This document shows positions 1 through 64,000 of a stretch of DNA of 64,000 nt, in pieces (positions within the stretch are counted from its first letter, which is position 1; every line of letters begins with the position of its first letter). Below the pieces are notes generated by a model that saw nothing but the letters and a program-made list of their open reading frames with translations, searched no databases and was not told the origin of the DNA. Made by a program: the position numbers and the translations under genes. The stretch is from contig FN649737.1 of NCBI GenBank assembly GCA_000310025.1, positions 3,523,851-3,587,850 of the forward strand, written 5' to 3'. The stretch is from Ectocarpus siliculosus (Eukaryota; Sar; Phaeophyceae; Ectocarpales; Ectocarpaceae).

Positions 1-1960
1 TGGGCCGGGAGTTCGCGATTCGTCGAGGTGTATTTTTTTCCGAATTTCGTGCCTGTGGTAGAGTGGAAAGCGGTTGTTCGTGGGTAAGGACGCTGGGCCT
101 TTCTCACGTCAACATGTGTACTGTAAGGTAAGCAAATTCTTCTGTAATTCCATGATATCCCGGGGCTATATTGCCATTGGAACTTGAATGAAGGTGATAC
201 TGATATCCGAGCAACACGGGGATATTTCGATATTTCCCCTGTGAGTAACAGGCTCAACAAGACGGTTTAGTTTGGTGGCCATCTTGTTATCGGGCTATCT
301 TCTGTGCACTGGGAGGGTGTGTGACAGTGACACGTGTGCATTAAATGAATCGTTGTGTATGGGATGGGTGGGCATTGGGAATGCGGCGGAAATACTTCCA
401 CGGGGAAGGTGGCAGCCGTGTGCCACGAACGTTTCATCGACAGGCTAAATTGAATAGGTAGACACACAGTCATTCCAGCGTCGAAGTTGCTCAAGTTGTA
501 GATTGGACGAGGCTTCAATTTGTGGCAGCCAGTCGTATTTGTGGCGCGAATGGATCGAGATCGGAGCTGTATATAGGTCAGGAGCAACTGCTGCTCGCTC
601 GTGTTTCGTGCTTGAGACGGCCGATCACCGACACAGCCAATCGTTGACGCCAATCAAGCTCAAACTTGCTGATGGCGTCTAAAGTAGCGCAGGACGGCCG
701 ATGGGATGATTTATCACGCCTCGGGGGCCCGGTACAAAAAAAACGCGTGGTTCGGAGCTTCCGAGTGAACGACATCAGACAGATAGACACAGCTATTCTT
801 CCCGTTCAGTGAGACCTCTGTTGACCGTGCCGGTCTCTTCGAGGAACTCTCTTTTTGCTCTTTGTCTCCACCTTTGTCGAAGAGAACTTGACCCTGATGG
901 GGTGAGCCAAACGATTCCTTAAGGTCTTTTCGTCGACATACGCCGAGCAGCAATTGCACTCGCATGTGTTCCTCTGATTGTAGGCATCTGTCCACGATGC
1001 CGTTGCAGCAAATATGGCAAGCTGTCGCTGCTGCTGCTGCAATCGAATATCACCGAGACCTCATGCTTGGTGGGGTATCAAAGCTCATGACCCAACGTTG
1101 GAGTTTTGACAGGAGTTCAAGGTCTGGTTTGGACCACCATTTTCGCCTCAGCCTGCGACTTACTACGCGCAAACGTACCAAAGACAAATGTTTTTCTTCA
1201 AGGTTCAAGCTTGGTGTTGCTTCTAGGGCACCACCATATCTTCTTTTACAATCACGCGAAAATTGTGGGATGCACCGGTCACTTCCTATGATGGTATCTA
1301 CTAGGGTATTGTGCACTATATGCACTATAAAAACATGTAGATCCCGAACTTTTCTCTGCCATCTTCAACTAATACATGGCGAAACAGTAGTTTTGTGTTC
1401 GTCAACGTCGCGTCCGCGCTGTCGAGTGATTCTTCCTCCAAGTGCCCGCCGCAATGTTTCAGATTGCTAGCGTCAGCGTGAATAGAAACCTTCGACGATG
1501 GACCCAGGTTGAAGAGAAAGGCAATCAGTCGTAGCGTAGGATCAACCATAGTAGTCGAATCGAATGCGTCACAATTGTTGATATAAATCTCAAGCACATG
1601 GGGCCTGCTCTTTCTACGAATCATTGCCGTTGGCGCCGTGCCTGAACACACGCACGCCCTGGGAGCAACATGTACCAACAAACCTCTTAGAAAGTTGAGC
1701 CCAAGCGATGTCTTTGCTAGGGTGTCTACGAACTACGAGCAGTCTCTTCGATTGGGGTCACTTTGGGGTCACGATTAAACCAAGGGCAAATCCGTCCCGT
1801 TCGTCTCTCTGTCTCTGCGGGTTGGTTGCTCGCCCGCCAGGTTGTCGCACATACCTTCGAGCAGCTGATGAATCCTAAAGGAAGGGCGATCTGGGGAAGT
1901 ACGCGCGGTCGAAACGTCACCGCCCAACATAGTCGGGTCATGTACATTATTTGAACAAAA
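1..1960. other. Region without a supported gene
   Basis: Short overlapping open frames occur on both strands, for example near 964-1470 plus and 1325-1681 minus. None shows a recognisable domain, a consistent codon pattern or convincing splice borders. A short CTG/CTGCTG run lies near 1027-1040. I see nothing else here that I can support. Confidence 0.5.
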
Positions 1961-1964
1961 TATG

Positions 1965-3050
1965 CGAATTCTCATGGGAAGAATGAGAGTTCTCATGCGA
2001 CCCCATGGGACCTCATGGGACCTCATGAGAACTCGCGTGAGAAGACTCATGGGGTCGCATGAGAACTCTCATGGTGTCCCATAAGACCTCTCATGAGAAC
2101 TCCTGAGACTTCTCATGAGAATTCTCATGAGGTCTCATAAGACTCGTATGAGACCCCACGAGAATTCTCATGAGAAGTCTCATAAGAACCCATGAGCTCT
2201 CATGAGCTCTCATGAGCTCTCATGAGCTCTCATGAGAGCTGATTTAGCTCTCATGGGCTCGCATGACCTCTCATGAGAGCTAATTTACCTCTCATGACCT
2301 CTCATGAGAGCTGATTTATCTCTCATGATCGCTAAATTAGCTCTGATGGGCTCCCATGACCTCTCATGACCTCTCATGACCTCTCATTAGCTCTCATGGG
2401 CTGTCATGACCTCTCATGAGAGCTAATTAAGATCTCATGAGAGCTAAGAGCTCATGAGAGCTCATGAGAGCCCATCAGAGCTGATTTAGCTCTCATGAGA
2501 GCTGATTAGCTCTCATGAGAGCACATGAGAGGTCATGACCTCTAATGGGCTCTCATGAGCTCTCATGAGAGCTAAAGGAGCTCTCATGGGCTCTCATGAC
2601 CTCTCATGAGAACCAATTAGCTCTCATGAGAGCCCATGAGAGCTAAATTTGCTCTCATGAGAGGTCATGAGAGGTCATGAGAGGTCATGAGAGCCCATGA
2701 GAGCCCATGAGAGCTGATTTAGCTATCATGGGCTCTCATTAGCTCTCATGAGAGCTAATTCAGCTCTCATGGGCTCTCATGAGCTCTCATGACAGCTAAC
2801 GAGCTCTCAGGAGATCTCATGGGCTCTCATGAGCTCTCATGAGCTCTCATGAGAAGTAATGGGAGCCCATGAGAGCTCGTGAGAAGCCATGGGAACGCAT
2901 GCTATTCCTTGACACTCGAACAGAACCCATGATACTCCATGAGACTCCATGAGACTCAATTGGACTAGATGAGAAGCCATGAGAAGCAATGAGAAGCCAA
3001 GAAGGTCCATGATACCTAATAACTCCTCGTGAGAACAGCTGAGACCCGAA
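1965..3050. repeat. CATGAG palindromic minisatellite
   Basis: About 1 kb is built from variants of the 10-bp unit CATGAGCTCT and its self-complementary relatives (TCTCATGAGA, AGCTCTCATGAGAGCT). It is densest at about 2170-2880, with perfect head-to-tail runs near 2195-2240. Units are interrupted by short spacers such as GATTTA. Most of the block is its own reverse complement at the unit level, so any transcript would fold on itself. There is no coding support; open frames across it are repeat translations. Edges decay gradually, with degenerate units up to about 3050. Confidence 0.9.
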
Positions 3051-3189
3051 GCGTGGGATATATAGGCCACCCGACATGTCGTGCGATGCCACATGATCTT
3101 GGCGCTTTTGTGTACATGTAGCCAACGACTAGAGGTCATGTACAGGGAGCGTGATGGTACCATTCCCGATTTCAGTAAGACCCACACTC

Positions 3190-4100
3190 TTATGGCCGCG
3201 GTTTTGTACGCGGCAGGGATAAGACCTCTCTAGTGGGCCGTCGTGGCGCGTAACAGTACACCGTCAACATCCTGGCACCGACGACACCAAGCGTGGGATG
3301 CGACGATCCGCAATACCCCCCCAAGTGTGCTGTTGGTGTGGTGGAGACATGCGCATATTACATGTGGGCCCAAGTCGTGCGTCAAACGCATCGCCGTGCG
3401 GCGTCAACCCCATGACCGACGAGAACGTGTGCGTGGCAACGGCCACGCTCTAGTTGTACGTTCAGTACTATGCGTTCAGTTATATTCCGGAGTCGCGCGA
3501 ATGATAATAGCATTGTTTTAGAGCACAATATGTAATCGATGTGAAGTGAGTGTTGCAGCGTTAGGCAAAGGCAGCCGCGTGACTGCAAGGAGACGATAAA
3601 CAGAAAATTTACCCAAGATCAACAATTCAGCCTGCCGACGAGAGGAGACTAGACTGGCAGGACGAAGCTTATATGTGCCTTGTCGTTTGACACCTTTTAC
3701 GACACCTGGTATACAATTATCAAAGCTCGCGTCACCCCTCCTTCTGAAAGCCAACTCTGTTTCAAAAAACGGCTTTGGACGGCTTACGGTGACAAGGCCC
3801 ACACAGGAACAATAATACGTCTACATCCCAATAAACGTCTTCGACAAAAACCCAGCGAGTATTCCCGGGTGAAGCACGTAGTATGGGTATGGATGCCACA
3901 TTATGGCCAGTGGGAAATTACACCCTCTTGCCAACGTTCATGTGCCCCACGCGGTCGCTCACTTTAAACGGACCGTGTAAGACTGCCGTAAACTACCAGC
4001 TATCCAGAATAAGCTAACGGTCACACTCTCTCTCCTTTTTAGACCCCATTATCCAAGCCTATGGAGAGAGTAAACCCCCTTCACCTCGCGGCATCACGGG
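3190..4100. other. Region without a supported gene
   Basis: Only short overlapping frames are visible. A frame at 3680-3967 plus has no recognisable motif. I see no repeats or RNA genes. Confidence 0.4.
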
Positions 4101-4101
4101 T

Positions 4102-4299
4102 TCATGGTGGGTCTTTCGACATGAGCTTCTTCTGCGCCAGCAACTCGTTCTTGATGACCATGTTGGTGTTCAAGACCAGCTGCGAAAGAATACGCGGCAT
4201 CCTCATGACGATGTACCTGAAGCCTGGTGGTATGTACAACAACACGAAGTCAGCAGGAAGTGCATGGCGCCGGAAGTAAGTGCTGATTGCACGAGGCAC
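4102..4299 (-). CDS. Possible orphan terminal exon, hypothetical protein
   Basis: On the minus strand a good acceptor (TTTGTAG, ending at 4300) is followed by 65 codons and a TGA at 4102-4104. The peptide has a hydrophobic segment (ADFVLLYIPPGF) and a basic end (AQKKLMSKDPP) and reads like real protein. No upstream exon could be joined, because the sequence 5' of it on this strand runs into a dispersed repeat. It may be the 3' exon of a truncated gene or a chance frame. The family was not recognised. Confidence 0.28.
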   Translation of the reverse strand: MPRAISTYFRRHALPADFVLLYIPPGFRYIVMRMPRILSQLVLNTNMVIKNELLAQKKLMSKDPP

Positions 4300-4520
4300 C
4301 TACAAAGTGAGGTGTTAGAACAGAGCAGCTCCCGGACCCATCGATGGAAATGAAGTACAAACGATGAGGCTGCATATGTCTAGTATTCCCAGACGTTTTG
4401 CACGATGAGGTTAGGTTGTTTTTCGCAGTCATTCCGGTGAGTCGATAGTAACCGCCGTATGTGGACGCTCAAGATTTGTCCCTCACGTATCACGTAACGT
4501 GGGTGTGTGTGTGTGTGTGT

Positions 4521-4788
4521 GTACTCATAGTCGTGCATGCCGTAGTCGTTAGACGAATGAGCTCGCATCCCTACAAAGCCGGGACGGAGCACGCCGGGTT
4601 CTCACCGGACCAGGCTCTCACATCACCAAGCGCGAAGAGCCGTGAGATATTCGGCGAGTCGCATGAAGGGTGAGCTGCATCGTGCTAACGGTGTTCGGCA
4701 TCTTGTGCTTGCTTCCTTGCGTACGGATGGCAGCTGCGTATGACTTAGTTTTTTATCTGGTGCTTTCACTTCCAGAGACTTTTGTAAG
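4521..4788 (+). repeat. 268-bp dispersed repeat, copy 1
   Basis: This segment matches 48336-48603 over its whole 268-bp length and in the same orientation. It begins right after a (GT)n run and ends at GTTGTAAG/TTTGTAAG. A truncated inverted relative is at about 34663-34788. It contains a GCATGCCGTAGTCGTTAGAC core followed by a GGGTTCTCACC motif, loosely like tRNA-promoter boxes. It may be a SINE or another short retroposon; I did not find target-site duplications. Confidence 0.75.
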
Positions 4789-4789
4789 C

Positions 4790-5573
4790 GAAAGAGGCGC
4801 TATTCAGCGCGACAGTTGAAAGAGCCCGATATTTACATATTTTGGGGGCCCTTTTTTCAACCCTGAGGATGAAGAGAAAAAAAGTCGCGGTTCGCGTTCC
4901 GCGGCTAATTCTTATGGGTTACCGTCGCGGCTTGCTGGGGAATCAGTCGCCAGCTAATGTACGACAATACACAGGGCGATAGCATACATGCATTGTGCAT
5001 CCCGCGATGTAAGCCTGTTGTCGTAGTTGACGGAGGAAGCATGCCACAAGTAAGTCTAACCTGCGCTGCGATGTAAATACTAGCCTTCCCATGATACCAG
5101 ACATTGTTGCAGAGCATTTACCGCCGACCTGCTCTCCCTCAGTGTCTCGATCTCTCTCCGTCTCCCTCTGCTCTGTTCGCGCCCCTGCCTGGATTGGCGG
5201 GATTTGTCTCGGTGGTGCTCGGCGCATGCCCGTACTTAGGTTCTGCGAAGGGGGCAAAGGCGCCTGGGCTTTCGTCGCCATCAAGACGAAAGTCGATGGA
5301 AAAATCGCAACAGGACACGCGTACAACCGACATTACGACCCGTCAGATTTAGGTCAGTGCCGACGTAGACGTGGGCCGGAGAGAGAGGAAATAGGCAAGA
5401 GGGGCAGGACCTAAAAGATATATGGCAGTCGCCACATAGGTACCGGGGGGGGGTATTGAGCCAGGCTGCTGATGGTGCACGGATCCAGACACACACCAGC
5501 GTCATCTGTTTGTGGGGCAGCTATGCGTGCACCACAGAGGGACAGCAGGCGTGCGACGGAAGCGAGCATGGTC
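4790..5573. other. Region without a supported gene
   Basis: Short frames overlap on both strands at 5091-5414. A G-run (5447-5455) and a GC-rich decayed segment near 4860-4905 are present. The latter resembles 9050-9100 (both contain CGCGNTCCGCGGCT), suggesting another old dispersed repeat. Confidence 0.4.
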
Positions 5574-5578
5574 GTATG

Positions 5579-5815
5579 TGTTCGTGTGTGCATGAGCGGA
5601 TGAGAATATTCCAACGGGACTGTAGGAATTGGCTACGCAGATAGGAATTGATAGTCCCCTGGGTTGGTTTCATGGTTGATCCACGGGGCTCGACCCTGCG
5701 GGAGTGCTTGCTGTGTCGTGGCACTCTCTCTCTCCCGCCGCGTCCTGATCGTGTCTGCTGTCCTAAATACAAGTGATACCATCATCTTCAACACACTTAC
5801 AAGGGTACACTAACA
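5579..5815 (+). repeat. 5' LTR (237 bp)
   Basis: Direct copy of 7645-7881 with TGTT...AACA termini. It contains a CT-rich tract (about 5727-5737) and is followed by the putative primer-binding region near 5816-5845. That region includes GGTCATCAGAG, only loosely like an initiator-Met primer site. Confidence 0.95.
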
Positions 5816-5842
5816 CTCTAGGGTCGGGGAGAGGTCATCAGA

Positions 5843-6274
5843 GTGGTGGGCTCCCAGCACTCCAGCATCAGGCAGGGGAAGAACCATCGGTACGGCAACC
5901 GCAACAATCACAAGGCGTCTGAGCAGGGATTACTCGTGAGCACCAACAATGGCGGCGGTGGAAAAGCTGGTCGCAACCGCGGCCGTGGGGGACGCAACGG
6001 CAACGGCAACGGCGGTGGAGACGGTCGCAGTGACGGCGGCCGCCGCAGGGGCCGGTGCTACCGGTGCAACAGGCGAGGGCACCAGTCGGCCTCGTGCACT
6101 ACCCCCATCACCAACTTCTTGACCCAGTGCGAAGTCTGCGACGGGTATGGACACGATAAGAGCAAGTGCCCGTCAGCGAAGGTTGAGGAGGAGGCGAAGG
6201 GCGAGACGGCAGTCATGGCGGTTGTGGTGGCGAGCGATGACGAGGAGCTGGATGTGGCACGTGAGGCGTTGTAA
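5843..6274 (+). pseudogene. Gag-like protein with two CCHC zinc knuckles
   Basis: The frame encodes a Gly/Asn/Arg-rich linker followed by two nucleocapsid zinc knuckles, CYRCNRRGHQSASC and CEVCDGYGHDKSKC. Both are exact CX2CX4HX4C and lie at about residues 72-106 of the 143-codon frame. It ends in an acidic tail. This is the RNA-binding nucleocapsid part of a retrotransposon Gag. The open frame starts at GTG codons with no in-frame ATG, so the N-terminal capsid part is missing. Translation would need an unseen start, or the ORF is a remnant kept inside a non-autonomous element. Confidence 0.8.
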
Positions 6275-6395
6275 GGACAGGCGGGGGAAAGACGCCAAAG
6301 CCGCGCGGGTCACCGCGCACGCTCCATCTACACCATCGCAGCAGCGTGGAAAGGTGAAGTCACAGAAAACCGGCCGCAAGGCCGCGAGCCCATAG

Positions 6396-6570
6396 CCGCG
6401 ACGGAAGGGGCGCGGGAGGGCAACAACAAAAATAACACGGCGGGAGGGCCGTGTGCTCGCAGCTGCGACGGGAGGGGCGCGGGAGGGCAACAACCAAATA
6501 ACACGGCGGGAGGGCCGTGTGCTCGCAGCCGCGACGGGAGGGGCGCGGGAGGGCAACAACAAAAAAAAAA
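6396..6570 (+). repeat. About 66-bp tandem repeat inside the LTR element
   Basis: Roughly two and a half copies of a GC-rich unit occur here. Each contains GCGCGGGAGGGCAACAAC, then ACACGGCGGGAGGGCCGTGT, then CTCGCAGC. The middle part is a hairpin (ACACGGC...GCCGTGT). The array ends in an A-run at 6560-6570. It has no coding function that I can see. Confidence 0.8.
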
Positions 6571-7644
6571 ATCTAAGGCCCCATCGCGCGTCGGACGGGG
6601 CGTGAGGGGTGGAGAAAACCGAAGCAGCCCCGTGGCGCGCCGGAAAGGGCGTGAGGGGGAACCCCGCGGCACGTCGGAAGGGGCGTGGGGGGGAGGGTAC
6701 TTGCCTCGTGATGCTAAAACGGGAACTCCTTTTCTGGCGAGGCTACAGGCCGGGACGAGCGCTGGGAGGGGAGCAACACGCATCACAGTGCTGGATTGGC
6801 GCTTCTTTCTTGACGGTATTTGGTGTTTGATGGTATTCGTAGCGAAGTTGGTGATCCTCGTTAGTTGTCATGAGTGCACTTTGGTTGAAGAGCCAGGGAG
6901 GGTGTTCCGTGTTTCTCGGAGGCGTTCGCGTCCACATGTTCAGTATTTTCCTGGTAGTCATTTGGCTGAAACTTCTTGATTGCCGCCAAGTGGGGCCGTT
7001 CTCTAGGTTGCGAAATGTGCAGGAATCTGGGATACTGTTGGAACCGCTGAAGGAACGTATGAGGAAAAATTGGGACATCAGTGTTGTACGTCGACGAGAA
7101 CAGAGGATTGTCGAAAAATGCATGCCGGTTGTGTGTCGCTCAGAAAATGTTGGACGATTGCCTTATGCCCCGGTGCGCTGTGTTACGTCAGCGAGGGGGG
7201 GGGGGCGATTTCGATGTTTGTCTGATGTTTGTTTGAATAACAGATAGTAGTGCAGCCGCATGGTAGTTGTTTGAACCAACTCCTCAGGATAGTCTTACGC
7301 TATTGCTCACCAAGAATTGAGATAGGCCGTTGTTGGAAACAGGGTTATGATCTTGGTACGTCATGCAGGAAGAATATGATAGCACGCCGCCCACGTTTGT
7401 AGATATAGATTCCGAGCGTGGATCCTGGCGCGACTGGTATTGTGCATGTATTGATCTTGCTCTGGTAGCGCAACAGTGACAGTATCCGGTGGAACGGTGA
7501 ATATTGGTGGGGGTTTTGACCCGGAGGCCGGGTTTCCCCCTGTTATGTTTTCGCGTTGGTTTTTTTGTCCGTTTGGGTTTTCGTCGCATCCGGCGTGTGC
7601 ATGCCCACTAGTGGTTAGTTACTAGCGTAAAGAACCAGGGAGGG

Positions 7645-7881
7645 TGTTCGTGTGTGCATGAGCGGATGAGAATATTCCAACGGGACTGTAGGAATTGGCT
7701 ACGCAGATAGGAATTGATAGTCCCCTGGGTTGGTTTCATGGTTGATCCACGGGGCTCGACCCTGCGGGAGTGCTTGCTGTGTCGTGGCACTCTCTCTCTC
7801 CCGCCGCGTCCTGATCGTGTCTGCTGTCCTAAATACAAGTGATACCATCATCTTCAACACACTTACAAGGGTATACTAACA
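7645..7881 (+). repeat. 3' LTR (237 bp)
   Basis: Matches the 5' LTR over its full length and is preceded by a purine tract. A similar purine-tract/TGTTC junction also occurs inside the element at about 6889-6908, possibly the trace of an older LTR edge. Confidence 0.95.
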
Positions 7882-7889
7882 GTATGTGC

Positions 7890-10800
7890 GGCCACCTTTC
7901 AAGATGTTGCACCTTACATGAGGTTGTTTCTTTTCCGTTGATGATGCACATGCACGAAGAAACAACATGTGAAGCTTCTCGCTGTGCGGACGCAAACACG
8001 AAAGTCTGGGCTTTCTGGAAGAGGCACGCATGCGGCATACACCTGGCGGCGAGCCTACCACACCGTAGATGAACACGACCAGCAGGGTTGACATGGGATT
8101 GTGACACGACACATGGCAAATACTGCGTCAGCCTCACAACCTGCACGCCACATCGGTCTCAAGCATTCTGAGCTTCCCGCCAAGTGAAAGCGTACAGTCC
8201 ACCACGAACCAAAAATCAACAAAAAAAGCCGTCGATGGTCAAGATGGCATGATTTTCATGCGAGACATGCTGCTGAAGCAACAACAGCATGCAGGGCACG
8301 GCTTTTGCGAAGACAGTCAGTTGCGCGGTGCAAGTAAGCTACCTGAACCGATCCCGCGGGAGACCTACTTCTTATTACGCACAGCAGCAGCACTAGACAC
8401 TCACGCCCTCGACGGTTTCTTTGAATGATGGTACGTGTGATCTGGACTTGATAAGGTGTGGTATGTTGTGTGTTCAATTGCGATCATCGGTGTGCTCTTT
8501 TTGGAGCAGTCGTTTGGACCCCCTGAAAATCAATAAACACCCGCCAGGTTACACATTGTGCATGCCTACGGTATACCCACGGTGTACAGGTCGTACAGGC
8601 CCGGCATATCCTGGTTTTCATAGCTAGTCTCGGACCAGCGTCTCTGCGGTGATGCGTTTGTTGGTGGTGTTCTTACGTCTCTGTCGGTGTTTCTTGTCCA
8701 GGTTTGATCCGCGTGCGCGCGCGATGCCCGCTTTTGGGTACGCCTTTTAGATAATAAACCCAGCGTTTGGGGAGCAAGACATACTACAAGACGTACTACG
8801 AAATTTGGCGACAGACGCCTGTGAAGCACGGCCATCTGTTGCCGAAGCACGACCAATCCCGTGCAACGAAAGAGCGCGATATTCTATTTACTTCTTCGTC
8901 GGAAGCGAACTGGCCGTCAATCTAAGCCCTACAGATCTCGTGCTGGTTCCAAAGGTGGGCAATATCGGCTTCCAGGAAACCGCGGTTTGGGGCGCCTATA
9001 TCGTGCGGCGCAAGTTTGGCCGATATTTCGAGCATTTTTTCTGTATCCTGGGGACGAAGGGAAACAATGTGGCGCTTCGCGCTCCGCGGCTCATTTCCAC
9101 GAACTACAGCTGATTGATGTAACTGTCGTCAGGCGTGTGCATCCACGGGAGGAAGTGCGTGTGATAGCGAGGGGCTCTACAGGTGTAACAGGGCCTTTTT
9201 GTTCTTGTTTTTTCCCCCTGAAACAGCAACACCGCCTATCCGAGATGTTTGGTGAAGAAATCAAACCGCATATTGGATGATGATACATTCATCATGGTCG
9301 CACCCCTATCTCCAAATATGAGCAGTACATACAGATAGCTAAACTAAACTTCCAGTGCACGTGGTGGTAGCATGGCACACGTCCCACGACAAACTAGGAG
9401 ATCGCGCCCATGAATGACGAACAAGGCTTGAAAGTAGATTCGCTGCAATACTGGAAGAACACGGCACGCCCTAGGTTTGGGTCTGACATGACGTCCCTTT
9501 CCCAATGTGACGGACCAAAACGTCCACAGCTAGGCGCATAACAACCAGGTCGCATTTTGTGTTTGCCCCTTTCCTTGTACTGACTGCGAACGATGGGTAC
9601 CCGGGGCCACATCACCGTGTTCTTGCCACCGGACCATGGGTTCCACATGCACAAAACGGTACGATGTGCTATCTATATCATTGGTTATCGCAGTAATCAT
9701 TGTTCCGCGAAGCGCACGCGGATCCCGTTACTCTCCAACGAAATGCGCTTACACTCCGTCTGCAACAGGTCAAGACGGGCGCTAGTGGAATCCGATAATC
9801 AGGGTCAATGTTGCCGTGGGGTCACGTGGTTGCCATTGTACGGCGGCATTCTTGCCATTGGCCTACGGTATGCACAGACCCAAGAACGTAGAAGGCCGCA
9901 CTGTGTCGACGGGTGTTCCCGCCATTTTACCGGACAACCGGCATTGGCGAGGGTATGAGACAACAGCTACGGTTGATCCTTCGCGTTCCGTGAAACTAGA
10001 GGTTGGGCGACTTTTTTTTTTCGAATCGTACAAGTAGAAGCGTTATGCCAAAGTGTGCACCCCGGGCTTTTTGTCTCCCCTGCGGTGCTTACATACATAC
10101 CACGCATTGACCCACGCATTGTCAAATCCTGTCGGCTAACCGCATAGCAGGAGGCTGTGTTGACCGTGTTTTGGTGCTGGCGTTTGGTGTTGCGCTGTCA
10201 TGTATAGCTGTGCGTGGAATATGTGCCTCCCATACGGCACGTCCAAATCTCATCTTACCTAACATTTTCCGGTAACTCTATCATCCTAACCAAACCTCAA
10301 ACTACGTACATGTAGTAGTCGACCATGGACGCCGTTGCCGCCCTCCGATTTGAGGGAGAAGATTCCGCCGTGAACGTCGTAACCGACAAGGAGGGACAGC
10401 TGCCCGTTGCTATTTTCGGGAGACTCCGCGAGCAAGGCAAACACCACAGCCACGGTAGAGATCGCGTAGGTGACCACAATGTAGACAGTACTTGTCACAT
10501 TGCGAACGATGACCCGCCGGTACAATGCCCCCCCTGATTGAGTGCCTCCTTGGGTCGCTCGCATTGGCTTCACAAACAGCATCAACAGGAGCAAGAACTG
10601 GAGAGGGAGGAGCGGAAGGGGCGCACGATCGTCGTCCATCACCATCAATTCAACGCATGAATTTCTTCGAAAATTCCACAAACCGACGGAAGCGAGTGAC
10701 GCTGCATTGCTTACACCAACTCTATTTCTCACTGTCGTACTATTAACCTGCTTGTACATAGTCATCATGATAGACGGTCGAGGGCGCACCAAAACGTTAC

Positions 10801-11140
10801 CGTCGATGGTTGACACCATCGGCCGTTGCCCCCGGGACCACACAAACATTTCTCAAGGTTCAGAAACGGGTCTTTGCATCTCTTCGCATGTGAACGTACT
10901 CCAAAGCAACGGCACAGCACGAATGTTCTCAACGTAAATCGTTCATCATCATGTTGATACATTAGTCTGGGCGGCGGTTGAAGCTCACACCGCGGTACCT
11001 GCTTGGATTCGGCTCTTCACCTCGACGATCAGCATTCCGTTGTTCACCCCGTTTCCCGTGGCATTTTCTTCCGTGGAAACAGTGTCGTCCTCCAAACAGC
11101 CATTGAAACACGACGTCCCCTGATAGGAAGAGCAACATAC
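7890..11140. other. Region without a supported gene
   Basis: Several frames of 70-187 codons overlap. The largest (10286-10849, minus) includes a hydrophobic stretch, but it has no recognised domain and no supported splice sites. The GC-rich decayed repeat near 9050-9100 resembles 4860-4905. I support no gene here. Confidence 0.4.
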
Positions 11141-12899
11141 ACATTTATCTAGGACGTGAGTCGATTTTCCCAAGCTGCTGTTTAGTCTACAGCAGAAATA
11201 GGTGTTCGCTAACAGCGCGCGAACGTTCACCACACGGAATCGTCCCCGAAGTCCTTATACAGAGGTTTCCTACACCGATGTCGCTGGAGACCTCAACGTC
11301 TACAAAGATCCTCAGTTTCTCCCACCTCGCTGTTGGCCGACTCGCGAAGCGTGGCGCTCATCAAACATGAGACGAGGGGTCTGACCATGGACCAAGAAAG
11401 ACCGCAAATGAACACAAGGTAGGTCTATTGGTTAGCAAGCAGATGATTCTCCATTGTCAGTTGATGTTTCTTGATTTTCTCCGTGTACCAGTAGCTGGTG
11501 CCGCGACGTGGTCTCGTAAGACAACATGCTGGGATCGTGTGTCGGGTCCATACGACTACGTACGGTGAATATCAACCCATCGGTGGTAAAGGGGAGATTT
11601 GTTGTAGGAGCAGACGGAAACAAATCAAGGTTTATTGAAAGTAGTCGAATTTGTAACGTCGTTGTTAGGGTATGCATAAATTGCTACGGAAATACGGGGT
11701 CCCCTCCCAAGCGGGAGCATGGGAGTAGCCACCACCTCGGCACTCTATCGAAGCTAGGTGTTCACACAAAGTCTTACGAGGACTAGTCTAGAGAGAGCAA
11801 AGCAGAGACAAGGAGCGAGGTGGACACTGTGAGGGCTTCGAGTGGTTTGCCAGCTGGAGGAGCAGCAAACAAGTTTGGTCTTTCCCGCCCACCCACCCCT
11901 TTCCTTTCGAAGGTGGGCGGAGGCAAGGACCGTTGCAGTTGTTAATTGGCGAAGAAAATGGTAGGGTACCATTTTGGGGACTTGGTCATCTGAGACTACT
12001 GCGGGCAGTAAGATTAGCCCCTGCACCGAGAAAAAGAGAAATTGTGGTTGCCGCTCGGAGGAAAGAGAGAGAAGCAGTTGGCACCTCACTCTCTCCTTCG
12101 GTCGTGGAAAAATCATGATGAAGGCAATTCGAAAGGAAAACAATAAAATGCTGTTTGCGTTTTATAGAATGTTCTATTCCGGGCTCGGGAATATTGTAGA
12201 TTAAGTTGGAGTTCTGATGCTCACCGTGTCTATTTGATCTCAGGTACGCTACTTCAGTACAAGAACAAGCTTTGTGTCGCTCTCTGTCTGTTGCGTGCGA
12301 GAGCAGCGGTGGCGTGCCACACACAACGGTGACCGAGCAAGACATAATACACGCTTGTCGTGGCTTACCTTCCTTCTATGTGACCCCGGCCGGCGCGTCA
12401 AGTACATCGTCTATTCCATACCGGAATGTGTATACCGCCGCCCGGAACGACTGGGACGGAGACAAACACCGACCTATTCGTATCCATGAGTATCGCACGG
12501 CCGCACATTGCAGGCAAGACAGATACTCACAGATACAGCCAGTCGAATGCTCTCGACCACCAAATGATGCCATTTTCCCAGCAAGGCAGTGCTCTGTTAC
12601 CACGTGTCACGCGGGTCTTGGCGAGGAGAAAAAGTACCAGGCTTGCCTGGTAGAAGAAGACACGAGAAAGAACGACCCTCATGTGAGGGCCAGTCTGCCA
12701 AGCTCATTCATCGAGATTGGGTGGGTACAGCGTAGAAAGTAGAAGATATTCTCTCGTGCAACTTGCCTGCAACGTATTGTGTTGAAATGAATTCGCCGAG
12801 GTACATGCACTATTGTTCGAGTAGAATGGTCACTACGGCAACAAATGAAACAAGCTCCGCATGCCATACCCTCACACGGAATGGGTCCTGGACATTGTT

Positions 12900-13020
12900 T
12901 GGCAATGTTTTTGGCCGCGTCCAGTTCGTGGACACATCCGGGGACATGTCCGTTGATATGTCCATGGACACGTCCGTGGATGGGCCCGTAAGCTTGACCG
13001 GGGACTGTCCGCGGACGCCC
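12900..13020. repeat. GGACNNGTCC palindrome cluster
   Basis: GGACATGTCC, GGACACGTCC and relatives recur about every 12 bp here, with a diverged counterpart at about 14885-15000 (GGACGCGTCC, GGACACGTCC). Each unit is nearly self-complementary. The cluster lies at the end of each copy of the 2-kb tandem duplication. Confidence 0.7.
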
Positions 13021-13229
13021 GAAGAGCATACATTCAAATTTTGTAGGACGTGAGTCGATTCGCCCAAGCTGTTGTCTAGTCCATGTCTCCTGTTTATTGT
13101 GTCCTTGTTTTCAAAAACCATGCCCATAGAAGAATCATCTAGAATATGAGCATTGAAAATACATGAGTTAGTGGATGATGTCACAAAGATATGGGCCAGG
13201 AAGAACCTTTACCCTATGGCTGGGAGTAA

Positions 13230-13700
13230 TTGTAGAAGAAACCATTCACACTCGATGATACACATAATTTATTAGTTTTTCCTCTTATAAAAATCTTGAA
13301 ACAATAATAAATAGATACTTTTAGATTATATATCTTCAACATAAACGAGGTTATAATATTGATGTCTATATCGTCCACAAACGTTGCCATTTTTTTTGTA
13401 GCAAAGTTACGCTAACAGTTAATACACTAGCACGCATTAATAGTGCAGATGTAAATTCAAAAGATAACAATGGAAAAACATCTTTACATTTGGCATCCAC
13501 GAGGAACGAGCTTTCAGCATTAGAAGATAAAACAACACCATAAGGGGTAACATAAGAACATGTTCTGGTAGACGTAGAGCATTATTAGTTTCTTGGATAT
13601 CGACAGGGGTATCAGAGTTTTTTTTGTCATTGTGTGTTGTTTTATTTCTCTAACCTTCGTTTTTCTTTTCATAGATTCCACTGTATCCTGAGAACCCAAT
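13230..13700. other. AT-rich island with ankyrin-repeat fragment
   Basis: This stretch is visibly far richer in A/T than its surroundings and interrupts copy 2 of the 2-kb duplication. On the plus strand, about 13445-13500 encodes NSADVNSKDNNGKTSLHLAS. That matches the ankyrin-repeat consensus (A-D-V-N-x-x-D-x-x-G-x-T-x-L-H-L-A) and follows a TTTTTTTGTAG acceptor-like site. The frame stops at about 13540. One repeat survives and no complete gene is present. The composition suggests foreign origin such as a large DNA virus or an intracellular bacterium; that source is an inference. Confidence 0.6.
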
Positions 13701-15099
13701 GAAATAACCGATTCTCTACAGTACAAATAGGTGTTCGCGAATAGCGCGCGAACGATCACGTCCGCCCATCGAAGTCCTCAGGCAAAGGCCGTCGATGACT
13801 CCAATCTGTACCATTAGTATCCTACACCGATAGCACTGGAGAAGCCAACGTCTACAAAGGTCCTCAGTTTCGCCCACCTTGTTGCCGGCCAACCCTCGAA
13901 GCGTGGCGATCATGATACATGAGACGAGGGGCCCAACCATGGACCAAGAAAGACCGCAAATGAACACAAGGTAGGCCAATTTGATGTTGCTGATTTTGTT
14001 ATGTGTATCATGAGCTGGTGCCGAATTCGGTCGGAAGACAGCATGCTGGGATCGTGTGTCGGGTCAATACAACTACGTACGGTGAATATCAACCCATCGG
14101 TGGTAAATGTTGTTTGCGTTTTAGAATAATCTATCACCGGGCCGGGTATAACTAACCCAGGTAGGTGGGAGTTCTGATGCTCACCGTGTCTATTTGATCT
14201 CAGATCCGCTACTTCAGTACAAGGACAAGCGTTGTGTCGCTCTCCGTCTGTTGCGTGCGAGAGTAGCGGTGGTGACTGAGCAGCAAGCATTCAATCTTGT
14301 CGTGGATGTTTCTCGCGAAACGTGCGTACCGCTTCTTCATGATAACGGCCGGTGCGTCGAACATATGCCCGAGATAATCAATTCAATGTGACTACATATA
14401 AGTAGACTGGCGCCCGAAATTAATGGGACGAACACAAGCACAACATTCGCAACATAGGCTATCGCACGGTATCACGTTGTAGGCGAGGCAGTAACTCACA
14501 GATACAGCCACCCATATGCCCTCGACCACCAAATGATGCCCTTTTCCCAGCAAGTTAGTGCTCTGTTACCACGCGTCACGCAGATCTTGGCGAGGAGAAA
14601 AAGTACCAGGCTTGCCTGGTGGAAGTCGACACGAGAGAGAATGTTTCCCACGTAAGAGCCAGTCTGCCAAGCTCATTTATTTACAGAGGTTGGGTGGGTA
14701 CAACGTACAAAATAGAAGATATTCTCTCCGGTTATAAATTATTGTGAAATTGAACAATAGTTCTTGGAGGAGCTAGCAGTGGTGTTCGAGTAGAACGGCC
14801 ACCGCGGCAACAAATGAAACATGCTCCGTATGCAAAATGTACTCTTCACACGGAATGGGTCTTGTACTTTGTTTGTCATTGTTTTGGACGCGTCCGCAGA
14901 CACGTGTGGACACGTCCGTGAACATGTCGGTGGAACCGTCCGATGATGGTTCCATAGCTTGGCCGCGGAAAGGACGTCTGTGGACGCGTCCACCAGTCTG
15001 TGGTGAAATCGATCGCTTGCCAGACAAACTCGTTCGTCCGCAGACGCGCCCATGGACCTTCCTTGTGGGTTTCACTGACGCACGTGTCCCAATGCGATT

Positions 15100-16970
15100 G
15101 ATTTTGTCGTGACCAACCGTTTGAGAAGTCTCAAGTTGACCGTGTGTGTTTCTCTTGTGTTTCCGTCGTGCGATGAAGATTTCGCATCGCCAAGCGACCT
15201 ATACAAGCGTCCCGTGAAGTGTCCTGGGTCTCCTTCGAGGAAATCTGCGTGTTTCGTAACTCAAGACTTGCGTGTCTTTGACGCACCAACCCAGGCCATA
15301 TATTCCTACATCGCACTTAAAACGGATCATTGTATTGTCCAGAGGTTTCTGCTAGTAGGTCGCTCCCAAGCCCCACGAGGTCTATCGTGTTTTCTTCGAG
15401 AATATCACACTGGATGTACTGGAAACATGTACACATGTGACGGACACCGGTCAAAGGCGTCCGTGGGCCCGTGACAAGATCGAGTGAGAGCGCTGCAGAG
15501 CTTCATTCGCACATCTTTCTCCTTTTGCGCTAGTGAACCCAGTTTTTGGAGCTTCACATTTTCTTTGCTCGCCTTGTTGGTGTGCCTCCATCACCGTCGG
15601 GGGTGTCTGTATCGCTGCGCAATATGGCTGACGAGGAAAACACGGTGGAGACCACGGAGCGGCTTAGGGTCCACCGTGACGAGTAAGGCGGTGTGTCAGG
15701 CGGGCACCATACTTCCTCGGCATTAGGGTGACGCTAGTGTACACGTGGCCGCGACCGTGTAACAGGTACACGCGCTTCTCCGGCGGCCGGTGCATCGCCT
15801 GCTCTGGTGTGACGGAAACAACGAATCATTGTGGGCGGTCATCAATATCTGGGTACGTGAGGCAGAGCGAGGAAGGGCAGCAGCGGTCCGCCGCCAGGTA
15901 TGAGACTCGCCAACATCTGGCTGAGTTGGGAGTGCCGAGCGAGGATGGGTCGTCGGCCGTCGACCGCGCAGAAATGGTTGCCCCTTTGCAGGAAGCAAAC
16001 GCCCATCGGTGTGACTGAGTTGCCGCTCTCGTGGCGTGCTGGGGTCTTGTCTTCGCGCTCCTCAGCGTGGCGTGGTGCAACCGCGGCGGCCGCCCGCCGT
16101 GCCAATCTCCATGCCCCGGGGCGGTGTTGTCGTGGGGGAGGGGACACGATAGCAATCAGCTCGGAGCGGAAGGGTAAGAAGGCGAAAATTTTGGTCGCCT
16201 CCGTACAACATGCTGGTGTGGGCTGTCCGCAGGCAACGTGGGTCGTAGGCCGGGTTGTCGAAGGAAGTATGGCAAAGCTTGTTGATCGACGCCGTCGAAG
16301 TCACCGATCGATACGGTCCTTCGCCGAGTGCTCCCTGCCCAACGTCGTGGAAGTCGAACCCGAATGGTTGGTCGGGTGACACGGAAGCTGTGGCGGGCAA
16401 CCTCAAATATGGATGTTCCGCGGTGATGTTGCTGCTGAAGGTTGGCGTACTTCGCGAGAGCGCTACCGACGCCCTGTCTTTTGAGCGTCTATGGCCCGTC
16501 GAGACGGCCATGGCGACCACAAGATCCTCTTTTCGCCTGCACAATTTCAAGCACAACATCATCCTCGACCCGACATTTTATTGTGGTCGGCGCTCGCCGC
16601 CACATTACGATTTTTAGGCGTGGTCAGCAGAATTGGAGGTGTTGATCTAACTGTGCCCCCTTTTTCGCCGCACCGTCCGATTCGTTTGACCAGTTGCCTG
16701 AGCCGCTGGTGCTCACGTTTGGGGGCATCAACAGTTTCGTCCACTCCCGGGCCGGCATCCTCCGCCTTCCTCAGAATACTCGGGGTGCAGGACGGCGGGA
16801 GCGGACCAGCCGCGTTCTGCGTCCCGGGAAACAGGAGAGTGCTTGGCCAGAGATTCAAATTGTCACCCAGCGTGAGTGGCTTCAGTGGCAACGGGGATGG
16901 TATCAGCTGTGAGGAAGGAGCGGCCAGCCGTGGAGATGGGGCAATCTCCCACACTACTGGCAGTATTGCT
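15100..16970. other. Region without a supported gene, decayed ORFs
   Basis: Overlapping GC-rich frames (for example 15900-16379 plus, 16491-17075 plus, 16062-16562 minus) change frame repeatedly and lack recognisable domains. The pattern looks like decayed coding or element sequence; I could not assign it. Confidence 0.35.
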
Positions 16971-16975
16971 CAACC

Positions 16976-17256
16976 GCCCATGAGGCACCCATGGGCCGCC
17001 CATGGGCACTTCATGGGCCACCCATGGGCGGCACATGAAGTGCCCATGAAGTGCCCACTTCAACCTAGAACTTAGCCGCCAGCGCCAACCTAGCACGTAT
17101 CGTGCTGGCTTGGGGTTAGGGTTAGGGTTAGGGTTAGGGTTATTAGCCGTTATAGGTCCATTCCAAATCAGAATATATTTTGTTTAGGAGTACACTGGTT
17201 CCGGTTGAAGGACTCTCATTGGCCGCCCATGGGCCCAACGTGGTGCCCATGGGGGT
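16976..17256. repeat. CCCATGGGC palindromes flanking a telomere-type tract
   Basis: CCCATGGGC, GCCCATGGGC and CATGAAGTGCCCA variants are repeated at 16976-17062 and again at 17219-17256. Between them, 17112-17147 holds about five uninterrupted TTAGGG units. The palindromes resemble in style the CATGAG array at 2-3 kb but have a different core. Confidence 0.85.
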
Positions 17257-17259
17257 TAT

Positions 17260-18340
17260 AGCAAAACTGCAGAAGGTGTGGCAGACCCAGATGGGGGAGG
17301 ATCATCTTCGGCCTTGACGATGGGGGGCTCGCGGAGGGGTGGGGTGGACTGCGAAGCAGGGTAGGGTGGCGGGGTTACAGGAGGGCGCGGGGCTACGCGC
17401 GGCTTTTGCCGAGGGTCTTGGCCGACACAGGAATCGGCCGTGGGCGTAGCGTTGGCTTGCCCGGAGGTATTTCCTGTTTAGGAGCAGATACCCTCCAAAC
17501 AGGTACACGAGTGGCCTGTTTCGATCTCTGCGTTGGCCGAGTGTACAGCCACAGCTAACCCTTGCCGTCTACACCATGAAGCGATATTGGGCTCGAATTT
17601 CTCCCGCGATATCAGGAGAGTGTCGAGGCATTTGTGGTCGCCGCTGAACCAAAATTCGGTGTACCCTCATGTCGATACGCAGCGTACGAAGAATTTTGTC
17701 GAGGAGAATGAGTTTTTTCGGTCACTGAACATACATCTGCTTCAGCGGTTATTTCGTGGGTACGCCGGTTGACGTGAGTCCGGGCGGGCACCAAGAACCT
17801 CAAGTGGCCTACTCCCTAGCACGCTGCTGCAGCGTCACAGGTTCGTTCGCAGGAAGACCCACTTCCGACGTCGTCGTGTTTGGTGCGCTGTATCATTATT
17901 GTAAGATTATCCACGAAATCCTGGGCATTTCCTCTGGTGGTGTGAGGGAGCCCTCGTTTCGAATCGTCGACGATCTCGCGTTTACTTCAGTTTGGAGTTT
18001 GTGGTGGCAGGTGGTCCATCATGTGGACCAAGCGCCAGGTGGCGACCGCGTTACAACAAGTTTGGACGTAGGGGGGATTGCAGCCGTCTGAGTATACGCT
18101 GGACTCCCTTCGGAATTGGCGGTGACACACCCATGGCAGAGTGTGGGGCGTCGCCGGATGTATTTCGTGGGGAAGTGGAGGTATCTCGGCCTTGCGTCCG
18201 AAATCATGGCCGAAATAGCTTGTGGATTTCGAGCACTCTAGCGCTCGGGTGCGGTGTAGCGAGGCGACCTTGACAAGGTACCTCTAACGCTCGACTGAGA
18301 TGGGCTGCGTTGGTTGGTATTGAATCACATGTAGGATCAA
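17260..18340. other. Region without a supported gene
   Basis: Two partly overlapping plus-strand frames (17533-17772 and 17756-18091) have protein-like composition but no domain that I recognise and no supported splice or start context. Confidence 0.35.
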
Positions 18341-18364
18341 TACCGGGGGATTACAGTACCCCAA

Positions 18365-18515
18365 CCCACTTGTGTAAGTGGGGGCAGGGAGGGATGTCCG
18401 TTAGTGTGTTACTCCGAAGTGATGTTACTTGTTTCGCTTACCCACTTGTGTAAGTGGGGGCAGGGAGGGATGTCCGTTAGTGTGTTACTCCGAAGTGATG
18501 TTACTTGTTTCGCTT
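18365..18515 (+). repeat. 76-bp tandem duplication with hairpin
   Basis: Two essentially identical 76-bp copies (18365-18440 and 18441-18515) each begin with the inverted repeat CCCACTTGTGTAAGTGGG, a 7-bp stem with a 4-base loop. The exact identity implies a recent duplication or replication slippage. Confidence 0.92.
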
Positions 18516-18519
18516 CAAG

Positions 18520-19660
18520 TATGGTCGCCACCCACATCACAAAAGCGACGGTAGAGTTGTCGAACACACTCCCGGACGCGGCGAGCCCCTCTAGGCTACG
18601 CACGAACACGATCCAGAAGCGACGGTGCTCGTACGGGACATCAAATACTTCGCGCTGCGCTTGGCTGCAACCGCTTCAGGATTGTGTGGTTGATGCTCCC
18701 CTCCCGCCTGCCCCCCCCCCCCGACTCTGTGCCTTCCACACGCCTGCCTGCCGTCGTTCCCATCATACCCCGCACCAGCAACGTGAAGAGATGACATCGT
18801 CCTTCGTCCCACAGCCGCAATGTATCAAGCAAGTCCGATGCCCCAGCTCCTTGCATGGAGGCTTTGTTTTCCCAGGCAGCACACCGAGCTTCGGCCGGCG
18901 CCTCGGCCTTCCGAAACTTCCCCAAGGCTCCTGCTGTCGCCTCCCTTGTCTGCTCGTCCGTCTGATATGGGACAGCACCCTTCCTTGCGTCCGCTAGCAA
19001 ATGGAGGGCAACCGCTACTGCCCTGATTCGGCTTGTTGCTTTTCAATTGGTGGTCTTGGGGAGACATGAACGAGAGACGCCCGCCCGCCAAGCTTCTTGT
19101 AGTTCTGTTCGGCCTCCTAAATAAAACATCTCAGCCATCTCGCCTTCCGGTCATCCGACGGTAGGGTAAGGCTGGTCATGCCACCAGCTTCCCGACATGC
19201 TCTACGGGAGCATATATATACACAGCAGTTGCTTTGCCATCGGAGGAGGTTGGTTGTGCTGTACACATGGTATGCCGGTGTGTATGCCTATGTAGTACCG
19301 GTGACTAGTCGATGTAGACTAGAGAGCTGTGTGTACTGTAGTACAACTAGTATGCATTTTTTGAAGATTGGTGATTTTATAAAAGAGGCAAATTTTGTTT
19401 TGCGAACTGGCACCGCTGGGGACCGCTGAAATAGCCTGCGACTGGGTCGTTCTCGGAATGTTTCGGGCTGAAAAGTTAGTAGTCTATTGTAAGTTTTTTT
19501 TTACAAGTACAAGTAACGTCCTCTATGGTACACAGAACACAATAACGAAATAAATCCATCTCTTCCACTTACTATGTATAATAGTCCGTGATACTGCTGT
19601 AACAATAGAAGATCTGTAGTGTTGTACGGTGACCCACATGCATGCATGCATGCATTCATG
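18520..19660. other. Region without a supported gene
   Basis: A GC-rich minus-strand frame (18641-19000) is open for 119 codons but overlaps equally long plus-strand frames, and I recognise no domain in it. A (GCAT)n run lies at 19638-19656. Confidence 0.35.
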
Positions 19661-19665
19661 TACGT

Positions 19666-21391
19666 GTCGTGGGCCCGGTTTAGCGGTTCCCTGTTTAGCG
19701 GGATGCCCTGAATAGCGGTTATAAAATCTCGTGACACGGCTGCACCCCGGTTTAGCGGTTATATAACCGCTAAACCGGTCGTGCCCTCAATAGCGGTTAT
19801 TGTGCCTTTATCCCTTTACGTCTTGCTCGCGGTATGTGCGAACCTAGGTGAACCAGCCGTACACACCCGTGAGAATCGTTCTAGCTGCACAGGGGGTTCG
19901 TCTTATTTATGCGGTGCACAACACGTACGGGCTTTCCTGCCCGAGGATCGCCATATCGCAATTACCTTCGTCAATTACCTTCGTCACGTCATGCGCCTAG
20001 AACCTGTAACTGAAGTTGCACATTTCTATGATGCAATGATGCGCTTGGGCAAGTATGTGCTCGTCCCATCGTTCCGTTTCTTGATGAGAGCTGCAGAACT
20101 GCTCCAAAATCAAAGTCATTTTTACCGCCTGGCTGTTAAAGGTGACTTGCACGACAGTCGTTATACTTTTATAAAAGTCCCCAAACTGACTGTTAGTAAT
20201 GTGCACCCACCGTCACTTTCATAAGAGTCAGCTGACTGTATCAACAATGTTTGAACTGACACCTCACTTTCATAATGGTCAGCTGACAGTCGTTTCACTT
20301 TTATAAAAGTCCCCAAACTGACTGCTAGTAATGTGCACCCACCTCACTTTCATAAGAGTCAGCTGACTGCTATATCAGTGTGTGAACTGACACCTCACTT
20401 TCATAAGAGTCAGCTGACTCTTATGAAAGTGAATGAACTGACTGTCATAACAGTGAAATAACGATGACTGTTATAGGAGTGAGCCGACTGTTATAACACT
20501 CAATTCACTGTTATAACAGTCAAATATTCACTTTTATACCAGTGAATCCATATACAAGATTGTGTGGGAGCCCGTACCTACCGTGTCTGTCCTACTCCGG
20601 GGAATAGCTTTTACCTGCCCCATGCCACCCCCTCACGAGGTCCCAGTTAATGACATATAGAAGTGTTTTGTCGGAGCGAAGGTAGGGCTAGATTCCACCG
20701 CACATTTGACGGAGCGAAGGGCAGGGGGGTGATGTCGCCGCCACCACACTCGGAGATATCATCGGATTTTGGCCAGGGTGGAGAGCGCGGAGTCGTGTGG
20801 CGTAAGCGAAGCAGCACACTATTTCGCAAGGCAGAAATGGCGTTCCTCGCAGCGCACGCCGCTCCTCCAGCGCGCAAGGCAGATACCAGAGAGATTGCTT
20901 TGGGTTGAAGAATGATCGATACGCGACACATGGCAGAAATGAGATGCTCAAGCACGCACGCACGTGGTTGATTGCCATTGCGTTGTCACAGGTTTGTCTC
21001 ATCACCTACTTCACTTCGTTAGAGAGACGCGAACGATTTTCCAGTCTTGATGAGGGGCATACAGTCCAGAAGGGAGAATTATCTTTGTGCTTTGGCGAAT
21101 TCAAATGCATCATTAATGAATGTGATTGCGGAATTGTCCTTCATTGGCTCGTTACTTGTTCATCCGCACCTTCGTATGACTGCTGCAATGATACGCATGG
21201 CCCTCTCAATATCAGCTCTCCACGCTGTTATTGTAGGGCAAAAATGGGCCTTTTCCCGGTTTAGCGGTTCATGACCGCTATTAAGCCTCCTGGTTTAGCG
21301 GATAATGACCGCTAAAGTGGTTTAGCGGCGATGCCCTGAATAGCGGTTATAAAATTCGTGACACTATGGACCGCTAAACCGGGCCCACGAC
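19666..21391. mobile_element. Terminal-inverted-repeat element, non-autonomous
   Basis: The left end (19666) reads GTCGTGGGCCCGGTTTAGCG and the right end (to 21391) is its reverse complement, giving a terminal inverted repeat of about 22 bp. Both ends carry subterminal arrays of TTTAGCGGTT/ATAACCGCTAAA (19680-19800 and 21255-21385). They also share the block GATGCCCTGAATAGCGGTTA. The interior (about 20150-20555) is a second array of palindromic CAGCTGACT and ACTGTTATAACAGT motifs. A frame at 19781-20224 lacks an ATG and shows no transposase signature. TA flanks both ends within a few bases, so a TA target duplication is possible but not certain. Confidence 0.7.
20150..20555. repeat. Palindromic CAGCTGACT / TTATAACAGT array
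   Basis: CACTTTCATAAGAGTCAGCTGACT occurs in about four variants, followed by repeated ACTGTTATAACAGT-type units. One junction at 20393-20432 is a long near-perfect inverted repeat around AGTCAGCTGACT. It sits inside the 1.7-kb inverted-repeat element and may be a set of protein-binding sites. Confidence 0.8.
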
Positions 21392-21394
21392 TGT

Positions 21395-22817
21395 ATTAAG
21401 AAAAAAAAAAAAAAAAAGCTCGAAAGCTCGAACGCGACGCGAGCGGTAACATTGAATTGACGGTCCGTTGGCGCCAACAGCCTGTCGGACGGTTTCATGG
21501 TTCATGGTGAATCCAACATAAGTTTATGTTAGTGGAACCCTCGTCGAATCGAGGGAGTTATGTTTATGTCTGAGGAGCCCTTCCTTGTGTTATTTTCCTC
21601 AAGACCGTTGGTTGACACCACCACAGCTCTTCATTATTCAGGACTGACCTCGGCGAGGCAAGCCACAATGTTCATCGTCGAAGTCACGCCGCATTCCTCT
21701 TCATACACATCATCTAGAATCTAGAACCAATCATATACATACGACATACGACCTTCTCTTCTTGTCAACTGGCGCAATAGTTCTGTGTTCTACTTTCAGG
21801 AAACATAAATACACACACAGAAAGAATACCCATTCGAGATATCACTGGTCGAACGGGATGTAATGAAGGCTTTACTTACAGCGAATGGAGGGAAACCGGC
21901 TGGGTACTGGGCTTGTTTGGAGTCTATGAAAAATAATTTTCGGGGATGCCAGCAGCTGCTAATAATCACAACTAGGGTTAAGGATTGGCCCCCCGCCCCC
22001 CAATGGGGCTGGGGGCCAACATCCAGGACGGATGGTGGTGAGTGTCCGGGAGGAAGGAAAGAAGAAGAAGAAGGGGAGAAGATTTGTTGGGGCGGGAAGA
22101 AGGGACGGTGTTGGGGCAAGGAAGTGGTGAAGAATTTCGGCACTCGACGAGCGCGCGGTCCCGTTGGGGGTGAAAGGGAAATGTCAGTCCGTTGTCTTGT
22201 CTCTATCTATCGGAATCGAAAAGCCGAAAAATCGAGATATACATTATGTACATAACGATGGAGAAGACCGACGAGGAAGGTACGAAGAGAGGAAATTGCA
22301 CCCCACGTTCGAAGTCGGTGTGAAAACCGCCGCAAGGAAGGAGTGCGGAGGGAACAAAAAAAAAACCGGAGACGTCGACGTTTGCGTCGTGGTACGCAGG
22401 TAGTAGGTACTCACCAATGCAAGACAAAGAGGTAAAATACCCATCCATCGTGAAAGTCAAAGCGCAGGTCATAACTGCATATATATAATATATGACTCAT
22501 GCGCGGAGAAGTTACCACGGAGACTTATCAACAAGCAAGAAGTTTGAAGGCCGGCTGAGAAGGTTTGAAGCCACAAACAACACTTGAGCGACGATGGCAA
22601 GCGCAACGTCAAAACTTCACAGGAAGAAAAGTGCATATTATATAAGAAAAGTGCATACAAAAAAAGAAAAGGCCGGATGCCGACCTGTGGCTCTCTCGGA
22701 ATGAAGGGATTCCCACAATTTCCAACAACAGGTAATAATCCACAAGTAGTAAGTACGGACATCTGAGGTTACTGGGTAGAGAGAGATCGGAACGTTTTTT
22801 TTTCACGTGAAGACAGC

Positions 22818-22848
<31 letters not shown>

Positions 22849-23085
22849 CAACAACAATGATGAAGGTCGACCCGTCCTGCGTCGTTCGGTGTAAAATGAT
22901 AAATTAAGGAATAATAAAAACACACACAGAAAGACTACCCATTCGAGACATAAATGCGAAAGGTGGACTGCGTAAAGATCCAGCGGTCTTTTTCGGCAGT
23001 GGCAAAGAAATATGCAACCAGATGTCGCAAAAAAAAAAAAAAGGTGAGCGGGACACTCTAGTAAAAATAGAACACCACCTTCTCT
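21395..23085. other. Region without a supported gene
   Basis: Contains an A-run (21401-21417), a GC hairpin (about 21985-22017), a (CAA)n microsatellite (22809-22857) and a short duplicate pair (21790-21840 with 22915-22960). Long minus-strand frames here result from low-complexity translation. Confidence 0.45.
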
Positions 23086-23088
23086 TTT

Positions 23089-23740
23089 GTTGCAGGCAGG
23101 TTTGCTTCCACAACCCGGAACCCAACCCACTCTTCTTGTATTTCGGCCTATAAGACTCCAATCGACGCAAGCACCGGTAGGAGAGTGCGTGGAAGATGCC
23201 GTGACAGCACAACTCCACTCTCCTACGACATCTATGTACAGTAGTACTGCTGTCGTTTTAGCACCATGTGGAAGATCTCCGAGGGGTCCTCCTGCTGCGC
23301 GGTAACGACAACATGGCGAGAGCTCTACGTGTACCTGTCGTCGACATATATATATATATATGTTGCAGCCGCGCGACACACGAACGGATGTTTGCATCGC
23401 ACTGTACTATGGTTTGCCGTGGCAGGAAGTATCCCATCCAGTTAGGTCGTTGCGGTATTACGCGGACGTCGTTCGGCGTCTAGTCCATACTGCTGTTGCA
23501 AAAAAAGCACAGCAGCAGCAGTAATCGAGCTATGCATGCAATTTTTTGCTCTGTCTGGTTCACTTTTATTTTGCCTGCACAACCCGAAAATCCCACTGCT
23601 GTATCTCGACCTACAAGACTCCAATCAACAAACCAGCACTGGCAGAAGTGCGTGGAAGATGCTGTGACAGCACAACTGAGTCGACACTCGTACGACTTCC
23701 TTCCATGTACAGTCGGCGTCTGGTCCATACTGCTGTAGAA
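23089..23740. repeat. Diverged tandem duplicate pair
   Basis: About 23089-23225 matches about 23565-23690, including the shared CCTATAAGACTCCAATC / CCTACAAGACTCCAATC and GTGCGTGGAAGATGC segments. The spacing is about 470 bp. A second small pair lies at 24003-24060 and 24187-24245 (CCCCTGTCGCGAGCTC). Some frames are conserved between the copies, but none forms a gene I can support. Confidence 0.6.
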
Positions 23741-23899
23741 ATACAAAAATCGAGCCTATACATGTATATATATATTTTTTTTTTTTTTCATACTAAAATC
23801 AAGAAATGTATCACGTCACGACGACCATCCTGTGAGTATAGACTTAACTACAATTAATTATGTCGGAGGCCTGAGACGCAAGAGTTCAACCATTGTTGC

Positions 23900-25100
23900 A
23901 CTCTAAAAGCAAGACGTTTTTTTCGGTGCATCAGCTCGCGGTCGCCTTGAGACTTTCTTTTCGCCGGCTGTTGCCCGCTGCAGCGGGCCAGTCTCTGGAT
24001 CGCATCGCCCCTGTCGCGAGCTCGAAACTCCAAAGGCGAGCAGAGTTACAGGACGGTGAATGCACGCAACCACTTTTTCAGTCATTTAGCTAGACGTTGC
24101 GGTGCGGTAAATCGGTTTTAATTGTTTTTACATGGGGTTCAAACAATTTTTTCGGCCGTCTTCGCCGACGTGGGCGTGCCACTCTCACGATCACAGCGCC
24201 CCTGTCGCGAGCTCTAGACTCCAAGGGCGAGCCAAGTTACAGCACCGTGAAGTACGGGTAAATATCGTGCATCCGGGCGCGTCTACGCACGGGACTTCAA
24301 GGGACTGTGATCTCAAAAGAATCACGAAGCTCATTGGACGAGATTTCGGAGAACGTCAACTCATAAATCATGACACATACTTTAAGTACAAGCATACATG
24401 CAGTACCTAGCACAGACTTTTTTTTGCCGCATGGTCTCATCTGTAGATAGATATCGACAGACTGTCCGTACTATCTATTATTATGTGGTATGCGTTGTAG
24501 GTACATACAGTAGCATCCGTCGCCTTTATACGTAAGCAACGCGAACTGGAGTATGTGCATCGCGTATTGTCACCGCGCGCATGGTTACGTACTACGTATA
24601 TGCCACACACCTCCAAGATGCACATATTCTACAGCTGTAAGTAAGGAAGATTGGACAAATAAATGTAGATTGATTGTTGTTGTTGTGGTATGCCACAACT
24701 AACTTTAGACTTCGATTGCTTTGTTTTGAGCTTGAACATGCACGCACGTAAATCTCACGGCAACATCAATGGCTGCAAGTGCTGCAAGGTTGGGGGCATA
24801 TGACTTCGGAAATACTGTGAACACTGCTGTTGTTGTTGTATTGAAGGTGCTGCTGCTGTAGACTGCATGTACAGTTAAACAAGAGAGATGAACTTTTCGT
24901 GATACCACACCGTTTCATGAAATAATTGCTGGAAGTTAGTCAAAAGTTAGAATATTTGCTGGAAGTTTGTCAGAGTTTGTCTGTACAGAGTGAATGAAAG
25001 AGTGCACATTTCGTTGAATGTTCCGAATTTCCTCTCCAAGTTAGTCAGAATTTAGTCTGTAAAGCGTGAAAACGTGCTCCAGCCCCACCGGCCGCACCCG
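23900..25100. other. Region without a supported gene
   Basis: Apart from the small duplicate pair at 24003/24187 I see only short frames and TTG/GTT-rich stretches (24675-24690, 24826-24840). Confidence 0.4.
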
Positions 25101-25163
25101 GTCACTTTCATTTTCGACATCCTCCCCTCTCATCCCCGCATCGACCTTCAGCTGCAACACAAC

Positions 25164-26407
25164 ATGAACGCCCTCTCCCGTAGCTCCCCAGCAAAGCGTA
25201 AGTCCACCCGGTCAGAGAGTCGTAGTGGAGAGTCCCGCCGCCCTGTACAAAAGGCCGACACCAACTAACTGTGGCTGGCCTTGCCCCGGGCCCGACTGCG
25301 ACGACGGCGGTCACCTCAAGCTCATTAACAAGCGCGACGGTAAAGGCAAGTTTGCCCCTTGCGACCTTAACAACAACCGCGACGAGGACAGTTGTAACGT
25401 ATCCTGCACCATCCTCACCCGGTCGACAACGTACCCCAAGCCGTGCCAGCTCTGCCTCGCCCCGGTGGGAGGTACTCCTTCGCTCGGGATCCCAACCGAA
25501 CAGGTCAACAGCCGCGGCTACAAAGGTAAAAGAATTTTTTCTCTTTAATATATCAAGTAAATATCCGCCTGATATGTGCCCGAATGTTGTTCAGGTGTTG
25601 AATGAAGCCCTGACATGAAACTGCATCGTAACCGCAACTGTTGTAAATCTCTCCACAACAATGCCCTTTTCGCTTGCTGTTGTTGTCAGAGTGGAATAAT
25701 ATCCACGCGGTGTGGCGTCTTTGCGCTGGTGCCAAGTCTTCGGACGGCAAGAAGTTCAAGCACGTCACCGTCGCCCCCACCAGCCTTATCGGGGTAAATC
25801 ATGTGTCCACCCGTTTACATCGGAACGTGATTGTTGTAGTGAACAGTCGTGTGTGTGCGTAGTTACCTAGATATGGGTGCGCGGATGCATCCGACTGTTG
25901 CTGTAAATTAGTTTCCCATATGTCACAAAAAGTACACCGTGTTCACCGGTCGACGTCATGAAAAAATTAACATTTTTTAGTGTAGGAAAACCATGTGACA
26001 TTTATTCCTTACATTTTCCCCTGTCAGTACACCGAGTTCAACCGTCGACGTCATAAAATAAAACATCATTTCTTTATGTAGTAAAACTATGTGAAATTTA
26101 CTCCTTATATTTTTCCCTGTCACCCATCCGATATCCACTGCAAAGGTGCACTGCGTGTGTTCCGACGTAGCGACTAACGAGGAAGACCTGGCCGACGGGT
26201 GCACGGGCGAGATCGTCGAGGACGACCTGATCATCAAGGATTGAGACTTCCCGCCGCTGCACTACCAGTGCGCCCGCCGCCTGTGGGACCAGACCATCAA
26301 CGAGATCCTCAACAAGACCGACGAGCACCGCGACCTGGGAACTACCCACGACAAGGAGTCTTACCAGCCCTCTGCCACCGTCCCGGCCGCCCTCGCCGAC
26401 CTCTACA
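25164..26407 (+). pseudogene. Cys-rich three-exon gene with two disabling lesions
   Basis: Exons 25164-25525, 25690-25793 and 26146-26407 join with matching phases (G|AG, then phase 0) at good GT-AG borders and read as one protein. It starts MNALSRSSPAKRKS, followed by a Cys-rich segment (CGWPCPGPDCDD ... CDLNNNRDEDSCNVSC ... CQLC). The end is acidic and charged. Two lesions break it. AACT is duplicated near 25265-25272, which shifts the frame and brings in a TAA. An in-frame TGA lies at 26242-26244 in an otherwise open exon. It ends at a donor-like CTACA|GTAAGA, and the next sequence is Helitron-derived, so the 3' part is probably lost. The Cys spacing suggests zinc binding; the family was not recognised. 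Sequencing error is an alternative for either lesion. Confidence 0.6.
25930..26120 (+). repeat. About 97-bp direct duplication in pseudogene intron 2
   Basis: AGTACACCGTGTTCACCGGT and AGTACACCGAGTTCAACCGT each start one copy. Both copies run through GTCGACGTCAT, a T-rich middle and CCTGTCA. Copies are about 85% alike by eye. Confidence 0.8.
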
Positions 26408-26571
26408 GTAAGACGCGTGTTTCCATTTCAGAAAAAGTAAACGTCTCAAGTTATTCAAGGCACATTGTTGTCACCTTCAACCGGCTTTCGCCAACTATCA
26501 ATTGAGTAAAGATATCACCCCATGTCTGACAATCATCGATGTCGGCCGACCAATTCATCGGGTAACTCGTT

Positions 26572-27390
26572 CTGCAGCCGCATCTCAAATATCGCCAAAC
26601 ACGATCACATACTGCACGTCACAATCCACACCAAAGTTCTACACCCAGCCAGAGTAACACTCCCTCAAGGAACGTACAAACAATTCCAACTCGACAACCA
26701 CCTTCAGCTCGTCGAAATACCCAACGAAGATCGCTCACCCAACCACGAACGACGCCTGAAACTCGAACACCACAAACCTGTCCGGATAACGCGCAACACG
26801 CAGAACTAGCAAGATCTCGCAGACGAAGACGTGCTGAAATACTAACGGAACGTCGACGTCGTAATGCAAACAATAACACACCACACGACTCAGACCCTGA
26901 ACTCGATATGATACGTCAACATTTTAGCCAAATGAGGAATCGAGCACCAAGGTTACCGGCACCCAGTCTAGACAGCCTTCGCGGTGATGCTAATAACCAA
27001 ATCCGCCTTGGAGTGCAATACATTGACTCGCAATCATTCGACTTCCCCTCGGCACCTTTCGAGCTAAAACACACGGATTTGGATGATCCACAAATTATCA
27101 CATGTTCTCACTGCAATGCTCAACTTTGGAAAGAAGAAAAGGGATTAAACTGTTGTAACAAAGGCAAGTCGTGTATCCATCTTCTCAAATCTATCCCCCA
27201 CCATCTTATGGCGCTGTTCGAAACTACTAAATTAATTTCTGCTCAAAGAAGGTACAACGGGCTTTTCGGATTTACTGCATTAGGCGCAGGCGGTATTCAA
27301 AAAAAGACATGGACTGAACCGCCAGCCCCTTCAATGCTCACCTTGCATGGACGTGCTTACCACCGCATATTTGACCTCCAACAACATTAG
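26572..27390 (+). pseudogene. Helitron-like transposase, N-terminal fragment
   Basis: The plus-strand frame is open from 26572 (after a TAA at 26569) to a TAG at 27388-27390; its first ATG is at 26908. It begins with an Arg/Gln-rich region containing SRRRRRAEILTERRRRNAN. It then shows the cysteine segment CSHCNAQLWKEE ... CCNKGKSC, then RRYNGLFGFTALGAGG and finally LHGRAYHRIFDL. This order is the N-terminal part of Helitron-like replication initiator/helicase proteins, just before and into the Helitron_like_N domain. The Rep HUH motif and the helicase are absent and the frame stops directly after YHRI. The region is more A/T-rich than its neighbours. I read it as a truncated, inactive rolling-circle element. 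Confidence 0.78.
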
Positions 27391-27399
27391 GAGAACTAT

Positions 27400-30300
27400 T
27401 CTGTGTCGAAGAAATCATCGCAGCTAAACGAAATTTTGATGATCAGATAAACATCCACTTTAATGCCTCCACATTTCCTCCTCCCCAACAACCTCTTTCT
27501 TCTGCTTTAAATTTACGTTATACGGTATCATCTAGCTAGGCATTATGACACGTACACGCTCTTACATCCATCTCCCCAATAATTGCATTCTGCCGCCAGC
27601 GCAGGCACCCTACCGCCTGCACCATCACCGACATCATCACGACCATCACCTTCGCGCTTCAACATTAAGAAGCTCGAGACCTGCGCACAAGGCTGCAGAC
27701 GAAACCATACCTTCCGCAGTGGCAATCGGCAATAACCACCAGGCAGGGCAGTAAGGGGCAACGATGACCCGAGGCGGGAGGCGTCAACTCTTTCACCGTC
27801 AACTAGCGTCCACTTTGTCTGAATGTTGTAGGTGTTCGACTCCTTTCACAATGTGAGGGGTACCGCATATCGGCGTCATTAGAGGGGGCCATTAGAGAAG
27901 GGCGCGACATTAGAGCGGATCGACACTGAAGAAGGTAGAATATGAGAGCTAGGCGGCAACACACCATCAACTACCGGCAATACCGTCGAACAATTGCAGT
28001 GTTCGTTCTTTCTTTGGCCCCTTTGGGGAGGATATTGGCCACCGCAAAGCCACCAGAGAACGTTGCCTGAGAGTGCGACTACGTTCTTACCAGCGCAAGA
28101 ATAGGGAGGCGACCGTCGCTTACATCTCCTTTTCGTCCGGACCGGGCGAAGCTAGACGAAAATTCACGTACACGCGACTTTTTTGGCTTCATGTTACTGT
28201 ACACCCGGAACGACACATTTCTCGAATACAACGCGAACATCTTCACACCGTTCATTCGGTCACCCTGCGGCTTCATGCCATTGGTATGCTGTGCACAGCC
28301 TTCACACCTTCCCTTTAAGCCTAGTACTGAGGACGAGGGCGCCTCTGCGCCCGAAGTCCGGAGCCCTTGTATATATAACATGATCCATAGGTGTACAAAT
28401 ACCAGAAGACATCTCCCCCGTAGTATTCGCTACATATCTACGGGCCAACGACAAAAACGTCGGGGAGAAACCCTCCGTTACGGCCTCGACTACCTGTGTA
28501 GTTCAGTGTTATACTTTTTTTATTACTGTTGTTGGCTAAAACAGGCTAATAGTCTAATGCACAACAGTTTCTACAAGCCGCTTTCCCTCCACCCACCGAA
28601 AATACTTCAGCATTAGTACATCCCTTTCGATTGATGGTGGTGTGGTAATATCTCGAACGGGGATAATAGTCTTACCGTGTACTCCGTATGTTTTCTGTAA
28701 ACATCCGCATAGTAATACATAGTGTTGAACTTCCTCGAGTGAGTGTGGGTGTAGCTCGATTGGGGGGTGGGGGTCAAGACAATTTTCAGGACGACACCAA
28801 TACGACACAGAATCTCTTGCCAACTGTAGCGGGTTTTTTACAAGTAAAACTATGTATGTGTACTTCAGTACAAGACTACCATATGTACAAGACGATGGTA
28901 GGGGTTTTGAAGTAGTAGTACTGGTCTGGTGTGTTGGTGTGTGTGTGGTCGATGGGTTACGGTTAGGGGTCCGCTCGTTTACACTTGTTGTGTACTCCTT
29001 TCTGCCTCCTGTGTTGCGTGTGCCAACGAGCCACAAGGAAGGCTGCATTTGTATGAACAGTGTGCATTGCACAACCACCTGACCGGAGTGTACGCACGGA
29101 AATACTAAACGCCTTCGCTCCTAGTGTCGATACAGTGCAAAAAATCGTTCCGATCCCTGCTCGGCACCAAGCAAAGCCGCAACACGGTCACCTCGGCGAG
29201 GCTGCACGGTGGGGGGCTGCCCACGAAAACATAACTGACCGATAGGCATGTAGTAGTATGGGTATGGTCCAAACCGACCGATAGGCATGTACAGTATGGG
29301 TATGGTCTACAGTCTCCAGCAGTATAGGTACTGCTGTTGCTGTAGGTCTCGCGTGCCAGGGAGACCGTTGCCTTTCTTTGGAAGGGAGACCACGAGTTCT
29401 CCGCTTCCACCAATAAAATCAACCCGAAGAGTTCGTGAAAGACTTCACAGCCGCAACGAACGGAGCTTCACTGTCCAATTTAGGCGACGCGACCAATCAG
29501 CACCGCGAGAATACATGAATGCAAACATATGCATATGACGTCGTGGGATTAGTCTAGGCACGAAACTTTTTGTGCCAAAAAAAAAAAAAGGGGCCTCCTC
29601 GCTGCTTTCGTTCCCCCGCTCGTGAACGCGTTACAATCCAGCAAAGTGGAAACACATACAGGGTAGACACCTGCCAAGCGTGCCCCAAATGTCAGAGACA
29701 TGCCCGGTGACACAGTTGCGGCTGGAACTCATGCAACTAAGCTGGAAAAAACAAACATAGCCACCGACGAACACCATGCCAAAAGCAGACAAAACGAAGA
29801 ACCCACTAGATAGACTAGTCTACTGCTGTAGGGAGAACCTCGAGTCGACCGTTCCCTCCGGCAGCAGGAAAGGGATCCTATCCGTCAAACGCCCACGCCG
29901 TCATGCTGTCTTATGGCCGCACTCAGGGCTGTACAAAAGGAAATATTGGCACTCTGAAGCTCATCGATAGAGCCACGTGAGTGCATAGACTGGCGAGCAC
30001 CGTCGAGCACGCAACACCACATATTGGCATAAAGAAACAGGTTATTAGTTGTTAGTTGTTAAAAAACAGGTTCTACGAAGACCAAAGCATCGCCTCCGCT
30101 CCGTCCAAACGCTTCGACGTGTAGACGATATGACGGCCAAGCCGAAGCTTGTAACAAGTAACAAGCCAGGCGCTATTCCGATCGAAAACGCCATATTTAG
30201 TGAAGCCTTCTCTGTACAAGGGAACCCTCACCCAGTGCGGTTCTCTAACTTTTCGCCGCGGGAATATTATCGCGCACCGTTCATGTGCCGGGCGACATCG

Positions 30301-30480
30301 CCACCAAAGCTGTTGTCGGTGTCATTCTTCTGCCGACCTCGCTGAGGGGCCGGTCGATGTCATCACGCGCCGCTCGTCTGCCCAGGGACATCGCCGCCAA
30401 AGCGCCATCATTGCTGCCATGCTGCTGCCAACCTCGATGCTGCTCTGTAGCCGCCGCGTGAAACCCAGCAGTCCGCGCTC
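27400..30480. other. Region without a supported gene
   Basis: Frames at 28191-28616 plus (with RDFFGFMLLYTRN), 28554-29078 minus and 29776-29970 plus look partly protein-like but have no recognised domain or joinable exons. A-runs occur at 29579-29589. The reverse complement of the CTRR-type end expected of a Helitron was looked for; only an uncertain ATCTAGCTAG near 27530 was seen. Confidence 0.35.
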
Positions 30481-30483
30481 GTA

Positions 30484-30712
30484 CCGTAGGTTCCATGATG
30501 TAAGATATCATACCCCCTGGACCCGTTTTCAAAGCCTGAATACTCCTCGACAGCAGAGGATGCCAAAATCAAATGGCGCGTTTTGGAAACACTCTCGACG
30601 AGGTGGTTCTAACGCCGCCATTTTCGGCACCGTCACTGTTTCGTCCCGCCGAGTAATCGACCTCTGAAAATAGGTCCAGGGGGTGTAATATCTTACGTCA
30701 TGCAACCTACGG
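30484..30712. mobile_element. 229-bp MITE with 40-bp terminal inverted repeats
   Basis: Left end 30484-30523 and right end 30673-30712 are inverted copies with about four mismatches in 40. They start CCGTAGGTT and end CCCCCTGGACC. Related single ends occur at 45973-46012 and 51651-51685. The element ends 35 bp downstream of the CDPK stop codon, so it lies in that gene's 3' untranslated or termination region. No clear target-site duplication was found. Confidence 0.8.
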
Positions 30713-30747
30713 CAGTCCTCACCACCGCCACCACTACCGCTAGCATA

Positions 30748-45062
<14,315 letters not shown>

Positions 45063-45732
45063 GGCCAACAAGCAGAACGAGCCGGGGCGTGGAGAAGAGA
45101 GAGAAACGCTAGCTTCGGAGGGAGCCGAGGAGCGGAAGGGGACAGAAGAAGGAGCAAGCGGGGAGACCAGTACACATTCGGGGGCTCCACGACTCGGAAT
45201 TCACACACACCCTGGCCGAGCGCGTTTGAGATGTGTGATCTTCATTGTGTACCAGAGGAATAACCGCTCGAACGCAGGAACAACTACTACGAATGGAGGC
45301 GGCCACTCTCAAGATGAAGTATTCACAATGTTAGCGTACAAGGACTCTCCAGAGGATGTTGGGGGAGAGCCTTGGCTACACATTGATAGTAACTCTTTAG
45401 GACTAACCGATGTTGAACGTAGGAAGGCTAGGTTCTTCACGCGAGCAAGGCTAGGTTGCTCACCCACCCTAACCCTCACCCACGGCCAAAGCACGGCCTA
45501 GCGGCCGCGAACTCGGCGGCACGCGGCTGCGCCGCGTGCTTGGAATGCGGAACGGGGAGAGGGCGCTGGAGAGGAATCGGCCGCCAGAACCAACGCCGAA
45601 CAACGCCCGACCAATCAGAATGCGTTAGTCCTGAAGATCTACTATCAATGTGTCACTACTCATATGACGCCACCGGCGGATGGAACAACAATTTTTATTA
45701 AGAGAAAAGAGACGTCCATTCGTTCATTCGTT

Positions 45733-45769
<37 letters not shown>

Positions 45770-46924
45770 GTAATTCCGACGTTGTAAGGCCTCGTTTAAA
45801 ATATGAGAATTGTTTGTGTCCCAAAGTTGTCCACGCAATACATTTATTTCCTGTGGGTCTGCGTTTTGTCTACACAGACAGATAGATAGGTGCGCCTCAT
45901 GTCAGCGTGACACGGTGTCAAACTGCTGTATCAAGACTACGTCGTTAATAGTCTACTGCTGTACAGCGGGTACCGTAGGCGACATGACGTAAGATACCAC
46001 ACCTCCTCGACCGATTCTCAGAGCTCGATCGACTGCAGTAGTAGATACTCTGCAACGAAACAACGGCGGCGCCGAAAATGACGGCTTTGAATTTATTTCC
46101 GCAATATAGTACCATTTATTTGGCTCGGATTCCTCTTCGTGGAACAACACCAATACTGCTATATGTTGCTCACAGGAGGTTTGAAATTCGGTCCATCCAG
46201 GTGTGGTTACGACAACCTCTAGTTTTGGCCTTGGGGCTGAAGTTCTTAAGTTCGCGTGGGCTCACAAATGGTGGTGCTCACACGAGCTTATAGCTGCAGT
46301 TATTATGAGAAAGGGCGAGGACATTGCGTTTGTGCATTACGGGTGGGTGCTAGTGAAGAGTCGTCACATAGATAACATCGTAGTCAAGTGGAGCTTGGTA
46401 GGACCCGTCAACTACTTTGTTTGATCGTGTTGTACGGCGGTAGAACCCGATATTCTTGGTCGTAGAATGCATGCATATGCGTAGCTCTCAAAATATTACG
46501 TTTTGCAAGCACGGCGACAGAAGCAAAATGAAGCCGAGCATCGACGGCAAACCATTAACCATCCCGGAGAACCGCTGAAACACAAGCCTTTTCTAACCCT
46601 CCCGCAGGTCCAATCGTTTCCCGCGAAACGGACACCGCTCGCCGTCCACGGGGAAGGAACGCAGAAAACTTACGGCATACCGCTCGGCGATCGCCAGATT
46701 ATTTCCGTCGACGGTTATTGTCGCGTTGCTCTTCTTGTGCTAAGTGATACGCATGGCTCGTACAAAAGAGGAAATCTCCCTCTTCCCGCCACATCTCACG
46801 CTTGCTCATGAAACACGGCCCACAGGGGAAGTCCTCAGAGAAACACAATATCTCTTACGCATTAGAAATTCCGCTGTGATACCATTCACACCGCAAGGAC
46901 CGGAAGACAGTCTCCAGTCATGTT
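45063..46924. other. Intergenic region between the CDPK and the Tudor-like gene
   Basis: Holds the CDPK 5' flank, a (GCA)n microsatellite (45733-45768, 12 units) and a single MITE end (45973-46012). I see no further gene. The plus-strand frame across 44640-45263 is the shadow of CDPK exon 1. Confidence 0.6.
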
Positions 46925-49900
46925 CTAGAGCTTTTTCCGCAACGCCTCTCTCGCGGCGAGTTCCTTTTCGCGCTTCTTTTGCCGTTTCAACCTGTTCTTC
47001 AGGTTGGAATTTGCCTCGATGCGCGACTCCACACGCTCCACTCGCGTCTTCTTTGGCTTTTGAACCATCACCTGCATGCAAAGCCGCCTTGTTAGGGTTA
47101 GGGTTGTTAGGGTTGTTAGGGTTGTTAGGGTTAGGGTTAGGGTTGTTAGGGTTGTTAGGGTTGTTAGGGTTAGGGTTAGGGTTGTTAGGGTTGTTAGGGT
47201 TAGGGTTAGGGTTAGGGTTGTTAGGGTTGTTAGGGTTAGGGTTGTTAGGGTTGTTAGGGTTAGGGTTAGGGTTGTTAGGGTTGTTAGGGTTGTTAGGGTC
47301 TGATGGGTGCGACAGTCGTTGTCGGTGCGCTAGATGGCACGCGCTTCTTGTTCTCAGGGCGTTGCTTCAACATGTTGACCCAATCTCTGTTGGTTGTGCT
47401 GCTGCTGTTGTCATCGTCGTCGATGATGACACGGTGCCTCGATGACAACAAAGGCAGGCCTTGAAGCTTGCTGCGAAACGTCGACCAAAAATGGTACAAC
47501 ATGCCATGATAGAGACAAGGCCGCAACAGGTCGAACTGCTGCGTGCTTGCCCGGCCAGGCAGCCGGCGGGTAACGGCGAGAGGCGCGGAACCCGCAGCGT
47601 CAGCAGCCGGGGCAGCCGAGCAACGGGAGGTTACGTAAAACCCTAACAAACTACTCCGCCGCCGACGCCTGTACCAAACCAAGACCAAACTCATGTTTTC
47701 ACTTCTCGTGCGTTCTTGTGCGACGCATCAATTTCGTGGGCTTGAATTGAGGTTGGGACACATTGGTAGTGCCTCCGAAACCTCATGGATAGCCTAGGTG
47801 TTCTGCTGTTCTAGTCACGCTTCTGGCTGAACAGTACAAGTGGCATTGTAATGAACGACGCTCTAGGCAGCAAGACGGCAGTGTGCATAGAAAACACCCA
47901 TCTTGCGAATCACGTACGTACGACGCCTTACAGGCACAACACAGCGGAGAGCAGTCGACAACAGAACAACCAGTAGTGCCGAGCTCCGTTGACTAGTAGG
48001 TTGGCTCCAAAGAGACGGTCCGACGCTCGTTTCGAGCGGGTCTAGGACACGCTCCGACAGCGTAAAACAACCACGTGCAGCTAGACGATGACGCCATCCT
48101 AAATACGCATCGTTGCTGGTGCGTGCCAAAAAAGTGAACCTGGTGGAATCTTACCTCCCATCCATCGGCTTGCTTTGAGCGTTGCTTGGCCGTGGGTAGA
48201 CGGGGCGCCTCTGCCCCTGCTACTTGAAACGGGGACACAAGATGCGCACACGGACACGGAACAGAGCGTTTAGACAAACGCGTACACACACGTGGGCTCC
48301 GACAGTTTAAACTGAGAACACCAGGTGGGGGGGGTGTACTCATAGTCGTGCATGCCGTAGTCGTTAGACCATTGACCTCGCACCCCTACAAAGCTGGGAC
48401 GGAGCACGCCGGGTTCTCACCGGACCAGGCTCTCACATCACCAAGCGCGAAGCGCCGTGAGGTATTCGGCGAGTCGCATGAAGGGTGCGCTGCATCCTGC
48501 GAAGGGCGTTCGGCATCTTGTGCTTACTTCCTTGCGTACGGATGACAGCTGCGTATGACTTGATATATTTTCTGGTGCTTTCACTTCCAGAGACAGTTGT
48601 AAGCACTGTGTAGCTGCCTCGAGGATACTTTACCACTTTAACACAACGTGGTGTGATCATCCCTCTTGCGCGGAGTGAGGGTTCTCGACCCCGCACAACA
48701 TAGATCTACTCGACCACCATTATGGTTACCGCGAAAAAAAAAAACGGAGGCAAAAAAAAACGGTAACCTGGTTGCCGACTTCACGAAGTGAATTGGCTTG
48801 TTTTACAACGTCATTGCCAAACGACGAAAACCCAACCCCGGATGGCAAACACCGAGGGGGGGGCTTGTTTTACAACGTCGTTGCCAAGCGGCGAAAACCC
48901 AACCCCGATGGCAAACACCGGGGGGGGGGGGCGGGAACACCAGGTGGGGCGTGGTAATTACTTGGACTCGACGTATCCCCCACGGTTTCATTCTACATGT
49001 TGTTGTGCGACAACAGCGAGTGAGCAAAAATCTACGAGATTCACCGCTACCATCGCCGCTCATCTGCTGCTGCGTACTTGACCCTTGGGCTCTCTACTCA
49101 CTGCTTGGCACCATCATGGTTGCAAGGGGGTCAAAAGCACAGGTAGGGCAGAACAAGCCGTCGGCAGGGCGCTGAGCTGCTGGCACCACTTGCACACTTT
49201 TTCGGCCCCATCTGAGCCAGTAGTTGATTGGCCAAACCAACACAAACTAAAGCGGTTTGGCCACACCTTCATCGCTGCTGTCGCCTGAGTCGGAGTCCAT
49301 TGTCATTGCCGCCGTCGCGCCGCGGTGTCGTACGAGGGCGAGGGGTACCCTTGTCTCTCTCTCGCCGTCGTCGTACAACAGATTTACGAAGCCTCCGTGC
49401 AACAACTTTCAAACCAATAATTCGCAACAACGCGAAAACACACAGGCACGCAAAGGTCGGTCACACAAGGCAGAATGGGCGGGCCTGGTGTACTTGGGGC
49501 GGTCGCGTGTAGCTTCTCGAGCATCGACGAACAGGCAACGGGGTTCCGCAGAGTGGATCAACCTTGCCGAACCGCTGAAATCGTGACTTCATTAATACTG
49601 CCGCGAGATTGACACAGCCGGCGCGCCAAACGATATCACGGCTTCTTGTTCTTCGCACACGCACACCCCTACGGGTTGCTAGCGAACGCCGCGAATTCGT
49701 AACGCAGCACGTTCTCGAAGTCCGCCGAACAAGCCTCGGTACAAGCACTACCCTACCAGCCCTCTCAAAAGAAAGCGTTATGTTCAAAGAGGGGCAAACC
49801 TAGCTTAGAGGAGCGTCAGCGCTCAGCGGGGAGTCCCACACATGGCTGGCCGTTGCCAGTCCCCCCAGCTCTTTTCGACCCTACTTTTTGGGATACGTGG

Positions 49901-50595
49901 GCGAGGAATGAGTACAAAAAACAATCAATACGCAACGGAATAACGGATCATGCACATGCGTTTGGACGCTGTGGAAGCTAAAACAAAATGATCATCAGAG
50001 AGATTCTCGGACATGACATCGAGGGAGGGTGGTTCCTGTGGAGTGCGGGCTAAACGAGGCATGCAGGTGTCGATGGCAACTGGCCACTGGCGGCACATTC
50101 ACACCTTGGTGACGACGGCAGGAAACCACTCCGCGCCCGCCTCAAACCGACCCTCCACCCTATCCCCCACGCCGATTCGCCCGCTATTTCGACGGGCACT
50201 CTCTCGGCCATCCCCTGCTGCCATTGCTTTCCCGGCCATGCCCTTGTTGTCACTGCTGCTACTACCGCCGGCGTGACTTCTTGCAGCCTTGAGCATTTCG
50301 GCGTGGAGGGCAGCGAGGTCCTCTTCTTCTTCCTCCTCCTCCTCCTGAGCCTAGACCGTCGTGAACACACACGCAAGAGGGCTGGATCCTTTGACAAGAG
50401 CGGTTTGCTGAGGGTCGGGGAACCTGTACTCCCCACCACAATATTCGTATAAACCCGTGTAGATGCTCACTTGTATCAAGGACAGCCGACTCTGAGACAA
50501 GGTGGTGCGAGAGAGAGAGAGAGAGAGAGAGAGTGCGCACGCAGTGAGCACGCCTCTGAAACCCGAGCCCCATAAACCCAACCCAGGGTACTAGG

Positions 50596-50629
<34 letters not shown>

Positions 50630-52393
50630 CGCACGCAGTGAGCACGCCTCTGAAACCCGAGCCCCATAAACCCAACCCAGGGTACTATCAGTTTCTATCT
50701 GCAACACCACAAAATACAGCAGTCCCGATGGTATATCCAAACCCGCCAGTGCACACCCTAACACATAAAACCGTCTGGGTCTAGCTCTGGAGGCGTTGTC
50801 ATACTACACTACTTAGTCTGCGTGCATACAGTAGTCAAGACCCGCAGCTAGGAACTACTACCTGAGAAATAGAGGCTTGAAATTTTCAAAGAAAAAAATA
50901 AGTTACGTTCACTATGTAAGCAACACGGCTCAGCCGTGGATCCTATACGAAATTCCACACAAAAAGCCGTGCCCGAAAGTGGCGATGAAATAAGAAACCG
51001 AGCCTCGACCCGATTTTGACGTTCGTTTCTTGTCTCCGGGCCCGTACGTTATTTTGGCAAAAGCGCTACCTCGTGTTGGGGGGTTTCTCCTAGGGTAGGC
51101 CACTCCTGCGCGTCCAGTTGGTGCTTGGCGCGCCGATTCTGAGAAGATCCGTCCTCGCCAGCGCGGCCTGGTGCTGCATCGCCGGCAGCAGCAGGCAGGG
51201 CCTTGCTCTTCTTGGCTGCGAGTGGTCGTGGGGCGCGTTTGAGCGTTGCAACGGCGGTGTGTGATCTCTTGAGAATATACATGCGTACCCCAACACCAAC
51301 CCGGGTGTTGCTGGGCACGCGGGTTGTAACTGAATTTGCCCCGATATGTAGCAGTAGTGGGGGAAACACGGGGACATACCGCATTGCATTCAAGTATCAT
51401 ATGTAACCTTGGGTTCCTTGAGAAGTACGTTTCCATTCTACCGGCTGCATGCGTACCTATTTTCAAAGCCCCGTTACTCTGCAGCACATAGGCTGACTGC
51501 TGTGCTGAAAATGGTGTTGGGACCTTCACGCCGAGTTGCCACAAACGTACCAATACACACAGTGTTGGGAACTTGACACCGAAGTTGCCACAAACGTGCC
51601 AATAATTTTGGTATGTGCTCTTCGTTGTGGATGAGTCGAGCTTTTAACTCGGTTCAGGGGGTGTGGTATCTTATGCAATCTACGGTTTATATAACCCGGG
51701 GGGTGAAATTACTGGATGGGATTCCATCTCTTGTACCGCTCCTGAGCAGCGACCGGATATCCGAAGGGTTTCTTTCTATTCTAGAGATGGTCGAGTACGG
51801 CAGATGGGTAGGGGCAAGGGTGAACAAAGCGTCGAGGCGGAAGGTAGACAGTCTTTCTTTGTTTTTTTCTATTAGCGTCGAGGCCACAATAGTTTTCGGG
51901 AACCGTAACAAGTTTTAGCGACGCACCCGTTTAGTGTGGACAATCCGGATATCCAATATCCAAGGGGCACATGTTGCACGGCTGTACTGCATTATGCATT
52001 TCATCACCTGTTCAATACTAAAGTGTAGACTAGTGGCCCTTTACAGGAGGTCAGCATATAGTCTAAGCGGTAACTCTGATTTTATTGAAAACAGCAAGCA
52101 CACCGCCTTTTCTATTGACACACGACTGCTGCTTTCGCTGGAAAACTTCCGACGCACCTCACCCCCCTGATACACAAAAAATTTAACCATGGGGCATGGG
52201 ACTGCACGGAACACAGATCTCCCGCACCTGCTGCTGCTTTACCCTTCCTTTTCCTCCGCTTGGACCAGTCTTTGGTTTTTCTGCCTTCCTCTGCTGTGCT
52301 GCTGCTGATCACGGAGTCGTCGTCGTAATTCTTGACCAGCAAGTACACGAACAGCAGCACGACTGCACAGAACACTAATACAGCATTAAGCAT
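46925..52393 (-). CDS. Membrane-anchored Tudor-like protein, 8 exons
   Basis: Exons, minus strand: 52393-52228, 51215-51070, 50344-50105, 49405-49267, 49179-49102, 48216-48155, 47466 to about 47302, and 47071-46925 (stop TAG at 46925-46927). Phases match through exon 6 (277 codons), and total length is about 380 aa. Order: N-terminal hydrophobic anchor (residues 4-20, VLVFCAVVLLFVYLL) followed by DDD and a basic stretch; Ala-rich linker; run of eight Glu (105-112); Tudor-like domain (about 161-213); acidic DSDSGDSSDE; a CPTC pair (241-244); Asp-rich segment with SSRHRVI; and a Lys/Arg-rich helical C-terminus (KNRLKRQKKREKELAARE). The topology suggests a tail in the cytosol or nucleus. The exon 7 donor could not be identified (see the telomere array). 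No named orthologue was recognised. Confidence 0.72.
47092..47299 (+). repeat. Interstitial telomere-type array, TTAGGG and TTGTTAGGG units
   Basis: About 208 bp of TTAGGG mixed with the 9-bp variant TTGTTAGGG in irregular order; 6- and 9-bp units alternate in clusters. It lies between exons 7 and 8 of the Tudor-like gene and starts within a few bases of the last clearly coding codons of exon 7. TTAGGG is the telomere repeat expected in brown algae. Plus-strand Val/Arg/Leu-rich frames across it are translation artefacts. Confidence 0.97.
48336..48603 (+). repeat. 268-bp dispersed repeat, copy 2
   Basis: Full-length match of 4521-4788 in the same orientation, preceded by GGTGGGGGGG. It lies in intron 5 of the Tudor-like gene. 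Copies differ by scattered substitutions and share both ends. Confidence 0.85.
48785..48935 (+). repeat. About 75-bp tandem duplication ending in G-runs
   Basis: Two copies each read GGCTTGTTTTACAACGTC, then TTGCCAA, CGAAAACCCAACCCC, GATGGCAAACACCG and a G-run. They differ at several bases. They lie in intron 5 of the Tudor-like gene. Confidence 0.85.
49267..50344 (-). other. Tudor-like domain, exons 3-4
   Basis: Exon 3 ends GVGDRVEGRFEAGAEWFPAVVTK and exon 4 begins LLHGGFVNLLYDDGERETRV. Joined in phase 0 they give the signature of Tudor/SGF29-type beta barrels: G-x-x-V-E-x-R-F, W-x-P-A-x-V, then Y-D-D-G-x-x-E. Such domains bind methylated Lys or Arg, or act as interaction folds. The aromatic residues (W, F, Y) needed for a cage are present. 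Binding specificity cannot be read from the sequence. Confidence 0.7.
50505..50687 (+). repeat. About 95-bp tandem duplication with (GA)n
   Basis: Two copies begin GGTGCGAGAGAGAG, with slightly different (GA)n lengths. They continue GTGCGCACGCAGTGAGCACG, then CCTCTGAAACCCGAGCCCCA, and end CCCAGGGTACTA. GTGCGCAC is a palindrome. They lie in intron 2 of the Tudor-like gene. Confidence 0.93.
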
Positions 52394-52736
52394 GTTGGGT
52401 GGCTTTGCCCGTGTACCCCAGCCGAACGTGCAGCCTATGGTGATTTCAAGTATGCATACATGTAGTTTCTCCCAGCACGCCACAGATCCCAAGCCAGGGG
52501 GGCACCGCAAACAGTACTGGAGGGTACCGCCCTCTTCTTGGCGGCTTGTGAGATGGAACAAACTTATGGACAGCGGTACAGAGGAGGCAGAGCCGACGTA
52601 AAACGCGACGAGGGCACGGAGGCAAGACAACGCTGGGGGCGGCGCTGAACACCACCCGACGAGACGAACGCACGCAACCTAGTGTGCGGGTGCGAGGTTT
52701 TCATCCTGCAGCCCTCCTGCACACACCGGAAGAAAA
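52394..52736. promoter_or_regulatory. Candidate bidirectional promoter
   Basis: The 343 bp between the divergent start codons of the membrane-anchored Tudor-like gene (52393, minus) and the secreted repeat protein (52737, plus). No TATA box is evident. The region must hold both 5' untranslated regions and promoters if both starts are right. Co-regulation is an inference from distance only. Confidence 0.45.
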
Positions 52737-52811
52737 ATGGGTGTTCTCCGAATATGGTCGCTTCCAGCGGCTCTGCTAGCTTCTTCTATGGCAGGCCTCG
52801 CGTCAGCATCG
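52737..52811 (+). other. Signal-peptide exon of the repeat protein
   Basis: Encodes 25 residues, MGVLRIWSLPAALLASSMAG and then LASAS, ending at a perfect GTGAGT donor in phase 0. It has a basic n-region, a hydrophobic core and an A-S-A cleavage motif, a classic secretory signal. The next in-phase acceptor with matching repeat sequence is at 55442 (VSFEEKIAQVYD), which fits a mature N-terminus. An unseen exon within the long intron cannot be excluded. Confidence 0.7.
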
Positions 52812-55800
52812 GTGAGTCCGGGGGGGGAAGCATTTGATCTTGCTCTGGCGTGAGACTTGGGGGGCAGGGTCAACTTCTTATCTCCCTGGTGCGTGCTGCT
52901 TGCGCTTTGGTCTTGTCCGCTCGCTACCCTCGGAAAAGATGGAATTTAGATGTAAAATATCTAATTTCTCCGGCGTGTTCTTCTTCTCTGCTGGCGTGCC
53001 TGCTGGGGCTCTCCTTTACTCCGCTCCACAGCAGAGATACGAAGCACCCAAAGAAGGTTAAGGGCAGCGCATGTGCGCCACGCAAAAGGAATTGCGTTAC
53101 AAGGCGTGCCGTAGTAGTGCCGGACCTTGTAGGGGCTGGCTTTGTGCGCGCGAGGGAAAGAGGCGGGGGGGGGATTGGGGCGGAGATTTGGAAGCAGACA
53201 GGAGGAGCACACAGAATCACACGTTTTCCATACCATCCGTCACACTTCCCGGTTAAAAAGTCGACACGGTGATTATGAAGGTGATGCAACACACCCATCG
53301 AAAGAACTAACACGGACAGGGGCTCCAAAACCACACAGGGAACCGAAGCATGTGCGCGGGAGGGCTGTGAACGAGGAGCCCGCTTTCCCTTTCAATCGAT
53401 CCCTCGCATGCTTTCCGGTTTTTGCCCAATTTTAGGGGGTGGATGAATTTGTTGGATTGTTTTGTACGTATGTAAAGGTCGATTTTTTTATTTTTTGCCA
53501 AAGCTGGCACCGCAGCAGTAGCAGCAGTAGGGGGGGTATGGACGAAAGCACCGCTGGGCCATAGCTGCGATGGAGCCTGCTGTAGCTGAAAGGATCCCCC
53601 CCATCCCCGCAGCAGTGCACCCTACCCTTGCAACAGCTGGGAAGCCAATCTGTTGGGGGGGATCGCATGTGTGTGTTCGGTGAGCAGCAGAGAAGAAGAC
53701 GTCGTGGTGGCGGTTTTTCTTTCTCTCCGCTCTTATGTATCTCTTCTTTAGGAGTGAGTATGTATGATGCAGCGAGATACAGCAGTAGAAATAAAACGCG
53801 ACCTCTTTCTTTTCTCGCTCTCCAAAACATACAAGGAAGGGTTGTTTGCCCGGACGCAGCGCACAATCCCCCCCTCCCCCCAGAAAAAAAAAAACAACGC
53901 TACAGTAGGGCCAAATATCACGCATAGCATAGCTGCTGTAAGCTGCTCGCGTGAGCGTACAAGGGTCTGTGTACAATATGTGTACAATACCTACCTGCGA
54001 TACCTATCCGTACGACTATGCCAGCAACATATGTATCTACTGCTGTACCTGACGACTCTCCGTTGGAGGGGCGAATGATTTGTCCTGTCCATGGTTGTGC
54101 GGCTATGCAAATTCGTCTCTCCTTTGTGTTGTGTGTTGTGTGCATACCGAAGCCGTGCCGTAGTTACCTATTATAACCCATACATACTCCTATTTGTATG
54201 TGCACAAGTGGACTATCTCTCTGCTGGGTAAAACATCAAGTAATTATGTACAGATCGGGTTTTTTATGATGTCCACGCCGAACTTTTGTGTTTTGTGTGT
54301 CCGTGGCTATAGCCGCGTGCACTCCTCTTTTGGCCCCAAGGCAGAGGCCACACGGCAATGTAATCCTGAATCACCACAGCAGCAGTTAACGCGCACAAAA
54401 TCGTTCAGCACAACGCATACGGCAGCAGTATTGTAGCCGCTACGGTTTAAGGGCGCGGGGGATCGCAGTGTCTCCTCTTCAAAAATTCAGGAAACGCCTG
54501 CGTATCTGAGTTTTCCAAAGTCTAACTCCAGTACGAAACTACCATCGAAAATTAATTGTCCGCATCGGTCGCTTGGGTTCAAAGTCAGTGTCTGAGATTG
54601 CATGTAGCCCTCGTGATACACTGCAGACTAGCGGTCCTCGATTTCCCATACAAATGCATACGATCCTTCGATCGTCGAGATCGGTGAGAGCTACAAGCAA
54701 GATTTTTGAAGCTGCTGGGCGGTCCGATTTGAAAACGCTTCAAGCACCTTTGCTTGTGGCCACATGGGCCGACTATGTATGCATATGACCCCGTGGCATT
54801 GAATCGATTACTGGCGACGAGTAGGACTGTCAGGGAAGACCTGCGCTGAAGTTGGCGGCCCCACACGCTCACATAGGCACTGGTTCCCCGTTACTGCTGT
54901 GTGCTTGAAGCGTTTCAAAACCGGAGAGCACAGGAGCTTCAAAAATCCTGCTGTAGCTCACTGATCTCGATGGTAGAAGGATCGTTTGGAATGTCGCCGA
55001 CCGCTAATCTGTTGTGTATCGCACGGACTGCAATCTCATGTACGAAGTACTCTGTATTAACATTGTACACAATCGACAGCTGCGGACGGTTATGCGATTG
55101 TAGTATCGTACTGAAGTTATTAAGAATTTTGGAAACTGAGATATGTTGGCGTTTCCTGAAATGTTCAGGGAGTTATTGCGATCTCCCCCGCGCCCCTAGT
55201 GATTGTAAGAGAAATCGAATGTATAAGGAGAGTGTTTTTGGCTTCTCCCGTTCATGAGAAATACACACACCACATACATATGCTACACACAGGCAAAAAG
55301 AAGGGTTTAAGAGCGAACCGGATTAAGGAGGGTGATTTTTGCTCGTCTCGACCATATCTCTCATCGTAGCCACTACGCTTGTATACATGATCATGCCGCC
55401 GCTCCCTCGCTGCCTCGTGATGCTCGTGATCCTTGGAGTAGGTGTCCTTCGAGGAAAAAATTGCTCAGGTCTACGACGTGGCTCCTAAGGTGCGCATCGC
55501 AGGCAGCGGCTTCGACGAGCTCGACGCCGCCTCCCTCAAGCTGTCCTTCGCGCCGAAGCTGAAGGAGGGCGAGGACTACAAGGTGGACATCCAGAGCTCC
55601 ACCGTCATGGTGCTCAACCTCCAGTCCGGCAAGAAGTAAGTGCAGTAGGTTTACACACAAGTTCCGTACAACACGTGCTCCTGTATTGCGATCACGACAT
55701 GACGTGGTGGCACCACTGCACCCCGATTCTACAGTATACCGACACAGCCTGCCCTGAATACCTTATCCCCTCCTGGCAGGAGTAGTGCTGAAAAAGGGAC

Positions 55801-58800
55801 TAATAGTAACAGGGGTCGCCAAACCGAGCCCTTTACTGGTGCTAAAGATGTATTTTCCCGCAAGTTTGTTCGTTTTTGTCTAAGGTCTTCCCTGTTACAA
55901 TTTCGTTTTTTTTTTTTGGTATGACGTCAAGATATTCACTTGAGGAGAACGCTCGTCTCCTCAGCCGCGCTCGCTTGGGAGCAGAGCAGCGCATGCAGCA
56001 CTACTGCTGTACGTATGTCCGCTCGGTGTGCGCGTTGTGTGTGTGTTGGTTGTAGTAAGGTTATATTCCAATTGAACGCTTCCAAACTCGCTACGGCAGT
56101 TAGGAATTTTCAGTATGCATGTATGCATGTATGCATGTATGCATACACGCTATTGCTGCCTACGGTACCTTGTGCGACGGTCTGACCAGGAGGTACTGCG
56201 GTCGCAGCTGGGAGGCCAAGGGCTCTATTATTATATAAACATGCTTCTATGCGTTTTTTATGGATAAAGAAGGCCAACCCATCAGACTACAAAGTCAGCA
56301 ATTTGATTTGATTTCTAGTTTCTCCGCAAAGGGTTCTCCCCTTCACACAGATAGGAGATAGGGTGGCATCGGTGCGCATGTTTCTATAGTTACACCGCAC
56401 ACGGCTTCGTTTTTCTTTTCCGTGTGTGCTTTTTTCCCACTCTGTGTACAGATAAATTAGCGCCTGCACGTACGCAAGATAACCCCCAGTTTTACCTCCA
56501 AGTCCCTCTTGTGGGCTTGCTTCACGATGGCCGCCGTACTAAATGTTCATACTAGGAGTTCGTGTAGGGAGTCTTGAACTTGCTGACTCAAATTCCCTAT
56601 GATGTTGAGCATGAAAATTGCTAGCTGCCAGCGTCTTTCAAATTGTGGGCGCTAGCTACAATCGCATTGACGACTCGGGCGGGGTCGACAGGGCTGGCAA
56701 TGTTGTAGCATGAAAGTTCTTGGTTGCGCGCTAGCTACCTGTATCGTATTCATGCGGGGTCGACAGGGCTGACAAACGGCGCCCATGTTCCATGCAATGT
56801 TGAGCATGGACATTCTTACCTCCCAAGTTCTTCCAGGTGTGGGCGCTAGCTATCTACGTCTACATCACTGGGTACATTGTAGACGACTCATCATGTGGTG
56901 CTGCGTTTCCCGCTGTCGTGCTTGTGATTGACTCCTGTAAGGTGGATGTCCCTGGACGATGGCGCATCTCCCACGGGACTCTACCTCTCCTCCGCAAAGG
57001 TTGGCGACCTCGGCCTGCTCGAAGACTCGGTGCAGGTGCGTTGCCCCCTCTTTTTTTTTGTTTGACAACACGAATCCATCTTTATCTTGTAGTGTAGTTG
57101 ACAATAATCTCAAGATGGATTATTATAGCATTGGATTCATAGCGTCAGAGTCAGCTACTTATTTATTTTGTCAAACATTATATTGGTCCTGGCCGTCGGT
57201 CCTTCCACCACAACTCTGGCCCCTGCTAGCGCCACTGGACGTTGGGCTGTGCGCCGAGAAGAAGCAGGCTCTTGACCCCTCTCAACACTGCTGTTACACA
57301 CGCTTGTTAATATACATGTTCTACGTCTGTTGCCCCGCCCGTTGATTTTTTGTTGTTTTGCTTGTGTTGCGTGCAGATCGCCACCATCGTGCCCTCCCCC
57401 ACCGTGGAAGCCTCCTCCAAGCCAATCTACATGCAGACCACCCCCAAGTGCGTTGTAAAACCGGTCAAGTCAAGAGGCATCGATTCGCTGGCCTCGCCCA
57501 GTTGACCGGGGATATGTCTATACAGCACACCAAGTGCACAAAGAACATGTTTTTCCCTTGTTGCGTGTGTCATCAATCACTGTTCTGTTTTTGCAGATGC
57601 ACTTGAACGAATTAAGTCAAGTACAGCAGTGGTAGCACGTTGAACGCGCACGTTTCTGGCAATTGCCGTGTGTTTTGCTGCACGCTGTCTGAACAACAAT
57701 TCTCGCGCGGACTGTCGAGACTTTGTGGTAGTGATGTCGACGCTGTTGTTGTTGTTGTTGTTGCTGTTGTTGTTCACTTCTTTGTCGACGGCCGCTGACT
57801 GGTCCATTTGAACGGAACAGGCTCATCGTCAACGGAACGAACTTCAACACCAAGATCACGGAGCTGTACTTCGACCCCCCTCTGCAGGAGGGCGTCGTCA
57901 TCCAGAAGAAGGTACGGTACGGTACTTCTTACAGTGCTAATTGTAATCAATACCCTATTATGTCATAGGAGGCGGAGAGATGGCACCCGCCTCGACCGAT
58001 GTTGAGAACTCGATCGCTCCACACCCAAGCTTGCGCCAACACCAAAAACGGTGGTTTTGGAATCATGTGGTTGAGGGCGTTCCGTAGATGTGCCGGGCGC
58101 TTTCCGCACTCCCTTAGTTGTGGAGCAAAATAGAGATTTTAAAGTCGGTCTGGGGGGGGTGCCATCTCTCCGCCTCTTGCGGTAGTAGTCAAAAGCTGAG
58201 TATTAAGTTGTATTTTGTTTTTGGGTTCTGTAATGTGTTTCTCAAACAGACAAAACATGGCATTGGACTGCTGTTAACAGATTTGTAATTTTTGCCTTTG
58301 AGCTTGTTAGGTTCGCTCGGCTCTTACTTTTTTCTGTTGGGTTCTTCGACGTTCGCTGGGCTCTTGGAGTAAAAAAACACGTCCGCGGTGTGAGCATTGA
58401 AAACATCGGACCCCCATAGCCAAGCGAACGGTCTCCCCCCCCCCCCTCCCCCCAGGTCTTGTCGCCAACCCAGATCTCCATCACCAAGAACTTCAAGTAT
58501 GACAACCCTTACGTCTGGGCCGACGAGCCCGGACCGCTCAAGATCGTGGCGATCAACACGGGCGGCGGTCGACTCTCTCTCAACTCTGACGACGGGGGCA
58601 TTGTGATCGCCGAGGTGCAAGCGGACCTTGACCACCATGGCGTGACCGTGCAGGGCCACGAGAGCCTGGACCTATACCAGTCGAGCAAGAGCTTCCAGAT
58701 TTCGGGAAGCGGGTTCGTTGACGGCACCAAGGTAAGGCGCGAGCCAAGGGGCTCTTTGTCTGTCCGATGAAAGCCAAGGGCGGGTGGGTGGATGGGGGAT

Positions 58801-61800
58801 GCAACCCTTGCTCTTCTCGAACGGTTTGTAGCCAATGCCTTCTACCAGTAGTTATTTTCAAAGAGACTGCTGCGAACAGATTGGCAGTTTTGCTTCGTGG
58901 TTGTTGTACGTTGGTTCGCTGGGCTCTTGGAGTGATGAATCAATCCTTGAGCTGTGTGAACTGTTGAGTCTCAGGCAGTGTAACCAATGCCATGTTGTTG
59001 CATTCGGTATGGTATGACTACTGTATACTGGTTTGTTTGTTTTTTTTTAGGCTCGCTGGGCTCTTCGAGCCAAAAACTCTTGCAGCTGTTTGGCTTGAGA
59101 AACGCTGGCAGCCAGCTGCGGGCTGGTCCTGCTGACTGCTTCCGTCGTCATCTTCCATCACCCCTTGATGGCACTGTGCCCTCATGAGTCCACTGCGGAG
59201 GGACCACGGTTACCAAGCGATGTGTTTCGCGTGCGGGTTTGTGTTTGTTGTCCGTTTCCTGGGCACGGTTTTTCGTGGTTCACCTTTCCCACGCGGTACG
59301 CTTAACTGTAGGCTCACTCGTTGCTCGATAGCATCCAGACATCAGGACAGCCTAATCTCAAACCAAACCAACGGCCGTGGCTGCTTTCTGTCCGTTGATT
59401 CTGCGGTTACCGTGAGGTCTGCCTCTTGGCGGTGTTGTTCCGGAGAGACAACGAAGTACACGGAGGCAGGTCCGCCTCTGGAGACACTTAACAGCAATCG
59501 TGTGATAGTGCAATCACACATTGTTTCTTACCCTCATGTTTTGAGATTTTGTTTCATCTGTTGACAATCACACAGCAATTATTTGATCACGCAATCCCAC
59601 GTCGATGCACGTCATTTTGGGATTGTTTGTGTTTAAGACACTCAGAGTAGTAATACACTCACACACGTGACCAGTTACGGTTTCGTCATTCCAACCATTG
59701 TCATTGTGGCGCTGTCTTGTGTTGTTGTCAGGTGCGTTTCGCCAACGCTCTCAGGGGTGGAGGGACCAACTTCACCATCACCGACTCGCAGCCCGAACTG
59801 CTCACTCTCGAGCTGGCGGAGGGGAGCAAGTGGCGCAAGGTGTGTGTGTCTGTGTGTGTGAATGCGTGAGAAATTGCCATGTATTTTTTTTGTTTTTGTG
59901 AGCATTGACTCGGTAACCGGCCGAGCAATGAAAAGACGTCAGTCTGAGTTTGTGTGTGTTGGTCTTGCGCTATCGTCCGTCTACCTACCTTTCGGTTTGT
60001 ACGTTTGTGAGGCACGAGCCGGGGTCACACCGGGATGTTTTTCCCGTTTTTCGTTGTTGCCTGTCGTGACTGTTTTTTGGTGGCGTTGCGATCAGTGACT
60101 GACTGGCGGTTGTTCCCCTCCCGTGTCGTACAAGTATGCATGCAAAGCAGCCACATAATTCTCTTGTCTCTTTCTCTCTTTTCTTATCGCTTTAAACCCA
60201 ATCAGCTCTTAGTACACATTCCTATCGCTGAGGTTTCCTACTGACCCGTCTTGCGGATGCTTGGCTCTGCCGAAACAACGCGTCACGAACGTAACGCTAT
60301 GATAGCGCCCTGCCCGGGAGCTCTCGTCGCAACGCATTGGCATTGGCCCCTTCCCAAGATTTTATAGACACACGATCGACTAACTGCGTGACTTGTGTTT
60401 CCGCCTGTGTATGCATTCGTGCGCTGTCACGGCTCCCTCCCGGAAAAATAAAAACAAATGGACAACAGAACCCTAGCGCCCTGCCCGGAGCCCTCGTGCT
60501 GCTGGCCGCCGATTCGGGCGACGGCTGGGTGCCTCTCGGTCCCACCCAAGCCAAGGCCGGGTCTAAGGTTGCCACAGTGTTCGAGGACCCCAGCGTGGAG
60601 GCTTCCGACGTCGAGATCTACCGCACCCACACGCACGAGCTGCAGATCAGGGGCACCGGGTTCAACAAGGTTGTACGCCCCGTCCTCGATTTCGAACCTG
60701 CGCTCGACTCCACCAGCGTCTACGTAGAGGTGAGTAGACTGCTTGCTGTGTAGTGCTACAGTTTTCGTTTTCGTTTTTGGTTCGTTAAGGTTCGCCGAAC
60801 TATTCGAGTGAAAAAACGCGTCTGCTGTGTGAAACGTCACGCCTTGATGGCGCTACAGTACTACATTTATTTCGTGAGCCCACACCGAAAGGCGTCCCTT
60901 GTGTGTTGTGTTTGTTCCGTCAGCATCTATTACGCGTAGATGCGAGTATTGTAGAACGTGTTGTATGGCGTGCTCTGGTATGTTGACGTGTCCCGGCAGT
61001 TGACCTCTCATCGTGTCCTTTGGTAACATCCTCTCTTTCGCACCCCATTGATGTTGTGATCGTCTGTGACGTCTTTTTGGGATGTCACGCTGAAGGTGGT
61101 CAACCGCACGATGATCACGCTGAGTCTGTCCACCACCTCTTCTCAGTGGACCGCTGATGAGAACGTCGGCGACCTGACCATCAAGGTACTGTGCTGCATG
61201 CGGATAGGTTGTGATTTTAGCCGGGCGTCGATGGTTTTCTCTGCCCTGGTGTAGAAGGTGGTGTATTGTATTGTATTGTATTGTATTGTATTGTATTGTA
61301 GAATACCACTGGTTGTTGAAGAAAGTCGTTGATTGGCTAGAGCGTAGCTCCCGCGCCCCCGTCACCTAATTTCCAAGGCAGGGTACGGCATGACCATCAA
61401 GGTATCAAGGTCTGTAGTATGTCACCGGTTTCCTTTCCCTGCTGTACCATCGTTTATGCGGAGCTGGCAAGGGTATGTATACCGTGCTGCACACCTTCCC
61501 CTAAAACGAACGCAGGAGAGTACATGGCGTGTTGGTACTTGTCCGGGGCGTGACGCGGGATAGCTGTGCGTTTCCCCCCCGGGGTTGAGTTGAGAAACGA
61601 TCACAAGTGCAAGGCGTCTTTGTGGAAAAATGTCGCAAAGCTGGTGTGAAAGTTGTTGTACTTTGACGGACGGTGTCATTGCGGGGTCATGAACCAGCCC
61701 CGTTATTGTCCTCAGTCTCGGTTTATCCTGACAAACCTTGCGGCTGACGATTGTTTTCATCGCTCATGTCTTGGTGTGTGTGTTTTTTGTTGTCGCCCTC

Positions 61801-63589
61801 TGTGTGCGCTTTTTCGTCCCAGGGATTGGACACTGGCGCCGGGATGGTGACGTTCGACTCCCCGGTGACGGTGGCGAAGGTTGTCTCGGACTCGGACGTG
61901 CACGAGAGCGGTGTGCAGGTCTACCCGTCCTACGGCCAGCCCAAGTACCAGGCAAGCCCATGCCCACCTAGCCGTAAAAACTCTACCCCTATCAAACAGA
62001 AGGAAGGAAGGAAGGAAGGAAGGGACGATTGGACATCGGCCATCGGCCATCGGTCGTGTGGGAACAATGCTCGGTCCTCTCGAGGAGGCGTGGTCAATGG
62101 TCTAACCGCTAAGGCATGCAAAACATAAGAGTACGCCCTATAGCCAGGCGAGACCATTTACTCGCTCGCACGCGGGAGGGACCTCAATCTAACCAGGGAA
62201 GCCCATGATTTCGCTCGTACTCGAGAACCGCAACGCTAGCAGCGCCCGCATGCTGCGCTGTACTGTAGGTACGTGTAGCCATTGTTCGTCTCTAATCCAG
62301 ACATGCAAGAGTCTAGGATTATTGTGCGTAGGTGGAAAGCTGCTGCAAAACATAGCACTCTCAGCTCCCAGCAATGCAGTATTCACCCGCCAACGACTGG
62401 AAAACACAAGACCCAAAACGATTCCTGCCACCGGCATGCTCATGTGTTGTGCTGCTGTCGACGATCGGACAATACAGGCGTAAAAAAACACCTGTTGCGT
62501 TTATTTTTCTCTATTCTTACCTACCTACGGGAGTGTCCCTCTGATGTGTTTTGTTGTTTTTGTCGGCGGTCCGGTGTTTTCTTTCCACAGTCCTCCAAGC
62601 AGCCGCTCCAGATCCTAGGCACTGGTTTCAAGGGCGAGCCAGTGCTCAACTTTGACCCGCCCATCTGGGCCCCCGACAACTACACGGTTACCGTGGTGTC
62701 CGAGACCGAGCTCAAGCTCGACCTCGCGGACGGTTCCCTGTGGAGCAAGTACGGGGGTACTCTGATGGTGAAGGGCATCAACGTCGGCGATGGCGAGGTG
62801 ACGACAAGAAACGTTATGTAGCGTCTGCACTTTATCCTCGTCGTCGTGGGAAGATAATATGTTCCTCCCTGCAGCAAACACGGCGTTTTACAATGCTATC
62901 ATTGAGTCTTCCATGAACAAACCCTCGTGTGATCACCGTTTTGTCCTCCTATACAGCAAGCACGGCATTTTCAATGCTATCATTGAGTCTTGTTTGAGAC
63001 AAACCTTTGTGTGATGACCGTTTTACGTGTGGTCCCTGAACAGCAAGCACAGCATTCCATTGCTATCATTTGAGTCTTCCACAAACAGTTATTTGTGTGT
63101 GATTACCGTTTGATACGTGATATTTAACTCTTTTCTGTGAGGTTTCTTGAGCATGTTTGGAAGGCGTTTTTGATGAGGGAAGAGGGATTGATTTGTGGCG
63201 ACGCCGTGCGTGAAAGAGTGAAAGGGGACGCAAAATCCTCCCTCCGTCACTAGTGTACGCACCTCTCAAAGATGTTCACTGAATCCCACACGGTTTTAAT
63301 TAACACTCGGCACTCCCCCCCCCAATCCCGTGCGCGCTTGCGGCACGGTATGCGGCGCGGTATGGAACGAAACATAACCGACTGTCAGATCGAGCTCGGC
63401 GGTGGTAAGGGCGTGAAGGTCGCCACCATCCTCGAAGATCCCACCATTACCGAAGGCGAGATGCACATCTACACCACCCACACCAAGCACTTCCCCGTCC
63501 ACGGAACCGGCTTCCAGTCCGTCCTGGACCCCAGCAGGCCGCCTACCATCGTCATCGACGGCATCTCTTCCTCCAACTACAAGATCCAG
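52737..63589 (+). CDS. Secreted IPT/TIG-like repeat protein, 12 exons, 3'-incomplete
   Basis: Exons: 52737-52811, 55442-55635, 56942-57035, 57377-57447, 57821-57911, 58456-58731, 59732-59839, 60469-60729, 61096-61185, 61823-61951, 62591-62797, 63389-63589. Phases agree at every join, giving 599 aa, and the frame remains open at the last donor (GTGGGT), so the gene continues past the window. A signal peptide is followed by at least six units of about 105 aa. Each unit has an I-x-G-[ST]-[GN]-F core (positions 46-49, 150-153, 259-262, 365-368, 473-476, 571-574), an L-x-F-x-P segment, a L-x-L-x-L-x-x-G-S-x-W segment, and VAT-[VI]-x-x-[DP]-P-[ST]-[VI] before the next core. This resembles extracellular immunoglobulin-like IPT/TIG folds. 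A surface, wall or adhesion role is an inference. The link from exon 1 across the 2.6-kb intron is the weakest join. Confidence 0.85.
57969..58176. mobile_element. About 208-bp MITE in intron 5 of the repeat gene
   Basis: Inverted ends start GAGGCGGAGAGATGGCACCC on the left and have the same sequence, reverse complemented, on the right. The internal CTCGACCGATGTTGAGAACTCGATCG resembles the sequence just inside the 45973 element (CTCGACCGATTCTCAGAGCTCGATCG). That links the two as a family with different outer ends. Confidence 0.8.
58312..60840 (+). repeat. Intronic segments shared between introns of the repeat gene
   Basis: A segment of about 60 bp containing GTTCGCTGGGCTCTTGGAGT and AAAAAACACGTC recurs at 58312-58405 (intron 5), 58905-58985 and 59048-59090 (intron 6), and 60778-60840 (intron 8). 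The best-preserved copies are 58360-58405 and 60785-60835, both followed by a GTGTGA motif. Confidence 0.7.
61262..61301. repeat. (TATTG)n microsatellite
   Basis: About seven TATTG units in intron 9 of the repeat gene. Confidence 0.95.
61952..62590 (+). other. GC-AG intron (intron 10 of the repeat gene)
   Basis: The donor reads CAG|GCAAGC and the acceptor CCACAG. Joining TACCAG to TCCTCC restores the repeat (KYQSSKQPLQILGTGF) in phase 0, matching LYQSSKSFQISGSGF of the previous unit. The donor keeps the strong consensus expected of GC donors. It contains a (GAAG)n run (62001-62021) and an inverted relative of the repeat at 33793-33893. Confidence 0.8.
62868..63120 (+). repeat. Three diverged ~80-bp tandem repeats, intron 11 of the repeat gene
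   Basis: Each copy contains CAATGCTATCATTGAGTCTT (third copy CCATTGCTATCATTTGAGTC), a variable middle, GTGTGAT and ACCGTTTT/ACCGTTTG. Copies start near 62872, 62957 and 63042. Confidence 0.85.
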
Positions 63590-64000
63590 GTGGGTTGGTT
63601 GGCAACCGCGTAGACGTCCATGACAGCACATTTTTCTTGTTGATGGAAGCGATTTTTTTTTGTTGTTGATGGCACAGCGTTCTTTTTTTTTTCTTGTGGC
63701 GTGGGGATGTAGGGGAAAAGGCATACGGTGGTAGATGGTGATGGTGGAGAGTCGATGGGAGGGACGCAAGACGAGAAAACTAGACAACGCCGACGGTCTG
63801 GTCTGGTCTGGTCTGGTCTCGTTCTCGCCAATAAGGCGGCTGGTCGGGCGGGAAAGATGATTATACTAGAAGAGGGAGCTTGTAGGGTGTGGGGCCTTGA
63901 TGCCTTGATGCGGTTCAGTCATGGGTGAGGCGGCGCTGCGAGATGAATATGATCACTCTCTCTAGGCCCGGCTCTCTATCACTCTCTCTCTCTCTCTCTC
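63590..64000. other. Intron 12 of the repeat gene to the end of the window
   Basis: Contains T-runs, a (GGTCT)n run (63797-63819) and a terminal (CT)n run (63980-64000). The next exon is not in the window. Confidence 0.7.

Follow-up and report, generated by a model that had tools for sequence, protein, structure and literature searches.

Receptors of the plexin/MET and fibrocystin types combine a signal peptide with a tandem TIG ectodomain and a single membrane span, and the gamete adhesion proteins FUS1/GEX2 carry a signal peptide, several Ig-like domains and one membrane span. NFATc4, which also contains a TIG domain, is nuclear and devoid of a signal peptide. Repeats similar to those described below (GTGF...DTGAG) may also occur in other stramenopile genomes. 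The Ectocarpus siliculosus gene reported here would share with plexin/MET and fibrocystin-type receptors a signal peptide, a tandem TIG-like ectodomain and one predicted membrane span, whereas no Sema, PSI, G8, kinase or GAP domain was found in its 599-aa model. In layout it would also resemble FUS1/GEX2 (signal peptide, probable Ig-like domains, one predicted span). We propose, with a probability of about 0.5, that the gene encodes a brown-algal type I single-pass membrane protein with a TIG-like repeat ectodomain, likely an elongated adhesion or recognition protein.

The gene and its repeats are real and little described. A literature search with limited terms in a limited collection returned no title or abstract on the repeat family, and no paper joining GEX2, brown algae and gamete was found. 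The one study naming both 'TIG domain' and 'brown algae' reportedly concerns a giant virus found in the genome of an oomycete. The main text of PMC4700764, considered for gamete receptors, contains no occurrence of 'TIG', 'IPT' or 'immunoglobulin'. Searching viral contigs and genome contigs, twice each and with one 55-87-residue peptide at a time, as exact back-translated words by which only close relatives can be found, yielded no relatives elsewhere.

A twelve-exon repeat gene and its paralogues

Within the 64,000-nucleotide stretch analysed (the window), twelve exons at 52737-63589 (+ strand) join into 1797 bases, i.e., 599 codons without a stop (Table 1), and the preliminary description was right to consider them joinable. 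Donors are GT in 11 of 12 cases and acceptors AG in all 11; the exon-10 donor is GC (CAG/GCAAGC), with GT at the same place in the homologue on contig C14. The deduced product comprises a signal peptide, judged by eye and by its conservation in a duplicate on contig C8 (22 of 25 residues), and six repeats, its 599 residues containing four N-glycosylation sequons and no cysteine. As no Pfam family matched the model at E up to 10, the earlier statement that it has no recognised catalytic domain also holds. The architecture of the repeat protein is fairly secure; its function we infer.

Table 1. Exons of the repeat gene in the window.
Feature	Positions	Strand	Supporting observations
Exon 1: start codon and signal peptide MGVLRIWSLPAALLASSMAGLASAS	52737..52811	+	Donor TCG/GTGAGT; 22/25 residues identical in C8 duplicate
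Exon 2: repeat 1, core IAGSGF	55442..55635	+	C8 identity 84.6% over 65 residues; splice sites
Exon 3: repeat 1 end	56942..57035	+	C8 homologue; splice phases fit
Exon 4: repeat 2 start (IATIVPSPTVEASS)	57377..57447	+	C8 and C27 homologues
Exon 5: repeat 2, core VNGTNF	57821..57911	+	C8, C14 and C27 homologues
Exon 6: repeat 2 end (GPLKIVAINTGGG) and repeat 3 start, core ISGSGF	58456..58731	+	C8, C14 and C27 homologues
Exon 7: middle of repeat 3	59732..59839	+	C14 and C27 homologues
Exon 8: repeat 3 end and repeat 4 start, core IRGTGF	60469..60729	+	C27 and C14 homologues
Exon 9: repeat 4 (VVNRTMITLSL)	61096..61185	+	C27 and C14 homologues
Exon 10: repeat 4 end (LDTGAG) and repeat 5 start; then GC-AG intron	61823..61951	+	C14 homologue ends at same place, GT donor LYQ/GTGTGC
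Exon 11: repeat 5, core ILGTGF	62591..62797	+	Splice sites; low-confidence all-beta prediction
Exon 12: repeat 6, core VHGTGF; gene runs on past window	63389..63589	+	Phase-0 donor CAG/GTGGGT; resembles exon 8 (1.7e-9)

The six cores follow the pattern [IV]-x-G-[ST]-[GN]-F at spacings of 104, 109, 106, 108 and 98 residues, corresponding to a repeat of ~105 residues. While the spacing of 98-109 residues given earlier stands, the I-x-G core given with it was slightly too strict, since the first residue is I in four of the six cores and V in the other two (VNGTNF, VHGTGF). For eight of the 15 repeat pairs none of 300 shuffles equalled the real score; for the remaining seven, 1 to 93 of 300 shuffles reached it, the weakest pair being R1-R6, in which R6 is cut off. 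The repeats further carry signatures of their own, P-[ST]-V-E-A-S and I-D-T-G-A-G.

Querying the genome with two repeat peptides and two peptides from cysteine-rich exons (see below) revealed loci on contigs C27, C14 and C8 whose repeats are related to these and spliced at matching positions, a number of loci that is a lower bound because so few query peptides were used. In line with a brown-algal genome, 150 matches to EsV-1-7 were scored; the RuBisCO large subunit was looked for in the assembly and not found. Coding potential is supported by the C8 duplicate, which keeps the signal peptide and exons 2-6; over 231 codons, a count from which the diverged final third of exon 6 and the opening residues of exon 3 were excluded, dS was 0.26 and dN 0.12 (ratio 0.44). 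This copy is truncated by a TGA within its exon 6; its exons 7-12 were not found in the 20 kb searched first, and a peptide search of a further 10 kb did not recover them either. Exon 11 found no direct homologue at the other loci and is similar only to other repeats.

Resemblance of the repeats to TIG/IPT domains

TIG-rich frames of the same genome (on C19 and at C12:573-618 kb) display a similar I-x-G-x-[GN]-F core, a G-P-L-x-V strand and tandem arrays. The TIG alignment used for comparison, A3, holds nine stretches from five of eight loci, L002-L004 having been dropped for want of an open frame. Profile-profile comparison of the repeats with these TIG domains scored 22.6 (probability 18%) for a first repeat alignment, A2, and 26.2 (44%; P 2.3e-4) for A6, a second choice of repeats picked after A2 had been scored, which omits repeat 6 and three R3-type repeats and takes in two repeats from C27 and two from C8. 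None of 500 column-shuffled TIG profiles and none of 200 shuffled repeat profiles reached 26.2, and the reversed TIG profile gave 10.3. Both alignments place the G-x-[GN]-F core on the second strand, where its register matches that of TIG, and with A6 the G-x-G-F core and the late G-P-L-x-V strand are in register over 66 columns. The likeness to IPT/TIG folds suggested by the preliminary description thus survives weakly, though above chance, in profile comparison and core register, but did not extend to the Pfam TIG cut-off (PF01833): the 599-aa model returned no family at E up to 10, and one of the 14 single repeats of A2 (E 0.034, below cut-off) and none of the 14 of A6 matched. The repeats also differ from PF01833 in their own two signatures and in the P-x-x-G-x-x-x-G-G-T lead-in, which most A3 rows contain but neither the A2 nor the A6 consensus shows. 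An NCBIfam search gave chance-like matches only.

Structure predictions, made on single exons rather than whole spliced repeats, were all-beta or nearly so and poor (pLDDT 57 and 45); exon 11, modelled from an alignment that took in three other exon pieces, came out as all-beta with five strands (mean pLDDT 57). Foldseek, run with a low-pLDDT single-exon model, returned no match at E <= 0.001.

The likeliest of the alternatives, though we consider it rather unlikely, is a different assignment of the fold: the repeats may form a non-TIG beta-sandwich family (filamin-, Calx-beta- or fn3-like) with a comparable structural role. Single control sequences of filamin scored 15.1 and 13.3 and of Calx-beta 12.5, and only five of nine single TIG sequences exceeded 15.1; filamin and Calx-beta score so near that TIG does not stand clearly apart from other beta-sandwiches. 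Searched against the PDB, A2 retrieved one chain at E up to 10, 2yrp (E 0.54), which we take to be the NFATc4 TIG domain, a non-significant match that A2 alone reached and that was gone with A6; the latter retrieved a chain of a Na/Ca exchange protein (E 1.2), presumably its Calx-beta domain. Against a non-TIG sandwich stands the 66-column register of core and G-P-L-x-V strand. By sequence, these comparisons hint at the repeats probably being distant TIG/IPT-like Ig-fold modules.

Exons beyond the sequence gap and proposed membrane topology

As the preliminary description had anticipated, the gene reaches beyond the window: past base 64000 its open 3′ end meets a run of 1669 N (64001-65669), after which further exons follow. 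These include cysteine-rich exons, with the module pattern C-x3-C...DGxCDD...GTDCxDCG, and a hydrophobic exon whose 19-residue stretch (mean Kyte-Doolittle 2.18) is probably membrane-spanning, judging by hydropathy; neither kind matched a Pfam family over cut-off. Two upstream bases are needed to complete the exon that comes first beyond the N run, and exon 12 ends in phase 0. If the gene continues, at least one exon must therefore lie inside the run.

Contig C14 offers a parallel. At C14:206-210 kb, a second place on this contig besides the repeats at 272-280 kb, cysteine and hydrophobic exons occur in the same order, the hydrophobic stretch being weaker (1.55), and one exon leads on from repeat-like sequence, with GIVIAEV as found in exon 6, to the first motif of the same kind of cysteine-rich module. 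The signal peptide and the downstream hydrophobic span are both seen in hydropathy, with 1669 N between them, and by analogy with C14 we infer that the exons on both sides belong to one transcript. The cysteine-rich and hydrophobic exons and the C14 linking exon argue against a simply secreted or wall protein, as first described, and make a type I membrane protein probable.

Could the protein nonetheless be soluble, secreted into the wall and ending inside the N run, with the cysteine and membrane exons forming a separate downstream gene? It has a signal peptide, the 1669 N do part the repeats from those exons, and searches of 17.6 kb downstream of the C27 repeats and 20.6 kb downstream of the truncated C8 copy found no exon of either kind; behind the repeats at C14:272-280 kb, a 15.2-kb run of N is followed by 16.6 kb in which nothing matched. 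However, the C14 exon at 206-210 kb combines the repeat-like GIVIAEV with the first cysteine motif, and the first exon past the N run, needing its two upstream bases, cannot start a gene as it is, so that we regard a soluble protein as unlikely. Still less likely would be a receptor kinase, channel or other signalling receptor whose cytoplasmic domain lies further 3′: the hydrophobic exon closes with a strong GTGAGT donor, implying that more exons follow, but ten of the many downstream open frames (69185-79910 on the scale of the window; short exons may be missed) contained no Pfam family at E <= 0.01. The truncated C8 copy, with its TGA in exon 6 and no exons 7-12 found, could suggest a gene in decay or a spurious joining of unrelated frames, yet either is very improbable given twelve stop-free exons, conserved splice sites and a dN/dS of 0.44.

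Proposed architecture and biological meaning

In the type I membrane protein we favour, the signal peptide would direct the repeat protein to the cell surface, where at least six tandem, cysteine-free repeats of ~105 residues would build a long ectodomain. The membrane-proximal part would consist of one or two cysteine-rich modules, followed by one predicted membrane-spanning helix and a tail, the end of which was not found. The outer repeats might then serve as ties from the plasma membrane to another cell or to the wall, as expected of an elongated adhesion or recognition protein.

A broader proposition, which we advance as doubtful, is that of a brown-algal adhesion-receptor family that arose as exons encoding a divergent Ig-fold repeat, mostly in phase 0, were duplicated and shuffled, and that acts in cell-cell, cell-wall or gamete recognition. 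If true, brown algae, whose multicellularity arose independently, would have evolved their own equivalent of the Ig/cadherin adhesion proteins of animals. The gene as now seen represents a divergent use of a familiar building block. Little is known about what links brown-algal cells to one another and to their wall, and a small family of membrane-anchored long repeat proteins would provide concrete new candidates for such links.

Gene model and repeat array

All 12 exons of the gene put forward in the preliminary description (52737-63589, plus strand) are present, and their join comprises 1797 bases, i.e. 599 codons with no stop. Splice sites were picked by consensus and frame, yielding GT donors in 11 of the 12 exons and, at exon 10, a GC donor in strong context (CAG before the boundary, GCAAGC after it). 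This GC donor was chosen because the resulting junction, PKYQ joined to SSKQPLQILGTGF, matches LYQSSKSFQISGSGF within exon 6; a homologue on contig C14 of the same genome carries a GT donor at the exact same position. Phase 0 prevails among the 11 introns (nine, with two in phase 2). At the related locus on contig C27, three GC-AG introns (after reverse-complement positions 9225, 9921 and 15225; L018-L020) rank among the family's best-scoring joins and resemble the intron 3′ of window exon 10.

The repeat cores ([IV]-x-G-[ST]-[GN]-F) fall at residues 44, 148, 257, 363, 471 and 569, and this spacing of 104, 109, 106, 108 and 98 residues bears out the period originally claimed. When pairwise similarity was compared with 300 shuffles, eight of 15 repeat pairs exceeded every shuffle; the other seven were weaker (1 to 93 shuffles reaching the real score), partly because repeat 6 is incomplete.

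Likeness of the repeats to TIG domains

The proposed resemblance to the immunoglobulin-like IPT/TIG fold stood in that profile-profile scores lay above all shuffles, but the repeats exceeded no Pfam family cut-off and TIG was weakly separated from filamin and Calx-beta. Against a profile of nine TIG stretches from the same genome, a 14-repeat profile scored 22.6 with one repeat alignment (A2) and 26.2 with another (A6), with the core in register. As the A6 rows were picked after A2 had been scored (repeat 6 and three R3-type repeats out, four other rows in), the higher A6 score may partly reflect this choice. For A2, 200 shuffled TIG profiles reached at most 17.0 and reversed TIG 7.9; for A6, the corresponding values were 17.2 (500 shuffled TIG profiles) and 10.3, with 200 shuffles of A6 itself reaching at most 18.2. 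Scored against single sequences, the A6 profile gave 8.6-21.0 for the nine TIG stretches, 15.1 and 13.3 for two filamin sequences and 12.5 for one Calx-beta sequence, an overlap that leaves a modest case for TIG over other beta-sandwiches.

Sequence searches of the PDB returned NFATc4 (E 0.54) with A2, and VP24 (E 0.42) and a Na/Ca exchange protein (E 1.2) with A6. Structure prediction for exon 11, with three further exon pieces as alignment, gave five strands and no helix longer than three residues at pLDDT 57; exon 8 alone likewise gave five strands, at pLDDT 45. Foldseek listed 252 matches at E ≤ 10, the best of which, an Hfq chain, was taken as meaningless at E 0.56. Genome-wide, 91 TIG matches lie above the Pfam cut-off, none of them in the window gene. 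C19:644-662 kb and C12:573-618 kb harbour open frames of giant size, as long as 5199 codons, packed with ordinary TIG domains.

Related loci and the exons 3′ of the window

Searching the genome with two repeat peptides (E ≤ 1) yielded matches at C27:2.41-2.42 Mb (minus), C14:275-278 kb (plus) and C8:0.72 Mb (minus), and exon-by-exon comparison extended the relatives to C14:272-280 kb and C8:720.6-727.4 kb. Splice positions agree among loci, e.g. directly 5′ of a V-[NG]-R-T motif. C27 carries a minimum of ten repeat cores, in a recurring order like that of window-gene exons 4-10, which may form one gene or several. The C8 locus (L025, minus) is a truncated duplicate of exons 1-6 that retains their order and neighbouring sequence, with a TGA within exon 6 and background scores (23-28) for exons 7-12 within the 20 kb examined. 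Over 231 aligned codons, a count that omits the opening residues of exon 3 and the end of exon 6, where the copies have diverged, the window gene (C12) and C8 differ by a dS of 0.263 and a dN of 0.116; the ratio of 0.44 suggests a frame under selection, though not strict.

Beyond the window (same numbering), bases 64001-65669 read N, flanked by simple repeats and low-quality runs, and are followed by cysteine and hydrophobic exons (see table). The exon with IFVDVLWAMVVLVGCSMSL encodes a putative membrane span, judged by hydropathy (mean 2.18 over 19 residues; the repeats do not exceed 1.04). A strong donor closes this exon, and the gene therefore continues; ten open frames further downstream matched no Pfam family.

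Exons beyond the window and other features within it
Feature	Position	Strand	Reading
Cysteine exon	66679-66802		CDVGTDCTDCG; between AG and GT
Downstream exon	67614-67718		DGTCTNTCQHARDGYCDDPRASGVCPSGTDCQ; between AG and GT
Downstream exon	68183-68368		DCGPWGDGNSNFT...; between AG and GT
Hydrophobic exon	69236-69391		contains IFVDVLWAMVVLVGCSMSL; between AG and GT
274-aa open frame	26566-27390	+	by eye, like Helitron helicase N-terminal part: CSHCNAQLWKEEKGLNCC...YNGLFGFTALGAGG...LHGRAYHRIFDL
EF-hand pieces	32489-33325	-	EF-hand_1, 25.5 bits (cut-off 25.4)
Open frame with MLNAVLVFCAVVLLFVYLLVKNYDDD	52112-52678	-	divergent to repeat gene
Long simple-repeat run	46744-47445	both	NPN... on one strand, LGL... 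on the other

The cysteine exon has a single genome relative at E ≤ 0.01, at C14:207.7 kb (68% identical), and the exon order at C14:206-210 kb (L032, minus) is that of the cysteine and membrane exons past the window. The first exon there is a single open frame, preceded by a split glycine codon, that runs from an AG acceptor to a GT donor and reads GIVIAEVRKDDATFNCEDSCVYANDGQCDEDR; its GIVIAEV is identical to window-gene exon 6, which argues that the cysteine/membrane part can follow the repeats in this family. Counting against this order, such exons were not found 3′ of the repeats at C27 (17.6 kb examined) or C8 (20.6 kb), and 15.2 kb of N lie behind the repeats at C14:272-280 kb. As the upstream side of C14:206-210 kb is likewise N (22.5 kb), no locus carries the full gene without a break. 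With its cysteine and membrane exons, C14:206-210 kb appears as one half of a second family member, ~62 kb from the repeat half at C14:272-280 kb, which itself runs into N; perhaps the two are one gene split by the assembly.

Genomic setting and proposed role

Within the window, neither the Helitron-like frame nor the divergent frame matched a Pfam family; the latter has its ATG at 52393, 344 bases away from the repeat-gene start codon at 52737. The gene with EF-hand pieces reads as calcium-binding and perhaps CDPK-like. The 189-Mb, 492-contig host genome has 880 candidate EsV-1-7 cysteine motifs, and the 150 of them that were scored set a lower bound of 150, as compared to none in 14 control genomes; this family is expanded in brown algae.

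Given the signal peptide, glycosylation sequons, cysteine-free repeats, membrane-proximal cysteine modules and single hydrophobic span, the protein would present a long ectodomain projecting into the wall or towards a neighbouring cell. Arrays of this kind usually serve in adhesion or recognition, and by analogy we infer that the window protein may do either. No description of the family was found in the literature searched under the terms tried. The window gene belongs to a known kind of repeat protein as a divergent variant, and specialists would find it surprising only if it proved to act in adhesion in the multicellularity of brown algae.
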